A stretch of DNA of 64,000 bases, from contig JAUICH010000006.1 in the NCBI GenBank assembly GCA_030427505.1, forward strand, positions 1 through 64,000, written 5' to 3'. Position 1 is the stretch's first letter. Each line of letters begins with the position of its first letter. This document shows positions 1-64,000 of the stretch, piece by piece. A model generated the notes under the pieces. The model ran no database searches. It was given only the letters and a program-made list of their open reading frames with translations, and was not told where the DNA came from. The DNA is from Verrucomicrobiia bacterium. Lineage in GTDB: Bacteria > Verrucomicrobiota > Verrucomicrobiia > Verrucomicrobiales > DEV007. A program made the position numbers and the translations under genes.

Positions 1-2
1 AC

Positions 3-884
3 GGCCTGGTGTTTATCTCCGGAGGCGCAACGAGCGCGTTGACCTTTATTGATGACGACACGATGGCGACCGCCTCGAGCTCGAACGTGGCGAGCGCGGA
101 GAGTCTTAAGGCCTATGTGGACGCACTAGAAGCCAGCGTGGTCATGGACGCCGACTTTGACGCAAACACCATCTTGGCGGCGACTTCGGATGACACTCCG
201 GCAGCGGTGTCAGTGGGAGAGGCCACCATGATCGGCAGGCAGACCGGAGGCAACATCGCAGCAATTGCGCAAGTCTCCTCCGGAGAGAAAACGGCGGGCA
301 CTGAGGCGGCACTCAGGGTGTTTTCGCCGGCTGACGTTGTCGACATGATCGACGCCCATGCCACCGGCGGCGGTGGTGGTGGCGGCATGGGTCCGGCGAT
401 CGAGCGCTTTCGCGCCGCAGAATTGGAAGCTTTGGAAGCCAATTTCGCGCCCCTGGAAGTGGTCGACGAGGGGACCGTGATTCTCACGGTTGCCGCCTTT
501 GACGATACCACACAGGAATTCAGGCATGGGACCTTCCAGGTTCCGGCCGACATTGATACGAGCGGAACTGTTACCTTTCGCGCCTACGTCTATGCCAAGA
601 CAGCGGCAGCTTCGAAAAATGTGGAGCTCACCTTCGATCACCGGGCCATCGCGGACGGAGAGGCGGTAGATGGTGCCTACACCAGCGAAGTCAGTTCGGA
701 CACGGCAATCGATTCGACCCAGGACGATCAAACGCTGGTCGAGTGGACGGAGACTGTTTCGAACCTCGGGTGGGCTGCAGAAGACCTGGTTGTCTTTCGG
801 CTGAGCCGGACGGAACCGACCACCAACGATTTAAGTGGGGATCTCTATCTCGTCAATTTCACTGTTGAAATCCCAAGATCCTAA
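3..884 (+). CDS. Phage-like structural protein (5' end cut off)
   Basis: The frame is open to the window edge, so the true start lies upstream; the GTG at 9 is only the first possible internal start. The N-terminal part has a DDDTMATAS...SLKAYVD segment of the kind found in phage tail-fibre and virion proteins. A glycine-rich linker (GGGGGGG near residue 120) leads to a beta-rich C-terminal domain. The next gene begins 6 bases after its stop, and the run continues into tape-measure-like and hub-like genes, which supports a tail role. No enzyme motif is visible. Phage structural origin is an inference from composition and context. Confidence 0.6.
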   Translation, partial: GLVFISGGATSALTFIDDDTMATASSSNVASAESLKAYVDALEASVVMDADFDANTILAATSDDTPAAVSVGEATMIGRQTGGNIAAIAQVSSGEKTAGTEAALRVFSPADVVDMIDAHATGGGGGGGMGPAIERFRAAELEALEANFAPLEVVDEGTVILTVAAFDDTTQEFRHGTFQVPADIDTSGTVTFRAYVYAKTAAASKNVELTFDHRAIADGEAVDGAYTSEVSSDTAIDSTQDDQTLVEWTETVSNLGWAAEDLVVFRLSRTEPTTNDLSGDLYLVNFTVEIPRS

Positions 885-890
885 CCTCAG

Positions 891-1679
891 ATGACACAGA
901 AACTACAGATGATATTGGTCGTGATTGCCTTTCTAGGCATGGCTGTGCCGGCCATGGGTCAAAGGAATTTTGACGGAAACGACTACGTTTCGACGAGCTA
1001 TTCGGGGGTGTCGGGGGCCGGGGCACGGTCGGTTTCGTTCTGGGTGAAGACTGCTGATACTGGCTTGCGGCATATCCTTTTTTACGGGTCGCCAACTACG
1101 GGTAACGCCTTTGAACTATTCACGTGGTCATTCTTTGGGAGCGGCCGTCTCGTTGCGAGTATCAATGGTACTTACTATTGGGGTTCAACAGTGATCTACG
1201 ATGGGTCATGGCATCATTGTGTGTTTACTTACTCTGGCTCTGGCTCACTCTCTTCTGGCATGAAGATCTACATCGATGGGATTCAAGACTCCATCGGGGG
1301 AGGTTCCGGCGGGGGAACTCCCAACACAGGTACCGCGTACAATATTTCATTGGGTTACAATGCTTCTGCATCCAGCAACTATTTCCTTGGTCAACTCTTT
1401 GATGTGCGAATCTACTCTCGTGTCCTAAGCGCGGCAGAAGCCCGGGAATTGGCGTCGGGAAAACTTTCAACAGTGCTGAATGGTTGTGAACTTCGCTTTG
1501 CCCTTTGGGGCCCAGATGCGACTGCATTTCTTGATCTCAGTGGGCACGGGAGGAACGGAACGAACAACGGCAGCACGGCCCACACTACTTCTCAGCCTCC
1601 GGTCTTTTCTCAAGTCCTGCCGGCTCGGCGAGAGCCTGTCTGGCTGGCGTTTCAACTTCAACCCGAGCTATGGCGATGA
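891..1679 (+). CDS. LamG/concanavalin-like domain protein with signal peptide
   Basis: 262 residues. A typical Sec signal peptide (about residues 1-23, ending AMGQ) is followed by one jelly-roll LamG domain (about 24-190), recognisable by VSFWVKT, SWHHCVFTYSG, MKIYIDG and the LFDVRIYSRVLSAAEA ending. This fold usually binds carbohydrate or serves as a spacer in secreted proteins. It sits inside a tail-like gene run and overlaps the next gene by 10 bases. A signal peptide is unusual for a virion protein, so it may be a cargo gene or an adhesin. The fold call is firm; the role is not. Confidence 0.65.
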   Translation: MTQKLQMILVVIAFLGMAVPAMGQRNFDGNDYVSTSYSGVSGAGARSVSFWVKTADTGLRHILFYGSPTTGNAFELFTWSFFGSGRLVASINGTYYWGSTVIYDGSWHHCVFTYSGSGSLSSGMKIYIDGIQDSIGGGSGGGTPNTGTAYNISLGYNASASSNYFLGQLFDVRIYSRVLSAAEARELASGKLSTVLNGCELRFALWGPDATAFLDLSGHGRNGTNNGSTAHTTSQPPVFSQVLPARREPVWLAFQLQPELWR

Positions 1680-2137
1680 TGTTAGGATTTATCTTTTCTC
1701 TGATTCTGATTTTCGACCCGCAAACGGGCCGTGTGCTGGACCGCGTCGAGTCCGCGCACACGCCGGACTTTTCGTCTCGGGCGAATGTGGATGTGCTCAT
1801 CAATCCGGCGGAGCCGGAGACGGCGGAACCGTGGCAGCACTGGATTGTCGATGAAGGCGTGCTCCGGGCGATGACCACGGCGGAGATTGAGGCGTTTTTC
1901 CCGGAGCCGGAACTGCCCTTGCTGGAGCGGCTGGCAGCGGTCTGGGGACAAGCGACCGCGGCGCAGATGGTGCCCTTTCTAACGCTCAGAGCTGGCGTCA
2001 AGGACGCCGTCGAAAGTGGCGACGCGGTGCAGATCGAGGCGGCGCGTTTGTTGATCGATTCGGTGGATGTGTCGGGCGATTCGGAAAAGGAAGCGCTGAA
2101 GGCCGCGCTCTTGGCCGAGTTCCCATCGGCGCCCTGA
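1670..2137 (+). CDS. Hypothetical protein of the tail module
   Basis: 155 residues, starting inside the end of the LamG gene (translational coupling is possible). After a hydrophobic start (about 1-16) comes a small beta-rich part, then a helical C-terminal region. In that region LTLRAGVKDAVESGD and AARLLIDSVDV resemble the short helical proteins often found near phage tail genes. No family is recognised. Its place between the LamG and tape-measure-like genes suggests a tail accessory or assembly role, by context only. Confidence 0.5.
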   Translation: MAMMLGFIFSLILIFDPQTGRVLDRVESAHTPDFSSRANVDVLINPAEPETAEPWQHWIVDEGVLRAMTTAEIEAFFPEPELPLLERLAAVWGQATAAQMVPFLTLRAGVKDAVESGDAVQIEAARLLIDSVDVSGDSEKEALKAALLAEFPSAP

Positions 2138-2202
2138 CTGATTGAAAGCCTTTTGCATGGCGGCTGCAGAGGCACCGCAACGAACAGACTCCCCGATTTT
2201 TC

Positions 2203-4035
2203 ATGGCTGACGCTGACAAAGAGTTCAAGTTCCGGATCTCCGTCGAGCAAGACGGAGCCGAGGCTTTTGAAGAGACGGCTGACGGAATCGAAAAGCTGGA
2301 AGGAGCTGTCGAATCAAGCGAAGCGAAACTGGCGGAGATAGACCAGCGCTGGATTGCGCTGACACATCGATTCGAGGAGATCGGCCAAAGTGGCGAGACC
2401 GTCGAGGGACAGATCAGAGCAGTCAACCAAGCCGTCGAAGAGTTCAAGGCCGATCTCTCCAGCATGGGCGAACTGGACGAGCAGGCCGCATTCTTTCGCG
2501 ATCAGTTGGCGGCTTCGGCGGATGTGGCAGCCGAAGCTTTCAGAGAACTGGAGGCGGAACTGACGACTCTGGAACAAACGGCGCCACTTCCAGAGCCACC
2601 GTTGCGGCGGATGGCGGACAGTGTCGACTATGTTTCTCAGCGGTCCAGGAGAGGCAGAGAGGAACTCGAAGCGTTGGCCATGGCGTTAGACTACATGCCT
2701 GGCGCCGCCGGCCGGGCCGGATCGGCTCTGAGGGTTTTTGCGGCCGGTGGCGGATTGGCGGCCGCGATCATGGCCGGACTCGACCTGGCGATCCGAGGAG
2801 TGGGTGAAGCAATCACCTACTTCGGCAATGAATGGGAAAAGGTGCTGGAAGGCCCGACCCAAGCGGTCAACGATTTCCACGCCGCCGCCGCGCGCGAGAC
2901 TTTTGCCGCTGCACAGGAGTTTCAAGACCTGGAGGACAGCTCCGCAAAAGCGGCCACTCGCTACTCTGAAGCTTTGGCCGCGAGCATCACGAATCTCCAA
3001 AAGCGGTTAGACATCCTTTCGAGAACTGTTGCCCTTGAGAATCAACTGGATCAGGCGGAAACCGCAAAGGCTCTGGCTGAAGTCGACCGAAAGGAGTCAG
3101 AGGGAAAGCTTTCGCCGGAGGAAGCAGAGAAGGAGCGGCAACGGCTGCGGAGTGAGTCCGAAGATCGCCAATTCGGCAGAGAAGCTGAGGCCGAGAAGGA
3201 ACGTCTGGAAGCGGCCAGAGAGCAGAAGCGCATGGCTGATCGGGAGGTGGAGCGAATCGAAAATGAACTCAAAAGTCAGAGGGAAAGAAATGCCTACGAT
3301 GAAGTTCCCGAAAAACTGAGAAACGAAGTCGGTTACGCAACGGACGACTTCAACATCACGAAAGGAATTCATGGTCATGACTCGGTGAGGACGGCAAACG
3401 CCGCTGCGGAATTGGCAAAGGCGAATGACGCCGTCGAGAGGTATCGAGCACAGAAGCAGGCGGAGATTGATCTTGAGACCAAGAGCCTGGAAGACGAATT
3501 GGAGGCAGCAAGGAAAGCGCAGGAAAGCGCTCGCAAAGAGGTCGAAGATCAACAGCGTGTGGTTGAAGACGAACTGCCGTTAAAGGAGAAGATCCACGAG
3601 GCGGAGAAAGCCGGACGCGAGACGAGCGATGAAACCGCTCTCAAGGGGATTCGAGACCGGGAGCAGAAAAAAGCCGAACAGGAAGAGGATAAGAAGAAGC
3701 GGGAGGCGGAGAAGCGAGACCCTTTCACGGCGGCGCGAGATGACATTGCTGGTGAGGTCGGGGGGATCGTCCCGGCGTTTGACGGCGCCTCGATGAACAG
3801 TGTGATGGGACGCGCCGGTGAACGGCTGCAGAATGCCGCGAGCCAATTGCGCGCCGCCCAGAATCCAGAAGCTCTGCGAAGCATGCTGCAACGCCTGGAG
3901 GTGCTGGTGGACACCCTGGTGGAGCATGCCGAGCTCACCGGTGACGGTCCAACGAGGGATTACCAGCGGCTCGACCAGAAGATCGACCATGCGCTGAGCC
4001 AGATCGCGAACCTGCGGAACAATCGCAGCAACTAG
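2203..4035 (+). CDS. Tape-measure-like coiled-coil tail protein
   Basis: 610 residues, rich in Glu, Ala, Arg and Lys. Long heptad-type coiled coils lie at about 15-130 and 270-480. A glycine/alanine-rich hydrophobic segment at about 168-205 (GSALRVFAAGGGLAAAIMAG) interrupts them, a pattern typical of phage tape-measure proteins that span the tail tube. The C-terminal part is again helical. Its stop is followed after 2 bases by the hub-like gene, as expected for tail operons. It is short for a tape measure, implying a short tail, a remnant or a contractile device. No peptidase motif is seen. Confidence 0.6.
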   Translation: MADADKEFKFRISVEQDGAEAFEETADGIEKLEGAVESSEAKLAEIDQRWIALTHRFEEIGQSGETVEGQIRAVNQAVEEFKADLSSMGELDEQAAFFRDQLAASADVAAEAFRELEAELTTLEQTAPLPEPPLRRMADSVDYVSQRSRRGREELEALAMALDYMPGAAGRAGSALRVFAAGGGLAAAIMAGLDLAIRGVGEAITYFGNEWEKVLEGPTQAVNDFHAAAARETFAAAQEFQDLEDSSAKAATRYSEALAASITNLQKRLDILSRTVALENQLDQAETAKALAEVDRKESEGKLSPEEAEKERQRLRSESEDRQFGREAEAEKERLEAAREQKRMADREVERIENELKSQRERNAYDEVPEKLRNEVGYATDDFNITKGIHGHDSVRTANAAAELAKANDAVERYRAQKQAEIDLETKSLEDELEAARKAQESARKEVEDQQRVVEDELPLKEKIHEAEKAGRETSDETALKGIRDREQKKAEQEEDKKKREAEKRDPFTAARDDIAGEVGGIVPAFDGASMNSVMGRAGERLQNAASQLRAAQNPEALRSMLQRLEVLVDTLVEHAELTGDGPTRDYQRLDQKIDHALSQIANLRNNRSN

Positions 4036-4037
4036 GC

Positions 4038-6254
4038 ATGGCGAACTATACGATCAACGGCCAGACTCCGGAAAACGGCCGCATTGACAGCGGCACGATT
4101 CAGCAAAGCAACCAGGGCCCGGGCAGTTTCACGTTCACCGTCGCCGGCGACTGGAATGGATCGCTACCTTACGACGTCGGCGACCAGGTCACGGTGAACA
4201 AGGGCGGCACCCGGTTTGTGGGAACCGTCAAACGGAAGCCGCGGCGAACCGTGAACTCCAACGGAGACGAAGCCTTCATCGTTACGGCATGGAACGGATG
4301 GCGCGACCTGGAGGAAACTCCGTATCTGCAAAGCTGGTCGAGCATCGAGAAGTATGACACAGCGATCTCGCGCATTCCGGTACCAGCCGTTGCGCTTTGT
4401 CAGGACGATGACGGACTGCCGGTGAAGACGGGAATCCAGATCTCTCAGATCATCGACTTTGCGATCAGCAAAGGAGCGAACATCACGAAGGGCTCCATTT
4501 TCGCGGGGATCGACGCGCCGGCGACCGACATGCAGGATTGCACCTGTGCGGATGCCATTCGCTATCTCCTAAGATGGACTCCGGACGCCGTGGTCTGGTG
4601 GGCTGGGAAACAGATCAACATTCAGCGCCAGGGAGCCTTGAGCACCGTTTCAATCTCATCAGCGCCTGGTGAGATGCTGGACTTCTCCGCCGAGAGCTGC
4701 GACGACATGGTCCCCAATGGCGTGCTGGTGGCCTGGAAGACGACTCATTCCATCGACGACCAGGAAGTGGTGGAGTGGATTCGGGACACGGCCGGCGACA
4801 TTGATGAAGCTCCGTTTCTTACCGCGACTTTCAACCTTCAGGGCACGCAGGTTCGGGGGGAGAAGGTCAAGATCGTGACCCGGACCCGTCCGGACCCAGA
4901 TGAGCTGGAAGCAGATGAAGCCAAGCGTTTCTTCCGTGGGAACATCGAATGGCTGAGCACGGTGAGCTTGGATGACATCGCCATTCAAGGGCTAACCTAC
5001 GAAATCATCGCCGCCGAGAATGAAGATCCCATCTACAAAGATGGAACCGAGACGGTCAACGACAACGCCCGGCCGTTTGGGAAAAAGGACGGTGACGACA
5101 CTGAGATCGAGGACCTGCCCCGGCAATTGGTCGACGGTCAACTGCGGCCGTGGATGCACAAGATCGCTCTGCCGGTCCGCGTTCAGGCGACGGTTTTCTA
5201 CAAGGGTGACAACCCGCAGATCATTAAACGAATGGAGCATGTCGCGTGGTCCACGGCCGCGGGTGCTCACTACTATTCCATTCAATTCGACCGGCAACTC
5301 ATCCTGACCAACGCCCAGGGCCGGACCTACAAACACACTGACTCTTATGAGATCGGTGAGTCACCGGTGGAAGGATTGGCGAACACCATTTTGGAAACCT
5401 GCCAGGTTTCCGCGTGGGAAGGCTTCGCAACCGGCGTTGCGGAAGGAGACTTTCTCGATGCTAAGCTGGGGGAGAAACTGAGGATTTCCGGCGCCATGGA
5501 CACAGGCGCCGTGATCCAGTCTCTCAGCGAGAATGTGGTCGACGAAACCGTTACGGCCTCATTCGGGTTTCCTCAACACCTGAGCCCTCAAGACATCAAA
5601 GAGCTCAACCAACTCGCGGTCAGGAACCGGGTGTTTCCCGTCTCGGCGAAAATGAGGACCGAGGCTGAAGCCGGCGCGGAGGGCGGTCCCCAGGGTGGAG
5701 TGTATCAGGCCACACCAACCGCGAACGCTCAGCCGGCTGAAGGCGGCGCGAACCTTTCCGGCCTGCCTTGGTCGCTCATTGATTGCAGCACCTGGGATCC
5801 CGACGCGCTGGAGGCAAAGTGCAAGCTCGCGCCCGGCAGCACTCTGTCCAGTGGCGCGGGAGGAGGAAAGGAAATCACCATCGGGAACTATGATGACGTC
5901 CACACTCTAAGCGCCGGAAAAGTGCTCTACCTGAAGGGCGTGGGAAGCATCGGCGAAGAGTGGACGGTGACTTTGGAGTTTGGCGACATCTGGAGCGAAT
6001 ATCCAAATATCGGAAAGTGGAACGAAGACGATGAGCAAGAGGAGTTCTACTACTTACTCTGGCGTTTCGTGGCGGACGACGACGCGGACCATCTGAAGAA
6101 GCCCGGCAAGGCATTTCCGGGAATCAAGGGAGTGCGGGTGGCGGAGTTTAGCCATCTGACGCTGAGGTTGATCACGGTGCAAACAGGCACCGGATCCAAG
6201 AGAGCTTTGGAGTATCCGCTCGCTGGAGCCAAAGCGACTCCTGAGTCTCTCTGA
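4038..6254 (+). CDS. Baseplate-hub / tail-spike-like phage protein
   Basis: 738 residues, starting 2 bases after the tape-measure-like gene. The N-terminus has a beta-rich layout (GQTPENGRID, then YDVGDQVTVNKGG..FVGTVKRKP, then FIVTAWNGWRDLEET). It resembles the first domain of late-control-D/hub proteins, which describe a field and its displacement. The rest looks like further barrel and insertion domains, with a distinct C-terminal domain after about residue 560. Likely function: central baseplate hub of the tail-like particle. This is a pattern-based call; a profile search against gpD/gp27-type hubs would settle it. Confidence 0.5.
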   Translation: MANYTINGQTPENGRIDSGTIQQSNQGPGSFTFTVAGDWNGSLPYDVGDQVTVNKGGTRFVGTVKRKPRRTVNSNGDEAFIVTAWNGWRDLEETPYLQSWSSIEKYDTAISRIPVPAVALCQDDDGLPVKTGIQISQIIDFAISKGANITKGSIFAGIDAPATDMQDCTCADAIRYLLRWTPDAVVWWAGKQINIQRQGALSTVSISSAPGEMLDFSAESCDDMVPNGVLVAWKTTHSIDDQEVVEWIRDTAGDIDEAPFLTATFNLQGTQVRGEKVKIVTRTRPDPDELEADEAKRFFRGNIEWLSTVSLDDIAIQGLTYEIIAAENEDPIYKDGTETVNDNARPFGKKDGDDTEIEDLPRQLVDGQLRPWMHKIALPVRVQATVFYKGDNPQIIKRMEHVAWSTAAGAHYYSIQFDRQLILTNAQGRTYKHTDSYEIGESPVEGLANTILETCQVSAWEGFATGVAEGDFLDAKLGEKLRISGAMDTGAVIQSLSENVVDETVTASFGFPQHLSPQDIKELNQLAVRNRVFPVSAKMRTEAEAGAEGGPQGGVYQATPTANAQPAEGGANLSGLPWSLIDCSTWDPDALEAKCKLAPGSTLSSGAGGGKEITIGNYDDVHTLSAGKVLYLKGVGSIGEEWTVTLEFGDIWSEYPNIGKWNEDDEQEEFYYLLWRFVADDDADHLKKPGKAFPGIKGVRVAEFSHLTLRLITVQTGTGSKRALEYPLAGAKATPESL

Positions 6255-6256
6255 GG

Positions 6257-6967
6257 ATGCACATTCGATCCTACAGCAACGCGGACTGGTGTGGGGATCT
6301 GGTTGGCTTTTTGCCGATCCCTCTACAAATCCACGATCCCGAGATAGATGGCTGGAAGCTCGCGGTACCGCATCCTCAACGGCTGACCGATGCCTGCCTG
6401 AACACGGCGCGGTTTCGAATCGTTGGAACATTTGCCGGCATTCTTGGCAGCGTCACAGTAGACGACACTTTTTACAGCTTGATCCACACACAACGCTCAG
6501 AGTCGTCTCCGGGCTCAGATATCGAACCGGAAGCGCCAGGAGAACCTATGAAGGTCTCGAGCTTCACAACCTTCTACCGAAGCTGGAAGCAGGAGCATCC
6601 GCTGGCTGGCACACCGCCGTCGTTCGCGCCTGACACGGCGACTCCGGGTTTTCAACTGACCATTTACAATCACTTGATCGTCGGGGAGTCGGGCGGAGTA
6701 CTTTGGTCGGAAGATTACGAGATGTTCATGATCGGCTTGGAACTCGCAGTGAACGGCGGTTTTGTTCGAGATGGCCCATCGGGTGGTTTTATTTTTGGGG
6801 GAGAGGCAGAGGCCGGGGATCCCGAGTCTGGCACGGTTTCAGACTTGGTCGTGACGTTCTTGGGGGTCGAGGTGCCGATGATCGATGACGGGGATGAACC
6901 AGACGAGCCGCTGACTGGGTCGCTAGCCATCGAAATCGATGAAGAGTGGGAAACCCCCGAAGACTAG
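6257..6967 (+). CDS. Hypothetical protein, last gene of the tail module
   Basis: 236 residues, separated by 2 bases from the hub-like gene and so clearly in the same transcription unit. No signal peptide or membrane segment is visible. The C-terminus is acidic (DDGDEPDEP and EIDEEWETPED), common in small phage baseplate or fibre proteins. Family not recognised. No lysis, integrase or packaging gene follows, so the phage-like module ends here or has been trimmed. Confidence 0.5.
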   Translation: MHIRSYSNADWCGDLVGFLPIPLQIHDPEIDGWKLAVPHPQRLTDACLNTARFRIVGTFAGILGSVTVDDTFYSLIHTQRSESSPGSDIEPEAPGEPMKVSSFTTFYRSWKQEHPLAGTPPSFAPDTATPGFQLTIYNHLIVGESGGVLWSEDYEMFMIGLELAVNGGFVRDGPSGGFIFGGEAEAGDPESGTVSDLVVTFLGVEVPMIDDGDEPDEPLTGSLAIEIDEEWETPED

Positions 6968-7570
6968 GGCCATGCAAAGCTGACGCAGAACGGTTGCAAG
7001 AGGACCCCACCTCGCTATGGAACGACAGAGCGTGACCGTAAAAAGACAAAACCGCTGCAATTTCGGCTAAAACCGGGCGCGAATCTACAGGAGGCATATC
7101 GCTCCCACGGTTTAGTGGGAGGCCATCGCTTTCTCGGAGGGGGGCGTTTTCATTTTCGGTGTTTTGAGGTGCGGTGGAATCTTGGACCGCTGACTGGGCT
7201 GAATGGGGAGAGCTGTTTCGATTTGGTGTGGAGACTGCTGGTTGAGCGAGGACTGGTAGCGCTTTTCTTGGGGGAGGGGCTACGGGCTTCGATGCAGCTG
7301 AAAAAGGGGCCATTGGGGCGTTCTTGAGCGCGTCTGAGCAGCCTTCATTGACGTGCATTTCGTGCTTGCGGGTGCCAATTAGGGATGCTGTCCAGCGTTG
7401 TCGTAAAGGGGGGGGCGTGTGCCAATTTGCTGCTGAAGAGTGGCGATCTATTGCCGGTATGCCAGGGCCTTGGGGACTGTTGTGTTTCGGCTGTGAAGTC
7501 CGTCAGGCTTTGGTCTCGCTTGGTCGCGGACTACAAATCCGGGAATGGAATGGGAGGCCGCGGGGGCTGG
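6968..7570. other. Non-coding boundary between tail module and secretin
   Basis: About 600 bases with no convincing gene. A 7-bp inverted repeat (CTCCCAC 7102-7108, GTGGGAG 7115-7121) can form a hairpin but has no T-run. No tRNA or obvious attachment-site repeat is seen, so the edge of the phage-like region cannot be fixed from this window. Confidence 0.4.
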
Positions 7571-7609
7571 AAAAAGAAGAGGCCCCGCGGTGTGCCGTAC
7601 CGCGAGGCC
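7571..7609 (-). terminator. Rho-independent terminator of the secretin gene
   Basis: Read on the minus strand, a 10-bp GC-rich stem with one G-U pair (arms 7600-7609 and 7581-7590, loop 7591-7599) is followed by a T-rich tract (complement of the A-rich 7571-7580). It lies about 75 bases after the secretin stop. Confidence 0.8.
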
Positions 7610-7684
7610 CTTCTGTTGTCCCGACTGCGTTGGTTGACTGTCCCGGTAAAAAAACTTTCGGAGTCGTGCCGGGACCGGGACGTC

Positions 7685-10255
7685 TTATGGGAGAGTGCCG
7701 TTGAGTTTCTTGGACCGCCCGTTGATCTTGACGAGGGACCACCACTGGTCGTTCAGGGTCCGGAATTGGGCCTGATCGGAGGCGTGGTAGCGGTCGATGT
7801 ATTTGAGGAGCTTGTCGCTTTCGGTGGTGACCTGGGTGAGGCGGGCTTTGTCGGGCGCGCCGGCTTCGGCGAGGGCGTTGAGCTCGCGGTCGAGGAAATC
7901 GACGGCTTCGGGGACGGCGGTGGCGCCGCCTTTGAGTTCGCCGTCTTCCCAGGCGATGGGGTAGGTCTCCGGCTCCTGGGGCGGAGTTTTTCCGGTATTG
8001 GCCATGAGACCGGCGATGTCTGGTGAGGAGAGGGGCTTCGCGCGGACTGCTCCTGCTTCACCTTCTTCTTCTACTTCTTTCGCTTTGGGAGGGACCGTGG
8101 CACCGGTCACGGGTTGGGAGACCAACAGATGAGCCGGAATTTCATCGCCGGTGGTGGTGACGTCCTGATCGGGATCGCCGGTCGTGTCGGCGATGTCGAT
8201 TTCGTCAAGGTTGGGAGCGGCGGGCAGGGGTTCCGTTTTCGGTTCGGTGGGATCGGCTTCCGGCGTGACCGGGGTGGAGAGAGGGTATTTCTCCATGAAC
8301 TCTTCCTGCTTCCGGCGCTTGGCTTCGGGAGAAAGGTCAGGAGCGGCGGGCGCCGCGTTGGCCATGGGCGCCGGCTCCGCCGGTGCTGTTGCAGCGTGCC
8401 CGGTGGCGGCATCCTTCTGATCCTTCTTGGGATTGTAGGAAAGCTTGAAGCGGGGCTGCCGGGGAGCCCCGTCGCGGCGGGGAATGAGGACGGAGGTTTC
8501 CATGATCTCTGGCGGATCGGGCACAAGGAGGGGGGCCACGTCCAGATCGGCGTCGCCACCGGGGAGTTCGCCGATGTTGGAACCGCCGCGATTAAAGTCC
8601 ACGTGCCGGGGCGCCACGGGCGGGGTGGGGGTGTAAGAGACTGGCCCCTTGGCGTGGCGGGTGGCGGGCTGTTCGGTCACGCCACCGTCTTCGGCCCGGA
8701 TGACGGTGGGGGTGATGAACATCATGAGGTGCTTCCGCTCGTTGCGGTTCTGGCGGTACTTGAAGGCGTAGCCGAGAACCGGAATCTTCGAGAGGACGGG
8801 GAATCCCTGGTCGATTTTGTCGTCGATGGCCTGATCCAGGCCGCTGATGGCGACGGTGTAGCCGGACTCCACTTGGATGGGCGCGGTGTAAACGCGGGAA
8901 GAGGCGATGGGGAAGGGGTTCCCATCGATGATCTCCGTGCCGATGATGTCGGACACGGTGACGGAGATGTTCAGCAGGACCGAGTTTTCGGCCATTTTCT
9001 TGGGTAAGACATTAATAACCGTGCCGATGGGCAGGTAATCGACGGCGGAAGTCTGGGTGGCGCCCGCGCCCAGGCTGGTGCTGGCGCTGGAGGCCAGGAC
9101 GGGCTGGTTGATGACGCTGCGGAAGACGACTTCCCGGTTGTCCAGGGTGAGCATGCGGGGGAAGGACGTGGTCTTGGTATTCCGGTCGTCCAGGAGGGCG
9201 CGGAGGCGGACGTTCACGTCTTCGAAGCTGAGGATGGCGGAGGTCGGTGGGCGCCAGTCGCCGCCGCGGTTGAGGTCGATGGTGTTTTCGATGCCGCCGA
9301 GGGTGGCGCCGTAGCCGCCTTCCAGGGTGCCGGTCCAGTCCAGGCCGAACTCGGTGCGCGGGTCTTTGGAAAGTTCGAAGAACTTCATTTCCAGGGCGAT
9401 GACGGATTGGGGCTGGTCGGCGGCGGCGAGGTAGCCTTCGATCCACTGGTGCTGCTGGCGGGTGGCCACCACGTAGAGGCTGTTGGCGTCCGAGTTCCAG
9501 ATGACGCGGGCCTTTGGGCTGTCGTCATCGTCATTCCGGCCGGCGGCCCGGGCGGCACCCGCGACGGTGGCGGGCCCCAGGGGATTGGCCGTGGAGGCCA
9601 GGGGATTGGTGGCGAACTGGGAGAACGTATCGACCGAGGCGGCGGGGGCGATGGTGGCGAGCCCGCCGGTGGTGGGCAGGTCCAGGATGGCCCGGACGTC
9701 TTCGATGAGTTTGCTGGGTTCGCGGGTAAAGGTGTCGGGCGCGCCCTGGAGGCTCAGGTTGCTGGCACTGTTGTTGCCGTAGCCATTTCCGGAACCGATT
9801 CCCTGGCCGGCGGCTTGGTTGTTTTTGGTGACGGTTTCCTGAGAGTTGTAGTTGATCTGATACACGCGCCCGATGAGCTCGGTGTCGTTGGCGGGGCGGA
9901 GGTACCAGAGGCCTTTTTCATGGATAAGGGCGATGCCGTTGGCCTTGGCGAGGGTCTCCAGCGCGGTGAAGGGGCTGGTGCGGAGGCTGAAGGTGACGAG
10001 GCGGTCGGCGCTTTCCGTGCCGTCGGGCAGCCCAAGGAAGGAGATGCCGGCGTCGGCGGCGAGGAAGCGCAGGACGTCGCTGAGGAGCGCCTTACTGAAG
10101 TCGTAATCCCGGGGCGGAGCGTCCCGGAGGGGATTCGCGGCCGCTTCGTAAGCGGGAGAGTTTTGGAGCGCGAATTGCTCGACGACCTGCGCCTGGCCGG
10201 GTTTGGCGAACCCGGCGGCGAGGAGAGCGGTGATTAAGAAAGCCTTAACTTTCAT
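7685..10255 (-). CDS. pilQ: PilQ/GspD-family outer-membrane secretin
   Basis: 856 residues. It forms the outer-membrane channel for a type IV pilus or type II secretion machine. A Sec signal peptide (1-22) is followed by an STN/N0-type domain (about 52-120), a degenerate N-domain (about 180-285) and the secretin domain (about 345-520). The secretin domain carries the VPG-like region as QVESGYTVAISGL and the closing IPVLGYAFKYR..MMFITPTVI. A Pro/Ala/Glu-rich tail of about 330 residues is unusually long and ends in a helical segment. It is transcribed away from the plus-strand pilus genes from a shared AT-rich region, and has its own terminator. The arrangement recalls Akkermansia Amuc_1098 (family knowledge, not tested here). 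Confidence 0.9.
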   Translation of the reverse strand: MKVKAFLITALLAAGFAKPGQAQVVEQFALQNSPAYEAAANPLRDAPPRDYDFSKALLSDVLRFLAADAGISFLGLPDGTESADRLVTFSLRTSPFTALETLAKANGIALIHEKGLWYLRPANDTELIGRVYQINYNSQETVTKNNQAAGQGIGSGNGYGNNSASNLSLQGAPDTFTREPSKLIEDVRAILDLPTTGGLATIAPAASVDTFSQFATNPLASTANPLGPATVAGAARAAGRNDDDDSPKARVIWNSDANSLYVVATRQQHQWIEGYLAAADQPQSVIALEMKFFELSKDPRTEFGLDWTGTLEGGYGATLGGIENTIDLNRGGDWRPPTSAILSFEDVNVRLRALLDDRNTKTTSFPRMLTLDNREVVFRSVINQPVLASSASTSLGAGATQTSAVDYLPIGTVINVLPKKMAENSVLLNISVTVSDIIGTEIIDGNPFPIASSRVYTAPIQVESGYTVAISGLDQAIDDKIDQGFPVLSKIPVLGYAFKYRQNRNERKHLMMFITPTVIRAEDGGVTEQPATRHAKGPVSYTPTPPVAPRHVDFNRGGSNIGELPGGDADLDVAPLLVPDPPEIMETSVLIPRRDGAPRQPRFKLSYNPKKDQKDAATGHAATAPAEPAPMANAAPAAPDLSPEAKRRKQEEFMEKYPLSTPVTPEADPTEPKTEPLPAAPNLDEIDIADTTGDPDQDVTTTGDEIPAHLLVSQPVTGATVPPKAKEVEEEGEAGAVRAKPLSSPDIAGLMANTGKTPPQEPETYPIAWEDGELKGGATAVPEAVDFLDRELNALAEAGAPDKARLTQVTTESDKLLKYIDRYHASDQAQFRTLNDQWWSLVKINGRSKKLNGTLP

Positions 10256-10299
10256 GGCAATAAACAGTCGGTCGGCACAGAATTTTCGGAACTTTTGGA

Positions 10300-10328
10300 A
10301 TTATGGATGTAGAATTCCTAACTGTAAA
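10300..10328 (-). promoter_or_regulatory. Sigma70-type promoter for the secretin gene
   Basis: On the minus strand TTTACA (complement of 10323-10328) and CATAAT (complement of 10300-10305) are separated by exactly 17 bases. The -10 box lies about 45 bases before the secretin start. Close to consensus in an AT-rich island within GC-rich DNA. Confidence 0.65.
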
Positions 10329-10334
10329 CATAAT

Positions 10335-10387
10335 TTTCATAATTTCTAGCAAATTAAGGTTTGACGAAACCGGTAAATTTCATAATT
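10335..10387 (+). repeat. Direct repeat TTTCATAATT in the divergent promoter region
   Basis: The 10-mer TTTCATAATT occurs at 10335-10344 and again at 10378-10387, flanking the plus-strand -35 box. It could be an operator pair for a regulator of both directions. Two AT-rich copies can also arise by chance. Confidence 0.35.
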
Positions 10388-10388
10388 A
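10361..10388 (+). promoter_or_regulatory. Candidate promoter of the pilus operon
   Basis: TTGACG (10361-10366), a 16-base spacer and TAATTA (10383-10388) lie upstream of the PilT gene. It is the best plus-strand match in the AT-rich 10256-10480 island, leaving a long leader of nearly 190 bases if PilT starts at 10581. Confidence 0.5.
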
Positions 10389-10580
10389 TTAGAATACCTG
10401 AACTCTTAAAAAGCCGACTTCCGGGTGGAGTTTTCCTGAAGCCGCCCTCGCTCTGGCCGCCACGAAAAGACCGGTTCCTGAATGAAGCCGGAGCCGGGCG
10501 CCAGCCTCCAGCGAAGGGGGACAAGAAGGAACCACCGGGAAGCAGCCCAGAGAGAGTTCGAAGCACCGATCCGACACGTT

Positions 10581-11633
10581 ATGGAGGGTATCACCGAGCG
10601 CACGCCACTAGGATTTCGCATTCTGCACCTGGCTCAGGAGCAGGAGATCAGCGATTTCTACGCTACGCCGTGGGAGCAACTGGTTTACCGGAAGCACGGA
10701 CACCTGGTGTACGATTCCTTTGTCTGGCAGCCGGAGACGCTGCCGGAGGTGACGCCCGGCTGCGAGGACTACGCGATGACGATTGGCGGGCTGCGCTTTC
10801 GGGTGAACCGCATGTCCACGCGAGGCCGTTTCCGCTGGGTGCTGCGCCTGTTGCCGAGCCGCATTCCCAGCCCCGAGGAGATCGGGATGCCGCCGGCGGC
10901 GCTGAAATGTTTTTTGGAAAACAAGCACGGCCTGTTCTTGGTCTGTGGCGCGACGGGCAGCGGGAAGACGACGACGATCGCCTCCATGCTCACGGCCCGG
11001 GCAATGCGGCGGAGTGAGCACGTCATTACTTTCGAGGATCCCATTGAGTACGTGCTGCCGACGGATCTGCCGTCCCTGATTTCCCAGCGGGAGATCGGCA
11101 GCGACGAAACCTGCTATACCAGTTCCCTGCGAGCGGCGCTCCGGCAGGCGCCGGATGTGATCGTGGTGGGAGAGATCCGGGATGGGATGTCGGCGGAGAT
11201 CGCGTTGCAGGCGGCGGAGACGGGCCACGCGGTGGTGGCGTCACTGCACACGTCCTCGGCGGCGCAGACGGTGCAGCGCTTTTTGAAATTGATCCCGAAA
11301 GAGCGGGTGGAAAGCGCCATGCTGTCCTTTGCCGACAGCATGAGGATGATCCTGTGCCAGCGGCTGCTGCACGACGAGACGCGGGACTGCCGCTTCAGCA
11401 TTCACGAGCTGTTGCTGGAGTATGATTCCGTATGCGGGGTGATCCGCCGGGGCGAGTTCAAGAAGCTGGAGCACGAGTTGGAGACCGGGCTCGCGCGGGG
11501 CATGCAGAGTTTCGACCGCAGCCTGCAACAGCGGGAGCAGGAAGGCTGGAAGCCCAGCATCAAGCGGCAGACAGGCTACTCCGACCACGAGGTACAGGAG
11601 TACCTCTATCACGAACAGGCGATGCTTGATTAA
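10581..11633 (+). CDS. pilT: PilT-like retraction ATPase
   Basis: 350 residues from the ATG at 10581; an in-frame ATG at 10482 adds 33 residues unlike the family, so the later start is preferred although neither has a clear ribosome site. Walker A GATGSGKTTT (about 122-131), the Asp box FEDPIEYVLP, Walker B VIVVGEIRD (about 192-200) and the His box SLHTSSAAQT are all present, so an active hexameric ATPase is expected. PilT drives pilus retraction on the cytoplasmic face of the base. It is first in a run of 14 same-strand pilus genes, and the next gene follows after 14 bases with AGGAGA in between. Confidence 0.88.
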   Translation: MEGITERTPLGFRILHLAQEQEISDFYATPWEQLVYRKHGHLVYDSFVWQPETLPEVTPGCEDYAMTIGGLRFRVNRMSTRGRFRWVLRLLPSRIPSPEEIGMPPAALKCFLENKHGLFLVCGATGSGKTTTIASMLTARAMRRSEHVITFEDPIEYVLPTDLPSLISQREIGSDETCYTSSLRAALRQAPDVIVVGEIRDGMSAEIALQAAETGHAVVASLHTSSAAQTVQRFLKLIPKERVESAMLSFADSMRMILCQRLLHDETRDCRFSIHELLLEYDSVCGVIRRGEFKKLEHELETGLARGMQSFDRSLQQREQEGWKPSIKRQTGYSDHEVQEYLYHEQAMLD

Positions 11634-11647
11634 GCAGGAGACACGAC

Positions 11648-12517
11648 ATGCAACTGGCAGACATCAAAGACGTTCTCACTTTCGCGGCGTTCCGGCCGGA
11701 GCCGGACAACGGCAACGCGGCGTGGTCCAAGCGATTCGCGGGGAAGCGGCACCTGCTGCTGAACATCAACCGGACGAACGTGAGCTGGCGCTCAGTGAGC
11801 AAGCGGGGCGCGATTGAAGACGCGGGGCAGGACGAGGGCGAGTTTCGCGACCTGCTCAACCGCCATGTGGAAGAGTGGCGCTCCATGACGGAGCAGGGCT
11901 GGGTGGGCGTGTCTATCAACCAGCGCTTCATGATCACCCTGGAGAGGAACCTTTCGCGGAAAAAAGGCTACCGGGAAACCATCCGGAAGAATCCGAAGAC
12001 GGTGATCGGCGGCAAGTTCGACCGGGGCAAGTCCTACGGTATTTATCACAGCCCGGAGACGAACAGCAGTCTGCTGCTGGCCTGCGACGAGTCCTTCATC
12101 CGCTCCGTGGAGGAGGGGTTTCGCGCGGTGGGCCTTCGGCCGGCGCGCATCGCGGCGGGGTTGTTTTCCATGATCCAGGACCTGGCCGAACAGGCGCACC
12201 GGAGCAAGGAGTGGAGCAACGTGGAAGACCTGGTGCTGGTGGCGGCCTGCGAAGGCTCTGTCTGCGCGTTGCGCCAACGTCTGGGGCAGTGGACCGAGCT
12301 GCGGTGCCGGAGTGGCCTGGACCCCTCCGACCCTGGCCCGGCGTTGCAGGTCCTGTCGCCGTTTCTGTCCGGGGCTTCACCGCAGACGCGGCTGGTCTTC
12401 ATGAATAGCGAGCCCAACCACCACTACGGCCAGGCTCTCTTGGAGCGGATGGGCAGCCTGATTGTCGAGGAGGTCACGGAGGACAACCAACTGTGGCGCT
12501 GCCTGACCGCTAACTGA
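11648..12517 (+). CDS. PilM/GspL-position protein, divergent actin-like platform candidate
   Basis: 289 residues, no signal peptide. Gene order (ATPase, this gene, PilN-like, PilO-like, PilP-like) places it where PilM or the cytoplasmic part of GspL sits. LLLNINRTNVSWRSVSKRG near residue 36 could be a worn first strand pair of the actin fold, but the usual DIGSS-type nucleotide loop is not intact. A clear ribosome site (AGGAGA) precedes the ATG. Expected role: ring at the cytoplasmic face joining the ATPase to the PilN-like protein. The assignment rests on position more than on sequence; structure prediction would test it. Confidence 0.55.
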   Translation: MQLADIKDVLTFAAFRPEPDNGNAAWSKRFAGKRHLLLNINRTNVSWRSVSKRGAIEDAGQDEGEFRDLLNRHVEEWRSMTEQGWVGVSINQRFMITLERNLSRKKGYRETIRKNPKTVIGGKFDRGKSYGIYHSPETNSSLLLACDESFIRSVEEGFRAVGLRPARIAAGLFSMIQDLAEQAHRSKEWSNVEDLVLVAACEGSVCALRQRLGQWTELRCRSGLDPSDPGPALQVLSPFLSGASPQTRLVFMNSEPNHHYGQALLERMGSLIVEEVTEDNQLWRCLTAN

Positions 12518-12554
12518 GAAAGAGAGCCGAGACCCAACCAGAGAATTCACGACC

Positions 12555-13127
12555 ATGGAGCTCAACGATACATTTTCCCACGACCTGAAGACCGAGCGCC
12601 CGGGTCTGACCGGCGGGCTGCCCAGTTCCTACCGGGTTGTGCCGCTGCTTTTCTATTTGACGCTGGTGGGGGCGTTTGGCCTTTCGGTTTTCTACTACCT
12701 GGAGCACCGCCGCCTGGCGGACGAGCAGGATCGCTGGACGGCCTACACGGCGGATCAGAACGCCCGGAAGAGTCAGCTGAGGCGGGAAATCTCCGACGTG
12801 GAGATCGAGAACAAGCGGGCCGGACAGGTGGTGGAGTGGGTGGACACCGCGCAGGGTGTGCAGCCCCTGGCCGTGGCGATTGCCAAGTCGGTCGACATCG
12901 GGGCCACCATCGACACCCTGCATTTGGAGCGCGACCCGGAGATACCGGCGCAAATTCACCTGACTCTGAAACTGAACGGAGACGTCCACGAGCAATTGGA
13001 CGCGACCATGCAGGCCGTCCGGATGCAGCGCTACCGCTCTTTCTCCGCCGAACAGACGCAGAAGGAGAACCTGCTGGACTACAGCTGCCGGCTGATCTGG
13101 ATGGGCAAAAACGAACTATCGAACTGA
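12555..13127 (+). CDS. PilN-like inner-membrane alignment protein
   Basis: 190 residues: a cytoplasmic N-terminus of about 30, one transmembrane helix (about 33-52, LLFYLTLVGAFGLSVFYYL), a coiled coil (about 55-90) and a small alpha/beta periplasmic domain ending LDYSCRLIWMGK. This is the bitopic layout of PilN/GspL C-terminal parts. It lies between the PilM-position gene and the PilO-like gene with short gaps. The three would form the inner-membrane collar that links the motor to the secretin. Sequence similarity to model PilN appears weak. Confidence 0.6.
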   Translation: MELNDTFSHDLKTERPGLTGGLPSSYRVVPLLFYLTLVGAFGLSVFYYLEHRRLADEQDRWTAYTADQNARKSQLRREISDVEIENKRAGQVVEWVDTAQGVQPLAVAIAKSVDIGATIDTLHLERDPEIPAQIHLTLKLNGDVHEQLDATMQAVRMQRYRSFSAEQTQKENLLDYSCRLIWMGKNELSN

Positions 13128-13155
13128 GTAAACCGCGAACGGAATTCACCTTGCC

Positions 13156-13740
13156 ATGAAAGAGAAACAAATGGCCTGCTTCATCCTGGTCCTGCTGATC
13201 GCCGGCATGGGGTATGGCACCTACTACCTGCGGCAGAAGAAGCAGGAAGCGCAGAGCGCGGCGGAACAGGCGCAGCGCCAGGCGCAAAGCGCGGAGGACG
13301 AGCGGGTGCAGGCGGAGACTTCGCTGAACAATCTGAAACGGGAAAGCGAGGGTCTGCGCGGTTTCTACCGCCAATGGCTGCCGCACTTTGAAGCGGTGCA
13401 GAACGTGCAGGCGGGGGAGAGCATCGTGATCGACGCCATTCGTAGCGGTTCCGTGTTCAGCCTGTCGCAGCGGTTTGAAGAAGAGAAGGGAAAGAAAGAC
13501 ACCGTCATCCCGCAGATCGTCCAGGCGCACGTGGTGTTTGAAGACGACTACAGCAAGACGGTGAACTGGATCGGAGAGATCGAGCGTTCGCTGCCGTCGG
13601 CGCGGACGTCGCGCTGCGTGATCACGCCCGGAGACACGGGGAACGACGTGCATGTGGAATTGACGCTGGAGATTCCGGTATTCGATCCGCGAGAGGTCAA
13701 GGCCGAAACGCCCGAGGCGAAACCCGACAAGCAGTCATGA
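13156..13740 (+). CDS. PilO-like inner-membrane alignment protein
   Basis: 194 residues with one N-terminal transmembrane helix (about 5-24, ACFILVLLIAGMGYGTYYL). A long Glu/Gln/Ala-rich coiled coil follows (about 27-70), then a periplasmic alpha/beta domain (about 75-180). This is the PilO/GspM-type architecture that pairs with PilN. Its last codons overlap the PilP-like start (ATGA, 13737-13740), implying coupled translation. In Akkermansia the comparable position holds the Amuc_1099/1100-type proteins; direct homology to those is not claimed. Confidence 0.6.
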   Translation: MKEKQMACFILVLLIAGMGYGTYYLRQKKQEAQSAAEQAQRQAQSAEDERVQAETSLNNLKRESEGLRGFYRQWLPHFEAVQNVQAGESIVIDAIRSGSVFSLSQRFEEEKGKKDTVIPQIVQAHVVFEDDYSKTVNWIGEIERSLPSARTSRCVITPGDTGNDVHVELTLEIPVFDPREVKAETPEAKPDKQS

Positions 13741-14456
13741 GCCCTATTACCCAAAGAAACTGGATGGCGGCCGCGCTGGCCGGAGGGCTGGCCCTGGGGG
13801 GCGGCGGGTTGCCTGTGTTCGCGCAGAAGACGGGCGAGGTTCTGGAGCCAGAGCCGAACCTGGAGGAGGCGGAAGAGCTGGCGGCCGTGGGGCTGCTGCC
13901 GAATGAGATTGTCCCCATGCGCCTGGAAGCCGGGGAGCGGAATCCCTTCGAGCGGCGCCCGGACCTGGAGGCGGAGAAGAAGGTGGAGAAAGGCGTGGAA
14001 CTGAGCGAGGAGGACCGCATCCGGCAGGTGTTTGCCCGGCTGGAGGTGCTGGGCATCCGCCGTTCGGAGACGGGGGTGCGTGTCCTGCTGGGAGACATGA
14101 TGCTGCAGGCGGGGGACATTGTGCCGCCGGTGCTGCCGGACCAGACGCAGACGCTGGTGGTGAAGTCCATCACGGAGGACGAGATCGAGCTGATCTGGAC
14201 GACCGACCATGACAAGAAGCGGCCGCGCCGGGTGCAGATACCGGTGGATATGACGCCGCGCGTAGCCTTTGTGCTCAGCGGGCAGGAGAAGGAAGGGCCG
14301 TCGCCGCCGGTGCTGACCACCCGGAAAGTGACTGCCCCGGAAGGTACCTCCGACGGCCGCTACCGCGTAGAGCGCGGCGTGGTCCAGGACGCGGATGCGG
14401 ACCCGGAAGAGAAGGAGGGTGAGTCCTCCATTGCCGGCGGGAGCGAGACCCCGTGA
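13737..14456 (+). CDS. PilP-like periplasmic linker
   Basis: 239 residues. An N-terminal signal/anchor (about 9-30, AALAGGLALGGGGLPVF) is followed by a flexible stretch and the ERNPFERRP motif near residue 78. Proline-phenylalanine motifs of this kind mark PilP/GspC proteins just before their beta domain. The small beta domain (about 95-190, including RLEVLGIRRSETGVRVLLG) would contact the secretin N0 domain. The start codon overlaps the previous stop. Linking inner-membrane collar and secretin is the expected job. Confidence 0.6.
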   Translation: MSPITQRNWMAAALAGGLALGGGGLPVFAQKTGEVLEPEPNLEEAEELAAVGLLPNEIVPMRLEAGERNPFERRPDLEAEKKVEKGVELSEEDRIRQVFARLEVLGIRRSETGVRVLLGDMMLQAGDIVPPVLPDQTQTLVVKSITEDEIELIWTTDHDKKRPRRVQIPVDMTPRVAFVLSGQEKEGPSPPVLTTRKVTAPEGTSDGRYRVERGVVQDADADPEEKEGESSIAGGSETP

Positions 14457-14468
14457 AGAGAACTTCCG

Positions 14469-15362
14469 ATGCGAAGACGCGAACAGGCCTTTACCTTTGT
14501 TGAAATGCTGGCGGCGGTGTCCATCTCCGCGCTGGCCTTCGGGGCGGCCGTGCTCGCGTTTCGCAGCATTACGGTCAACCAGGACCGGCTTTCCAGCCTG
14601 GTGGACCTGGAACTGGGGACGGACACGATTTCCAACTACTATGCGCAGGACACAGACACGGTGTCCGTGTATGCCTCGCCCAACTATGGCCGGGCGGCCT
14701 TCGCGGAAGAGATGCGCGAGCTGTTTTGGGAGGACCTGCAGTACAGCTCGGCGGTGTACTGCCTTTCCCGGGACGAACTGAACACGGTGCGTCCCACGAC
14801 ACTGACCTACGACGCGGACGACCCGCCCCGGATCGACACGCCCAACGGATTCAGGGCCTTTCTGAGCGCGCAGATTCCGGAGGCCAGCCTGTTCCTGGAC
14901 TACCGGGGCGAGCCCACGGGCGCGAATGCCTCTATCTTTCTAATCGGTCCCGCCACATCCGAAACGGAGATGCCGGTGCAGGCCGTGTATGACATCGACT
15001 TTGTGACGCCCAGCGGCAAGACCGGCACCTATGCCTCCGTGAGGCGGTACCGGGAGGGCGCGCTGACGCACTACTACGACATTTACTACGAAGGCCAGAC
15101 GGGCGACGCCTTTCAGCCGGTGTTCGTGCACTTCGAGCGGGACACGCGGCGGGCCGTGAACGAAGGCGCGGCGATCGACCGGTTCAAGGCGGCCAATGGC
15201 ATGCCCTTCTACTTTGTGTGGTGGCCTGACCCGGCCAGCCTGTTCCTGGAGAAGGTCAGCGGAAGCATTGCCTACGGAACGGACGATCCTCGGGAAGCCT
15301 ATGCCCACATGGGGGGGCGCACGCCTTACTTCTTTGCGGTGCCGATGTATCCGGCGCTTTGA
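14469..15362 (+). CDS. Prepilin-type protein, GspJ-like minor pilin
   Basis: 297 residues. A short basic leader MRRREQA is followed by FTFVEMLAAVSISALAFG, with Glu at mature position 5, giving a class III prepilin signal with Ala rather than Gly at -1. The large C-terminal domain (about 35-297) is beta-rich and rich in Tyr and Asp, and longer than most GspJ proteins. In secretion systems GspJ joins GspI and GspK in the tip complex, and here the PilX/GspK-like and GspI-like genes follow. It needs a prepilin peptidase, which is not in the window. Confidence 0.65.
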   Translation: MRRREQAFTFVEMLAAVSISALAFGAAVLAFRSITVNQDRLSSLVDLELGTDTISNYYAQDTDTVSVYASPNYGRAAFAEEMRELFWEDLQYSSAVYCLSRDELNTVRPTTLTYDADDPPRIDTPNGFRAFLSAQIPEASLFLDYRGEPTGANASIFLIGPATSETEMPVQAVYDIDFVTPSGKTGTYASVRRYREGALTHYYDIYYEGQTGDAFQPVFVHFERDTRRAVNEGAAIDRFKAANGMPFYFVWWPDPASLFLEKVSGSIAYGTDDPREAYAHMGGRTPYFFAVPMYPAL

Positions 15363-15386
15363 CTTTTTTCCTAACTGAAATCTCAA

Positions 15387-16802
15387 ATGAACTTTAGCGC
15401 ACAGAACGCGGCCAGACGCCGCCGGCGCCAGGGCCAGCGTGGGTCCGTGCTGGTGATCGGGCTGTTGCTGGTGGCGTTTGGGACCCTGGGCATGACCGCG
15501 TGGGTGATGGTCATCCAGGGGCGGGCGGGTTTGGTGGAGGCGCTGGAGCATTCCGCCAGCCGGCGCATTTCACTGGAGAACAGTAAGGCGGTGGCCCGCC
15601 GGGCGCTGAGCGAGTTGGCCATGGGGTCGGACAGTGGCTTGGCCAGCAACTATGAGGTGACTATTCCGGACGGCTGGGGCTCGGTGTCCATTGCCGCCTT
15701 CGCGGACGCGCCGCTGGCCTACACGGGCACGGTGCGATACAACCAGGTGGGCGGGGTGGCCCCGGTGGCCTACTCTCTGGACGTCACCGCGGCGCTGGGC
15801 ATGCGGGTGCGGAACGCGGACAACGACGGCTGGACTCAGGAGAGCGTTTCTTACCTCTATGAACTGAAGTCCCGCAGTCCCGCCTTTTCGGGACAGTACC
15901 TGCGGCTCCATACGCCCACGCTGACGGAGGGCGCGAGCCGGACCACCGGCGGCAGCCTGGGGGTGCGGGGGCATACTATTGCCGAGGGGCCGGGCACGGG
16001 GCTGTCGCTGGCGCATGAGTCCACGCGCTTCGCGGCGGCGGATGGCATTTCCACGGTGGCGCTGCCGGACGCTGGCGGCGGGGTGGTGCTGCCGGATAAC
16101 GTGGCCTTTGTGCCCCGGACCACGGGTGTGGTGGCGGGGACGGCGGCGGACTTTTCCGGCCGGCTCAGCGTGGTAAAGAACGACGCGACGGCTTGCAACT
16201 CCCAGTGGCACCAGGCCACCAGCGGCACCTACTACGCGGTGGATGGGGCCGTGCCGCTGAACAGCACGGAGGAGACTGGGGGGGAGAACCCGGCGGTGTC
16301 TTCCACCGGCACGGGGGAGGTGCGGATCCGGCTGGCGCACGCCCTTCTGGACCGGGATGTGGTGATTTCGGGGAACACCAGCACGCTCTACCTGATTGGC
16401 CAGACGACGGCGGCGGGGAAGGCGGCGGCGGCCAGTTTCGATCCGTTGCGGATCGTGCTCGTCCAGCCGGCGGGGAGCGCCTTCGACCTGGGCCAGATAG
16501 AGTTCCAGGGGGAGAATTCGCGGCGCCTGATCCTGGCCATCAAGAAAGAAGGGGGCGGCTCCGCGGTGCAGTTGAGCATTGTGGGAAGCGGGTTTCCCGT
16601 CTGGCGCGGCCTGTTTGACTTCGAAAACTTTGACGCCTCCGTGACGCACGCCGGCACGGCGGGATGGTTCGTGGAAGGCGGCCTGCGGACGGACCGGGGA
16701 ATCACTGGCGGATCGCTGGTCCTGCGGGAAGACACCGCACCGGGGGATGTGCTGCCGGGCATGGCGTCGCGGGACGGCTGGGTGGAGGCGTACCGAAACT
16801 GA
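15387..16802 (+). CDS. PilX/GspK-like minor pilin
   Basis: 471 residues. A basic leader (RRRRRQGQRG) precedes the hydrophobic segment SVLVIGLLLVAFGTLGMTAW, as in PilX N-terminal domains; the -1 residue is Gly. The very large beta-rich C-terminal domain (about 90-471) is full of Gly, Thr, Ser and Val, suggestive of an exposed adhesin-like or tip domain. GspK lacks Glu5, and so does this protein. It lies between the GspJ-like and GspI-like genes (2-24 base gaps), so a tip complex is plausible. Confidence 0.6.
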   Translation: MNFSAQNAARRRRRQGQRGSVLVIGLLLVAFGTLGMTAWVMVIQGRAGLVEALEHSASRRISLENSKAVARRALSELAMGSDSGLASNYEVTIPDGWGSVSIAAFADAPLAYTGTVRYNQVGGVAPVAYSLDVTAALGMRVRNADNDGWTQESVSYLYELKSRSPAFSGQYLRLHTPTLTEGASRTTGGSLGVRGHTIAEGPGTGLSLAHESTRFAAADGISTVALPDAGGGVVLPDNVAFVPRTTGVVAGTAADFSGRLSVVKNDATACNSQWHQATSGTYYAVDGAVPLNSTEETGGENPAVSSTGTGEVRIRLAHALLDRDVVISGNTSTLYLIGQTTAAGKAAAASFDPLRIVLVQPAGSAFDLGQIEFQGENSRRLILAIKKEGGGSAVQLSIVGSGFPVWRGLFDFENFDASVTHAGTAGWFVEGGLRTDRGITGGSLVLREDTAPGDVLPGMASRDGWVEAYRN

Positions 16803-16804
16803 GG

Positions 16805-17242
16805 ATGAAAGCGCTCAAGACACAGCACGGGGGATATACCCTGGTGGAAACCCTGGCGGCCACGGCCCTGGTGGCCCTGGCGGTGGGGGCGGCGTCCGTG
16901 CTGAGCCTGACCATGAGCACCCAGGAAGAGATCATGAACCGGGTATCCCGGGGCATCGCCTACCAGGAAGCGGCGGCCCGGCTCTGGCAGATGGGGTACG
17001 AACCGGCGGAGATTTCCAGCCTGCTGCCGCCGGAGGACACGGTGCAGTCCCTGACCTTCACGGCGTTGACGGGCACCTTTCCGGGGCCGGTGGACATGGA
17101 GGGGGTGGCCTGCACGGCCGTCCTCCTCAGCACGCCGCCGGCATCCGGCGTCTGGGACCCGGGTGAATGGACCGGGGGGAAGGGGGCCGATGACGTGACG
17201 CGCACGCATACGATGAATCTTTACCGCTACGACAACCGCTGA
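16805..17242 (+). CDS. GspI-like minor prepilin
   Basis: 145 residues. Leader MKALKTQHGG, then YTLVETLAATALVALAVGA, with Glu at mature position 5 and Gly at -1 but Tyr instead of Phe at +1. The compact C-terminal domain is typical in size for GspI/PilV. The ATG follows the previous stop by 2 bases (TGAGGATG), indicating coupling. An in-frame upstream start at 16664 would lie inside the PilX/GspK-like gene and is rejected. Confidence 0.65.
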   Translation: MKALKTQHGGYTLVETLAATALVALAVGAASVLSLTMSTQEEIMNRVSRGIAYQEAAARLWQMGYEPAEISSLLPPEDTVQSLTFTALTGTFPGPVDMEGVACTAVLLSTPPASGVWDPGEWTGGKGADDVTRTHTMNLYRYDNR

Positions 17243-17279
17243 GAGCCCCTGACTCCTGGCATAACTGGAAAGCTGAACC

Positions 17280-18506
17280 ATGCTTAAGAAAGTCGCCCTG
17301 ACAAACATCCACAGCGGACGCCGCATCAGCATGCTGGTGGACTCCGACCAGGACGACCGCGCCCTGGTGGGCGCCGGTCCCGCCCCGAACGAGACGGCGG
17401 AGATCTCCGACATCACGGGCTTGGACGAAAAGGTCCAGCGGATGACGGCCAAGAAGAAGTCGCTGGACGACCGGGTGGCGTTGTTCAACGGGTTGGCGAA
17501 GTGTCTGGAGCGGAATCTTTCGGCCATCAAGAGCTTCCAGCTCCAGGCGAACCGGGTGAAGTCCCCACGTTACCGGGGGGCGATTGGCGACATTGTGCAC
17601 GACCTGTCCATAGGCGAAAAGATCAGCGACGCCATGGCGCGGCACCGGGATATTTTTCCGCCGGAGATCCTGGCGCTGATCCGCGCGGGGGAGGAGGCGG
17701 GCGAACTGCCCCAGGTGTGCCGCCGCATAGGGGAGAGCCAGAAGAAGTCGCTCCGCATTGTGAAGAAGCTGAAGGCGGGGCTGATTTATCCCGGCATCGT
17801 GCTGGCGCTGGCGGTGGGGGTCATCATCATCATGAGCTTTACCCTGGTGCCCGCCATGTCGAAACTCTATGGCTCGCTGCACCATGAGCTGCCTCTGGGC
17901 ACGCGCATCCTGACAAAGATGTCGGAGGTGCTCCTGCAACAGCCCTGGCTGGCGGCGATACCCGTGCTGGGGTTGGTCCTGCTCTTTAAGAACTGGAGCC
18001 GCATCATGGGAAACCACTCGGTGCAGAAGCTCATGATCCGCATTCCCACGGTGGGGAACATCGTCAGGAAGAATGCCGCCGCGATCAGCTTCCGCTGCTT
18101 GGCCATGCTTATCGACGCGAACGTGCGCCTGGGCACGGCGCTGAAGATCACGGCGGACTCTTCGGCCCACATCTACTACCAGACGTTTTTCCAGAACGTG
18201 GGGCGTCACATCAAACATGGCATGACGCTACCGGAAAGCTTCCTCATCGAGTCCCACTGGCTGGGGGACGACGGGCGGAACATCTGTGGGGTGATGGACA
18301 TCGCCTCGGAGACAGGGGCGGGGACGGAACTGCTGAACGAGATCGCCGAAGACTACGAGGAGGAACTCGATAACATCGCCAATCAGATCGACAAAATCAT
18401 GGAACCGCTGACGATCGTGATCCTGGGCGGCGTGGTGGGGCTGCTGATCTACGCCATCTACTCGCCGGTGTTTCAGCTCGGAGACGTGCTTTTCAACAAT
18501 AAGTAG
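17280..18506 (+). CDS. pilC: PilC/GspF-family inner-membrane platform protein
   Basis: 408 residues. Two T2SSF domains (about 70-190 and 265-395) carry three hydrophobic segments: about 165-187, 220-238 and 375-398. Typical elements are ILALIRAGEEAGELPQVCRR and the second-repeat LAMLIDANVRLGTALKI. PilC is the rotor platform on which PilB and PilT act in turn. The gene closes the first part of the operon and is followed by an AT-rich 101-base gap. Slightly short N-terminally, but complete. Confidence 0.88.
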   Translation: MLKKVALTNIHSGRRISMLVDSDQDDRALVGAGPAPNETAEISDITGLDEKVQRMTAKKKSLDDRVALFNGLAKCLERNLSAIKSFQLQANRVKSPRYRGAIGDIVHDLSIGEKISDAMARHRDIFPPEILALIRAGEEAGELPQVCRRIGESQKKSLRIVKKLKAGLIYPGIVLALAVGVIIIMSFTLVPAMSKLYGSLHHELPLGTRILTKMSEVLLQQPWLAAIPVLGLVLLFKNWSRIMGNHSVQKLMIRIPTVGNIVRKNAAAISFRCLAMLIDANVRLGTALKITADSSAHIYYQTFFQNVGRHIKHGMTLPESFLIESHWLGDDGRNICGVMDIASETGAGTELLNEIAEDYEEELDNIANQIDKIMEPLTIVILGGVVGLLIYAIYSPVFQLGDVLFNNK

Positions 18507-18607
18507 TCAGAATTTTGATAAAAATCATAAAAATGACTTGAAATTTTTTATTGTAATTCTAGAAATTACGATTAAACTGAATACACACAGTTACCGATAC
18601 CATCCCA
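18507..18607 (+). promoter_or_regulatory. AT-rich leader of the prepilin block with inverted repeat
   Basis: A 101-base AT-rich island in otherwise GC-rich DNA. An inverted repeat GTAATT (18553-18558) / AATTAC (18564-18569) with a CTAGA loop lies 39 bases before the prepilin start. TTGAAA (18538-18543) could be a -35 box, but its -10 partner is weak. An internal promoter boosting the major pilin is plausible. Confidence 0.45.
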
Positions 18608-19039
18608 ATGAAAATCAATGTAATCCGTCCGCGGCGCATGAGCGCCTTCTCTCTGGTCGAAATGCTGGTGGTGATCGCCGTCATCGGCGTGATTGCCGCT
18701 ATCGCGGTTCCGAACATACAGAAGATCAACCGTTCTTCCCGGTATGCCAAAGATCAGCGCAACGCGCAGCAGATCGCGTCCGTCTCGGCTTCCGCCGAAG
18801 CGGCTGGACACAACTTTGTGGGCACCCTGGATGATGAAGCGGACGTCATTCCGCTGGTGGTGGGCGGCCACACCATTACGGCGACGGAGAACCCGTCTCT
18901 GGAAGGCACCTTCTTTGGCCTGCCAAACCTTTCCACGACCGATCAGACCGGCGCGGCGAATTTTCTGAGCGTCACCACGGACGGCCGCCTGGTTTACGAT
19001 CCGGACGAGACCGCCATCACCGACGACTACTACAACTAA
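18608..19039 (+). CDS. Type IV prepilin, candidate major pilin
   Basis: 143 residues. Leader ending RRMSA, then FSLVEMLVVIAVIGVIAAIAV with Glu at mature position 5. The globular part is small and Asp/Thr/Gly-rich, like GspG/major pilins, and ends DDYYN. It is the first of four consecutive small prepilins and the only one preceded by an AT-rich, promoter-like leader, which is why it is the best major-pilin candidate. Ala at -1 is unusual. No disulfide pair is evident. Confidence 0.75.
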   Translation: MKINVIRPRRMSAFSLVEMLVVIAVIGVIAAIAVPNIQKINRSSRYAKDQRNAQQIASVSASAEAAGHNFVGTLDDEADVIPLVVGGHTITATENPSLEGTFFGLPNLSTTDQTGAANFLSVTTDGRLVYDPDETAITDDYYN

Positions 19040-19162
19040 TCCGCCAGGTAACTTCGCCGATTTACAAGGCATGGCTGCCGCCGGCGGGGAGTGTAGAGCC
19101 CTTCGGCGGCATTTCCATATCCAAGAAGGAAACTTCGAGAACCCAAGGTGACTGTTTCTGAC

Positions 19163-19618
19163 ATGGCACACAACTGGCCCGGCGCCGGGAGGAAGGCGGA
19201 TACCGCGAAGGCGTCCGCTTTCACTCTGGTGGAGGCCCTGATCGTGATCGCCATCTTGGGAATTCTGGCCGCGCTGGGAGTGGCAGCGTTCTCGAACTCC
19301 GCCGAAGACACCCGCCGCGTTCTCGCGCGGCAGCAGCAGGCAGAAGTGCAAGGCGCCGTGAACGCCTGGGTGGTGACGAACTCCAGCCAGCCGGGCACCA
19401 GCCTCAGCTCGGCCCGGACGGCCTACAATAACGCTTCGACCAGTCTAGCCCGCCTGCAACTGGTGGGCGGCTACCTGGATTCCTCATCCCTTTCCCACCT
19501 GACGAGTAACACGACCGACGCCAGCAAGGTCCAGAGTGATGCCCTGAAGAAACTGGGGCAGCATCTGGAACTCTCCGACTGGGCGGCTGGGAGTTACCCC
19601 ATGGTGGAACTGAAGTAA
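19163..19618 (+). CDS. Type IV prepilin-like protein
   Basis: 151 residues from the ATG at 19163; a GTG at 19148 adds five residues but overlaps the AAGG that would serve as ribosome site. The leader of about 18 residues ends ASA, then FTLVEALIVIAILGILAALGV with Glu5. The globular part is Ser/Asn/Thr-rich and mostly helical at first (AEDTRRVLARQQQAEVQGAV). It is probably a minor pilin or second subunit; the role cannot be separated from its neighbours by sequence alone. Confidence 0.7.
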   Translation: MAHNWPGAGRKADTAKASAFTLVEALIVIAILGILAALGVAAFSNSAEDTRRVLARQQQAEVQGAVNAWVVTNSSQPGTSLSSARTAYNNASTSLARLQLVGGYLDSSSLSHLTSNTTDASKVQSDALKKLGQHLELSDWAAGSYPMVELK

Positions 19619-19638
19619 CGATTCACTGCTGTGTTGTC

Positions 19639-20037
19639 ATGAAAACGACTGCTACGAAGACGATCCGCGCCTTCTCCCTGGTGGAGGTACTGGCGGCGGT
19701 TACGATCATCGGCATCATTGCCTTCCTGGCTTTGCCGAACATTGTCGCCATCAAGGAAGATAGCGAAACGAACCTGGCGATCTCCCGGGCGGAGGCGCTG
19801 AACATGAGCATGGCGTCGCTAGTCCAGGCGAATGGGCGGGACCGGGCCATCACGCTGTGGAGCGGCGCCGCGGACGAGCAGGCGCGCTATGACCTGCTGG
19901 CGGCCTACCTGTCTTTCGCGCCGGCGGAATTCACTGACTACGTGCCGGACGGCTATGCCATCACGCTGCCGTCGTCGCTGTCCTCGCTAACGAAGGTGAG
20001 CCTGGCCGATGCCGAGGGCACGGCCATCAGCTACTAG
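19639..20037 (+). CDS. Type IV prepilin-like protein
   Basis: 132 residues. Leader MKTTATKTIRA, then FSLVEVLAAVTIIGIIAFLAL, Glu5 present, Ala at -1. The globular domain is the smallest of the set. It starts 20 bases after the previous gene. Likely a minor pilin or pseudopilin of the same fibre; no further specificity can be assigned. Confidence 0.7.
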   Translation: MKTTATKTIRAFSLVEVLAAVTIIGIIAFLALPNIVAIKEDSETNLAISRAEALNMSMASLVQANGRDRAITLWSGAADEQARYDLLAAYLSFAPAEFTDYVPDGYAITLPSSLSSLTKVSLADAEGTAISY

Positions 20038-20082
20038 AGATCTGAGATTTTCAAGAAAGGAAGCTGAAGACACCACCCTGAC

Positions 20083-20586
20083 ATGCACACCAATGAACAG
20101 ACATCCGCGAAGTGGTCCCGGGGCATCTCTCTGGTGGAGATGCTGATCGTGATCGCCATCATCGGGGTGCTCAGTTCCATTTCGGTGGTGGCTTACAAGA
20201 ATGTTAAGGAGAAGGGGAAAGAAACCGTGGCGACGAGCCTGGTGGAAACGCTGAACAAGGGGACGCGGAAGTTTGGCCACGCCATGTGGGAACTGGACTA
20301 CCCCGCGGAACTGAATGACGCGACCGAGGAAGTGTATTTGCTGAAGACCTTGCAGTACCGCGACGCCAGCGACCCAAGCACGGGCGCGCCCTATGTGCGG
20401 CCGGACTGGATCCCGCTTCAGTCCAGTAGCACGGACGACTACCGCCTTTACTGGCGGGGCCGCAGCTGGGGCCTGCTGAAGCCCGGTGAGGCGGGCGCGG
20501 GTTTGCTGGTGGATTTCGACGGTTCGGACATGGGCACGATGCAGTCATTTCCGGCTGGTTTCGAGCTGGCTCGTTCCGGCCGCTAA
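20083..20586 (+). CDS. Type IV prepilin-like protein
   Basis: 167 residues. Leader ending WSRG, then ISLVEMLIVIAIIGVLSSISV. Here -1 is Gly but +1 is Ile rather than Phe. Glu5 is kept. The C-terminal half has a Tyr/Trp-rich stretch (YRLYWRGRSWGLLKPGEAG). Preceded by GAAAGGAAGC, a usable ribosome site. Last of the prepilin block, 27 bases before the PilB gene. Confidence 0.7.
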   Translation: MHTNEQTSAKWSRGISLVEMLIVIAIIGVLSSISVVAYKNVKEKGKETVATSLVETLNKGTRKFGHAMWELDYPAELNDATEEVYLLKTLQYRDASDPSTGAPYVRPDWIPLQSSSTDDYRLYWRGRSWGLLKPGEAGAGLLVDFDGSDMGTMQSFPAGFELARSGR

Positions 20587-20613
20587 TACGCACTTCTTTC
20601 CTTCATTATCCTA

Positions 20614-22809
20614 ATGGCTCCTTACCAGAATAGCCCTGAAAACAGCGTCCTCGCCCAGGCGGCGGTGGCGCCACGGCATGGGGAGCCGCCGGCGATGCCG
20701 TTTGAAGGTTTTGACGAGGATATGGGGACCTTCGCGGGCTCTCTGTTCTCGGTAGAGGGCATCGCGGTGCAGTTTGGGCTGATGCCGGTGGAACTGGCCC
20801 GCCAGACCTGCTCCGTGGAGGCGGAGAGCCTGCTGCGCCGCCTGGGGCGCTTCCCGAAAGGGGAGGACCCGTGGCTGCCGGTCTCCACGCTGGGGCCGCT
20901 GCTGATCTTTGCGCACTGCAACCCGAAGTCCACGGAGTGCTGGGGCGTGCCGCCCTTTATGGGAGTGCGGGTGGTCATCAGCGAGACTGCCTACCACGAC
21001 ATCCGGAAAGACTTTGTGGCCCGGCTGAACAACACGCCGCTGCCGGCGGAGAACATGCTGGAAAGGCTGTCCCAACCGCTACTGAACCCGCGGGACTTGG
21101 ACGGGGCCTTTGACTGGCTGATCACGCACTACCCGTTTCACGAGTCGGAAAAGGAGCGGCTGCTGCGGCACCGGCAGGACCAGATGGACCGCCACGGGTT
21201 CCTGGGTATCGCGGAGTACAACGCCATGGAGCCCAATCTGGGCGTGGCGCTGGACTACCTGACGGAGGGACCGTCCCGGCTGTGCTTCAACCCGGAAGAC
21301 GCGCCGCGTCAGCACATGTTTCCGGTGGCCATGCTGGAGAAGCATGGGGTGTTTCCGGCGTTCTGCGGCACGCGCCGGGTTTATCTGCTGTGTGATGGAG
21401 AAAGTTTCTACTCCTTTGAAGATGAGTGGCTTTCGTCCGGAAATGACCCCGTGGAATTCGTGCCTGTCCTGGCGGACCTGAAGGAAATCCGCAAGGCCAT
21501 CACACGGGACTCCAACAAGGTGGCGGAGCCCGCCATCGACACCAGCGAGCTGTCGCGTGATTACTCGATGATCGGGGACCTGAACCTGGTTCAGATCGAT
21601 CCCCTGGACATGGCGGAGATCGACCCCGCGAACGTCAATCACACGCCCGAGGAGCTGATGCACTGGGTGCTCTACACGGCTATCGCGGCCCGCGCGAGCG
21701 ACCTGCACATCGAGAAATTCTACAACTTGGTCCGCTTCCGCGCCCGTATCGACGGGAAGCTGAAGGTCATCTTTTCCTGCCCGGAGGAGATGCTGATGCG
21801 CTTCATCGCTCTGATCAAGAACTACTCGAACATGAAGCAGAGCCGGCAGGACGCGCAGGACGCGCGCTTTGCCATGGCGATCGGCAAGCGCCGCATAGAC
21901 GTCCGCGTGGCGGCGGTGCCGTGGCGGAAAGAGCACCAGAAGCTGACGCTGCGGTTCCTGGACAAGCAGGACGGGCTAAAGGAGATGGCGGAGCTGAACC
22001 TCTCCAAGCAGCAGAGCGCGATGATCAAGCGGGCGATGTCCCGCGACCAGGGGATGATCCTGGTGACAGGCCCGACGGGCAGCGGCAAAACGACCACGCT
22101 CTACGCGCTGATCAACAGCGTGAACGAGGAGGACATCAACATCCAGACCATCGAGGACCCGATCGAGTACGAGATCGAGGGCATCAACCAGACGCAGACC
22201 GACTCCGTGAACGGCATTACTTTTGCCTCCGGGCTGCGCTCCCTGCTTCGGTCCGACCCGGATGTGATCCTCATCGGGGAGTGCCGGGACGAGGAGACCG
22301 CGACGGCGGCGGTGAACTCCGCGCTGACGGGGCACCTGGTGCTGACCACACTGCACGCGAACGACTCGCTGCGAGCCATTTCCCGGCTGCTGTCCATGGG
22401 GGTGGAGGCGCACTTGCTGTCGGACTCGCTGGCGCTGACCCAGGCGCAGCGGCTGGTGCGGAAGCTTTGCAACTATTGTAAACGGCCCATGCAGGCGCCC
22501 GAGGCGCTGCAGGAGATGATGGCGCGCCAGGGGGTGATCTCCGAACCCCTGAAGGAACCCATCTACGGTCCGGTGGGCTGCCCGGAATGTCACAACACGG
22601 GCTACTCTGGCCGGATTGCGCTGATGGAGCTGTGCGAGATCACTCCGGAGATCAGCGATTTGATCGAAAGGGAAGCGCCCATGAACGAACTGCGGGCGGC
22701 GGCCCGGCGCAATGGCTTCCGTTCGCTTTTCCAGGAGGGACTGATTCAGGTGCTGACTGGCCGCACGACCATGGATGAGATCAAACGCGTCAGTTACACC
22801 GCCTACTGA
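20614..22809 (+). CDS. pilB: PilB/GspE assembly ATPase
   Basis: 731 residues, longer than usual (about 560-600) because of an extended N-terminal region. Near the C-terminal half: GPTGSGKTTT Walker A (about 486-495), the Asp box IEDPIEYEIEGINQTQ, Walker B VILIGECRDEET (about 549) with Cys where Ile is usual, and the His box TTLHANDS. A tetracysteine zinc site (LCNYCK and CPECHNTGYSGR, about 617-662) follows, which separates PilB/GspE from PilT. It powers pilin polymerisation on the PilC platform. Having both PilB and PilT argues for a dynamic pilus rather than a pure secretion system. Confidence 0.9.
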   Translation: MAPYQNSPENSVLAQAAVAPRHGEPPAMPFEGFDEDMGTFAGSLFSVEGIAVQFGLMPVELARQTCSVEAESLLRRLGRFPKGEDPWLPVSTLGPLLIFAHCNPKSTECWGVPPFMGVRVVISETAYHDIRKDFVARLNNTPLPAENMLERLSQPLLNPRDLDGAFDWLITHYPFHESEKERLLRHRQDQMDRHGFLGIAEYNAMEPNLGVALDYLTEGPSRLCFNPEDAPRQHMFPVAMLEKHGVFPAFCGTRRVYLLCDGESFYSFEDEWLSSGNDPVEFVPVLADLKEIRKAITRDSNKVAEPAIDTSELSRDYSMIGDLNLVQIDPLDMAEIDPANVNHTPEELMHWVLYTAIAARASDLHIEKFYNLVRFRARIDGKLKVIFSCPEEMLMRFIALIKNYSNMKQSRQDAQDARFAMAIGKRRIDVRVAAVPWRKEHQKLTLRFLDKQDGLKEMAELNLSKQQSAMIKRAMSRDQGMILVTGPTGSGKTTTLYALINSVNEEDINIQTIEDPIEYEIEGINQTQTDSVNGITFASGLRSLLRSDPDVILIGECRDEETATAAVNSALTGHLVLTTLHANDSLRAISRLLSMGVEAHLLSDSLALTQAQRLVRKLCNYCKRPMQAPEALQEMMARQGVISEPLKEPIYGPVGCPECHNTGYSGRIALMELCEITPEISDLIEREAPMNELRAAARRNGFRSLFQEGLIQVLTGRTTMDEIKRVSYTAY

Positions 22810-22879
22810 AGATTTTTACTTTTTCAATATTGAAACCGAAATCCACTCGCTTGCTGTCCACCCTATCCACCAGACGAAA

Positions 22880-23323
22880 ATGAATACCAATCTGCATCCT
22901 GATTCCCACCCCCAGCCACAGCCTGGCGACAACGACGGCTTCGCCGGCCGCCGGGTGATGGTGGTCGATGACGAAACCGGCATGCAGGCCATGGCGAAAG
23001 CCATCCTGGAAGCCCTGGGGCACCAAGTCATCTTGGCCGGTAGCGGGGAAGAAGCCGTTGAAAAATACCGGGAAAGCCTGATGGCGGGCCAGCCTATCGA
23101 GCTGGTGGTCATGGACTTGGCGCTTCCTGGCGGCATCTCCGGCATTGAAGCCCGGCAGCAACTGGCGGCCATGGACCCCGGGGTGCGGGTGATTGCCAGC
23201 AGTGGCTACCTGGGAGAAAACGCCCGGGTGGCGGCGCGTCAGCAGGGCTTCATCGGGGTGCTGCCGAAGCCTTACACGGCGGAGCGCTTGGACGGTGAAG
23301 TGCGCCGGGCCTTGCCTGCTTGA
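22880..23323 (+). CDS. Single-domain response regulator (CheY-like)
   Basis: 147 residues from the ATG at 22880; a longer in-frame reading runs into the PilB end and is not used. Receiver domain with acidic pair D30-D31 (VVDDE), phospho-acceptor D79 (VVMDLALPGG) and K130 (LPKPYT). No output domain, so it would act by protein contact after phosphorylation by an unseen kinase. Its place 70 bases after pilB suggests control of pilus activity or twitching, as CheY-like proteins do elsewhere, but this is inference. The first 20 residues are Pro/Gln/His-rich. Confidence 0.85.
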   Translation: MNTNLHPDSHPQPQPGDNDGFAGRRVMVVDDETGMQAMAKAILEALGHQVILAGSGEEAVEKYRESLMAGQPIELVVMDLALPGGISGIEARQQLAAMDPGVRVIASSGYLGENARVAARQQGFIGVLPKPYTAERLDGEVRRALPA

Positions 23324-23458
23324 TTGTGCCAGGGGGCTGGCTGGAAAGAGTTTAGTCTCATAGTTGGACAAAATGTTATCAGGCGTAGCAATTGTGAAAA
23401 ATTCTTAAATTTGCCTCTAAGACTTGCAAACTATGGGATGTTTCGTTAGAGACGACTC

Positions 23459-24910
23459 ATGCAATTTCGTGGGAGGACTGCCATTCTCGTTGCCTTCTGT
23501 GTAGGGCTTTTCGTCACGCCGGCCTTTGCCGCACAGGACAGCCGGGTCCTGTATTTGGGGGACTCCTTCAGTATGGGGGCCTTCGGATACACGATGGACT
23601 CCCGGCTCCGGGACGCCGGCTTCCAGGTATATACCGTGGTGGCCGGGGGGGCGACGCCTTACTACTGGCTGAAAAACTACCCGAACATTTCCTGTAGCAT
23701 CGGCTTCTGGAAGAAGACGCCCACCACGGAACAGCGGCTGGGCTACGTGAAGGCGGTGCCAAAGATTGAGGACCTGATCACGGAATACTCCCCGGAGATC
23801 GTGGTAGTACAGACGGGTGTGAACCTGTATGCCGCGCTGCGCAGCAAGCGGCGGCCAAAGGAGGAGAATGTGCAGGAGGTGCGCAGCCTGATCGACCAGA
23901 TGTGCCGCGTGGTCTCGGAAAACGGGGCGCAGTCCTACTGGATTCTGCCGCCCAACTCGCACCCGGAGCGTTACCCGGCGGACCTGCAGCGGGAGTTGGC
24001 CGACCTGATGAAGGGCGTGGTCTCCGAATACAATGGGGCGGTGTTTGAGAGTCAGAAGTTTACCCATTTCACGGATCCGTATCCGGAAACGGACGGCATT
24101 CACTACGGCCCGGAGGAGGCGCAGCAGTGGGCGGAAAAAGTGGCCACGGATTTTGAGGTGTTCTCCAATCTGGAGCGGACCTACGCGGCCCGGATGCCCT
24201 CGGGAAAGCCCATCAGGGCCGTGCCGGTAAAGCTTCCGGCCGGTCCGGTCTCGGAAAGTTCTTCTCATTCCTCTTCGGTGGCCGTCGCCGCCAACAACAA
24301 CAAGACGGCGGAGGAAGAGAATAACACGCGGCTGCGGAACATGCTGGTGCTAAAAGCCCGTCCGGTGGAAGAGCCCCCGGCGGCGGAAGCCGAAGCCGAA
24401 GCCAAGGCGGAAGCGGACCCAGCCGCGGCGAAGGTGGAAGAGGTGGCGCAAAACGTGGGCGGAACCGAAGTGATGCCGGAAACGGCCAATGGGGTGGCTG
24501 GCGCCGCGGAAGAAAACGCGCCGCCGGCGGCGGAAGCGCCCGCCACGGTGGCGATTGAAGACGGTGTGTGGCGTCCGGACAGCAACGCGGAGGTGGAACT
24601 GCGCCTGAAGCTGGCGGAGAAATCCGAGGTCAAGCACCTCAACGACGTGCCCTACAAAAACGCCATGGGGGTCTTTGAATACGAAGTGATGGAAGTCAGT
24701 GATGGCGAATACCCGCACGACCGCATTCGCGTGGCCCACATGGTGGTCATGGAGCGGGAGACCACGGCGCCGACGCGCTTCAAGATAGGCTCCACCTTCT
24801 CGCTCCGCCTGGTGCCGCTGGCCAAGTACCCGCGCCTGCAGCAGATCTACATGATCGACGACCTGCGGCCGAACTTCGAACTGCCGATCTACGTGTGCAC
24901 GTTTGAGTGA
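23459..24910 (+). CDS. Secreted SGNH/GDSL-type hydrolase with extra C-terminal domain
   Basis: 483 residues. Signal peptide (1-25, ending AFAA), then an SGNH domain (about 30-240) with nucleophile block YLGDSFSMG (Ser35), Gly block, QTGVNL (Asn block) and DGIHYG (Asp212/His215). The set needed for ester or acetyl hydrolysis is complete. An Ala/Glu-rich low-complexity linker (about 285-385) leads to a C-terminal alpha/beta domain of about 95 residues. Likely a periplasmic or surface deacetylase acting on polysaccharide or peptidoglycan; the substrate is unknown. A terminator follows about 80 bases downstream. Confidence 0.8.
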   Translation: MQFRGRTAILVAFCVGLFVTPAFAAQDSRVLYLGDSFSMGAFGYTMDSRLRDAGFQVYTVVAGGATPYYWLKNYPNISCSIGFWKKTPTTEQRLGYVKAVPKIEDLITEYSPEIVVVQTGVNLYAALRSKRRPKEENVQEVRSLIDQMCRVVSENGAQSYWILPPNSHPERYPADLQRELADLMKGVVSEYNGAVFESQKFTHFTDPYPETDGIHYGPEEAQQWAEKVATDFEVFSNLERTYAARMPSGKPIRAVPVKLPAGPVSESSSHSSSVAVAANNNKTAEEENNTRLRNMLVLKARPVEEPPAAEAEAEAKAEADPAAAKVEEVAQNVGGTEVMPETANGVAGAAEENAPPAAEAPATVAIEDGVWRPDSNAEVELRLKLAEKSEVKHLNDVPYKNAMGVFEYEVMEVSDGEYPHDRIRVAHMVVMERETTAPTRFKIGSTFSLRLVPLAKYPRLQQIYMIDDLRPNFELPIYVCTFE

Positions 24911-24991
24911 GGCGGAGCAAGGCCGCTGACCGGTCCGGCCCGGCTTCCAGGTGTGGGGAGCGTGTGGGTTAGGAGGTTTTCGAGTTAATGG

Positions 24992-25020
24992 GGGCCGGAA
25001 TTTTTTCCGGCCCTATTTGT
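24992..25020 (+). terminator. Rho-independent terminator after the SGNH hydrolase
   Basis: A perfect 9-bp stem (24992-25000 with 25005-25013, loop TTTT) of GGGCCGGAA type, followed by a T-rich tail (TATTTGTTCT). It separates the pilus/SGNH block from the VIT-sortase pair. Confidence 0.85.
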
Positions 25021-25081
25021 TCTATTCTGAAAGTACGGCCGTGCCGTTCTCGTAGTCCCGGAGAAGGGGAAATACTTTACG

Positions 25082-27169
25082 ATGAACGAACGACTACCGA
25101 AGACTGTAAGCCCACTGCGGGCGATGCGAGTGGCGGCCCTGGCCGCCGTGCTGCTGGGAGGCGCGGCGCTGCCGGCCTGGTCCATCAGGAACAGCAATGA
25201 GGAGCCCTGGGTGGCGGGGTCTATGGAGGCGCGGGCGCCGGGTCAGACCCAGCGGCTGGTCTTACCGCTGCGCAAGACCCAGGTGCACCTGGAGATCACC
25301 GGCGGCCTGGTGAAGGCGGAGGTGAACCAGGTCTTCAAGAACGACACGGCCAACCGGCTGGAGGCCATCTATACCTTTCCGCTGCCCTCCACCGCCACGG
25401 TGACGGACATGGAGATCCGCATCGACGACCGGCTGATCCGCAGCGTGGTGAAGGAAAAGCAGGAGGCGAAGGAGACCTACGAGAAAGCGAAGAAAGAAGG
25501 GAAGAGCGCGGCGCTGCTGGAGCAGGAACGGCCTAACATGTTCACCATGTCGGTCGCGAATTTCGGGCCGGGCGAAAAGGCGGAGGTAAAGCTGACCTAC
25601 GTCCAGCAGGCGGACTACCAGAAGGGGCTCTACTCCGTGACCTTTCCCATGGTGGTGGGACCGCGCTACATTCCCAAGGATGGCACGGGCCGGGGAGCGG
25701 ACGACGCGGACCGCATTTCCCCGCCGGTGCTGCCGCCGTGGATCGACCCCGGCCACCGGCTGACGCTAACGGCGGAGGTGAGCGGGCTGCCGGTGAAGGA
25801 GATCAAATCTTCCACCCACGCGCTGACGGTGAAGACCGCGGGGAAAACGGAGAAGGTCTCCCTGGCCCGGCCGCTGACGCTGCCGAACAAGGACTTTGAC
25901 CTGGACATCTACCTGAAGGACTCGGCGGACGCGGACTTTTCCCTCATCCGCACGGACGAGGCGGAGGCGACCTACGGGCTGATCTCCGCCTTTCCTTCCA
26001 CTGAAGAAGCGGAAGACGAAGGAGTCGTGGACCTGCCGCGGGATGTGGTGTTCTTGATCGATACCAGCGGCTCCATGAGCGGGGCGTCCATCTCCCAGGC
26101 CCAGGCGGGTCTGCTGCGGTGCCTGGAATCTCTACGGGAGAAAGATCACTTCACCATTGTGCGCTTCTCTAATAACTACTCGGCCTTCAGCCCGGAACTG
26201 CGCGCGGCAAGCACTGACAAGCTGGCTGATGCGAAGGCCTATGTGGAGGGGCTGGATGCCAAAGGCGGCACGGACATGCAACTGGCGCTGGAGTATGTTT
26301 TGGATACCCCAAATAGCGAGGGAGCTTTGCCAATCATCGTCTTTCTGACGGACGGCGCGGTGGGGAATGAGGACACCCTGATGCGGCTGCTGAATAACAA
26401 GCTGGGTCACTGGCGGCTCTTTACCTTCGGCATCGGCTCGGCGCCGAATGAGTTTCTGATGCGGAAGATGGCGGAGCTGGGCCATGGGCAATCCCGCTTC
26501 ATCCATTCCCACGAAGATGTGGGCGTGGTGATGTCTGACTTTTTCAAGACGCTGGACGCGCCGGTGCTGACGGACATTCAGCTTTCCTGGGAAGATAAGC
26601 AGGGGAACCCGGTGCCGGAGGTGGTGTGCTATCCATCGGTCTATCCGGACGTGTTCGTGGAGCGGCCGTTGCAGGTGGCGGCGAAGTTTCCGGCCGGCTT
26701 TGACGGCGACCTGATCGTGAGGGCCAAGCAGCACGGGAAGCCGGTGGAGCATCATTTCCCCTTTTCCAAGGCGTCGGAAGTGAAGGATGGGGCGGTGACC
26801 AAGGTGTTTGGCCGGGCGATGATCGAGGAACTGAGTTACCGCCACCTGACGGCGGACGGAGCGGTGGAGCGCGACGCGGTGAAGGAGGAGATCGTGCGGG
26901 CCTCGCTGGACTATCAATTGGTCTCGCAGTTTACCTCGCGCGTGGCGGTGGAAGAAAAGCTGACTCGCAATGTGTGGGGCAAGCTGGTTTCGACCCGGGT
27001 GCCGACGGCTCTGCCGGAAGGCTGGGAAACGAATCAGTTCTTCGGCACGGCCACCACGGCGGTGAAACAGCTGGTGCTGGGCGGGCTGGCGCTGCTGGGC
27101 GTGGTCTTGCTGGAGATCTTTCGCCGGTGGCGGCTGAAGGGCTACCGGTGGCGTGGCGCGTTTTCCTGA
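25082..27169 (+). CDS. VIT and VWA domain surface protein, sortase partner
   Basis: 695 residues. Signal peptide (about 1-35), VIT domain (about 45-170), VWA domain (about 318-490) with an intact metal site (DTSGSMS, Asp327/Ser329/Ser331; TDG near 422). A C-terminal transmembrane helix (about 664-680) precedes a basic tail RRWRLKGYRWRG. This is the architecture of the sortase-target proteins described beside class GN sortases in marine proteobacteria, and a sortase gene starts 20 bases downstream. A standard LPxTG motif is missing; LPEGW about 20 residues before the helix is the nearest candidate. Likely anchored in the envelope and binding protein partners. Confidence 0.85.
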   Translation: MNERLPKTVSPLRAMRVAALAAVLLGGAALPAWSIRNSNEEPWVAGSMEARAPGQTQRLVLPLRKTQVHLEITGGLVKAEVNQVFKNDTANRLEAIYTFPLPSTATVTDMEIRIDDRLIRSVVKEKQEAKETYEKAKKEGKSAALLEQERPNMFTMSVANFGPGEKAEVKLTYVQQADYQKGLYSVTFPMVVGPRYIPKDGTGRGADDADRISPPVLPPWIDPGHRLTLTAEVSGLPVKEIKSSTHALTVKTAGKTEKVSLARPLTLPNKDFDLDIYLKDSADADFSLIRTDEAEATYGLISAFPSTEEAEDEGVVDLPRDVVFLIDTSGSMSGASISQAQAGLLRCLESLREKDHFTIVRFSNNYSAFSPELRAASTDKLADAKAYVEGLDAKGGTDMQLALEYVLDTPNSEGALPIIVFLTDGAVGNEDTLMRLLNNKLGHWRLFTFGIGSAPNEFLMRKMAELGHGQSRFIHSHEDVGVVMSDFFKTLDAPVLTDIQLSWEDKQGNPVPEVVCYPSVYPDVFVERPLQVAAKFPAGFDGDLIVRAKQHGKPVEHHFPFSKASEVKDGAVTKVFGRAMIEELSYRHLTADGAVERDAVKEEIVRASLDYQLVSQFTSRVAVEEKLTRNVWGKLVSTRVPTALPEGWETNQFFGTATTAVKQLVLGGLALLGVVLLEIFRRWRLKGYRWRGAFS

Positions 27170-27189
27170 AGGGTTCCCGGGAGGGGCTG

Positions 27190-27795
27190 ATGAACGCGGC
27201 TATTCGATTTCTTCAACTGGTTGGTTTGGCTGCCGCGCTGGCCTGGGCTGGTCCGCCTACTGTGGATTGGGTGGACCGGTTTCAGGCCACGCGGGAGTCC
27301 CGCGCCTTTTGGCGGGAACTCCTGGCGGCAGCGGAACCGGGCGGAGTGGAGAATGCCGCGGCGGCTGAGGACAAGCGTTTGCCGCGGGGCGAGACGGCGG
27401 CGTACTGGTTGAGCGTGCCGGGGGTGGGAATCGAGACGCTGGTGGTGTACGGCGGAGATGAGGAAAGCTTAAAGCGTTATGCGGTTCTGGATGGTGGCGA
27501 AGTTGGAATGGGAACGGGCACGGAAGGACCGGTGGTGATCAGCGCGCACCGGGATCTTCATTTCCGGCCGCTGAAGGACTTGGAGGAAGGTGAGGAATTT
27601 TCGCTGCAGGATGTGTTAGGTCAGACGAGGCGGTTCCGCGTGGTGGCGGAAGAAACCTTTCCAGCGGACGAACTGCCGGAGCGCATTCGTGCAGGCGGCG
27701 CCCGTCACGCGGTGGCGCTGGTGACGTGTTACCCCTTTTACTACGTGGGCCCCGCGCCGGAGCGGTATGTGGCGTGGGGGGATGAGGTGGAGTAG
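27190..27795 (+). CDS. Class GN-type sortase
   Basis: 201 residues from the ATG at 27190. An N-terminal signal anchor (about 5-21) precedes the sortase beta-barrel. The catalytic triad is visible: His120 (ISAHRD), Cys180 (VTCYPF) and Arg192 (PERYV). It should cleave and re-attach the C-terminus of the VIT/VWA protein encoded just upstream (20-base gap, one unit). Sortases are rare in Gram-negative lineages and are usually dedicated to one such target. The acceptor in the envelope is unknown. Confidence 0.88.
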   Translation: MNAAIRFLQLVGLAAALAWAGPPTVDWVDRFQATRESRAFWRELLAAAEPGGVENAAAAEDKRLPRGETAAYWLSVPGVGIETLVVYGGDEESLKRYAVLDGGEVGMGTGTEGPVVISAHRDLHFRPLKDLEEGEEFSLQDVLGQTRRFRVVAEETFPADELPERIRAGGARHAVALVTCYPFYYVGPAPERYVAWGDEVE

Positions 27796-27814
27796 GGGGA
27801 GACGAGGAGAACTC

Positions 27815-28417
27815 TCAGAGCTGCTCAGTCACGGTCAGGTTGCGGAAGTCGATGGACATCTCTTTCTTGGGGTGGACCTGGAGGCCGATGGGGCCTTCCG
27901 CCACGGCGTTTTCGGAGACGTAGGTCATGACTTCTTTGCCGTTGAGCCACACTTTGTACTCGGGGCCTTTGGCCTGGATCTTCATGTGGTTCCAGTCGTC
28001 CAGCTTGAGGAGTTCAGCGACGCCTTCGGCTTCCACGGGGTAGCCTTTCTTGGCGATGTAGGGAGAGGCGGTCATGTCCCGCTTCAGCGAACCGGAGATG
28101 CCGATCTGGATTTGCTGGGTTTCATCCCGGACGAAGACACCGGAGTCCACGGTGCCTTCGCCGAACTTGAAGTCGAGCTCCATCACGAAGTCTTTGTAGG
28201 ACTGCTTTGTCCACAGGATAGAGCCCGCCAGGGAGGGATCGCTGTGGGCCTTGAGCACGCCGTCCTTCACGTCCCACCAAAGGTTTTCGGCTGGCAGGTC
28301 CCACGCATCGAGGGACTGGCCGTCGAACAGGGACTGCGCTTCCGGTCCGGCCTGCGCGGGCGAACCCGCGAGGAAGGTAGAGAAAACGAGGGCGAGGGCG
28401 GCGTGAGTGCTTTTCAT
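27815..28417 (-). CDS. Secreted DUF1080 (3-keto-disaccharide hydrolase family) protein
   Basis: 200 residues. Signal peptide (1-23, ending AQAG), then one DUF1080 jelly-roll domain: LFDGQSLDAWD start, WDVKDGVLKA, FVMELDFKFG, DSGVFVRDE and the MKIQAKGPEYKVWLNGKEV region. The family fold resembles concanavalin/glucanase domains; some members split 3-keto-glycosides, and many are abundant in Verrucomicrobiota and Planctomycetota. It is transcribed after a second DUF1080 gene with a 43-base gap, probably as one unit. Substrate unknown. Confidence 0.85.
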   Translation of the reverse strand: MKSTHAALALVFSTFLAGSPAQAGPEAQSLFDGQSLDAWDLPAENLWWDVKDGVLKAHSDPSLAGSILWTKQSYKDFVMELDFKFGEGTVDSGVFVRDETQQIQIGISGSLKRDMTASPYIAKKGYPVEAEGVAELLKLDDWNHMKIQAKGPEYKVWLNGKEVMTYVSENAVAEGPIGLQVHPKKEMSIDFRNLTVTEQL

Positions 28418-28460
28418 CTTGTGAAACGAGGAAAGGATGGAAATGCGGGGAGGCCCGGTC

Positions 28461-29213
28461 TTACTTCACTTCCTGGATCAACAGATTCCGGAACATGGCA
28501 TAGAAGGGTTCCTCTTTCTTGCCCACGCCGTGGACCTGGAGACCGATGAAGCCTTCGGAGGACAGGCTGTCGTGGAAGTCCGCGCGAAGCTCACCATTGA
28601 GGTAAGTCTTGAAGTGGTCGCCGATGGCTTCGATCCTGACATGATTCCATTCTTCCGGCTTGTAGAGCCGTTTGCCCTGCTCGGTGAAAGCGGCCGCGTC
28701 GCCGCCGATGATGCCGGGGAAGAGCCAGCCGCGGCGCGCTTCGTCGTAGACTCCGCTCATCCAGGCCCGGTCCAGCTTGTTGGCGTCGATTTCCACCTGG
28801 TAGCCGTGCACGCGGCCGGCGGGGATCTTCTTCACCTTCCCGTCCGCCAGCGTGATCTCTGTTTCCTGGTCGAAGGCGTGGGAGCGGATTTGCACGCCGC
28901 TGTTCTGTTCGGGGTGGGTCTTGAAGTCGTACTCCAGGATGAAGTCGCTGTAGGTTTTCTCCGTGCAGAGGAAGGTGTTTTCCGTGTTCGGCACGCTGGT
29001 GCCGACGATGACGCCGTCTTCCACCTTGTAGTTGGCTTTGCCGCCGCGCTTCACCCAGCCGTCCAGAGAGGTGCCGTCGAAGAGTTCCACCACGCCGGGA
29101 TCGCCTTTTTTCAGGGGTGCGGGTTCATCGGCCTGGGTCAGGGGAGCGGCGGTGGTTACCAGGGCGGCCGCGAATCCGGCTGCCAGCATCTTTGTCAGGA
29201 GGTTCTGTTTCAT
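28461..29213 (-). CDS. Secreted DUF1080 protein, paralogue of the next gene
   Basis: 250 residues. Signal peptide (about 1-28), then a DUF1080 domain with VELFDGTSLDGWVKRGG, VEDGVIVGTS, DFILEYDFKT, NSGVQIRS and the closing MFRNLLIQEVK. It is longer than its partner by an insertion around residues 115-165 (PAGRVHGYQVEI and following). First gene of a two-gene minus-strand unit. A role in periplasmic sugar or glycoside breakdown is expected from the family only. Confidence 0.87.
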   Translation of the reverse strand: MKQNLLTKMLAAGFAAALVTTAAPLTQADEPAPLKKGDPGVVELFDGTSLDGWVKRGGKANYKVEDGVIVGTSVPNTENTFLCTEKTYSDFILEYDFKTHPEQNSGVQIRSHAFDQETEITLADGKVKKIPAGRVHGYQVEIDANKLDRAWMSGVYDEARRGWLFPGIIGGDAAAFTEQGKRLYKPEEWNHVRIEAIGDHFKTYLNGELRADFHDSLSSEGFIGLQVHGVGKKEEPFYAMFRNLLIQEVK

Positions 29214-29554
29214 AAATGGATGTTTTTCAATGTGGAATGCGGGCTCGTGTCCTCAAGGGGGAACCACGGGAAATTTTGGGCTGCGCTTTTGGCGTTCCGC
29301 TGACCGTCACCCGGACGGCGGGCGTGGCACTGGGTCTTCTGTCAAATCGTAGTCGGGGGGGATTGAAGGGAGATAGAGGGGAGTGAAGGAGGGGGGCTCT
29401 GGGGAGCCACTCTTCGCATGCATCCGGCCAATTTGGCAGTCACTCGGAGATTTCGCAATGCCGCATTCGCGCATGGAAATAGCCTTGCCACGGAACCCCT
29501 GTCCGGCATCCTGAGGGTCTTTCCCCCAAAGTATCATCGATTAGCCCCGACTGC
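29214..29554. other. Divergent intergenic region
   Basis: 341 bases between the divergent DUF1080 pair and the alpha/beta hydrolases. It must hold promoters for both directions, but I see no near-consensus box pair, no RNA gene and no repeat. Confidence 0.4.
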
Positions 29555-30472
29555 ATGACCATGAAAACTCCCCTCTACTGTCTCTCTGTCTTCACCGCGC
29601 TGGCGCTGGCCTTTCACCCGGTCTCCACCGCCCTGGCCGATGCGGTGCCGGAGTCCGCTATCGAAGGCGCGAAGTATGAAACGGTCTCTTATAAAAAGAC
29701 CACGGACGCCAATGGCGAACCCGTGGAACTGAATCTCTGGGTCTTTAAACCGGAAGGGTGGAAGGCGGAGATTCGCCGCCCGGCGATTGTGTTTTTCTTC
29801 GGTGGTGGCTGGCGCAATGGATCGCCGAAACAGTTTGTGCCCCATTGCGAATACTTGGCGGAACGGGGGATGGTGGCCATCACGGCGGAGTACCGCATCA
29901 AGAACACTCACGGTACCAGCCCGCTGGAGGCGACGAAGGACGCGCGTTCGGCAGTGCGGTGGATTCGCGCGCACGCGGCGGAACTGGGGATCGACCCGGA
30001 CCGCATCGCGGCTGGCGGCGGATCGGCGGGCGGTCACCTGGCGGCGGCCACGGCCACGATCCCGGACGTGAATGAAGCGGGGGAGGACACCGGCCTCAGC
30101 GCGGAGCCGAATGCCCTGGTGCTGTTCAACCCCGCCGTGGATCTGGACCGGCCGGAGCTGAAGGAAAAACTCGGCGAGGAAACGTATCTGCTGATGAAGG
30201 GCATTTCGCCGCTCCAGCACGTGACCGCCGCGCTTCCGCCCACCATCATTTTCCACGGCGAAGCCGACCCGACGGTGCCCTTTTCCACCGTGGAAGCTTT
30301 CACCGCAAAGGGCAAGGAACTGGGCGCGGACGTGACGCTGAAAGGTTATCCGGACCGCGTGCATGGGTTCTTCAACTTTGGCCGGGGCGACGGCAAGGAC
30401 TACGAGACCACGGTGGCGGAGATGGATGAGTTCCTGACCGGACTGGGGTGGCTGAAGGCGAAGTCGTCCTGA
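29555..30472 (+). CDS. Secreted alpha/beta hydrolase (carboxylesterase, BD-FAE-like)
   Basis: 305 residues with signal peptide (about 1-28, ending ALA). Nucleophile Ser157 in GGGSAGGH, acid in HGEADPTVPF, and His in RVHGFFNF give a full triad. The oxyanion motif, usually HGGGW, reads FGGGW here. Enzymes of this group remove acetyl or feruloyl esters from polysaccharides. It is followed 91 bases later by a close paralogue, indicating tandem duplication. Operon partner of polysaccharide breakdown is an inference. Confidence 0.85.
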   Translation: MTMKTPLYCLSVFTALALAFHPVSTALADAVPESAIEGAKYETVSYKKTTDANGEPVELNLWVFKPEGWKAEIRRPAIVFFFGGGWRNGSPKQFVPHCEYLAERGMVAITAEYRIKNTHGTSPLEATKDARSAVRWIRAHAAELGIDPDRIAAGGGSAGGHLAAATATIPDVNEAGEDTGLSAEPNALVLFNPAVDLDRPELKEKLGEETYLLMKGISPLQHVTAALPPTIIFHGEADPTVPFSTVEAFTAKGKELGADVTLKGYPDRVHGFFNFGRGDGKDYETTVAEMDEFLTGLGWLKAKSS

Positions 30473-30563
30473 GTGGCGGTAGTAGTGCGGAGCCGGTTTT
30501 AGCATTCCGGCTCGGGGCTTTGCTTGGACCCTAACGCACTTCCTGACAATCTCTGGTCTTCCA

Positions 30564-31517
30564 GTGACCAAAATGAAACTTCCTCTTTCCAAGCGTTCCC
30601 AGGCTGTTGCCCTGGGGTGTCTTCTGCTGATGGGAGGCGCGGGTTACACTGTCTTTTCCATTGCCTATCTCGCGGTCCAGGCGAAACCTCGGCCCTTTGT
30701 CGAGGTGCCGAAGGGCACGCCGGGGCGGGATCTGGTCCTTTATAAGAAGACCACGGATGCCGAGGGGCAGCCGGTGGAGCTGAACCTGTGGGTCTTCAAG
30801 CCGCATGGCTGGACGGCGGCGGACCGGCGGCCGGCGGTGGTGTTTTTTCATGGGGGCGGCTGGAAGAATGGGGGACCACGAAGTTTCCTTTCCCAGTGCC
30901 GTTACTTTCAGTTGCGCGGGATGGTGGCCATGACGGTGGAATACCGGCTGAACGGCACGCATGGCACCACGCCGCGGGAGGCAACCCTGGATGCTCGCTC
31001 TGCGATGCGCTACGTCCGCGCCCACGCTGCGGAACTGGGGATCGACCCGGACCACATCGCCGCCGGGGGCGGGTCGGCGGGCGGTCACCTGGCCGCCGCC
31101 ACGGCCACGCTGACGGATCTGAACGAAGAGGGGGAAGACCCCAGCATCAGCGCCGTGCCGAATGCGCTGATCCTCATCAACCCGCCGCTCAATCTGGACA
31201 AGCCTGAGATCGAAGAAAAGCACGGCCGCGCCGCCTACGAAATGATGGCCGCCCTCTCGCCCTACCAGCGCGTGACCCCGGACTTTCCGCCCACCATCAT
31301 CTTCCACGGCACGGAAGACAAGGCGGTGCCCTACGAATCGGTCGTCGAATTTGTGAAGCAGGCCCAAGCCATCGGCGTTCCTGACATTACCCTCAAGACC
31401 TACGAAGGCCGCGACCACAGCGCGTTTAATCCCACGGCGGGGGATGGCTCGGATCACCGGCAGTCGATAGCGGAGATGGATGAGTTTTTGGTTAGGTTGG
31501 GGTGGTTGGAGAGATGA
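30564..31517 (+). CDS. Alpha/beta hydrolase, tandem paralogue
   Basis: 317 residues with an N-terminal signal or anchor (about 12-36). Same build as the preceding gene: oxyanion HGGGW (canonical here), nucleophile Ser171 (GGGSAGGH), acid in HGTEDKAVPY, His in GRDHSAFN. Stretches around the nucleophile are nearly identical at the DNA level (GGTCGGCGGGCGGTCACCTG type), so the duplication is fairly recent or gene conversion acts. Its stop lies inside a short tandem repeat (31511-31542). Confidence 0.85.
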   Translation: MTKMKLPLSKRSQAVALGCLLLMGGAGYTVFSIAYLAVQAKPRPFVEVPKGTPGRDLVLYKKTTDAEGQPVELNLWVFKPHGWTAADRRPAVVFFHGGGWKNGGPRSFLSQCRYFQLRGMVAMTVEYRLNGTHGTTPREATLDARSAMRYVRAHAAELGIDPDHIAAGGGSAGGHLAAATATLTDLNEEGEDPSISAVPNALILINPPLNLDKPEIEEKHGRAAYEMMAALSPYQRVTPDFPPTIIFHGTEDKAVPYESVVEFVKQAQAIGVPDITLKTYEGRDHSAFNPTAGDGSDHRQSIAEMDEFLVRLGWLER

Positions 31518-31542
31518 AGAGATGAAGAGATGAAGAGATGAA
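31511..31542 (+). repeat. Four copies of an 8-bp tandem repeat (GAGATGAA)
   Basis: Four perfect copies followed by a partial copy. The first copy contains the TGA stop of the upstream hydrolase. Slippage would not change the protein because the stop is in copy one. Confidence 0.9.
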
Positions 31543-31688
31543 GAGGTGTGCAGTGATGTTATAGACCTGACAGTTGGTAGTTCTGGTTTGAGTCTTTGAT
31601 TCACTGGAGGCATTTAAATATTTTACGGAACTCGAGATGGAGGTCTCGCTATCAATTAGAAGCTCTGTTGACAACGAGTGGTTCCCGA

Positions 31689-32154
31689 ATGTTTGTGAAC
31701 GATAAAGTCGATTCCCCCATTCACTTTTACAGCGTCAGCGAGGCGTTTGGGGAGTTTTTGAACTTCGCGGCGTATCCGGTGAGGACTGGGGGGAAGGTGT
31801 GGCCGACTTCGGAGCATTACTTTCAGGCGCGGAAGTTTGAGGACAAGGGGTATGCCGAACAGATCCGGAAAGCGAAGTCGCCGATGATCGCGGCGCGGCT
31901 GGGGCGGAGCCGGAAGGTGCCGCTCCTGAAGGATTGGGAAAAGGTGAAGGACTCGGTCATGCATGTGGCGGTGACGCAGAAGTTTGCCCAGCATCCTGAG
32001 CTGGCGAAGTTGTTGCTTTCCACTGGGGAACGGAAGCTGGTGGAGCACACGGTGAACGACCGCTACTGGGGAGACGGGGGGCGATGGCTCCGGGAAGAAC
32101 ATGCTGGGGCGGATCTTGATGACAGTTCGGGAGGAACTGAGGCGGAAGGGTTGA
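31689..32154 (+). pseudogene. NADAR/YbiA-family gene with a frameshift
   Basis: The ATG at 31689 opens a typical NADAR protein: PIHFYSVSEAFGEFLNFA, WPTSEHYFQARKF, then KDSVMHVAVTQKFAQHP. After YWGDGG the frame goes wrong inside a run of six G (32066-32071). With five G the protein would continue DGSGKNMLGRILMTVREEL and stop at 32154, the family's normal end and length of about 155. As written, translation runs on to 32288 with an unrelated Arg-rich tail. NADAR proteins handle riboflavin intermediates or ADP-ribosyl adducts. A sequencing error in the G-run is as likely as true inactivation. Confidence 0.8.
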
Positions 32155-32247
32155 AGGCGAGGGTTCCTGGCCGTCCGGCGAGCGTGGTTATTGACTCGGA
32201 GGCCAGCGAACACGCTCGCACGGATAGAGGATGGTGTTTGAGAGGAA

Positions 32248-32643
32248 TTAGTTTTCCTTCGCGAGGGCGGCGTCGCGTTCGGCGATGAGTTGGTTGATGG
32301 CTTCGTCGGCGGGGCGGATTTCGAAGGGGCCGGTTTTGACGCCGGGGTGTTTGGACATGAGGGAGATGGCGTGATTCAGGTCGCGGGCTTCGAGAAGGAG
32401 GATGCCGCCGAGCGTTTCCTTGGTCTCGGCGTAGGGACCGTCGGTGACTTCGACCTGGCTGTCTTTCATCCTGAGGGTGACGGCGTTGCTGGCGGTGTCG
32501 AGGGCTTCGCCGCCGAGGAAGTGGCCGCCGCGGCGCAGTTCGTCGTCGTAGGCGAAGCATTCTTCCATCATTTTCTGAGCTTCTTCCTGGGGCAGGGCGG
32601 CGAATTTGGCTTCGTCGTAGAATCCTAAGCAGGCGTATTTCAT
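32248..32643 (-). CDS. YCII-related (DGPF) protein
   Basis: 131 residues covering the whole protein. Shows [12 protein letters not shown] at the start and the [13 protein letters not shown] signature of the YCII/DGPF group, then ALAKEN at the end. Members are small ferredoxin-like folds, often encoded with an ECF sigma factor of the DUF6596 type; function is not settled. Here the sigma factor remnant lies about 650 bases upstream on the same strand, so this gene is probably the surviving half of that pair. Confidence 0.85.
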
Positions 32644-32739
32644 GTGGTTAGGTTGGTTGGGTTGGATTGGTCTGTTTGTCGCTTGTCTTGGTGATGAAAG
32701 CCGGATGTGATTGGGACCGGTTTTTCGTTCAGTGGGTTA

Positions 32740-32759
32740 CCCAGGGATGAATCCCTGGG
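32740..32759. repeat. Palindromic inverted repeat CCCAGGGAT / ATCCCTGGG
   Basis: Two perfect 9-base arms with a 2-base GA centre. Intergenic; could be a hairpin, a protein site or part of a REP-like element. Confidence 0.6.
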
Positions 32760-32885
32760 CTATCGACGTTAGGATCTTTGGTCCTTTTGAGTTTGCGGGC
32801 CGGATGGCCCGGAGACCTGGAGGGACTGTCAACTGGGGGTGGAGGGTGAGGCGTGTAGGGAGGGAGGGCGCTTTCTCTCCCGCCG

Positions 32886-32950
32886 CGCCTCCGGCTACAA
32901 TCCGCAGAGCGGCAAAAGAAAATTTGCCGCACTCTAGAGACGCCGCGCGT
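32886..32950 (+). repeat. Copy A of an interspersed structured repeat
   Basis: CGCCTCCGGCT (32886-32896), then 12 bases, then an 8-bp stem GCGGCAAA/TTTGCCGC (32909-32916, 32923-32930), then ACTC and a GC-rich tail ending CGCGTCCC. The same layout recurs at 63630-63695 (minus) and 63866-63930 with different but still paired stems. Confidence 0.75.
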
Positions 32951-33295
32951 CCCTGGTGGCTCTTTGGATGCTACGAGCGCGTTGTGGTTGAAGGTGGTCC
33001 TCGACCTCCGGGCGAGGAACTCGGGATCCGAGCGCGCAAATGATGGCGGCGGGTGGAATCTTGGCGGTTCTGGTTTGCGGGTGGTGATGTCCAAACCAGG
33101 AAGAACTGTGGCTGTGGACTGCTTTCGTGAATCTACCTGTCCGGCTCGGACCTCGGAGATCGCGTTCCACCTTTCCGTGGCGTTCGCGTTGGGGAATTAT
33201 TCGGTGTTCAGTTCCTGGATTCGTTTTTCAGGAAGCGCTTTTCGGGTTCCTGTTGGGCGAGTGTCAGGGCCTTTTGGAAGGCTTGCTTAGCCTAT

Positions 33296-33656
33296 ATGGT
33301 ATGGCTGAGGCGGCGATGTCTTCGAGGCGGGTGGCGATCTCGGGCTGGAGTTCGCGGAAGCGGGCCTGGCGGCGGAGGCGGTCGATGACGCGGAACTTTC
33401 CGGTGGAGACAAGCCAGGCGGGCGGATTGTCGGGCAGGCCCCGGGCAGGTCAGGTGGCGAGGGCGGCGGCGAAGGCTTCGTGCAGGGCTTCCTCGGCGAG
33501 GTCGAAGTCGTGGAACACCCCGGCGAGGGAGGCGAAGACGCGCCGGGACTCGGCGCGGTAGAGGACGTCGATCTGCTGGTGGAGATCGGGGGAAGTGGGG
33601 TCGCTGGTGGGTGGGGACCTGGAAGTTTGGGACAGGGAGTATGATTTCGAATTCAT
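33296..33656 (-). pseudogene. Truncated ECF sigma factor (DUF6596 type) with nonsense codon
   Basis: Begins at the ATG complement 33654-33656 and reads QIDVLYRAESRRVFASLAG and AEEALHEAFAAALAT, the sigma-70 region 2 of this ECF group. A TGA then occurs (complement of 33450-33452) where the family has Trp (ATWPARGLPDNP). Beyond it the same frame continues PARGLPDNPPAWLVSTGKF and VIDRLRRQARF, then LEDIAAS, and then homology is lost near 33300. The normal protein is about 400 residues, so roughly two thirds is missing. Non-functional; formerly a partner of the YCII gene. Confidence 0.85.
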
Positions 33657-33783
33657 ACTTTGGCTGTGAATCGGTGGTGCTGGCGATTTTTTTTGGCCTT
33701 CTGTGAATCTCAATCCGAAGTTCCCCCTTGTCTCTCATCTGACAAATCGTTCTAAGATTGGAGGTATTCCTTTGAATCTCCCA

Positions 33784-34365
33784 ATGAAGTCTTCTGCACC
33801 GTTTCCTAACCGTTTTTACTGGCTGCTTGCGTTCATGGCTGGTCACTGGGTGTTGTTGGTTGTCTCTCTGGCGTCTGGTTTCTTATCTCCGATTCCGTTG
33901 CTTCAGGCTCCGTTGCTGTTTCCCAATATCCGGGAAGTATGGGCGCCGAGTTTTCCCGGGCCCTCTGCTCATCTGGTTATCTTTTTGAACAGTTTCATTT
34001 CGGGAACGTTTGTCTGGTACCTGGTGAGGCTGGTGGCTCAGGACACTCGTTCCGCCAGGTCTCTTGAGGTTTGGCCCCGCCGGTGGCCCGCTATTCTCAG
34101 TCTGGCTTTGAGTTGTCTCGCCATGGTGGTGTTTCTGTTTCTGGCAACTGTCCTGATGGCGGTTCCTAAATCCGGAGGCGAATCCCAATCGATTATTCCT
34201 ATTCACTCCGCCTTTCTCCTGACCCTGCCGGCGGCCGCGATGGGGGGTGTCACGATTATTCTGGTTGCTTCGAGAAAGCTCTGGATGAAATGGCATCGCC
34301 CGGTTCTTCCGGTGATTGCGATTCTGGCGGTACTGATTCTGAGCGTGTTGGCTTTTGGTCTTTGA
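33784..34365 (+). CDS. Hypothetical multi-pass membrane protein
   Basis: 193 residues from the ATG at 33784; an in-frame ATG at 33703 adds a hydrophilic 27-residue stretch lying over the sigma remnant's promoter side. About five hydrophobic helices (about 14-36, 68-85, 105-128, 145-166, 174-192). No family recognised and no conserved charged pair in the helices is obvious. GC content is lower than in neighbours. Confidence 0.6.
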   Translation: MKSSAPFPNRFYWLLAFMAGHWVLLVVSLASGFLSPIPLLQAPLLFPNIREVWAPSFPGPSAHLVIFLNSFISGTFVWYLVRLVAQDTRSARSLEVWPRRWPAILSLALSCLAMVVFLFLATVLMAVPKSGGESQSIIPIHSAFLLTLPAAAMGGVTIILVASRKLWMKWHRPVLPVIAILAVLILSVLAFGL

Positions 34366-34510
34366 AGCGTAGCCTTTCTCTCAGTGCGGATGTGGGAGGT
34401 ACCGGCCCTCACACCTCAAAGACTGAAGCCGAGTGAATCTCTTTTTGGGGTTGACCGGTCCGGGACTGGCGCTCGTAGTGGTAGCAGCGCCAGGTGGCGT
34501 GGTTCTTTTC

Positions 34511-35926
34511 ATGAAAACGCTTGGGAAATGGGGGTTGGGAATGCGGTGGCTGCCGTCGCCGTTCCCGCTGTTGGTGTTCTTGTTTTCGCTGGGGCTGCCG
34601 GGGCTGTCTTTCGGTGAAGAGAAAGGCGGAGGGGAGGCGCTGGACTGGGACAGCCTGGAGCCGGCGGCTCCGCTGCATCTGATGGGCTCGGCGGTGAAAC
34701 TGAGGGACGCGCTTTTTGAAGTGTACTTGTTTGAGGACGAGCGGCGGAATCAGTTCTACGACTCGAATCGCGGGTTTTTCATCAGTGATGATGGCTTTGC
34801 GATCTGCCCCCTATTTCCCGTGTGTGTCGGACGCCAACTGGGGTTTGGAGTGATAGAGGCGGGTAAAGGAGGCGTGCCCACGCTGCTGGAGGCGCCGGTG
34901 GTGTATGGGCTGTTTCCGGAGGCGGATCTGGCGCTGGTGAAGTTCGAGCACCGGCCGGCGGGGCACCTGTCCCTGGCGGCGCGGGACGTGCCCCTGGGGA
35001 CGTGGGTGGCGCACCTGACGCCACCGGGACTCACGACGCCGGAGTATGGACCGGTGCTATTCCACGGCCGCACGGCGGTTGCTAGCGCGGACTGGCTGAA
35101 GGGTGTCGTGGATCCTGTGAAACGCTACAGCATTGCCCTGCCGCGGAGGAGGAATGACAGCGAGGTCTATCGCCAGGGTGAGCCGCTGGTCGACGAGAGC
35201 GGTGAGGTGGTGGCGGTGCTGGTGGGCTTCGGGAACCTGGGAATCCAGACCTTGCGCTATGGGGTGCCGGCGAACGAGTTCCGGGACCGGGTGGATGACG
35301 CCATGCGGGAGGGGAAGCCGATGACGCTGCCGCTGCCGGAGGCGGTGAACCCGTACGATCCGGCGCGGCTGGATCCGATGTACTTGGCGTACGGGGGCGC
35401 CATGCTGGGCGGGCGGGTGGCGGAGGCCCGGGGTATCCTGGAGTCTCTGTCGGAGAAATACCCGGACAGCGTGGGCGTCCGGAACGAGCTGTACCGGTTT
35501 GGATTCCAGACCCTGGAAGCGATGAAGGAGGCGGGCGCCCCGGACTGGGAAGCGCAGGCGAACCGGCTGCTGGTGGAGGTGGTGACTCACCGGTATGCGA
35601 AAACGGATCCGCTCTGGAGGCAGGCCCGGTACCATCAGCGTCTGGGCGCGCTCTATCGCCTGTCTGACAAGGAGGAGGATGCGGTCCGGGAACTCACACT
35701 GGCGGACAAGTTGGACCCGGACTGTCAGGCGTGTGTGGACCTGGCCGTCTTCTACCAGGTCCGGGGTGATGAGGAGCAGGCAAAGCACTACCTGGAGCGC
35801 GCGGCGGAGCGGTGGCCGGACCACATTGGCTTTTGGGTGGAGCTTGGAAAGATGTCGGAAGGGGAGGCCCAGAGGACGTGCTTCGGCCGCGCGCAACTGC
35901 TCCGTTCGCTGTATGGCGCGAAGTAG
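34511..35926 (+). CDS. Secreted trypsin-fold pseudoprotease with TPR repeats
   Basis: 471 residues from the ATG at 34511, the start that gives a proper signal peptide (about 1-34). A trypsin/HtrA-like fold (about 50-270) is suggested by NRGFFISDDGFAICP (normally reaching a TNHHV-type His), EADLALVKFEH (Asp position kept) and YRQGEPLVDESGEVVAVLVG (normally GNSGGPLV). Catalytic His and Ser are both replaced, so no peptidase activity is expected. The C-terminal half (about 290-471) is TPR-like helical repeats ending CFGRAQLLRSLYG. A paralogue lies at 38647-40362. Probably a periplasmic binding scaffold. Confidence 0.7.
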   Translation: MKTLGKWGLGMRWLPSPFPLLVFLFSLGLPGLSFGEEKGGGEALDWDSLEPAAPLHLMGSAVKLRDALFEVYLFEDERRNQFYDSNRGFFISDDGFAICPLFPVCVGRQLGFGVIEAGKGGVPTLLEAPVVYGLFPEADLALVKFEHRPAGHLSLAARDVPLGTWVAHLTPPGLTTPEYGPVLFHGRTAVASADWLKGVVDPVKRYSIALPRRRNDSEVYRQGEPLVDESGEVVAVLVGFGNLGIQTLRYGVPANEFRDRVDDAMREGKPMTLPLPEAVNPYDPARLDPMYLAYGGAMLGGRVAEARGILESLSEKYPDSVGVRNELYRFGFQTLEAMKEAGAPDWEAQANRLLVEVVTHRYAKTDPLWRQARYHQRLGALYRLSDKEEDAVRELTLADKLDPDCQACVDLAVFYQVRGDEEQAKHYLERAAERWPDHIGFWVELGKMSEGEAQRTCFGRAQLLRSLYGAK

Positions 35927-36085
35927 GAGAGGCACGGGAGGAGGGGGCGATGGAAGTTCAACTGATATCCGAGGCGGAAGGGGCCACCAGCGCTACTTCG
36001 AGCACTTGTCGTCGATGATGTTGATCTACCCGGACGATTTCGAAACTTCCGATCGCTGAAATGGCTCCAAGATACCTGAGACCTT

Positions 36086-36628
36086 CTATCTGATTGTATC
36101 TATGACCAAGAGGTTGAGATCCTGCATTTCCATACGTGCCAAATGTTCAGGCATTTCCACGCAATCTATTTTTCCGTAGTGGGCGGTGAACTTGAAGAAC
36201 TTTCGGTCTCCGGGTTTGGCGTCAACTTCCACAAGGTCCACCCTAGCCTTTCCCTTCCAGACATCTCCAAAAACCAGTTCACTTTTCGAGTTGCTTGAAA
36301 TGCCCATGCCACCATAGACGTCGCTCAAGTCTGGGAAGATTGTCAGATTTCCTGGTTCCGTAATTACGTAAAAGAAGGAATTGGACCGGAGTGCCCCCAC
36401 GATCTGGTCGTTTAATCTGACCGGTATGGACAGCGCGGCGGCCCGTACCTGTGGTTCGCGGTAAAAGCACACCAGAACTTGCCCGCCGACCACGGCGGAA
36501 TCGGGTAGTTGCATGGCGGAGAATTTGGTGATCGAAACGGTTGATGGTCCGCCGCAGCCAAATAGCAAGAGGATCGAACAAAGGCAAACGGATCGAAGGC
36601 TTCCTTTTTGTAGTGAGCTTAATGTCAT
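36086..36628 (-). CDS. DUF2846-like lipoprotein
   Basis: 180 residues from the ATG complement at 36626-36628, which gives a normal lipoprotein signal with lipobox LLLFGC; a start 15 codons earlier is possible. The core reads QVLVCFYREPQVRAAALSIP, then VRLNDQIVGALRSNSFFYV and EPGNLTIF. This is the DUF2846 pattern of a short beta-sandwich with small-molecule or peptide display. Follows a paralogue on the same strand with a gap of about 100 bases. Function unknown; exported and lipid-anchored. Confidence 0.65.
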   Translation of the reverse strand: MTLSSLQKGSLRSVCLCSILLLFGCGGPSTVSITKFSAMQLPDSAVVGGQVLVCFYREPQVRAAALSIPVRLNDQIVGALRSNSFFYVITEPGNLTIFPDLSDVYGGMGISSNSKSELVFGDVWKGKARVDLVEVDAKPGDRKFFKFTAHYGKIDCVEMPEHLARMEMQDLNLLVIDTIR

Positions 36629-36727
36629 AGGGTTGTAGTACCGGTTGAAGTTCATGAGCACGCTGTATGGCATGCAGTGGGGGAGGCGAGACGGCGGGTT
36701 GTGGACCGCCTGGACAAGCCGTCTCCG

Positions 36728-37285
36728 CTAACGGATGCGGTTCATCGTCACGAGGCTGAGGCCTTTCATGTCCTGCTGGGCGCGTGCTTCGGTGACGGCC
36801 TCGCAGGTCCATGCCCATCTGCCTTCCAACAGTGAATCTGCTCCATAGGAAACGCGGACATAGTAGATCTCTCCCGCGGCGGCGTTCATCTTCAGGACCC
36901 TTGAATAGACGCGCGTGCCCAGGGCGCCGCCATAGACAATCTGGTTGTCGTTTTGCCTGACGATCGACATCTTGTGGGAGCCTGACCCGTCTGCGTGGAT
37001 CACTTTTTCCCCTGGATCACAAATCTGGAAGAAGTAGCAGTGAGGGGAAAGGGCCCCGGCCAGTTTCCCATTTATCTGGACAGGCATGGTGACCGCGCCA
37101 CCCAGGAGGGTCTGTTCGCGATAGAAATAGATGAGGGCCTGGTCTTTGTAAAGAGACGCGTCCGGCGGTTGGGTGGGAGAGACGGTCCCCTGATGGATCG
37201 CCACGGTATTGGGTCCCAGCAGGCAGCCGGGGAGGGTCAGGTGCAGGGGTAGGAGGATCAGCAGGTTCCGGAGTCTCTTGGTCAT
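36728..37285 (-). CDS. DUF2846-like lipoprotein, paralogue
   Basis: 185 residues. Lipobox LTLPGC (about 16-21) after a basic hydrophobic signal. The core ALIYFYREQTLLGGAVTMPV, QINGKLAGALSPHCYFF and DPGEKVIHADGSG matches the DUF2846 layout, as in the downstream gene, and both end with a closing IR. Lies 55 bases downstream of the caspase-like gene on the same strand, so the three may be co-transcribed. Function unknown. Confidence 0.68.
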   Translation of the reverse strand: MTKRLRNLLILLPLHLTLPGCLLGPNTVAIHQGTVSPTQPPDASLYKDQALIYFYREQTLLGGAVTMPVQINGKLAGALSPHCYFFQICDPGEKVIHADGSGSHKMSIVRQNDNQIVYGGALGTRVYSRVLKMNAAAGEIYYVRVSYGADSLLEGRWAWTCEAVTEARAQQDMKGLSLVTMNRIR

Positions 37286-37340
37286 GTGAAGGGGAATGCT
37301 TTTATTTCTTAGATTTAGAGTTAGAAAGCCCGGCGGCTGG

Positions 37341-38504
37341 TCAGGGGACCATGACTGGTTTCCCGGAGAAGGGGCAGGTCATGACGTCGCCCGAGCGTTT
37401 GCCGCGCCCGTCGACCAGGCCCTGGCCGGGCGCGTAGGGGCTGAGGTAGAGTCCCGCCCGTCCGGAGGGAATCAGTTTTGCGGCGTTTCGCGGCATACTG
37501 CTGGTGGTGGTGGCGGAGGGCTCAGGCTCTGGAGAGGTAGGCCGTGGGGCGGAGGTGGTCTGAGGGGACGCGGGCGCGGGTACCGGCTCTGGCCGCGGCT
37601 TTGCCGGGGAACTTGTTACCATGGTGGTGGTTGCGGGGGGCTCCGGCTCAGCTGGCCTGGGTGGAGCGCTGTCCGATTGGGGGGGGGCTGGAATGTCCAG
37701 TGACCCGGGGTTGAGTGACAGGAGGCGAAAGGTCCGGCCTGCTCCGTCGAAGTTGAACCACGGCACCTGGCGCTCGTTCGTGGTGGCGGCGACGGCGTCG
37801 CTGACTTCGAGGAAGGCGTCGAACGCGCTGACGCCCGGCCGGGCCAGGTGCTGGAGGAGCGCGGTGGTGAAGGGGCTGTTTCCGGTTGTGCCGTCCAGGG
37901 CGACCTCTCCGGGCGAGCTGGCGAACATGATCATGGTCGCTTTTGGAATGGAGGCGTCCGGCAGGGCGCTCAGTCCGCCGGTAAAGGTGGCCCGCGTGGT
38001 CAGCCAACCGCGGGTCAGGGGATTGTTCCGGCAGCAGTCCAGAATGAGTAGTTTAGCGGGCAGCCCGCAGGCGTTCATGTCTTCGAGCACAGCATCCAGG
38101 GAAACGGTCTGAGTCCTGAGCTGGGCGGCGGAGGTGAGCTCGGCATCCGTGGGCAGCAGGTAGTTTTTTCCGGCCACTTCCATGCCGTGTCCCGCGTAGT
38201 AGAACAGGCCCATGCTGGCTCCGGTGGCCTGGGCCTTGAAGGATTCCAGCCCCTCGAACATCTTGTCCACCCCAGCGTCCTGAACGGTGATGACCTTGAA
38301 ACCCACGCCTTCCAGGAGCTTGGCGATGGCGGCTGCGTCCCTGGAGGGATTGGGGAGATCCTGCGCATGCTGATAGTCGCCATTTCCCACAACCAGGGCG
38401 ACGCGATCTTCCGCCCGCAGTTGCTGGCCGGCGGAGACTAACAGAATGGCGAAAAACCACAGGAGCCCTTTACGGTTCCAATTGTGAATGTTTCCAAAGT
38501 TCAT
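37341..38504 (-). CDS. Secreted caspase-like (peptidase C14) protein
   Basis: 387 residues. Signal peptide (about 1-31, ending LRAED), caspase p20-like domain (about 33-270) with RVALVVGNGDYQ, catalytic His106 (YYAGHGMEV) and catalytic Cys158 in LDCCRNNP. A Pro/Thr/Ser-rich linker (about 275-345) leads to a conserved C-terminal module, LYLSPYAPGQGLVDGRG then CPFSGKPVMVP. Both catalytic residues are present, so cleavage after Arg/Lys or Asp is possible. The export signal puts it in the periplasm or beyond, unlike cytoplasmic defence caspases. Divergent from the pseudoprotease at 38647 (142-base gap). Confidence 0.88.
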   Translation of the reverse strand: MNFGNIHNWNRKGLLWFFAILLVSAGQQLRAEDRVALVVGNGDYQHAQDLPNPSRDAAAIAKLLEGVGFKVITVQDAGVDKMFEGLESFKAQATGASMGLFYYAGHGMEVAGKNYLLPTDAELTSAAQLRTQTVSLDAVLEDMNACGLPAKLLILDCCRNNPLTRGWLTTRATFTGGLSALPDASIPKATMIMFASSPGEVALDGTTGNSPFTTALLQHLARPGVSAFDAFLEVSDAVAATTNERQVPWFNFDGAGRTFRLLSLNPGSLDIPAPPQSDSAPPRPAEPEPPATTTMVTSSPAKPRPEPVPAPASPQTTSAPRPTSPEPEPSATTTSSMPRNAAKLIPSGRAGLYLSPYAPGQGLVDGRGKRSGDVMTCPFSGKPVMVP

Positions 38505-38646
38505 CGGGAGTGAACCTATTCGCTTTCAGCGCGCTCCGTCAAGGCCAGCTGCCCCCTGGCAGGGCATTGTAACCGCCTTTCATTTGGGATTGACCGTGCT
38601 GTCTATTTTTCGCCCACTGATCGCGGCGCTCGGAGCCTGTTCTAAC

Positions 38647-40362
38647 ATGAAAACTTTCGTGAGTCTGTGTGTGGGCTGGTTCATTCTACACGGGTGGGGC
38701 GCCGCGACACGGGCGGTGGAGGCGGTCACGGCCTGGAATGTGAAGACGGTGGAGTACGCCACGGGGGCGTTCCGGATGGTGCCGGCGGAGGCGGGGGCGA
38801 CGGTCTGGTGGGTGGAGGCGAATGAGAACGGGGACTTCCACTTTACCGAAGTGCGGCGGGATGAGGCGGCGGTTTACCTGCGGGATGAGGGCCGGGACTA
38901 CAACCTCATCCTGAACCTGGCGGAGAAACGGATTCTGCTTAGCAAGGGAAGCACGCGGCCGGAGGAGGCGCGCGTGCTATATACCATTACCCAGGTAAAG
39001 GGCGGGGAGGGAGCTCCGATGGAGCAGACCGAGGCATCTCCGCCTGGCGAGGGTGGGGAGGACGGCGATCCCACGAAACTAGACTGGGACGGGCTGAAGG
39101 AATTTCCGCCGGTGGAACTGGTGGCGGCGGCATCGAAGCTGAGGAAGGCGGTCTTTGAGGTGTTTCTATTCAGGGGCGGGAAGCGGGATCAGTACCACAC
39201 GGCGTATCGCGGGTTCTTCATCCGTGCCGATGGCCTGGCCGTCTGCCCTTTGTCTCCCCTGTGTCTGAGCGGCGGCCAGGTGGAGTTTGGGACGAAGACG
39301 TCCGGGGGCGTGATGGTCTCGCTGAAGGCGCCCGCCGTTTACGAGACGTTTCCGGAGCTAGACCTGGCCCTGGTGAAGTTCGAGCACCAGCCGGCGCGGC
39401 ACCTGACCTTCGCGCCGGAAGGGGTGGGCCTGGGTACGTGGGTGGCACTCCTGACTCCTCCGGAAGATCCTGCTCCGGTGATGGGGCCGGTTCTCTACCA
39501 CGGCACGGCGGCTCCGGCGGCGGGGGAATGGCTGAAGGAGGAGGTGGAGATCCAGGAATGCTACAGCCTGGGGCTGCCGCGGGGGAGCCGGGATACGGAC
39601 ACCTACCGCATGGGGGCGCCGGTCGTGAATGAGAAGGGGGAGGTAGTGGCGGCGTTTGCGGGTTCCCAGCCTGTGGACTTCCAGGTTCTCCGGTTCGGGA
39701 CGCCGCTGGCTGGTTTCGGGGAGCGGGTGGAAGCCTCCCTCCAGGCGCCGGTGCCTGTCGCCCTGCCGCTTTCGGAGGCGGACAATCCCTACGTGCCCGC
39801 CTGGAGGGACCCGGCGTATGAGGCGATGGGCAACGCCATGATGAGGCAGCGGTTTGGTCAGGCCCGCCAGCACCTGGAAACGCTCGCGAAGCGGTATCCT
39901 GATACCGAAGCGCTCAACAGCTTGGCCTACGATATTGGTAACGCGGAGTTGCAGTCGCAGTTGCGCTGGGGGGCGACGAATACTGGTGCTCTGGCGGAGA
40001 AGCTGGTGGCGCTGGCCCAGGAACGGGAGGTGCTGGACGAGGCCCCGGACTGGAAACGCGCGCGGTATCACCTGAACCTGGGCATGGCTTACCAGGAAGC
40101 TCAGCAGGCTCCAGAGGCGATCCGGGAACTGACACGCGCGGACGAGTTGTTTCCGGAGTGTCAGGCCTCCATGAATCTGCGCGATGTATACCGCTTTCTG
40201 GGTGACCGGGAGAAGACCCGGCAGTACCTGGAACAGGTGGTGGAGACGTGGCCTTCACGGATTGAATGCTGGGTGGAACTCTCGAAATACTTGGAGGGGG
40301 AAGCCAGCGAGGCGTGCATCCGCCGGGCGCAATTGCTCTGCAAGTTCTATGGGGTGCAGTAA
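38647..40362 (+). CDS. Secreted pseudoprotease with TPR repeats, larger paralogue
   Basis: 571 residues from the ATG at 38647, giving a signal peptide (about 1-24). An N-terminal module of about 90 residues (AWNVKTVEYATGAFRMVP to NLAEKRILLSKG) is absent from the paralogue at 34511. Then comes a trypsin-like fold (about 155-370): YRGFFIRADGLAVCPL without His, ELDLALVKFEHQ with the Asp position, and MGAPVVNEKGEVVAAF with Ala in place of Ser. TPR-like helices follow, ending CIRRAQLLCKFYG. Both paralogues lost the same two catalytic residues, so this is a family trait. Divergent from the caspase-like gene. Confidence 0.72.
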   Translation: MKTFVSLCVGWFILHGWGAATRAVEAVTAWNVKTVEYATGAFRMVPAEAGATVWWVEANENGDFHFTEVRRDEAAVYLRDEGRDYNLILNLAEKRILLSKGSTRPEEARVLYTITQVKGGEGAPMEQTEASPPGEGGEDGDPTKLDWDGLKEFPPVELVAAASKLRKAVFEVFLFRGGKRDQYHTAYRGFFIRADGLAVCPLSPLCLSGGQVEFGTKTSGGVMVSLKAPAVYETFPELDLALVKFEHQPARHLTFAPEGVGLGTWVALLTPPEDPAPVMGPVLYHGTAAPAAGEWLKEEVEIQECYSLGLPRGSRDTDTYRMGAPVVNEKGEVVAAFAGSQPVDFQVLRFGTPLAGFGERVEASLQAPVPVALPLSEADNPYVPAWRDPAYEAMGNAMMRQRFGQARQHLETLAKRYPDTEALNSLAYDIGNAELQSQLRWGATNTGALAEKLVALAQEREVLDEAPDWKRARYHLNLGMAYQEAQQAPEAIRELTRADELFPECQASMNLRDVYRFLGDREKTRQYLEQVVETWPSRIECWVELSKYLEGEASEACIRRAQLLCKFYGVQ

Positions 40363-40392
40363 GAGCCGCGCGGAATGGGAGGTATTTGAAAC

Positions 40393-41414
40393 ATGGCAAA
40401 AGACGCAATCGATTCTACCCGCTCGCTGTTCCTGGGCAGCCTGGCGATCTACGTGCTGTGGTTTGTATCTCTGCCGGCGGCGACGGAGAAGCTGCACCTC
40501 TACCAGGAGGCGCGGGACCTGATGGCGTGGATCTACCTGAAGGAGCAGATGGGCGGGGATGGTGCGGTGATTTTTTCCCAGTTCGAGGCGGATCAGGCGG
40601 TCACCGGCTTCGAGTTTGAGCACGGGCCGGCGGCCCCCTAGGGGGGCGAGGCGGTGGAGTATTTCCCGCTTAGTATTTCGGCCACCTGGCCAAGCGTGAC
40701 GAGATACGGCATAGAGCGGGAACCCGTAGTGCCGGACTCGCGGGATGAGGCGGTCTCGAAGATCCTGCGCCTCTACCGGGTGAAGGCGGAGGATTCCGGG
40801 GCACTGCCGCTGGACCGGTATGACCTTCTCTACCTGGCTAACGGGACTTCGTTCGTGATTCCCCGGGGGACGGGCGGCGACAGTCCTGGAGCGGGGGCGG
40901 TCCCTTGACCCTGGAGTTCCACGGTATTGGGATTCCCTGGCGCCGTATTTGATCAAGCACGGGTTCGGCGGAGACCGGGAGGACCTGACGGCGGTGTCCC
41001 CGGCGCTGGCGGCCTTTTTGGTGGAGACCGATCCCCGGCTGGCGTCGAACGGGGTGGAGGTTTTGGGGGTTTCGCTAGGGATCGGGGCGTTCTTTGCGTC
41101 GTTGGGGTTGTTTCTGGCGGTCTTGGCTTTTGTGATGCTGGGGCCGCTGCTGGCTTTGGTCCGGGTGGATTCAAAGGAGCATTCGCAGCCGTGGATCATG
41201 GTGCTGAAGCGTCACGGGGCTGGCGGGCCCGCGAGGGCGCCAGGGGGGTGGTTTTGTTAGTCTCCGGCCTGTAGGCGCTGCTGCCTCTGTGGGTGATGGT
41301 TCAGCAGCTCTGGCACTGGCTATTGCTGGACGGGATGGCCGGTGGCTGCTGCCCTTTGGGTTTCTGGGCCTGCTCTTTACCGCGGCGGTGTGCGGCCTGG
41401 TGGCTAACCAATGA
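40393..41414 (+). pseudogene. Broken membrane-protein gene (stop and frameshifts)
   Basis: Opens at ATG 40393 with a hydrophobic segment (SLFLGSLAIYVLWFVSLPAA). An in-frame TAG at 40639-40641 follows HGPAAP, and the same frame continues to 40908 (EYFPLSISATWPSV, LPLDRYDLLYLANG). A shift in a G-rich stretch near 40864-40900 then moves to another frame (DSLAPYLIKHGFGGDRED to about 41260, with a strong transmembrane helix). A further shift gives RWLLPFGFLGLLFTAA, ending at TGA 41412-41414. Together these would make one protein of about 330 residues with three or four helices. Family unknown. It follows the pseudoprotease gene by 30 bases. Confidence 0.7.
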
Positions 41415-41532
41415 CTGCTGCCGTGTCAGTCGGCCGTGGGGCGGACTGAGAGAAGAGCCGGCTTGGGGCGATCCCGTCTTTACGGATTGCTTTCCCATCG
41501 ACAGGGGCGGGCGTTTGGGTGAATGATTTGGG

Positions 41533-42261
41533 ATGATGAACGTCCGTAGATCTTTCGTGGTTGGTGGCTTGGCCTGGCTTTTGGTCTCGCCTTTGTTCCT
41601 GGGAACCGGATTGGTGGCCCGCGCGGCGGGAGAGGCAACTGCGGAGGCGCCGGAGGGGGCCGCGCTGCTGGTGGAGGACCCGCTGGATGACTCCACGTTT
41701 AAAGCGCACTGGGTGAAGGCGAAGGGGACGTTCGCCATTGAGGACGGGGTCTTCACGGCGCGGGAGATCCTGGAGGAAAATCACCACGCGGGCGCGGGCC
41801 GTCTTCAGCCGGTAGTGGACGGCATCCTGGATGTGGAGTTCCGCTTTGTGGAGAGCAGCGAGGTGCAGTTCGGCCTGGACTACACGACGGACGAGAAGAA
41901 GGATCACCTGCTGCGCGCGGTGGTCAAGAACGGCACGGTATCGGCGCGGGCCGGATGGGGCTGGGCGAAGACGACGCGGATGAAACCCTTCGGCCCGAAG
42001 CCGGTGGCGTTGGACGTTCCGGCCGGGGAGTGGCACCGGGGACGGATCGAGTTTCGCGGGCAGGACGTGATCATCCGCATCGATGGGAAGACGGTGTTCG
42101 CCGCTTCGGCGGAGACGCCGCTGAAAGACGTGCAGAAAAACCGCCTGGCGCTGACGGCGCGCGGCGTGGCGCAGTTCCGAAACCTGAAACTCTGGAGCCT
42201 GGACAGCGTGGCGGACGCGGCGTGGGAGAAGCGGTTTGAAAAGGCGCAGCGGGAGCTGTGA
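41533..42261 (+). CDS. Secreted concanavalin-fold (DUF1080-like) protein
   Basis: 242 residues. Signal peptide (about 1-32, ending RAAG). The remainder reads like a shortened DUF1080/LamG-type jelly roll: LLVEDPLDDSTFKAHWVKAKG, FAIEDGVFTARE, ILDVEFRFVESSEVQFGLDY, EWHRGRIEFRGQDVIIRIDG and the closing AQFRNLKLWSL. No catalytic set can be named. Probably a periplasmic sugar-binding or sugar-processing protein. Confidence 0.7.
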   Translation: MMNVRRSFVVGGLAWLLVSPLFLGTGLVARAAGEATAEAPEGAALLVEDPLDDSTFKAHWVKAKGTFAIEDGVFTAREILEENHHAGAGRLQPVVDGILDVEFRFVESSEVQFGLDYTTDEKKDHLLRAVVKNGTVSARAGWGWAKTTRMKPFGPKPVALDVPAGEWHRGRIEFRGQDVIIRIDGKTVFAASAETPLKDVQKNRLALTARGVAQFRNLKLWSLDSVADAAWEKRFEKAQREL

Positions 42262-42318
42262 GGTTAGGGTGAGACAGGAAAGGGGCGGGTGATTTCGTTA
42301 GTGGGGGGCGTTGGCGAA

Positions 42319-43077
42319 ATGACAAGAATTTCGACACCGGATGAACTGACGCCCGGGCAGTTTACCTTGATCAAGGTGGATCCATTCACAGGCGTGCCGG
42401 TGGACGGGTTTGGCAACTGGCTGAGGGCGGACGAAATTCGATTTTTGATATTTGAATGTGAAGCAGATGCTCGCGCATTTGGAGAGAAACAGTTAGTGGA
42501 GGACCCATTGCATGAATGGATGTTGTATGACTCGGCAGGTGTTACTGCCGAGATCTACAACGATTTGAAGACGCTGGAGGAAGCCGCAGGTCAGAGAAAG
42601 AGGGATGGTTCGTTGTTTCAACGGCTAAGAGCCGCTGCCGAAAGCCTGCTTTCGAAGCGCACTCGTCATTATCGGGAGGGCTGCATGTATCAAATCGAAC
42701 TGGACGGAGAAGTCATCGGGGCGACACGGCTGGAAATGGGCGATCCTCCGATGGGGGTGGTTTACGGGAAAATTGTCTTTTATGCTCTGGAATCTCCCTA
42801 TGCATTCTTAAAGAATTATTGCGAGTCTCTTCAGATCCCCATCAATGAGGAGGATGAGGAACTGGAATTCATCGATATACAGAACATGGAAGGACTGAAG
42901 GTGTACCGGGGTGACGGTGTGGAGATCGCTGGGGTTCCGGGAGCGGCAGTCACGGGTATGCGGGAGGAGGGATATATGATCACCATTCTGGGGGTTCCGT
43001 ATCCTTTTTATGCAGAGGAGTTTCCCCGCCATTGCGAATCCTACCGGAAGCGGTTTGGTGGAGGTGATGCCGGTTGA
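42319..43077 (+). CDS. Hypothetical protein
   Basis: 252 residues from the ATG at 42319 (a GTG at 42289 is possible). No signal peptide or membrane helix. Acidic, with EEDEELEFIDIQNMEG near the middle-to-end and a Cys/Tyr-rich end (CESYRKRFGG). Family not recognised. It lies in a run of orphan cytoplasmic hypotheticals with variable GC content, as often seen for immunity proteins or accessory cargo; that reading is only a suggestion. Confidence 0.6.
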   Translation: MTRISTPDELTPGQFTLIKVDPFTGVPVDGFGNWLRADEIRFLIFECEADARAFGEKQLVEDPLHEWMLYDSAGVTAEIYNDLKTLEEAAGQRKRDGSLFQRLRAAAESLLSKRTRHYREGCMYQIELDGEVIGATRLEMGDPPMGVVYGKIVFYALESPYAFLKNYCESLQIPINEEDEELEFIDIQNMEGLKVYRGDGVEIAGVPGAAVTGMREEGYMITILGVPYPFYAEEFPRHCESYRKRFGGGDAG

Positions 43078-43168
43078 GTCGCTGGATAAGAAGGAGGCGG
43101 GTAGGTGTGAATTGTACTGGGAGAGGTAAAAGCGCTGAAATCTCTTATATCTTTATTCGCTCATTCAG

Positions 43169-43630
43169 ATGCCTGAGTTTGACCCATTTGCTTATAAAAC
43201 ATTGAAAGAAATCTATCGTGCCTATGATCGGTACTTTAAAGGATTGGATAGCGAGGGGAAGATATCAGAGGCAACCCTTTTTTCTGATTCAAGAGATCTT
43301 CTTATCAGTAGTAAGGAGATCGTTTGTTCCTATGGCTTAATCTCTGAGGGCTACTATTCAGAGGATGGTTTTCTCGATTTTTTAGAAAACGTCGTTTCTC
43401 TTTTCCGGAGTGATTCTCGAAAGTTGGTTCTAAACCCTGACCTTCTGACCAAAGCGCTCGACTACGATCTGCTTGGAGAGTATTCAGTGTGGGGTAGGTT
43501 TTTCATGGACTATGGGAAAATAGGCAGTCGTAGGGAAATTGCTTTTTCAGCTATTAGTAGTGAGAACTGTGAACGGTTTGCGCCAAAATTATTTGAAATA
43601 TTCGGTGAAAGTTTCAGCGGAGACCAATAG
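43169..43630 (+). CDS. AT-rich hypothetical protein, probably horizontally acquired
   Basis: 153 residues, acidic, no signal or membrane helix. GC content is strikingly low (20 of 60 bases in 43181-43240), while neighbours are near 60 percent. Codon use follows (AAA, TTT, AGA). Helical Tyr/Phe/Asp-rich sequence (YFKGLDSEGKISEATLF). Not recognised; could be an immunity protein or a phage-derived gene. Preceded by a similarly AT-rich 40-base stretch that may carry its promoter. Confidence 0.65.
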   Translation: MPEFDPFAYKTLKEIYRAYDRYFKGLDSEGKISEATLFSDSRDLLISSKEIVCSYGLISEGYYSEDGFLDFLENVVSLFRSDSRKLVLNPDLLTKALDYDLLGEYSVWGRFFMDYGKIGSRREIAFSAISSENCERFAPKLFEIFGESFSGDQ

Positions 43631-43679
43631 GTGAGGAGCGGCGACGGAGTTAGTGAAGTTTTCTCCAGTTTTTTCTTAG

Positions 43680-44486
43680 ATGATCGCTAACATTGCGCTC
43701 CCGGCTTTCTTTCCGCACAGCTTGGCGACGTTTCTGGGGATCTTCGTCATTGCGGCGATTGAGGGGTGGTTTTTGATGCGGGGCTTGAAGCTGCCTTACG
43801 CGGTTTCTTACAGGCATGCGCTGGCGGCGAACTGGCGTTCCACGGTGGCGGGGATTCCGCTGGCGTGGGTCTTGTGGATGGTGGGGTTGGTGCCAGTGGC
43901 ATACGGTGGCGCGGCCTTGGGGATCCAACCGCATCCGGCGGTGGTGTCTACCTTGTTTCAGACGGCTCTTTCCGGTGGGGCCATCCCCACGGAGTGGACG
44001 CTGGTGGGGAGCGCGGGCGCACGGCTGGTGTTGTTGGTTCCTTTCTGTATGGGGTCGGTATGGATCGAGCGGCGCACGTTGAAACGGCGGCTGCCGGATG
44101 GTGACGTTGCGCTCCTTTCAAAGGCGGTGATCCGGGGGAACCTGGCTAGCTATAGCCTGTTCTTAATCCTCGGCGTGGTGGCGCTCTGGGGCGCGATGGT
44201 GAATCTGCCGGAGCAAAGGGCTAGGTTTGAGGAACTCCGGGAGAAGCAGGAGCGGTCCCGCGAGCAGAGGAGTCAATTCCAGGAGGAACCGGGTGGCGAG
44301 GTGGAAGAGGCGGGCTCCGGGCCGCAATGGGAGCGTACCGGTATGGAGAAGACGGGCCTTGATCCGGAAGCGCGGGACGGGCAAAATGAGCGAGCCAAAC
44401 GCGTGGCTAACCATGAGGTAAACGATGGCTCAGTGGCAATGGCAGTTTCTTGGGCATACGCACGGCACCAAGGTGCAGGATCTTGA
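43680..44486 (+). CDS. Hypothetical four-helix membrane protein with charged tail
   Basis: 268 residues. Hydrophobic helices at about 14-34, 54-78, 108-128 and 152-172, then a long Glu/Arg/Gln-rich cytoplasmic tail (EELREKQERSREQRSQFQ). Family not recognised. The last 20 codons overlap the next gene in another frame, so the true end may be slightly earlier or the two are coupled. Confidence 0.6.
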   Translation: MIANIALPAFFPHSLATFLGIFVIAAIEGWFLMRGLKLPYAVSYRHALAANWRSTVAGIPLAWVLWMVGLVPVAYGGAALGIQPHPAVVSTLFQTALSGGAIPTEWTLVGSAGARLVLLVPFCMGSVWIERRTLKRRLPDGDVALLSKAVIRGNLASYSLFLILGVVALWGAMVNLPEQRARFEELREKQERSREQRSQFQEEPGGEVEEAGSGPQWERTGMEKTGLDPEARDGQNERAKRVANHEVNDGSVAMAVSWAYARHQGAGS

Positions 44487-44730
44487 GGAAGCGTTGCGCT
44501 GTGCGGTGGGGTCTGCCCGTATGGCTGAAGAAAATGAGATACCGAAACGGCTGAGGGCCATTAAACAACTGGCGGTCCGGCTGCTGTCGGCGAGGATCAA
44601 GTTGCTGAAGTCTCGGGGATCGACCAAGGTGGAAGACGTTCGCGAGGCCGGGATTGAGGCGATCCTTGAGGAGTTTGGGCTGGAGTCGATATTCGAGGGA
44701 CGGGCTGGCGGGGAGGGTCAGGCGAAGTGA
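44425..44730 (+). CDS. Small conserved-looking hypothetical protein
   Basis: 101 residues, soluble, helical. Begins MAQWQWQFLGHTHGTKVQD and continues with two amphipathic helices (RLRAIKQLAVRLLSARIKLL and EAGIEAILEEFGLESIF). Overlaps the preceding gene by 62 bases in a different frame. Composition and codon use look like a real protein; no family is recognised. Confidence 0.55.
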   Translation: MAQWQWQFLGHTHGTKVQDLEEALRCAVGSARMAEENEIPKRLRAIKQLAVRLLSARIKLLKSRGSTKVEDVREAGIEAILEEFGLESIFEGRAGGEGQAK

Positions 44731-44757
44731 GTTGACATGGGTGTTTGTTGAGTAGGC

Positions 44758-45207
44758 TTGGCGTTTCTGTTGGCGGGCTGTCTGATGAGTTGTGATAGGG
44801 GTGTCACGGCGTGTTCGGACACGCCTTTGGGCCGGGCGGTGGCGGTGAAGCGCTTGGACCTTCCGTTGCGGCCTTCGGCTCACGCGGTTTATTTCCTGGA
44901 CTGAGCGGATGGGTTGCAGGATCTGGAGCGGTATGTCCGGTTTGACCTGGCGCCGGGGGAACTGGACGCGGCGGTGACGGCCTTGGTGGCCGGGAACAAC
45001 CGGGCCTACGGGCGTACCCTGGCATATCCGCGGGTAGCGGTCTCTGCCGCGGACTTTCCGCCGCCGCGTCCGGACTTCCTGCCGATGGCGTGGCGGGACC
45101 CGGGCTCGGTGACGGCTGGTTATTTTCGTGGGGAGGGGGAGCCGTTTGCCTGGCGCATCCTGGTGGATGAGGGGCGGTCGCGGATTTATCTCTACCAGGG
45201 CGATTGA
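44758..45207 (+). pseudogene. Lipoprotein gene interrupted by an in-frame TGA
   Basis: From TTG 44758 the frame reads AFLLAGCLMSCDRG (lipobox LLAGC) and RAVAVKRLDLPLRP, then HAVYFLD. Then TGA at 44902-44904, then without a frame change ADGLQDLERYVRFDLAPGE, to a stop at 45207. If the TGA were TGG the product would be a lipoprotein of about 149 residues. A protein starting at TTG 44914 alone would lack export signals. Family unknown. The stop could be a true mutation or an error. Confidence 0.65.
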
Positions 45208-45319
45208 AGGGGGGAGGGGCGTGGCTTTTTGCTTTGAATCCGGGGGATGGTTTGGCTAGCGTTCTTATGGAGCGCGGGGCGTCTGGTATCGCGTTTCTTT
45301 TTATCGTTCTTTAGTGAAT

Positions 45320-45772
45320 ATGTTAGACAAGCTCTTTCCGAAAATGGACTGGTTCCCGAGTTGGGTGGGGAGGTTTTTCTGGGTGCCGTTGGCGGCTGGT
45401 TGCGCGGCGTTGCCGGGAGGCGGGGCTGCCGGTTCCGCGCCACTGGGGGCTTCGGGGATGGTGGTAGACACACTGCTGAAGACGGAATTGGAAGGAGTGG
45501 ATGACACGGAGGTAGTGGTGACGTATGCGGAGTTTCCGCCGCACACCACGCTGCCGAAGCACTGGCACCCGGGGGAGGAGTTTGCCTATGTGCTGGAGGG
45601 CTCCGCCACGCTGTGGCAGGAGGGTAAGCCGGACACCCTGACCAAGAAGGGGGACGTGGTGAAGGTGCCGCCAAAGCAGGTGCACACGGCCATCACGGGG
45701 GACGAGGGGGTGAAGCTGGTGATCTTCCGCGTGCAAGAAAAGGGCCAGCCGGAACGGGTGCTGGTGGAGTAA
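45320..45772 (+). CDS. Exported cupin-domain protein
   Basis: 150 residues. N-terminal hydrophobic signal with a possible lipobox LAAGC (about 24-28). The cupin barrel has both motifs: KHWHPGEEFAYVLEGSATLW (His-x-His, Glu, Gly) and GDVVKVPPKQVHTA (second His). Metal binding is therefore expected. Small single cupins of this kind act as enzymes or ligand binders; the substrate is unknown. The ATG at 45320 is preferred over GTG 45314. Confidence 0.8.
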   Translation: MLDKLFPKMDWFPSWVGRFFWVPLAAGCAALPGGGAAGSAPLGASGMVVDTLLKTELEGVDDTEVVVTYAEFPPHTTLPKHWHPGEEFAYVLEGSATLWQEGKPDTLTKKGDVVKVPPKQVHTAITGDEGVKLVIFRVQEKGQPERVLVE

Positions 45773-45867
45773 GGTGGGCTCGCCTATGAGGCGATGGCTG
45801 GAACGGGTATTGGGCGTGGTATGGGTGGTGGCGCCGGAGCCTGGTTGGCGGATGAGCGAGTCAGAAA

Positions 45868-46332
45868 TTGAATGACGTATTCCGGTTGCGGTTACTTTTC
45901 AGTTCGGTGACACCTGAGCCTTTCTTCGCCAATTCCGATGATTTCAGCTTCGATGATCTGAGTGGTCAAAGATTGACGGATCTTATTGGGATCCGTTGGG
46001 GAGACTGCCCTGAGAATGTATTCGATGTCGTGTTGCTTAAGACGGATGGTTCGCCGTATTGGAATCGAATTTATCTGGATGCGGGAATTGGGTTCTGGGC
46101 CCAGGTTTCGAAATCGGATGCTCTGAGGGAAGCAGGCGAAGGAGTGTGTGTAGACTTGGGTAGAAAACTAGATCTAATAAAGGAATTGGTAGGTATTGCG
46201 GTCTGCCAGGAAAACTGTGATCTGAAAGCCAGTCAGATTGAGGTGGAAATAGGTAACTGCATTGTTTGTTTGGAGCCCTTCTGGTTGGAAGGAGTTGAGG
46301 CGAGCAAGGTTTCGAAAAAGAGAGAGCGTTGA
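45868..46332 (+). CDS. Hypothetical protein
   Basis: 154 residues from a TTG start, the only start that uses the whole open frame. Soluble, acidic, with a Cys-rich second half (AVCQENCDLKA, NCIVCLEPFW). GC content (29 of 60 in 45901-45960) is lower than its surroundings. Not recognised. It resembles in style the other orphan hypotheticals at 42-44 kb. Confidence 0.55.
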   Translation: MNDVFRLRLLFSSVTPEPFFANSDDFSFDDLSGQRLTDLIGIRWGDCPENVFDVVLLKTDGSPYWNRIYLDAGIGFWAQVSKSDALREAGEGVCVDLGRKLDLIKELVGIAVCQENCDLKASQIEVEIGNCIVCLEPFWLEGVEASKVSKKRER

Positions 46333-46407
46333 TGCTGGTCAAGAAGGAAGGGAATTGACTCCGGGGGGATTTTCCTGAAGAAAGGCGTCGGATCTTTTTT
46401 TATCCGC

Positions 46408-47028
46408 ATGGAGCGTCATTCTCACCTAGGCCGTTTTGTCTCGGATGTTGCATTCTTTGCGGCTCTGACGCTGTGCCTGAGTGTGGAATGTCCCGCCGAG
46501 AACGGCGCCGATGCTCGGAAAGAACTTCAACCAATAAAGATGACGATGGCAGAAGCGCAGAAACTTTTCGACGCCCTGGAGGGAACGTGGGAAGGCACCT
46601 CGAAGATCTGGCTGGAGCCGGGGAAGTTGTATAACGACTCACCGATCCGGGGAACGTTCGAACGCGTGCTGAACGGGAATTTTCTGCGGCACACTTACGC
46701 GAGCGGCCTGGTGTTTGAGGGGGTGAAGCACCGGGGGGAGGAGACGCTGTCGTTTTCCCCTGAGAGTGAGGCTTTTGAGGTGGCGTGGATCGATACGTTT
46801 CACATGGCCCACGGCATCATGCATTCCACCGGGAGCGCCAGCGAGGGCGGCTTTACGGTGAAGGGCAGCTATGGGGCGGGGCCGGACAATCCGCCCTGGG
46901 GCTGGCGGACAGTATACCAGGTGGCGGACGAAGATCACCTGACGATTACCGCGTATAATGTGACCCCGGACGGGCAGGAGGCGAAGGCGGTGGCGATTGA
47001 GTATGCGCGGGTCGCGGAAAATGACTAG
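46408..47028 (+). CDS. Secreted DUF1579-like protein
   Basis: 206 residues. N-terminal signal (about 1-28). Typical start of this calycin-like group: LFDALEGTWEGTSKIW, then RGTFERVLNGNFLRHTY, FEGVKHRGEETLSF, FEVAWIDTFHMAHGI and a final VAIEYARV. Family members are small beta-barrels of unknown ligand. Single gene; no operon partner is obvious. Confidence 0.7.
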   Translation: MERHSHLGRFVSDVAFFAALTLCLSVECPAENGADARKELQPIKMTMAEAQKLFDALEGTWEGTSKIWLEPGKLYNDSPIRGTFERVLNGNFLRHTYASGLVFEGVKHRGEETLSFSPESEAFEVAWIDTFHMAHGIMHSTGSASEGGFTVKGSYGAGPDNPPWGWRTVYQVADEDHLTITAYNVTPDGQEAKAVAIEYARVAEND

Positions 47029-47100
47029 CCCCAGTGTCTTGGCGGATTTGAAAACGGTACGGCAACAGGAAGTCGATGGAATGGTATTCATGGAGATTGA

Positions 47101-47640
47101 ATGAAAAGTGAATGGACATTCGAACCCACCTATATTTCCAGACAGAAGGTGATGAGACCGGTTACCCCCGCGGATCACGAGGCGGTTGCGAAGCTGCTGG
47201 ATGAGGCGTTTGCGCCGAGTCGCTATGAATCGGCGCTGGTGGCGCGGCTGCGGGAGCGGGAAAAACCGGTCCGCGAGTGGGTAATGGCGGAGGGGGACGA
47301 AAATGAGGGCGGTGGTCTGGCTGGGTACGTCTGTTATACACGGGCTTTTCGGGGAGACGAGGTGATTGGTTACCACATGGCGCCGGTGGCGGTGCGGGCG
47401 GATTTGCGGAAGCAGGGCATTGGCAGCGCGCTCATACGCGAAAGCCTGAAACAGGTGGGGGATGGCGAAGGGCCGGTATTTGTCCTGGGCGACCCCCGGT
47501 ACTACCGGCGGTTCGGGTTCGCGCGCGTTGAAAGCCCGGTTTGCCCCTTTGACCCGGGGAACGAACATTTCATGGCTCTGCGCTGGACGGAGGGCCCGGC
47601 CTTTACCGTAGGGTATGAGGAGGAGTTCGGCGAGGAGTGA
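47101..47640 (+). CDS. GNAT-family N-acetyltransferase (YhbS-like)
   Basis: 179 residues. GNAT fold with the acetyl-CoA loop in VRADLRKQGIGSALIRESL, followed by GPVFVLGDPRYYRRFGFARV. This last block is typical of the YhbS-like subgroup. It would transfer an acetyl group from acetyl-CoA to an unknown small molecule or protein in the cytoplasm. The ATG at 47101 follows GGAGATTGA, a usable ribosome site. Confidence 0.85.
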   Translation: MKSEWTFEPTYISRQKVMRPVTPADHEAVAKLLDEAFAPSRYESALVARLREREKPVREWVMAEGDENEGGGLAGYVCYTRAFRGDEVIGYHMAPVAVRADLRKQGIGSALIRESLKQVGDGEGPVFVLGDPRYYRRFGFARVESPVCPFDPGNEHFMALRWTEGPAFTVGYEEEFGEE

Positions 47641-47786
47641 CTGGCTGCGTGAGCCTGGTGGCGTGGGGATTTGCCGGTCCCCGTAGAGTGGGTAGGGGGG
47701 CGCTCGTTCACCCGACAGTTTACGGGTCGAAGAGATCGGAAATGGTGTTTGATGCCGCGAAGCGGCCTTTGTTAGCGTGGTAGCTG

Positions 47787-49010
47787 ATGCGTGCCCCCAT
47801 TGTGCCGCCAATACTTGTCTCACGGGTTTCCTTCCTGATCTGGGCGCTGATTCTCCCGGCGTTTGTGGAGGTGCGAGCCCAGTCGCCGTTGAAGCCTCCG
47901 GATCTGCCTTCTGAGGAGCCTTTTGCCGTGGCTACCGTGCTTCGCGATCCGGCGGCTTTGAACGGAGCGCACGATGTGGAGTTGTCGCCGGATGGCACGC
48001 TTGCTTATGTCGCGGGGAAGGGTGGGGCGTTTACGGTGGTGGACGTGACGCACCCGGCGGAACCGGAAATTTTGTGGTTTCGTCAGGACAGGGGCTACCT
48101 GACGGACTCGGAAACGGTCCTCGTGGGGCCGGAGGCGGGGAGGGTTTTTCTGGGGACGGATGATTTTCTTTCGGTGGATGTTTCGGAGCCCCGGCAGGGG
48201 AGGTTCGACGCCCGGCTGCGAGAGGCCGCGTCCATCCAGACCATCAATGGCATGGCGCGGCGGGGAAACATCATCGTGGCGGCGAATAAGGAGGGGCTCT
48301 TGAATGCCTTTGAGGTTTCGGATCCGGCGGCGCCCCGGCTGGCGGGGGTGCTGCGGACGCGGGAGGGCTTCGGTATCGACTATCCGCATGACGTGGATCT
48401 TTCCGGTCCGTATGGGGTGGTGGTGGATCCCAACAAGTTTGGCGCCGGTCCGGGCCGTTTGGCACTGTTTCGCCTTTTTGGCGGGGCGGATGGGGCGGAG
48501 CTGCTGCCGGAGGGCGAGTGGGAGCTGACGGGTAAGCTGGAAAGCGAGGTCTTGACGGGTGCGAATCGTGTCCAGGTGGGCCCTGCTGGATGGCGCGGGC
48601 GTTATGCTTTTGTGGGGGGCAGCTATTCGCCGGCGATCAGTGGCGGCGCCCCCATGGCGAAGGGGGCGGTCGTGGACCTGGCGGATCCCGCGGCGCCTCG
48701 CCTGGTGGCCACGGTCGATTTTCCGGACGCGCGCGGGCCTAATGGCCTGACCCTGGCCGGTCCGGAGGGGCGGGTCTGGTTCCTGGCTGGGGGGCAGACG
48801 ATTCTGGCCTGTGACCTAACCGACCCCACACAGCCGAGACCGGTCGCCGTCTTTACCTCGGCGAAGGCCTTTCCCACGCCGGATGACAACGCGCACGACC
48901 TAGTCTACCGGGATGGCCACCTCTACGTCACCAGCCAGGGGGATGACGCGCTGGTGATTCTGCGCGTGGTGGATGAGGGGCTCCTGGAGTTGCTGGGGAG
49001 GGGAGGGTGA
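47787..49010 (+). CDS. Secreted LVIVD-repeat beta-propeller protein
   Basis: 407 residues. Signal peptide (about 1-31, ending VRAQ). Repeats of the type HDVELSPDGTLAYVAGKGGAF, ..VVDVTHPAEPEIL.. and ..FEVSDPAAPRLAG.. and ..VDLADPAAPRLVAT.. form a beta-propeller. No catalytic residues are evident; such proteins often bind partners at the surface. Stands alone, with the upstream 147 bases free. Confidence 0.78.
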   Translation: MRAPIVPPILVSRVSFLIWALILPAFVEVRAQSPLKPPDLPSEEPFAVATVLRDPAALNGAHDVELSPDGTLAYVAGKGGAFTVVDVTHPAEPEILWFRQDRGYLTDSETVLVGPEAGRVFLGTDDFLSVDVSEPRQGRFDARLREAASIQTINGMARRGNIIVAANKEGLLNAFEVSDPAAPRLAGVLRTREGFGIDYPHDVDLSGPYGVVVDPNKFGAGPGRLALFRLFGGADGAELLPEGEWELTGKLESEVLTGANRVQVGPAGWRGRYAFVGGSYSPAISGGAPMAKGAVVDLADPAAPRLVATVDFPDARGPNGLTLAGPEGRVWFLAGGQTILACDLTDPTQPRPVAVFTSAKAFPTPDDNAHDLVYRDGHLYVTSQGDDALVILRVVDEGLLELLGRGG

Positions 49011-49327
49011 CAGAGTCGAGAGGGGTGTGTGAATTCATTCCTTATCTGCTAAGAAATAATATGCGGGAATACGAATACGTGAGGAAGCGCGGACTTCGTT
49101 TTGAAGGGGGAGTTTCCCGCACGAACGAAGGCGGATGAGGTGGCGGCGGTTATCGCGCGGATAAATGAGCGTTGGAGCAAGATGGAGCTGACTCGTCCGT
49201 GGGGGAGGACCGATTGACGAGGGCTGGTCTGGGTTGTGACGCGTTTTTGGCTTGGCAAACGCTGTAAGGCCTGACTTATTCCGAACTCTTGGTCCCGAAA
49301 AATTGAGACGGGATGAAGGGACAATCG
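49011..49327. other. Intergenic stretch with a possible coding remnant
   Basis: Mostly nothing recognisable. Around 49088-49216 one plus frame reads ADEVAAVIARINERWSKM without a start, as if it were the end of a lost gene; this is weak. Confidence 0.3.
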
Positions 49328-49864
49328 ATGAAAAACAGCTGTATCACCATGGTGCTCTTGGCTGCCGCCTTTTGGCCGCTGGCCGCTCTATCTGAGACAT
49401 ACTTCAATCAGGAACATGAGTTTTCGATTGAGTTTCCCGAGGGGTGGACGGTGAAGGGCTCGATGAATCCGGAGACGATCATCAAGGCGGTGTACCGGGA
49501 CGAGCAGGATCGTATCGCCCAAGTCACGATCGCGGCCTACGAACTGCCGTTCGAAGTTTCTGAAACGGAAGCCAATACGCTGACGGCGGACGATATGTGG
49601 GAGGGGCTGAAGAACCAGTTTGCGGACTTTCGCATCAAACGCCACGGTTCTGGAACCACCAAGATCCGGTCCCGCCGGGTGGTGTGGAATTTTGTGGAGG
49701 TCATGGACCCGCCCCAGGCGAAGATGGTGGGAAAACACTACAACTTCATTCGCGGGAGGTACCTGTATCGCGTCTCGGCGATGGCGGATTCCGGAATGAA
49801 CTTCTACAAGGAGGTGCTGCCGAAGATGGAGGCGGCGATTGCCACGCTGGCGTTTGGTTTGTGA
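49328..49864 (+). CDS. Secreted PsbP/DcrB-like hypothetical protein
   Basis: 178 residues from the ATG at 49328 (MKNSC start; an ATG five codons earlier is possible). Signal peptide (about 1-22, ending ALSE). The mature part YFNQEHEFSIEFPEGWTVKG, KHYNFIRGRYLYRVSAMA and KEVLPKMEAAIATLAF follows the layout of PsbP/DcrB-type domains, which pack a beta-sheet on helices. Role unknown. Confidence 0.68.
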   Translation: MKNSCITMVLLAAAFWPLAALSETYFNQEHEFSIEFPEGWTVKGSMNPETIIKAVYRDEQDRIAQVTIAAYELPFEVSETEANTLTADDMWEGLKNQFADFRIKRHGSGTTKIRSRRVVWNFVEVMDPPQAKMVGKHYNFIRGRYLYRVSAMADSGMNFYKEVLPKMEAAIATLAFGL

Positions 49865-50046
49865 AGTTTCCGGTCACTTTCCGAGGCCGCCGCGCTGGGA
49901 CGTGACGGGGGAGGGGCGGCCGGATGAAAGGCTTTCCGGCGAGGCTTGACTCCGGGGAGAGGTATCGGGCAGATTGTGTGGGCACCCTAACTTTCCCACC
50001 AAGTGGGAGTAGGGGAATATGAAACCACCCACAGAGAAAAGACCTC

Positions 50047-50247
50047 ATGGCTTGTCCGATTTGTAAGAACCTGTTTTCCAAGAAATTATTCACCTGCCCG
50101 GAGTGCGGGGATGTCCGCTGCGAGAGCAACCGGTGCACGGGACGGACGGGGAAGGCGTACCCCTTTTCGGCGCGGGCTGGGGGAAAGTGTTCGGCCTGCC
50201 AGCAAGAGGGGCGCTCGTTTCCGGGGAAGTATCTTCAGTCGAAGTGA
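50047..50247 (+). CDS. Small zinc-ribbon protein
   Basis: 66 residues. CPIC near the start, CPEC at 17-20, and two more Cys in KCSACQ give two to three CxxC knuckles for zinc binding. Basic overall. Probably a small nucleic-acid or protein-binding factor; no family can be named. Sits 46 bases before the GNAT gene. Confidence 0.65.
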   Translation: MACPICKNLFSKKLFTCPECGDVRCESNRCTGRTGKAYPFSARAGGKCSACQQEGRSFPGKYLQSK

Positions 50248-50293
50248 TAGGTTTTACCGGTCGCTCAGGAGGGGTGGGGTGTTGGATCCAGCC

Positions 50294-50872
50294 ATGAGCA
50301 TCCGGAAGTATCAGTCGGGCGATCATGAGGCCATCGCGGAGATTTTCACGCGGGCGGTGCATGAGGTGGCGTGCGAGGCGTACACGCCGGCGCAGTGCCG
50401 GGCGTGGTCGGAGAAGCGGCCGGACCCGGAGCACTGGGAACAGCGCTGCGCGGCGAAGCAGCCTTTGGTGTTTGTGAGCGCGGGACAGGTGGCGGGCTTC
50501 CTGGAACTGGACCCGGACGGTCACATCGACTGCCTGTATGTACACCCCAGGGAAGTAAGAAAGGGTATCGCTTCCGCCTTGATCGATCACGCGGTCCGGA
50601 CCTGCGCGGAAGCGAGCCTGACCAGGGTGTTCGTCGAGGCTTCCCTCTGCGCCCGCCTGCTATTTGAGAAGAAGGGCTTCCGCGTGGTGGAGGAGCGGGT
50701 GGTGGAACTCGGCGGGGAAAAGCTGGTGAACTTTGCGATGGAGTTGAGGCTGGGGGACGGTAGCCTGCGGGACGGTCCGGCGCCGGACTGGTGGAGAGGG
50801 GATTCGGGAGGCGGAGCCGAGGACCAAGGAAGTTTTGGGTCGAGAGGGGCGTCAACGTCGTGCCATTTTTGA
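50294..50872 (+). CDS. GNAT-family N-acetyltransferase
   Basis: 192 residues from the ATG at 50294. GNAT layout: MSIRKYQSGDHEAIAEIFTR, CLYVHPREVRKGIASALI (acetyl-CoA loop), then FVEASLCARLLFEKKGFRVV, which is the usual closing strand pair. A Gly/Asp-rich tail of about 35 residues after the domain is not part of the fold and may be read-through of non-conserved DNA. Substrate unknown. Confidence 0.82.
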   Translation: MSIRKYQSGDHEAIAEIFTRAVHEVACEAYTPAQCRAWSEKRPDPEHWEQRCAAKQPLVFVSAGQVAGFLELDPDGHIDCLYVHPREVRKGIASALIDHAVRTCAEASLTRVFVEASLCARLLFEKKGFRVVEERVVELGGEKLVNFAMELRLGDGSLRDGPAPDWWRGDSGGGAEDQGSFGSRGASTSCHF

Positions 50873-51077
50873 CTGGCCCAAATGCCCTCCCGAAACTGGC
50901 GTCATAGCGTGCTGTCCTGGGAATGGACATTTGTCGCGGGAGGAGCGATCATTCTTTTTCGCGTCATTCGAACCCCGGCTGGCTGGTGGGCCCTTTCTTT
51001 AGAACGAGAGGGCTACCGGACCGGCCTAACATTCGCCCCCTAAACCGAGTCATTCACCTTTTCCCCCCGCGAACCCC

Positions 51078-52874
51078 ATGCCTATCATCGAATCCAAACA
51101 AGCAGCGCAGGAATATGATGTCATTATCGTCGGCTCTGGGGCCGGCGGCGGACAGACGGCTTATACCCTGACCCTCGCGGGACTGAAGTGCGCCATGCTC
51201 GAGGCGGGCCGCGACTACAGCCCGGAGATGGAGACCGCCATGTTCCAAGCGCCGAATCAGGCGCCGCTGATGGGGGTCTCCACGCCGGACAAGCCTTTCG
51301 GCTTTTGGGACGCCACGGTGGACGGCGGCTGGGAGGTGCCGGGCGAGCCCTATACCCAGGCCAGCGACGACCCGGGCTCGAAGTTCACCTGGTGGCGTGC
51401 CCGCATGCTCGGCGGCCGCACGAATCACTGGGGCCGCATTTCCCTGCGCAATGGCCCCTACGATTTTAAACCCTACTCCCGCGACGGCCTGGGTTTTGAC
51501 TGGCCGATCTCTTACGAAGAGCTGGAGCCTTACTATACAAAGGCGGAAATGCTGGTCGGTGTCTTCGGCACGAACGAGGGCATGGAAAACACGCCCAACT
51601 CGCCTCCGGGTGTCCTGCTCCCCCCGCCGAAGGGCCGCGCGGCGGAACTCTACGCGCAGAAGCACGCCAAGAAAGCCGGCGTACCCATCGTCTCTATCCA
51701 CCGCGCCGTGCTGACCAAGACGCTGGACGCGGATACCATTCCAGCTAAGCTTCATCCCGGCGACAAGAAGGCGCAGAAGATCGTGGGCGACGCCATGCGC
51801 GCCCGCGCCGCCTGTTTCTGGGCCACGCCCTGCGGCCGCGGCTGCAGCATCCGCGCGAACTACCAGAGCACGACGGTTCACCTGCCGCCCGCCCTGGCGA
51901 CGGGCAACCTGGACATCATCCCGAACGCCCACGCGCGGGAAGTCCTCATCGATGGCAAAGGCAAAGCCTCCGGCGTCCTCTTCATCGACAAGACCACCGG
52001 CAAGGAAGCACGCGTCAAGGCCCGGGCCGTGGTCCTCGCCGCCAGCAGTGGGGAGACGGTGCGCATCCTCCTCAATTCCAAGAGCGCCCAGTTCCCCGAT
52101 GGCTTGGCGAACAGTAGCGGCCTCGTGGGGCGCTACATCATGGACACTGTGGGCGCCTCCCTCGGCGGCCAGATTCCCGCCCTCGAAAACCTGCCGCCTC
52201 ACAACGAGGACGGCGCCGGCGGTTCGCACTTCTACTCGCCCTGGTGGCTGTATAAAGAACAGCTGGCAGGCAAGCTGGATTTCGCGCGAGGTTATCACAT
52301 CGAGTTAGGGGGTTCCCGCCGCATGCCCGGCGGCCGCAGTCCGGTCTCGGCGGACAGCAGCGAGGGCGCCTACGGTACGCGCCTGAAGGAAGAGGCCCGC
52401 CGCTACTACGGCTCCCACGTCGGCTTCTCCTGCCGCGGCGAGATGATCCCCAACGAAAACTCCTTCGCCGAACTGGACCCCGACGTGAAGGACAAGTGGG
52501 GCATCCCCGTCCTGCGCTGGCACTGGAAGTGGAGCGATCACGAACTCAACATGGCCACCCACGCCACCAAGACCTTCGCCGCCATCATCGAAGCCATGGG
52601 CGGCACCGTGCGCGGCACGGTGAAAACCGGCAAGGACGCCATCGATTTCGGCGGCTCCATCATCCACGAAGTCGGCGGCGCGCTGATGGGCGCCGATCCG
52701 AAGAAATCCGTCTGCAACGCCTGGAACCAGACCTGGGACGTGAACAACCTCATCCTCAGCGACGGCACCGCCTTCCCGTCCAACGCGGACAAGAACCCCA
52801 CCCTCACCATCATGGCGCTCGCCTGGCGCAACGCGGAGCATCTCATCGAAGAGATGAAGAAAGGAAACGTGTAA
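51078..52874 (+). CDS. GMC-family FAD-dependent oxidoreductase
   Basis: 598 residues. Rossmann FAD motif DVIIVGSGAGGGQTAYTL (about 14-31) with the LEAG acidic end of strand two. FAD-contact segment RMLGGRTNHWGRIS near 112. C-terminal domain with ILRWHWKWS-like and HEVGGALMGADP segments, and NLILSDGTAFPSNADKNPTLT near the end carrying the conserved Asn-Pro-Thr. GMC enzymes oxidise alcohol or sugar hydroxyls. The next gene encodes a subunit-3-like Tat protein, so the pair is likely one dehydrogenase, co-exported through the partner's Tat signal since this subunit has none. Confidence 0.9.
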   Translation: MPIIESKQAAQEYDVIIVGSGAGGGQTAYTLTLAGLKCAMLEAGRDYSPEMETAMFQAPNQAPLMGVSTPDKPFGFWDATVDGGWEVPGEPYTQASDDPGSKFTWWRARMLGGRTNHWGRISLRNGPYDFKPYSRDGLGFDWPISYEELEPYYTKAEMLVGVFGTNEGMENTPNSPPGVLLPPPKGRAAELYAQKHAKKAGVPIVSIHRAVLTKTLDADTIPAKLHPGDKKAQKIVGDAMRARAACFWATPCGRGCSIRANYQSTTVHLPPALATGNLDIIPNAHAREVLIDGKGKASGVLFIDKTTGKEARVKARAVVLAASSGETVRILLNSKSAQFPDGLANSSGLVGRYIMDTVGASLGGQIPALENLPPHNEDGAGGSHFYSPWWLYKEQLAGKLDFARGYHIELGGSRRMPGGRSPVSADSSEGAYGTRLKEEARRYYGSHVGFSCRGEMIPNENSFAELDPDVKDKWGIPVLRWHWKWSDHELNMATHATKTFAAIIEAMGGTVRGTVKTGKDAIDFGGSIIHEVGGALMGADPKKSVCNAWNQTWDVNNLILSDGTAFPSNADKNPTLTIMALAWRNAEHLIEEMKKGNV

Positions 52875-52939
52875 TACTAACATTACCACCCCCAAACGGC
52901 CCCGATTCACTCATTCATTTATTCATCTTTTTCCGACCC

Positions 52940-53620
52940 ATGAACGCTTCCGAAGACTCCTCCCCGCGCATCCCTCGCCGCACGGTGCTCAAGTGGTTCG
53001 CCGCCACCACCGCCGCGCTCAATACGCCCGGCTTCAGCAACTTTCCCGCCGACGCGGCCGCCGCTGAAGCCTCCGGCGTCGCTGCCGCCACCGGCTACGG
53101 CACCGACCCCAAGGTGAACCAGATCTACAATCCCGGCGACTTCTGGCCCCTCACCTTCACCCCTGAGCAGAAGAAAACCGCCACCGCGCTTGCCGACGTC
53201 ATCCTGCCCGCCGACGACTTCGGCCCCGCCGCCAGTTCGCTCCGCGTTCCGGATTTTATCGACGAATGGGTCAGCGCCCCCTACGGCTCCCAGCAGAACG
53301 ACGCCAAGGTCGTCATCCCCGGCCTGAAGTGGATCGAAGACGAAGCCCAGAAGCGCTTCAGCAAAGGCTTCGCCGATCTCACCCCGGAAGAGCAGACCGC
53401 CATCTGCGATGACATCTGCTGGCCCCGCAACGCCAAGCCCGAGTTCAAGGAAGGCGCCCGCTTCTTCGACAAGTTCCGCCAGATCGCCGCCGGCGCCTAC
53501 TACAGCACCCCCGAAGGCTGGAAAGCCATCGGCTACGTCGGCAACCTGCCCCTCGTCCAGTTCGACGGCCCCCCGCAAGAGGTGCTGGACAGGCTGGGGG
53601 TGACGCAGACGGTGGCGTGA
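52940..53620 (+). CDS. Gluconate 2-dehydrogenase subunit 3-like protein with Tat signal
   Basis: 226 residues from the ATG at 52940. Twin-arginine signal PRRTVLKWFAATTAAL (about 12-28). Then the subunit-3 domain: FTPEQKKTATALADVILPAD, DFIDEWVSAPYG and the conserved Trp/Gly-rich end (EGWKAIGYVGN). In known complexes this small subunit carries the flavoprotein across the membrane via Tat and helps assembly. It begins 65 bases after the GMC gene. No cytochrome c subunit is seen in the window. Confidence 0.88.
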   Translation: MNASEDSSPRIPRRTVLKWFAATTAALNTPGFSNFPADAAAAEASGVAAATGYGTDPKVNQIYNPGDFWPLTFTPEQKKTATALADVILPADDFGPAASSLRVPDFIDEWVSAPYGSQQNDAKVVIPGLKWIEDEAQKRFSKGFADLTPEEQTAICDDICWPRNAKPEFKEGARFFDKFRQIAAGAYYSTPEGWKAIGYVGNLPLVQFDGPPQEVLDRLGVTQTVA

Positions 53621-53719
53621 GATTGGTGATGTCTTTGGTTAGCAAATCGCCACGCCGTCAGGGTCAACGGGGCCAGCGCTCTTCGTAAAAGGGGGGGCGC
53701 GAAAGGTTGTTCGCCGGTG

Positions 53720-55051
53720 TTATTCCGCGATCTTGTACAGCGCCGTATCGCTACGCAGCAGGAGCTGGCCGGGCAGGGGGATGAGGGAGGCCATGATCTG
53801 GCCATCGATTTCGTTTTCCGCCAGCACTTTGAACTCCGGGCCGGCGGCGATGACGGTGGTCAGGCCTTCCTGGCTGCTGAAGTAGATGCGGTCTTCCACC
53901 AGGATGGGGGAGGCGGAGTAGTTGCCCTCGATGCGTTCGGTCCACTGCTCTTCCCCGGTCCTGGCGTCCAGCGCGGCGGCGATGCCGCCGTCCGAAATGA
54001 TGACGAGGAGGTCACCGGCCAGTTGGGGTGAAGGCTTGGTGGGAATACGCTTGGTTTCTGTCCAGACGACTTCGGGTTCCTTGCTGGCGGTACCGGGCCG
54101 GAGGGCAAAGAGTTCCGCCTGGGGGAAACCGGTGATGAAGTAGATCATCCCATGGCCATAGACGGGGCGAGGCACGGTGGAAAAGCCGTCGCCGTGGTCG
54201 AACTTCCAGATTTCTTCCCCGGTGGCGGGATCATAGGCCACGATCCATTGGGAACCGGAGCAGATGAGCTGGGGCTGGCCTTCGTGCTCGATGAGGATGG
54301 GTGTGCAGTAGGCTTTGCGGCGGTCGCCGTCCTCGGCGCGGTAGGGCGGACGGGCCGTTTTCCAGGCGGTCTCGCCGGTCTTCTTATCCAGGGCCAGGAC
54401 GTATTGGTCGTCGACTCCGTCACAGATAAGGATGAGCAGATCGCCCGCGATGAAGGGCGAGCTGCCGGGTCCGACGTTGTGCACCAGGGGGAAACGTTTT
54501 TCCCAGACCACCTGATCCGTCCGCGTGTCCAGGCAGGCGGTGCCGTAGGTGCCGAAGTGGCAGTAGAGGAAGCCGTCCTCCAAAACCGGGGTGGGAGAGG
54601 CGTAGCTGTTCAGGGTGTGGATGGGGTCCGGGTGGGAGAACTCCAGCAATTGCACGGTTTTCAAAACTTCGCCTGAAGCGAGATCCACCGCCACGGCTTG
54701 GAACTGCACGGTGGCGGCCACCTGCCGGGCCTTTTGCTGTTTGGTCTCCACCTGGGAGAGAAGCTCCGCTTTCTCCTCTTCCGTGGGAGCGCGTTCGGTG
54801 GCGGTGGTCATCCACACCACGCCGTCCGCGACTACGGGGGAGGACCAGCCTTTGCCTGGGATGGGCGTTTTCCAGGCCACGTTCTCTTCTTCCGTCCAGT
54901 GGAGCGGCACGCCGGCGGCGGCGGAAATGCCGTTCCCGGAGGGACCGCGGAACTGGGGCCAGAAAACGTCCGGTGAATTGTCGGCCCGGAGCGGCGTGGC
55001 GAGGCACGCCAGCCCCAGCCAGAGAGCGCTGGCGTAGAGGATTGGCTTCAT
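53720..55051 (-). CDS. Secreted PQQ-like beta-propeller protein
   Basis: 443 residues. Signal peptide (about 1-23, ending LRAD). Repeats of the PQQ/WD40-like propeller: WPQFRGPSGNG start, then ..AVDLASGEVLKTV.., ..CLDTRTDQVVWEK.., ..ALDKKTGETAWKT.., ..AYDPATGEEIWKF.., ..ALDARTGEEQWTE... Such proteins are common in Planctomycetota and Verrucomicrobiota and usually lack real PQQ. Convergent with the GMC unit, so not its cofactor subunit by operon logic. Confidence 0.85.
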   Translation of the reverse strand: MKPILYASALWLGLACLATPLRADNSPDVFWPQFRGPSGNGISAAAGVPLHWTEEENVAWKTPIPGKGWSSPVVADGVVWMTTATERAPTEEEKAELLSQVETKQQKARQVAATVQFQAVAVDLASGEVLKTVQLLEFSHPDPIHTLNSYASPTPVLEDGFLYCHFGTYGTACLDTRTDQVVWEKRFPLVHNVGPGSSPFIAGDLLILICDGVDDQYVLALDKKTGETAWKTARPPYRAEDGDRRKAYCTPILIEHEGQPQLICSGSQWIVAYDPATGEEIWKFDHGDGFSTVPRPVYGHGMIYFITGFPQAELFALRPGTASKEPEVVWTETKRIPTKPSPQLAGDLLVIISDGGIAAALDARTGEEQWTERIEGNYSASPILVEDRIYFSSQEGLTTVIAAGPEFKVLAENEIDGQIMASLIPLPGQLLLRSDTALYKIAE

Positions 55052-55113
55052 GTGGGATCGGGGATTCTAGGAAATGGGCAAAGCCGAAGCCCGCGTCCGG
55101 AAAGCGGTCCAGT

Positions 55114-55482
55114 CTAGGACAGGGCCACGCGGAGCCCGGGATTGAAGACCAGGAAGGCGGCCGCGGCGCCGAGGATGACGGCGATGATCCAGGCGGTCTT
55201 ACCGCTAATGACGGACTTCTTCACCAGGACCAGCAAGGCGCCCATGGCCAGCCAGATGCCGACCTTGATAAAGATCCAGACGGGCCAGCCGAGCTGCAGC
55301 CGGGCCAGCAGCCCAAAGCCCGCCACGAGGATGAACACCAGGCCCACTCCGTGGAAGACGGAGACCATGACACGGTGGCCTTTCGGGCTGTCCTTGGTCA
55401 GAGTGAGCATGCCGCCCACGCCCAGAAAAAGGGACATGATGCCGACGATGTGGAGGATTTTATAAATGCTGATGGCGTCCAT
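55114..55482 (-). CDS. Small four-helix membrane protein
   Basis: 122 residues from the ATG complement at 55480-55482. Four transmembrane helices (about 8-26, 40-58, 65-83, 93-112). Begins MDAISIYKILHIVGIMSLFLG, reminiscent of small DUF2269/SirB-like membrane proteins, but not assigned. A reading extended upstream to 55743 has a Pro-rich non-membrane start and is rejected. Confidence 0.7.
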   Translation of the reverse strand: MDAISIYKILHIVGIMSLFLGVGGMLTLTKDSPKGHRVMVSVFHGVGLVFILVAGFGLLARLQLGWPVWIFIKVGIWLAMGALLVLVKKSVISGKTAWIIAVILGAAAAFLVFNPGLRVALS

Positions 55483-55783
55483 GGGATGAGAGAGCGGTAG
55501 TTCGCAGCGTTTAGGTGAAAGGATGGGGGCTTTGTCAGGCACGCCCGGTGGTCCAGCACCGGGCATAGGACGATGGCAGAGAAGTTCAGCTCCCGCAAGC
55601 GATAGCGGTCCGCTGGGAGGCAGGAAGCGGTGCCTGTGAAAGGGATGTAGTTTCCCTGGTGGAAGCGGCCTTTTCTTGTAGAAAGCGGGATAATTTCTGA
55701 ATTTTAAGAAAATTTCGTTCCAATTATCAAAATTGCCGCTCAAAGTAGAGAGTATCTGTCCCTAACCCGACGATTCTCGACAC
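55483..55783. other. Intergenic region with AT-rich end
   Basis: About 300 bases between divergent genes. The last 110 bases before the plus-strand gene at 55784 are AT-rich and probably hold its promoter, but no clean box pair is visible. Confidence 0.4.
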
Positions 55784-56551
55784 ATGAACCTGCCAATTCT
55801 GTGCCGGGCCGCTCGGTCCCTCCGGGGATCGTTCCGCGCCCTACTCCTTACCGGTGCCGTGCTGGGCTTCAGCCTGGGCACTGAATCCGCAAACGCGGAA
55901 ACGTATATCCAGACAGGCCTGACGAATCAGCTGACGCTGAATGACCTGATCCGCGAACTTCCGGTCCTGTCCCGTCAGAAGGAAAAGTCACTGGCCGAGC
56001 AGGGCGCGGTGCAGGAACTGGTGCTGCTGCACGAGCGGAAGATGCGGGGCGAAGGCCTGCCGGACCTCTACCAGGCGGCGTTTTCAGCTAACTACAGCAC
56101 CATCCTGGAAGCATTGATCGACGGACGGATCGACGAAGCGAGCGGGCGTCAGTTGTTGCAGGCGCACCGGTTGCTACTGGACTCCGTCACTTGCTGGCAG
56201 GCGAAGCCGAACCGGGACGAGGCCGAGGGCGAAGACCTGCTGCGCCGGCTGTCGCTAACGACTCAGCAACTGGTGGACCTGGACAAAGAGATGGGGCCGG
56301 TGCCGATTGAGGTGCAGACGCCCCTGATCAACGGGCACCAGGCGTGGATCGAAGAACTGCTGGTTTGGGGCTGCCATTGCCGCTTTCTGAGCCGGGGTGA
56401 AATCGGTCATCTGCGCGTGCTGGCCTCCCGCCTGGAACGGTTTGAGGGCTACTACAAAAAAGACGGCCGCCTGACCATGAGCGAGCGCGAACGGCTCCAC
56501 GAACGGCTCATCGAACTGCACCGCGACCTGATCGCGGCGGTGCAGGATTAG
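55784..56551 (+). CDS. Secreted helical hypothetical protein
   Basis: 255 residues. Signal peptide (about 1-38, ending SANAE). The mature protein is almost entirely helical and Leu/Glu/Arg-rich (LIRELPVLSRQKEKSLAEQG, LHERLIELHRDLIAAVQ), with two Cys in one WGCHCRF motif near residue 203. No family recognised. Could be a periplasmic regulator or scaffold. Confidence 0.65.
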   Translation: MNLPILCRAARSLRGSFRALLLTGAVLGFSLGTESANAETYIQTGLTNQLTLNDLIRELPVLSRQKEKSLAEQGAVQELVLLHERKMRGEGLPDLYQAAFSANYSTILEALIDGRIDEASGRQLLQAHRLLLDSVTCWQAKPNRDEAEGEDLLRRLSLTTQQLVDLDKEMGPVPIEVQTPLINGHQAWIEELLVWGCHCRFLSRGEIGHLRVLASRLERFEGYYKKDGRLTMSERERLHERLIELHRDLIAAVQD

Positions 56552-56912
56552 GTGATTGGACAGCCGAAGTGTGGCGCGGAGCGAGTGGCTGGATGCGGGC
56601 GAGTTTGGGCTTGGGATGCGGGCGAGAACCTTGCGAACCGGGTGGGAGTGTATTAGCGGGGAAATGTTTGTCTGAATAGTGAGGTCTTGGGTCTGACTGT
56701 CTGGGCTTGTCTGAAACGAGCTTATTGGAAAAGTTGTGTGATTTTCGGATGGAGATTTGCGGGAGTAGGTGGTCTGTGCCGGAGAGGCGGCCTTAGGGGA
56801 GCTCTGCATGGGGCTGAGTCCAGTGGTGGTCAGCGGCAAGAAACGTTTTTGTAAAGATTAGGATTTCCGTCAGGTTGTGGTGTCTGCTTAGCTTAAGAGA
56901 CATAGAAGAGTC
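56552..56912. other. Intergenic stretch, nothing recognised
   Basis: 361 bases without a gene, repeat or clear promoter. The end, upstream of the broken lipase, is somewhat AT-rich. Confidence 0.4.
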
Positions 56913-57624
56913 ATGGCTAACGAGCCGATTGTAATTCTTCACGGATGGAGTGACGGCGCCCCTTCTTTCAAACGATTGGCTGAGTTTCTGAAGGAGGAGC
57001 TTAACCGGGACGTGGAGTCCATCTTGCTCGCCGATTGGCTTTCGATGAATGATGAGATCACGTAAGCTGACCTGGCGCGGGCCATGCAGGAGGCGTGGAA
57101 AGAGAAGAAGCTGCCGGAAACGCCGCGTTCCGTGGATGTGGTGATTCACAGCACGGGCGCGCTGGTGGTGAGGGAATGGATGACGCATTTCTTCGAGCCT
57201 GACACAAACCCGGTGAAGCGGCTGCTGATGCTGGCGCCGGCGAATTTCGGATCGCCGCTGGCGCACAAGGGAAGGGCGTTTTACGGCCGGATTATCAAGG
57301 GGTGGCGAACGGGGTTTCAAACCGGCGAGCGGCTGCTGCGAGGGCTGGATGTATGTGGACGTGACGCTGCTTCAAAACCGGATCGACAAGGACGGCCTGG
57401 ACTCTCTGGACATCGGTATTTTCGCGGCGCCGCGCGTGGACGACCCTGGTGAGGTGCCGCCCGGCAGGGCCGTGGTGGGGTATCCGAAGAACCCGAAACC
57501 GGCGACCCTGAACGTGGAAGAAGTGCGGCGGGTCTTCGGGGTGAACCGCACGGTTCTGGTGAACATCCGGGTGGAGCGCGCGCTGGCCAATGTATTCAAA
57601 ATTGGCCGGCCGGAGGAGTTTTAG
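56913..57624 (+). pseudogene. Decayed alpha/beta hydrolase (lipase/esterase) gene
   Basis: From ATG 56913: EPIVILHGWSDGAPSFKRLA, the usual HG start of a lipase. Then an in-frame TAA at 57063-57065, after MNDEIT where the family would have Tyr or similar. The same frame resumes ADLARAMQEAW and VDVVIHSTGALVVREW (nucleophile Ser in HSTG) and LLMLAPANFGSPLAHKG. Near 57345 the frame jumps to one reading VDVTLLQNRIDKDGLDS to a stop at 57624. Acid and His segments are not recognised, so an internal deletion is likely. At least two lesions make this a true pseudogene. Confidence 0.82.
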
Positions 57625-57690
57625 AAAGACCTCCTTGTTCGACGGGAAAAAGAAATTGGCCGAGGCCTCGCCAAAGGTTATTCTTCACCC

Positions 57691-57900
57691 GTGACCGCCG
57701 AGGAAATCAAACGCCTTCCGACGGAGGAAAAGTTCCTGATCATGGAGGCGCTTTGGGACGACCTCCGTGAGCACTTCGAGCGCGCCGAGATGCCGGAATC
57801 ACATAAAGCTCTTCTCCGTTCCCGGCGCCAACGCGTCCAATCTGGTGAGTCGAAGCTTCTAGACTGGGACGGCGTGAAATCGTCCATCGGTCGTCCATGA
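57691..57900 (+). CDS. Antitoxin of the addiction-module (PF09720-like) family
   Basis: 69 residues from a GTG start. TAEEIKRLPTEEKFLIMEALWD is the typical start of the small ParE-partner antitoxins; the C-terminus (SRRQRVQSGESKLLDWDGV) is the flexible toxin-binding part. Its stop overlaps the toxin start (ATGA, 57897-57900). It would hold the toxin inactive and repress the pair's promoter. Confidence 0.88.
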   Translation: MTAEEIKRLPTEEKFLIMEALWDDLREHFERAEMPESHKALLRSRRQRVQSGESKLLDWDGVKSSIGRP

Positions 57901-58196
57901 ACCGGATCCAGATTTCTGAGGAGGCACTTCAGGATCTCAACGAGGGATTCCTTTTCTACGAGGCGCAGCAAACCGGTCTCGGCGATTACTTTGTCTCTTC
58001 TCTAAGGTCGGACATCGAGCGCCTTCGAATTGCAGGAGGGGCTCACCGAATCGTTTTCGAGGATTACCACCGGCTGATCTGCAGGGTTTTCCCATTCGCT
58101 GTCTACTACACCCATGACGCCGATCAGGTGATTGTTTGGGCCGTCATCGATCAACGTCGCGATCCCAACTGGATTCGAGAGCACCTCACCGAATAG
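57897..58196 (+). CDS. ParE/RelE-superfamily toxin
   Basis: 99 residues. RelE/ParE fold: ISEEALQDLNEGFLFYEAQQ, then YFVSSLRSDIERLRIAGG, ..RLICRVFPFAVYYTHDADQV.., and a closing IDQRRDPNWI. ParE-type toxins hit gyrase, RelE types cut mRNA on ribosomes; which applies cannot be told. ATGA overlap with the antitoxin gene is standard. Intact, directly beside a decayed lipase gene. Confidence 0.88.
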   Translation: MNRIQISEEALQDLNEGFLFYEAQQTGLGDYFVSSLRSDIERLRIAGGAHRIVFEDYHRLICRVFPFAVYYTHDADQVIVWAVIDQRRDPNWIREHLTE

Positions 58197-58363
58197 GTCG
58201 AACAAGGCAGCGCCAGCAACCTGATCCCGCTCCGGTCCGTATACGGCCACCGTAGCTGTGGCGCCCGGATCGGGGGCTTGGCTTGAATAGTCCTTTGTGA
58301 CCGTGCCCCGGAGGACGGTGGTGGGGCCGTCAGGTCCGGGAGAGCTGGTGCTTGCTGGGTGGA

Positions 58364-60616
58364 TTATTCCGCCGCGAGTGGGAGATTCAGATTCTTCCGT
58401 ACGGTCGCCAGGTCCGTGGTGGGGAGCTGGCAGGCGAAGTTCCGGCAGACGTAGGCGGTGGCTTTGCCGTTCTTGCTGGCTTGGCCTGCGGTGTAGGGGG
58501 CCAGGGTGGTTAGGGCCTTGGCGGCGTCTTCGTCTCCGTCCGGGCGGAAGAGGAGGACTTTGTTAGGGAGGTAAGGCTCGCGGATGGCCTGGAGCATCTG
58601 GTGGGTGTCTTCGCTGTCCGCGCTGGGGGCGGCGATGACGATTTCGTAGCTTTCGCCATAGAGAAACTCCAGGGCGACGAGTACCATGGGGTAGGCGGAG
58701 GGCTGCTGCTCGATCTCGGCGGAGAAGGCGGCGACAAGTTCCTGGGCTTTCGTTTCGTAGTCCGTGTTCGCCGTCATGCGGTGGAGGCGGACCAGGTTCA
58801 GGAGGCCGATGGCGTTGCCGCTGGGCGTGCCACTGCCGAAGAGCCGTTTGGCGCGGACGAGCAGTTCTTCCGAGTCATCAGCGGTGGTGAAGAAGCCGCC
58901 GTGTTCTTCGTCCCAGAAGTGCTCGAGCATAAGGTCGTTCAGGCGGACGGCGTGCTCCAAGTAGGGGAGTTCGAAGGTGGCTTCGTAGAGATTCAGCAGA
59001 CCCCAGACGGTGAAGGCGTAGTCTTCCAAGTGGGCGGGCAGGCCGGCTTCGCCAAGGCGGTAGCGCTTCACGAGGCGGCCGCTTTCATCGCTGAGGGTGG
59101 AGAGCACGAAGTCCGCGGCCTTCTTCGCGGCGGCGATGTATTCCGGCTGGTCCAGCGCGGTGCCGGCCTGGGCGAAGGCGGCAATCATGAGGCCGTTCCA
59201 GTCAGTCAGGATCTTGTCGTCTTTCTGCGGGTGGACGCGGCCTTCGCGGGTGGCGAAAAGCTTCTGGCGCAGCGGCTCCAGCCGGGTGCGTTCCTCATCG
59301 GTGAGGAGGCGGGTCAGGTGGGGGATGCTGGTCCCGGTGAGCTGGCGGGTGGCTTCGTCGCGGAAGTTTCCGCCGGGCTTGATGTTGTGGGTCTGGATGA
59401 AGAAGTTCCCATCCGCTTCGCCCAGGAGGTCTTTGATTTCCTCGACCGTCCAGACGTAGAACTTTCCTTCCTCGCCTTCGCTGTCCGCGTCTTCAGCGGA
59501 GTAAAAGCCGCCTTCTTCGGCGGTCATGTCGCGCTGGACATAGGTGAGAATCTCGCGGGCCAGGCGGGCGAAGTCCTCGTCGCCAGTGGCCTGATATGCC
59601 TCAACGGCGGCCATGACGGTCTGGGCCTGGTCGTAGAGCATTTTCTCGAAGTGGGGCACCAGCCACTCCGCGTCCGTGGAGTAGCGGTGAATGCCGTAGC
59701 CGACCTGGTCGTAAACGCCGCCCTGGTGGATCTCTGTCAGGGTCTTTTCCACCATGGCGAGGGCTTGTTTCTCACCGGTGCGTTTCCAGTAGCGGAGAAG
59801 GAACAGGTGGTTCCCGGGAATGGGGAACTTCGGGGCCCGGCCAAAACCGCCGTGGGTGGGGTCAAAGCGATGCTGATACTGCTGGTAGGCGGTGCCCAGG
59901 GTGGCCTGGCTGACGGCGCCGCCGGGGGAGCCGATGCTCATCTGCTGAAGCTGATCGGAGATGCTGGCGGCGACTTTGGCCACTTCCTCCTGCTTGGTCT
60001 TCCAGGCTTCGCTCAGCTGGGTGAGCACCGTCTTGATGCCAGCGCTTCGGCCGGGGACGTCTTCTTTCGGGAAATAAGTGCCGGCGAAGAAGGGAAGTTT
60101 GTCCGGCGTCATGATGACGGTCATCGGCCAGCCGCCGCCACCGGTCATGCCTTGGGTGACGGCCATGTAAACTTCGTCAATGTCGGGGCGCTCTTCGCGG
60201 TCCACTTTTACCGGGATGTAATTGGCGTTGATGAGGGCGGCCACCTCTTCGTCCTCGAAGGACTCGTGCTCCATGACGTGGCACCAGTGGCAGGTGGTGT
60301 AGCCGATGGAGAGGAAGATGGGCTTGTTCTCTTCCTTTGCTTTTTGGAAAGCAGCCTCGCCCCAGGCATGCCAGTCCACGGGGTTGCGGGCGTGCTGGAG
60401 GAGGTAGGGGCTCTGTTCGAAAATGAGGCGGTTGAATTCCTCGCCCCCATCGGGCGGAAGCTGAGCAATTTCCTCTTGGGAGGGAAGGGGTTGGCGGACG
60501 TGAGCCGCTTCGCCGGGGGCGGAATCTTGGGCGGAAGCCATGTGTAAAAAGATGCCTAAGGCACTGAGAGTAAGAGTGAAGCGAGCAGTGAGGGGCTTGA
60601 GAGAGGGGGGATTCAC
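58364..60616 (-). CDS. Secreted DUF255 thioredoxin-fold protein (YyaL/SPATA20-like)
   Basis: 750 residues. Signal peptide (1-29, ending ASAQ). N-terminal DUF255 thioredoxin-like domain with [17 protein letters not shown] and the CHWC motif at 109-112, then the [13 protein letters not shown] and [13 protein letters not shown] segments. The remaining about 500 residues form the alpha/alpha toroid of this family. Length and order match the family. Usually cytoplasmic; the signal peptide here suggests periplasmic placement, perhaps in disulfide handling. Substrate unknown. Confidence 0.92.
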
Positions 60617-60818
60617 GATACCGCACCCTTACACGGAAAGCTGGAGGCCGCCACCGAATAGGGAAGGGAGGGGCAGGCGCGAGCCTGGGGCGTGGTGGGT
60701 ACTAGCGGAACGGAGGAGAAACGATCTTGCGCTTCGGGATTGCGTTCCGTTTGCCGGCATTGTTAGGCTGGAAGCGTTCTACCCGATTTATTCTTAGCTT
60801 TTCTTCCATCCATTCTAA

Positions 60819-61520
60819 ATGAGCTCCGCCAATGCTCCCGCCCCTGGCATGCCTGCCGGTTCGCCCCCACCCATGAGACCCCAGCCACCCACTTCCGGGT
60901 TGGCCATCGCCTCGCTGGTCCTCAGCATCTTGGGCCTCGGACTCCCTGCGGTGATTTGCGGTCACCTGGCCTTGGGAAGCATCAAGCGCTCCGGCGGAAC
61001 GGAGGGCGGCAAGGGGTTGGCCATCGCCGGGCTGGTCATAGGGTATCTGTCGATGCTTGTGGGCATTTTTGTCATCATTGCGGTGCTGGCCGCGGGGGCG
61101 GCGATCAAGGAGAGGATTCCGATCTATGAAACGCGGAGCGACATTGTGAGTCTGTCGCTCGCGCTCTCCACCTATCGGACTGAGTACGGGGAATACCCGA
61201 TGCTGGGCGGTGCCGAAAAGGGGAAGGACTTCAGCATTGTGCCGGACCAGGCGTTTCTGGATCTGATGACCGGGCAGAACGTCCAAGGGCTGAACTCCAG
61301 CGAAGTGGCTTTTCTGGAGCGGGAGGCGGATTGGAACCAGACTCCTGAGGGAGTTCTCGCGGACCAGTGGGGAAATCCGCTGGAAATCTATGTGGATGGG
61401 GACGGCGACGGCACGATCACGGTCGATGGCGTTCCATTTTTGAAAACCGTGGGCGCCCGTAGTGCCGGTCCGGATGGAGAACCGGGCACGGAAGATGACG
61501 TGACAAACTATTTCAACTAA
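60819..61520 (+). CDS. DUF4190 membrane domain fused to a pseudopilin-like C-terminus
   Basis: 233 residues. A Pro-rich start (1-25), DUF4190 with two helices (about 27-50 and 65-93: GLAIASLVLSILGLGLPAVI and GLAIAGLVIGYLSMLVGIF), then a soluble part. That part (YRTEYGEYPMLGG, DQWGNPLEIYVDGDGDGT, SAGPDGEPGTEDD) is like the C-terminal part of GspG-type pseudopilins, with its calcium-loop Asp cluster. The prepilin leader is absent, so it cannot be processed as a pilin. It may copy a pilin head on a membrane anchor. Not near the pilus cluster (37 kb away). Confidence 0.75.
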   Translation: MSSANAPAPGMPAGSPPPMRPQPPTSGLAIASLVLSILGLGLPAVICGHLALGSIKRSGGTEGGKGLAIAGLVIGYLSMLVGIFVIIAVLAAGAAIKERIPIYETRSDIVSLSLALSTYRTEYGEYPMLGGAEKGKDFSIVPDQAFLDLMTGQNVQGLNSSEVAFLEREADWNQTPEGVLADQWGNPLEIYVDGDGDGTITVDGVPFLKTVGARSAGPDGEPGTEDDVTNYFN

Positions 61521-61627
61521 TCCCAACCAGCAAAGCGCTGGTTTCGGATTGTCTGCGAATTCTCCTGAGGGATTCGGGGGACGAGAGTTTCCCAAATCTA
61601 CCGGCCGGGAGGAGCAACTGCGAAAAG

Positions 61628-62713
61628 TCAAAAACCCGGACCCCGGCCGGGAGGTGGCGGCGGGAAACCACCGGGTCCGCGGGGTGGACGGCCGCCGCCG
61701 GGCGGAGGGGGAAAACCGCCCTCGCCGCCAGCACCCGGAGGACGCCGGTCGTTATTGCCGCCGCCAGGTTGGCCGCCGAGCGGTTCTTTCCGGAGTGGGA
61801 CAGGGGTGCCCCGAAAGTTCCGGGGAATGACGGGCCAGTCCTGGGTGAGGAAGTAGGCATACGTGCCCTCCGGAAATTCGGGGGTCACGCAGAAGCGGCC
61901 GTTGCACTCATCCAGATCGCCGGAGCCTTCCACGTAAGTATAGTCTTCGACAAAAGCGCCGTCGTACCGGCCGCCGGGACCGTTTGGCGCACTGGGGCGG
62001 GCACCGGTTTTTAGCTGATAGCTGGAAGTGAGGATCTTTACCGATGACTTGGGATTCCGGGGATCGGAATAGCCGGTTAGGTGATAAATGGGAAAACCGT
62101 CTGCCGCCCAGCCGATGAGGGGCGAGTGCTGCCGGGTGCTGGCCCCGGCTTGGCTAACGAACAAAGTGGGTATTCCGTGGTAGTGGTAGGCGCCGTTTGG
62201 CTGCACATGGGCGAAGCTGGCATCCAAGCCCAGGTCGATGGCCCCGCCGAGCGGTTCGTAGCGCCAGCCCAGGCTGGGATCTCCCTGCCAGTACTCCGCA
62301 GCGCCGGGGTCAAAGAACACGCCATTCAGGGCTATGCCGAAGGGGCCGTTCATCGGCGTGATGGAGGGCGCGGCCTGGGGATCTTCGGGCAGGATGATCT
62401 GGTAGCCCTGGGGTTGAATGGTGTTGGGGTTATTCTCGTTGGGAAAGCGTCCCACCTTGTGCTCCGGGATGCCATTGGCGCTGACGGCCTGGCCGCGGGG
62501 AGTGTCGCGAAACTCGTGCCGGCTGGCGGCGGGCGGGTTCTCCGTGGCGGGAACCAGGCGCAGGGGCTGGGCGCGGTAAGCGGTGTGTTTGCGGAAGTGC
62601 TGACCCCCTCCAGGTCTGCCGCCAGGCGGGCCCTGGGCGATGACGAGGGCGGCCATGGAAAGGCCGCCAACTAACAGTACCACCAAAAAGGCGCCGGGTC
62701 TGAGAGGGGTCAT
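61628..62713 (-). CDS. YHYH-domain secreted protein
   Basis: 361 residues. Signal/anchor (about 10-30). YHYH domain (about 75-300) with NGAYHYHGIPTLF as the naming motif, HSPLIGWAADGFPIY, and GTYAYFLTQDWPVIPR. The C-terminal about 55 residues are Pro/Gly-rich (GGFPPPPGGGRPPRGPGG). The family binds metal or acts on unknown ligands; role not established. Codon use is normal to the end, so the repeat-like tail is part of the protein. Confidence 0.85.
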   Translation of the reverse strand: MTPLRPGAFLVVLLVGGLSMAALVIAQGPPGGRPGGGQHFRKHTAYRAQPLRLVPATENPPAASRHEFRDTPRGQAVSANGIPEHKVGRFPNENNPNTIQPQGYQIILPEDPQAAPSITPMNGPFGIALNGVFFDPGAAEYWQGDPSLGWRYEPLGGAIDLGLDASFAHVQPNGAYHYHGIPTLFVSQAGASTRQHSPLIGWAADGFPIYHLTGYSDPRNPKSSVKILTSSYQLKTGARPSAPNGPGGRYDGAFVEDYTYVEGSGDLDECNGRFCVTPEFPEGTYAYFLTQDWPVIPRNFRGTPVPLRKEPLGGQPGGGNNDRRPPGAGGEGGFPPPPGGGRPPRGPGGFPPPPPGRGPGF

Positions 62714-62809
62714 GCCGATGGAACCAAGGTCAGGGTAAGGGGTTGCGAATTTTCCACCATTTTGGAGAACAATACCAAGGCCGCTGACTTGGTGGGCAAG
62801 TTCTTTTCT

Positions 62810-63286
62810 CTACCGGCAGTCTCTGGGGCAGGCGTTTTGATCGTTCCGTGTTCCACCAAAGTACAGGGCGCGCAGACTGATTTTGCCGTCCCGGATGAAA
62901 GGGGAGCTTCTGCCCACGAATCCGCATTTGCACAAATCCCCGGTAGCGGGATCCCGGAAATGAAACCGGCCTGTTTCCCAGAGACTGTCGTTTTCGATCA
63001 AGACCTTTCCTTCCGGGCTGGCGGGTTCGATCCGGTAGTCTCTCCAGAACATTTCGGTAAATTCCCGATCCGAGAGATGGGCGACTAGCTTATCATCCAG
63101 GTAAACTTCAGCCGTAAATGGCTCGTCCAGTTCCTTGCCATACCATTTGGCGTGTAGCTTTTCGCGAATCCGGGGAATGACAGCCCAATCGATCACTACA
63201 TACAGGACACTCAATGCCACGATTGCGCTTTCTATCTTGTCCATGATGCGAGGGGGGATTGTCATGAACTCAGTCACCGCTGCCAT
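62810..63286 (-). CDS. Hypothetical membrane-anchored protein
   Basis: 158 residues. One hydrophobic helix near the start (about 18-38, IESAIVALSVLYVVIDWAVI). Then a soluble part with a small Cys cluster (DLCKCGF, NACPRDCR). Start at 63286 or seven codons later (MTIPPRIM) are both possible. Not recognised. Confidence 0.6.
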   Translation of the reverse strand: MAAVTEFMTIPPRIMDKIESAIVALSVLYVVIDWAVIPRIREKLHAKWYGKELDEPFTAEVYLDDKLVAHLSDREFTEMFWRDYRIEPASPEGKVLIENDSLWETGRFHFRDPATGDLCKCGFVGRSSPFIRDGKISLRALYFGGTRNDQNACPRDCR

Positions 63287-63629
63287 GTGGGAGGATGGAG
63301 GAAATGACGGATGGGGTTAGCCGTCTGGTTTCGGCAGCCAGGAGGCACCCGAAGAAAAAGGGGAGGGCGATGAGCGAATGGATCAATTGGGGGCGCACGT
63401 CACACGGATGGGCAAAGTTCCACATTTCAGGTGAACGCGGGAAGCGCGCCGGAACTTTCGTTTTTCGAGAATAGACAGAGGTGCGGAGGAAGCGAGAGAA
63501 AACGCGTCCCAACATGGAAGGGGGGACCTCTTGGGAGTCTTGGGAGAATACCGAGGGGAGAGGAGGGAGTGGTGCGCGGCTGAGATCTGAGCCATTCTCA
63601 CCGGGTCTTCCTGAATCTCGAAGCTAACG

Positions 63630-63695
63630 GGGACGCGTAGCAGTCCTTGGACTGCGGTGATAGGAATCACCGCTTTGTGGTGGGAGCCGGAGGCG
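63630..63695 (-). repeat. Copy C of the interspersed structured repeat
   Basis: On the minus strand: CGCCTCCGGCT (63685-63695), 11 bases, stem GCGGTGAT/ATCACCGC (63666-63673 with 63654-63661, 4-base loop), then AGTCCAAGGACTGC and TACGCGTCCCC. Same plan as copies A and B with a different stem sequence. Confidence 0.72.
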
Positions 63696-63865
63696 TGGTG
63701 GGACAGGTTTGGCGAACGCGGTCCCAATATACGTTCCTTCCTGCCTGTACGCTTCCGTGGATATTTAGGCCAAGTCTGAAGCTCATACCGTGTGTGACAA
63801 AGTCTTCTGACGAATGGGACTGAGAGACACGGATCAGAGAAAGCGAACGCTCCTTGCCCCTACCT

Positions 63866-63930
63866 CGCCTCCGGCTGCCTGCCGCAAAGCGCCGATTCAG
63901 ATCGGCGCACTCCAAGGAAGCTGCGCTTTC
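63866..63930 (+). repeat. Copy B of the interspersed structured repeat
   Basis: CGCCTCCGGCT (63866-63876), 12 bases, stem GCGCCGAT/ATCGGCGC (63889-63896 with 63901-63908, 4-base loop), then ACTCCAAGGAAGCTGCGCTT and TCCCGGG. The distance from block to stem (23 bases) is identical in copy A. Confidence 0.78.
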
Positions 63931-64000
63931 CCGGGCGGTGGAAGGTATTTGGGAAGGTTTGAAAACGGCGGCTGCGCTTTCAGATTTCTCAGTGAATTCC

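Follow-up and report, generated by a model that had tools for sequence, protein, structure and literature searches.

An exported-type caspase whose C-terminal module also occurs on lipoproteins, with lineage-specific neighbours, in a Verrucomicrobiia bacterium

Bacterial caspases have mostly been discussed as cytoplasmic enzymes of death or defence, and the eukaryotic paracaspase MALT1, a scaffold protease that bears death and Ig domains, is found in the cytoplasm. The prokaryotic caspase homologues, also called metacaspases or orthocaspases (MEROPS C14), were surveyed in 2012, when OmpA was found in 14 operons and FGE-sulfatase, Sel1, TPR and peptidoglycan-binding architectures, amidase fusions and N-terminal helices, possibly signal peptides, were described (PMC3501461). 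A survey of the Baltic Sea found metacaspases to be absent or rare in Verrucomicrobia (PMC4933709), a group to which the present genome belongs. In the EACC1-caspase and vWA-MoxR ternary systems, caspases and trypsins, some of them inactive, are used as modules (PMC7159879).

The locus lies in a window of 64,000 nucleotides of a Verrucomicrobiia bacterium (GenBank assembly GCA_030427505.1, contig JAUICH010000006.1, positions 1 to 64,000), by which we mean the whole stretch of DNA that was analysed. The window caspase belongs to a set of about 20 caspases that its genome appears to export and, with the five genes together nowhere else among the genomes searched, does not define a new conserved system. 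A first-pass annotation had proposed five genes as a possible undescribed envelope system, and the five open reading frames were confirmed at the coordinates it gave. The genes and their parts are as follows.

34511 to 35926, plus strand: pseudoprotease-TPR protein 1, 471 aa (collinear homology, TPRs)
about 34640 to 35371, plus strand: peptidase-like region of pseudoprotease 1, followed by TPRs at about 35372 to 35923
36086 to 36628, minus strand: DUF2846-like lipoprotein 2, 180 aa (PF11008 below cut-off; BLASTP to lipoprotein 1)
36728 to 37285, minus strand: DUF2846 lipoprotein 1, 185 aa (PF11008)
37341 to 38504, minus strand: caspase-fold protein of exported type, 387 aa (PF00656, H106/C158, tail)
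37344 to 37469, minus strand: C-terminal module (tail), caspase residues 346-387, common to lipoproteins of related genomes
37749 to 38405, minus strand: caspase domain (Peptidase_C14, PF00656)
38412 to 38504, minus strand: signal-peptide-like N-terminus of the caspase (MNFGNIHNWNRKGLLWFFAILLVSAGQQLRA; hydropathy, A-type cleavage motif)
38647 to 40362, plus strand: pseudoprotease-TPR protein 2, 571 aa, divergent from the caspase
about 38734 to 39051, plus strand: extra N-terminal domain of pseudoprotease 2 (residues 30-135)
about 39073 to 39807, plus strand: peptidase-like region of pseudoprotease 2, followed by TPRs at about 39808 to 40359

Third-position GC is 0.74-0.81 in four of the five genes, matching the high value of the genome, and is weaker (0.57) in lipoprotein 2. 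As had been described, the two lipoproteins, both with clear hydrophobic N-termini, lie downstream of the caspase on its strand, with gaps of 55 bp between the caspase and lipoprotein 1 and 99 bp between lipoproteins 1 and 2, and the caspase is probably co-transcribed with them. Both pseudoprotease genes are on the plus strand, outside this trio, and 142 bases separate the start of pseudoprotease 2 from that of the caspase, the two genes being divergent. Lipoprotein 1 matches PF11008 with 44.3 bits, above the gathering score of 34.3, while lipoprotein 2 falls below it with 22.8 bits; the two are 27% identical to each other (BLASTP 3e-21). A fold search of the PDB with a low-confidence DUF2846 model returned nothing at E < 0.001. 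Among the 57 related genomes searched, the lipoproteins had no match elsewhere and are confined to the window locus.

The caspase is built from the signal-peptide-like N-terminus, a p20-type caspase domain, a proline-rich linker and the C-terminal module of 42 residues. Its description as a secreted caspase-like protein with both catalytic residues holds: the PF00656 match is strong (E 1.9e-36, 126.4 bits, gathering score 21.4), the N-terminus is hydrophobic, and the His/Cys dyad of Peptidase C14 and the prokaryotic caspase homologues is present as His106 in YAGHGM and Cys158 in LDCCRN, which fall on the catalytic residues of MALT1 when the two are aligned. Among solved structures MALT1 is the closest in sequence (1.5e-12), its HG and D-x-C motifs being in register, but it is a cytoplasmic protein of eukaryotes, whereas the window caspase is bacterial and apparently exported. 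Judged from its sequence, the enzyme is most likely a catalytically active, paracaspase-type cysteine endopeptidase, and it probably cleaves after basic residues, a specificity suggested by one aligned Asp of the S1 pocket together with what is known of MALT1. The window caspase shares the domain and the dyad with other prokaryotic caspase homologues, but differs from them in its DUF2846 lipoprotein neighbours and in a C-terminal module that lies outside Pfam and NCBIfam.

That module is undescribed and is the oddest part of the locus. Sequences that match the final 42 residues of the caspase (PSGRAGLYLSPYAPGQGLVDGRGKRSGDVMTCPFSGKPVMVP) stand at the C-termini of unrelated proteins from related genomes. 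With a profile built from eight such C-termini, 39 of the 57 related genomes contain the module, with up to ten matches in each, and in the caspase's own genome it occurs only on the window caspase. Lipoproteins and exported proteins whose linkers are rich in proline make up most of the carriers that were inspected, and the module usually stands at the very C-terminus of the protein, often in two or three copies. Its consensus, SPY(A/G)..LVDV.G...G..V.CP(F/Y)(T/S)GK.F.VP, spans about 42 residues (loci L088-L117 included), and no credible match to it was found in Pfam, NCBIfam or solved structures. We take the tail to be specific to the window copy because its nearest paralogues, at 65-67% identity, bear an FGE-sulfatase domain in its place. 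The module may bind the envelope, and its being common to lipoproteins leads to a specific anchoring hypothesis for the caspase.

Every member of the set had been said to carry an export signal. Export was called from the hydropathy of the N-termini, and the hydrophobic segment is clear in four proteins, namely the caspase, pseudoprotease 1 and both lipoproteins, although the lipobox of lipoprotein 1 (LPGC) is atypical. The signal of pseudoprotease 2 is weak, its N-terminal hydropathy being 1.44 compared with 1.35 in other parts of the protein. The envelope location that had been proposed is supported by these export signals, by the tail shared with lipoproteins and by the OmpA-like and cell-wall proteins that accompany exported caspases across the family. 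The best reading is that the window caspase would be an exported caspase tethered to the envelope, with neighbours specific to its lineage.

The genome holds 20 full-length caspases and one fragment. All 20 keep the His and Cys in the same columns as H106 and C158, and all 20 start with an export-type hydrophobic segment ahead of the caspase domain, as judged by hydropathy. FGE-sulfatase domains are present on most of them, while the remainder have YARHG, Sel1 or no other known domain. The caspases form a lineage-expanded set of about 20 putatively exported members whose dyads are intact. A tree of 44 caspase domains places the window copy with two FGE-caspases that lie in tandem on contig C22, the 65-67% identical pair (support 0.87), and joins these in turn to a caspase from another genus (0.96). 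Many exported caspase-FGE (C-type-lectin-like) tandem paralogues are found at several loci (L013-L021), and at L016 (7121-7429, minus strand) an N-terminal caspase fragment adjoins an intact caspase and is probably a decayed duplicate. The two caspase-FGE paralogues closest to the window caspase are followed downstream by two lipoprotein-like trypsins that are catalytically intact (L013, 3403-5483, minus strand). These were considered as a parallel to the pseudoproteases and rejected, since no specific relation was found (hhalign 1.5%). The parallel is also weakened by the lack of significant trypsin-caspase proximity: in ten genomes that carry caspases, 2 of 102 trypsin matches lay within 3 kb of a caspase, compared with 0.69 expected.

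The two flanking proteins had been called a divergent trypsin-fold/TPR protein and its paralogue, both catalytically dead, and these calls can be upheld. They are 45-46% identical to each other (45% over 438 residues), and their TPRs score above the Pfam cut-off. Pfam Trypsin_2 reaches an E-value of 0.026 in pseudoprotease 2, and no trypsin match is seen in pseudoprotease 1. The assignment of a serine protease fold to the pair leans on their collinear homology to active, exported, HtrA-like serine protease-TPR proteins, represented here by two proteins (L074 and L077) from another family of the same class. Peptidase region, linker and TPRs are collinear between the two groups, and a profile of the pair aligns with the active proteins with an hhalign probability of 97% over 366 columns. 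With the TPRs removed, the peptidase part alone scored 27.2, and none of 60 column-shuffled decoys scored above 20.5; for pseudoprotease 2, BLASTP gave 3.9e-6. The window pair differs from the active proteins in its catalytic residues: Phe or Ser (CPLFP/CPLSP) stands in place of the His (TNHHV), and Gln or Met (RQGEP/RMGAP) in place of the Ser (SSGSP), while the Asp of the triad is kept in both. The AlphaFold model of the pseudoprotease was poor (pLDDT 41). We consider the term pseudoprotease with TPRs to be right because of the collinear homology, the decoy test and the lost His and Ser. The pair would derive from exported serine protease-TPR proteins by loss of catalysis, and most likely binds peptides or partners. 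A TPR protein from a related genome (L022) also carries the N-terminal domain of pseudoprotease 2 (38734-39051, plus strand).

The annotation's larger claim, of an undescribed system of several genes, does not stand. The two pseudoprotease matches in the own genome are both at the window locus. No full-length pseudoprotease was found in the 57 relatives, where two partial matches covered the N-terminal domain or the TPRs only, nor in 384 genomes of the class, where the matches were TPR-only or active serine protease-TPR proteins. A scan of GTDB contigs with a degenerate pattern (about 85,000 genomes) found none either; its single match (L072) was rejected as an ordinary DegP-like protease. In 20 caspase neighbourhoods from the relatives, local searches found neither pseudoproteases nor lipoproteins. 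The recurring neighbourhood of caspase and pseudoprotease that such a system implies was thus absent from the genomes searched, which included no member of the same genus, and in the relatives neither the pseudoproteases nor the lipoprotein pair recur with a caspase or at all.

These results bear on what the five genes might do together. We lean, by a little over even odds, towards an active, envelope-held caspase of the paracaspase type with lipoprotein operon partners, flanked by dead proteases that bind peptides or partners. The exported caspase would cleave proteins in the periplasm or at the cell wall, where the C-terminal envelope module on its proline-rich linker would hold it; the two DUF2846-type lipoproteins could be its local partners or regulators, and the catalytically dead TPR proteins beside it may bind peptides or partners. 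Somewhat short of an even chance, and compatible with this explanation of the caspase itself, is a neighbourhood that arose by accident, in which a minus-strand cassette of caspase and lipoproteins was inserted between tandemly duplicated pseudoprotease genes of unrelated function. The pseudoprotease paralogues are indeed co-oriented and flank a trio on the opposite strand, close caspase paralogues stand at another locus without pseudoproteases, and the five-gene set does not recur in the genomes searched, none of which was of the same genus.

The dedicated periplasmic protease module that was first proposed, with an active caspase, dead TPR scaffolds and lipoprotein anchors, we now regard as unlikely. 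The cluster is compact, the caspase and pseudoprotease 2 start divergently, export signals are present and other conflict systems are known to contain trypsin domains that are inactive (PMC7159879); however, the set failed to recur in the relatives, the class or the GTDB scan, and trypsins are not significantly enriched near caspases. Quite unlikely, too, is a genus-restricted relay, in which an anchored paracaspase would be controlled by the dead trypsin-TPR scaffolds and the DUF2846 lipoproteins, all of the caspases being extracytoplasmic and serving cell-wall surveillance or remodelling. Membership of the locus in a defence system already known from the cytoplasm or membrane, of the EACC1-caspase, vWA-MoxR ternary or CHAT/TPR type, is highly improbable. 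Caspase, trypsin-like and TPR themes do recur in such systems (PMC7159879), and there are weak matches to NF047832 and to the caspase model of PADLOC, but the former scores 74 bits against a cut-off of 140, PADLOC finds only its generic caspase model at the locus, EACC1, vWA, MoxR and NTPase partners are absent among the neighbours scanned, and the parts carry export-type N-termini.

The neighbours of exported caspases point to the envelope. In ten genomes, OmpA-family matches lie at most 3 kb from a caspase in 10 of 76 cases, where genome size would lead one to expect 0.54 (Poisson P 4e-10, which is approximate, as the genomes were chosen for having caspases and matches within a genome are not fully independent). 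The window caspase itself has no OmpA-like neighbour. The association of OmpA with caspases is a known theme (PMC3501461) and is stronger here. Other caspase neighbours include a D-Ala-D-Ala carboxypeptidase (M15_4) and Amidase_3 at L015 and L056. Twenty exported-looking caspases, together with OmpA-like, cell-wall and serpin neighbours in the family, argue for an extracytoplasmic biology of these enzymes. In a genome of the same order, an exported caspase is fused to a PG_binding_1 domain (L067, 13094-14488, plus strand), and in the same genome as the window a serpin (PF00079, 3.8e-71; L016, 8665-10137, minus strand) has an exported caspase on one side and an OmpA-like gene on the other.
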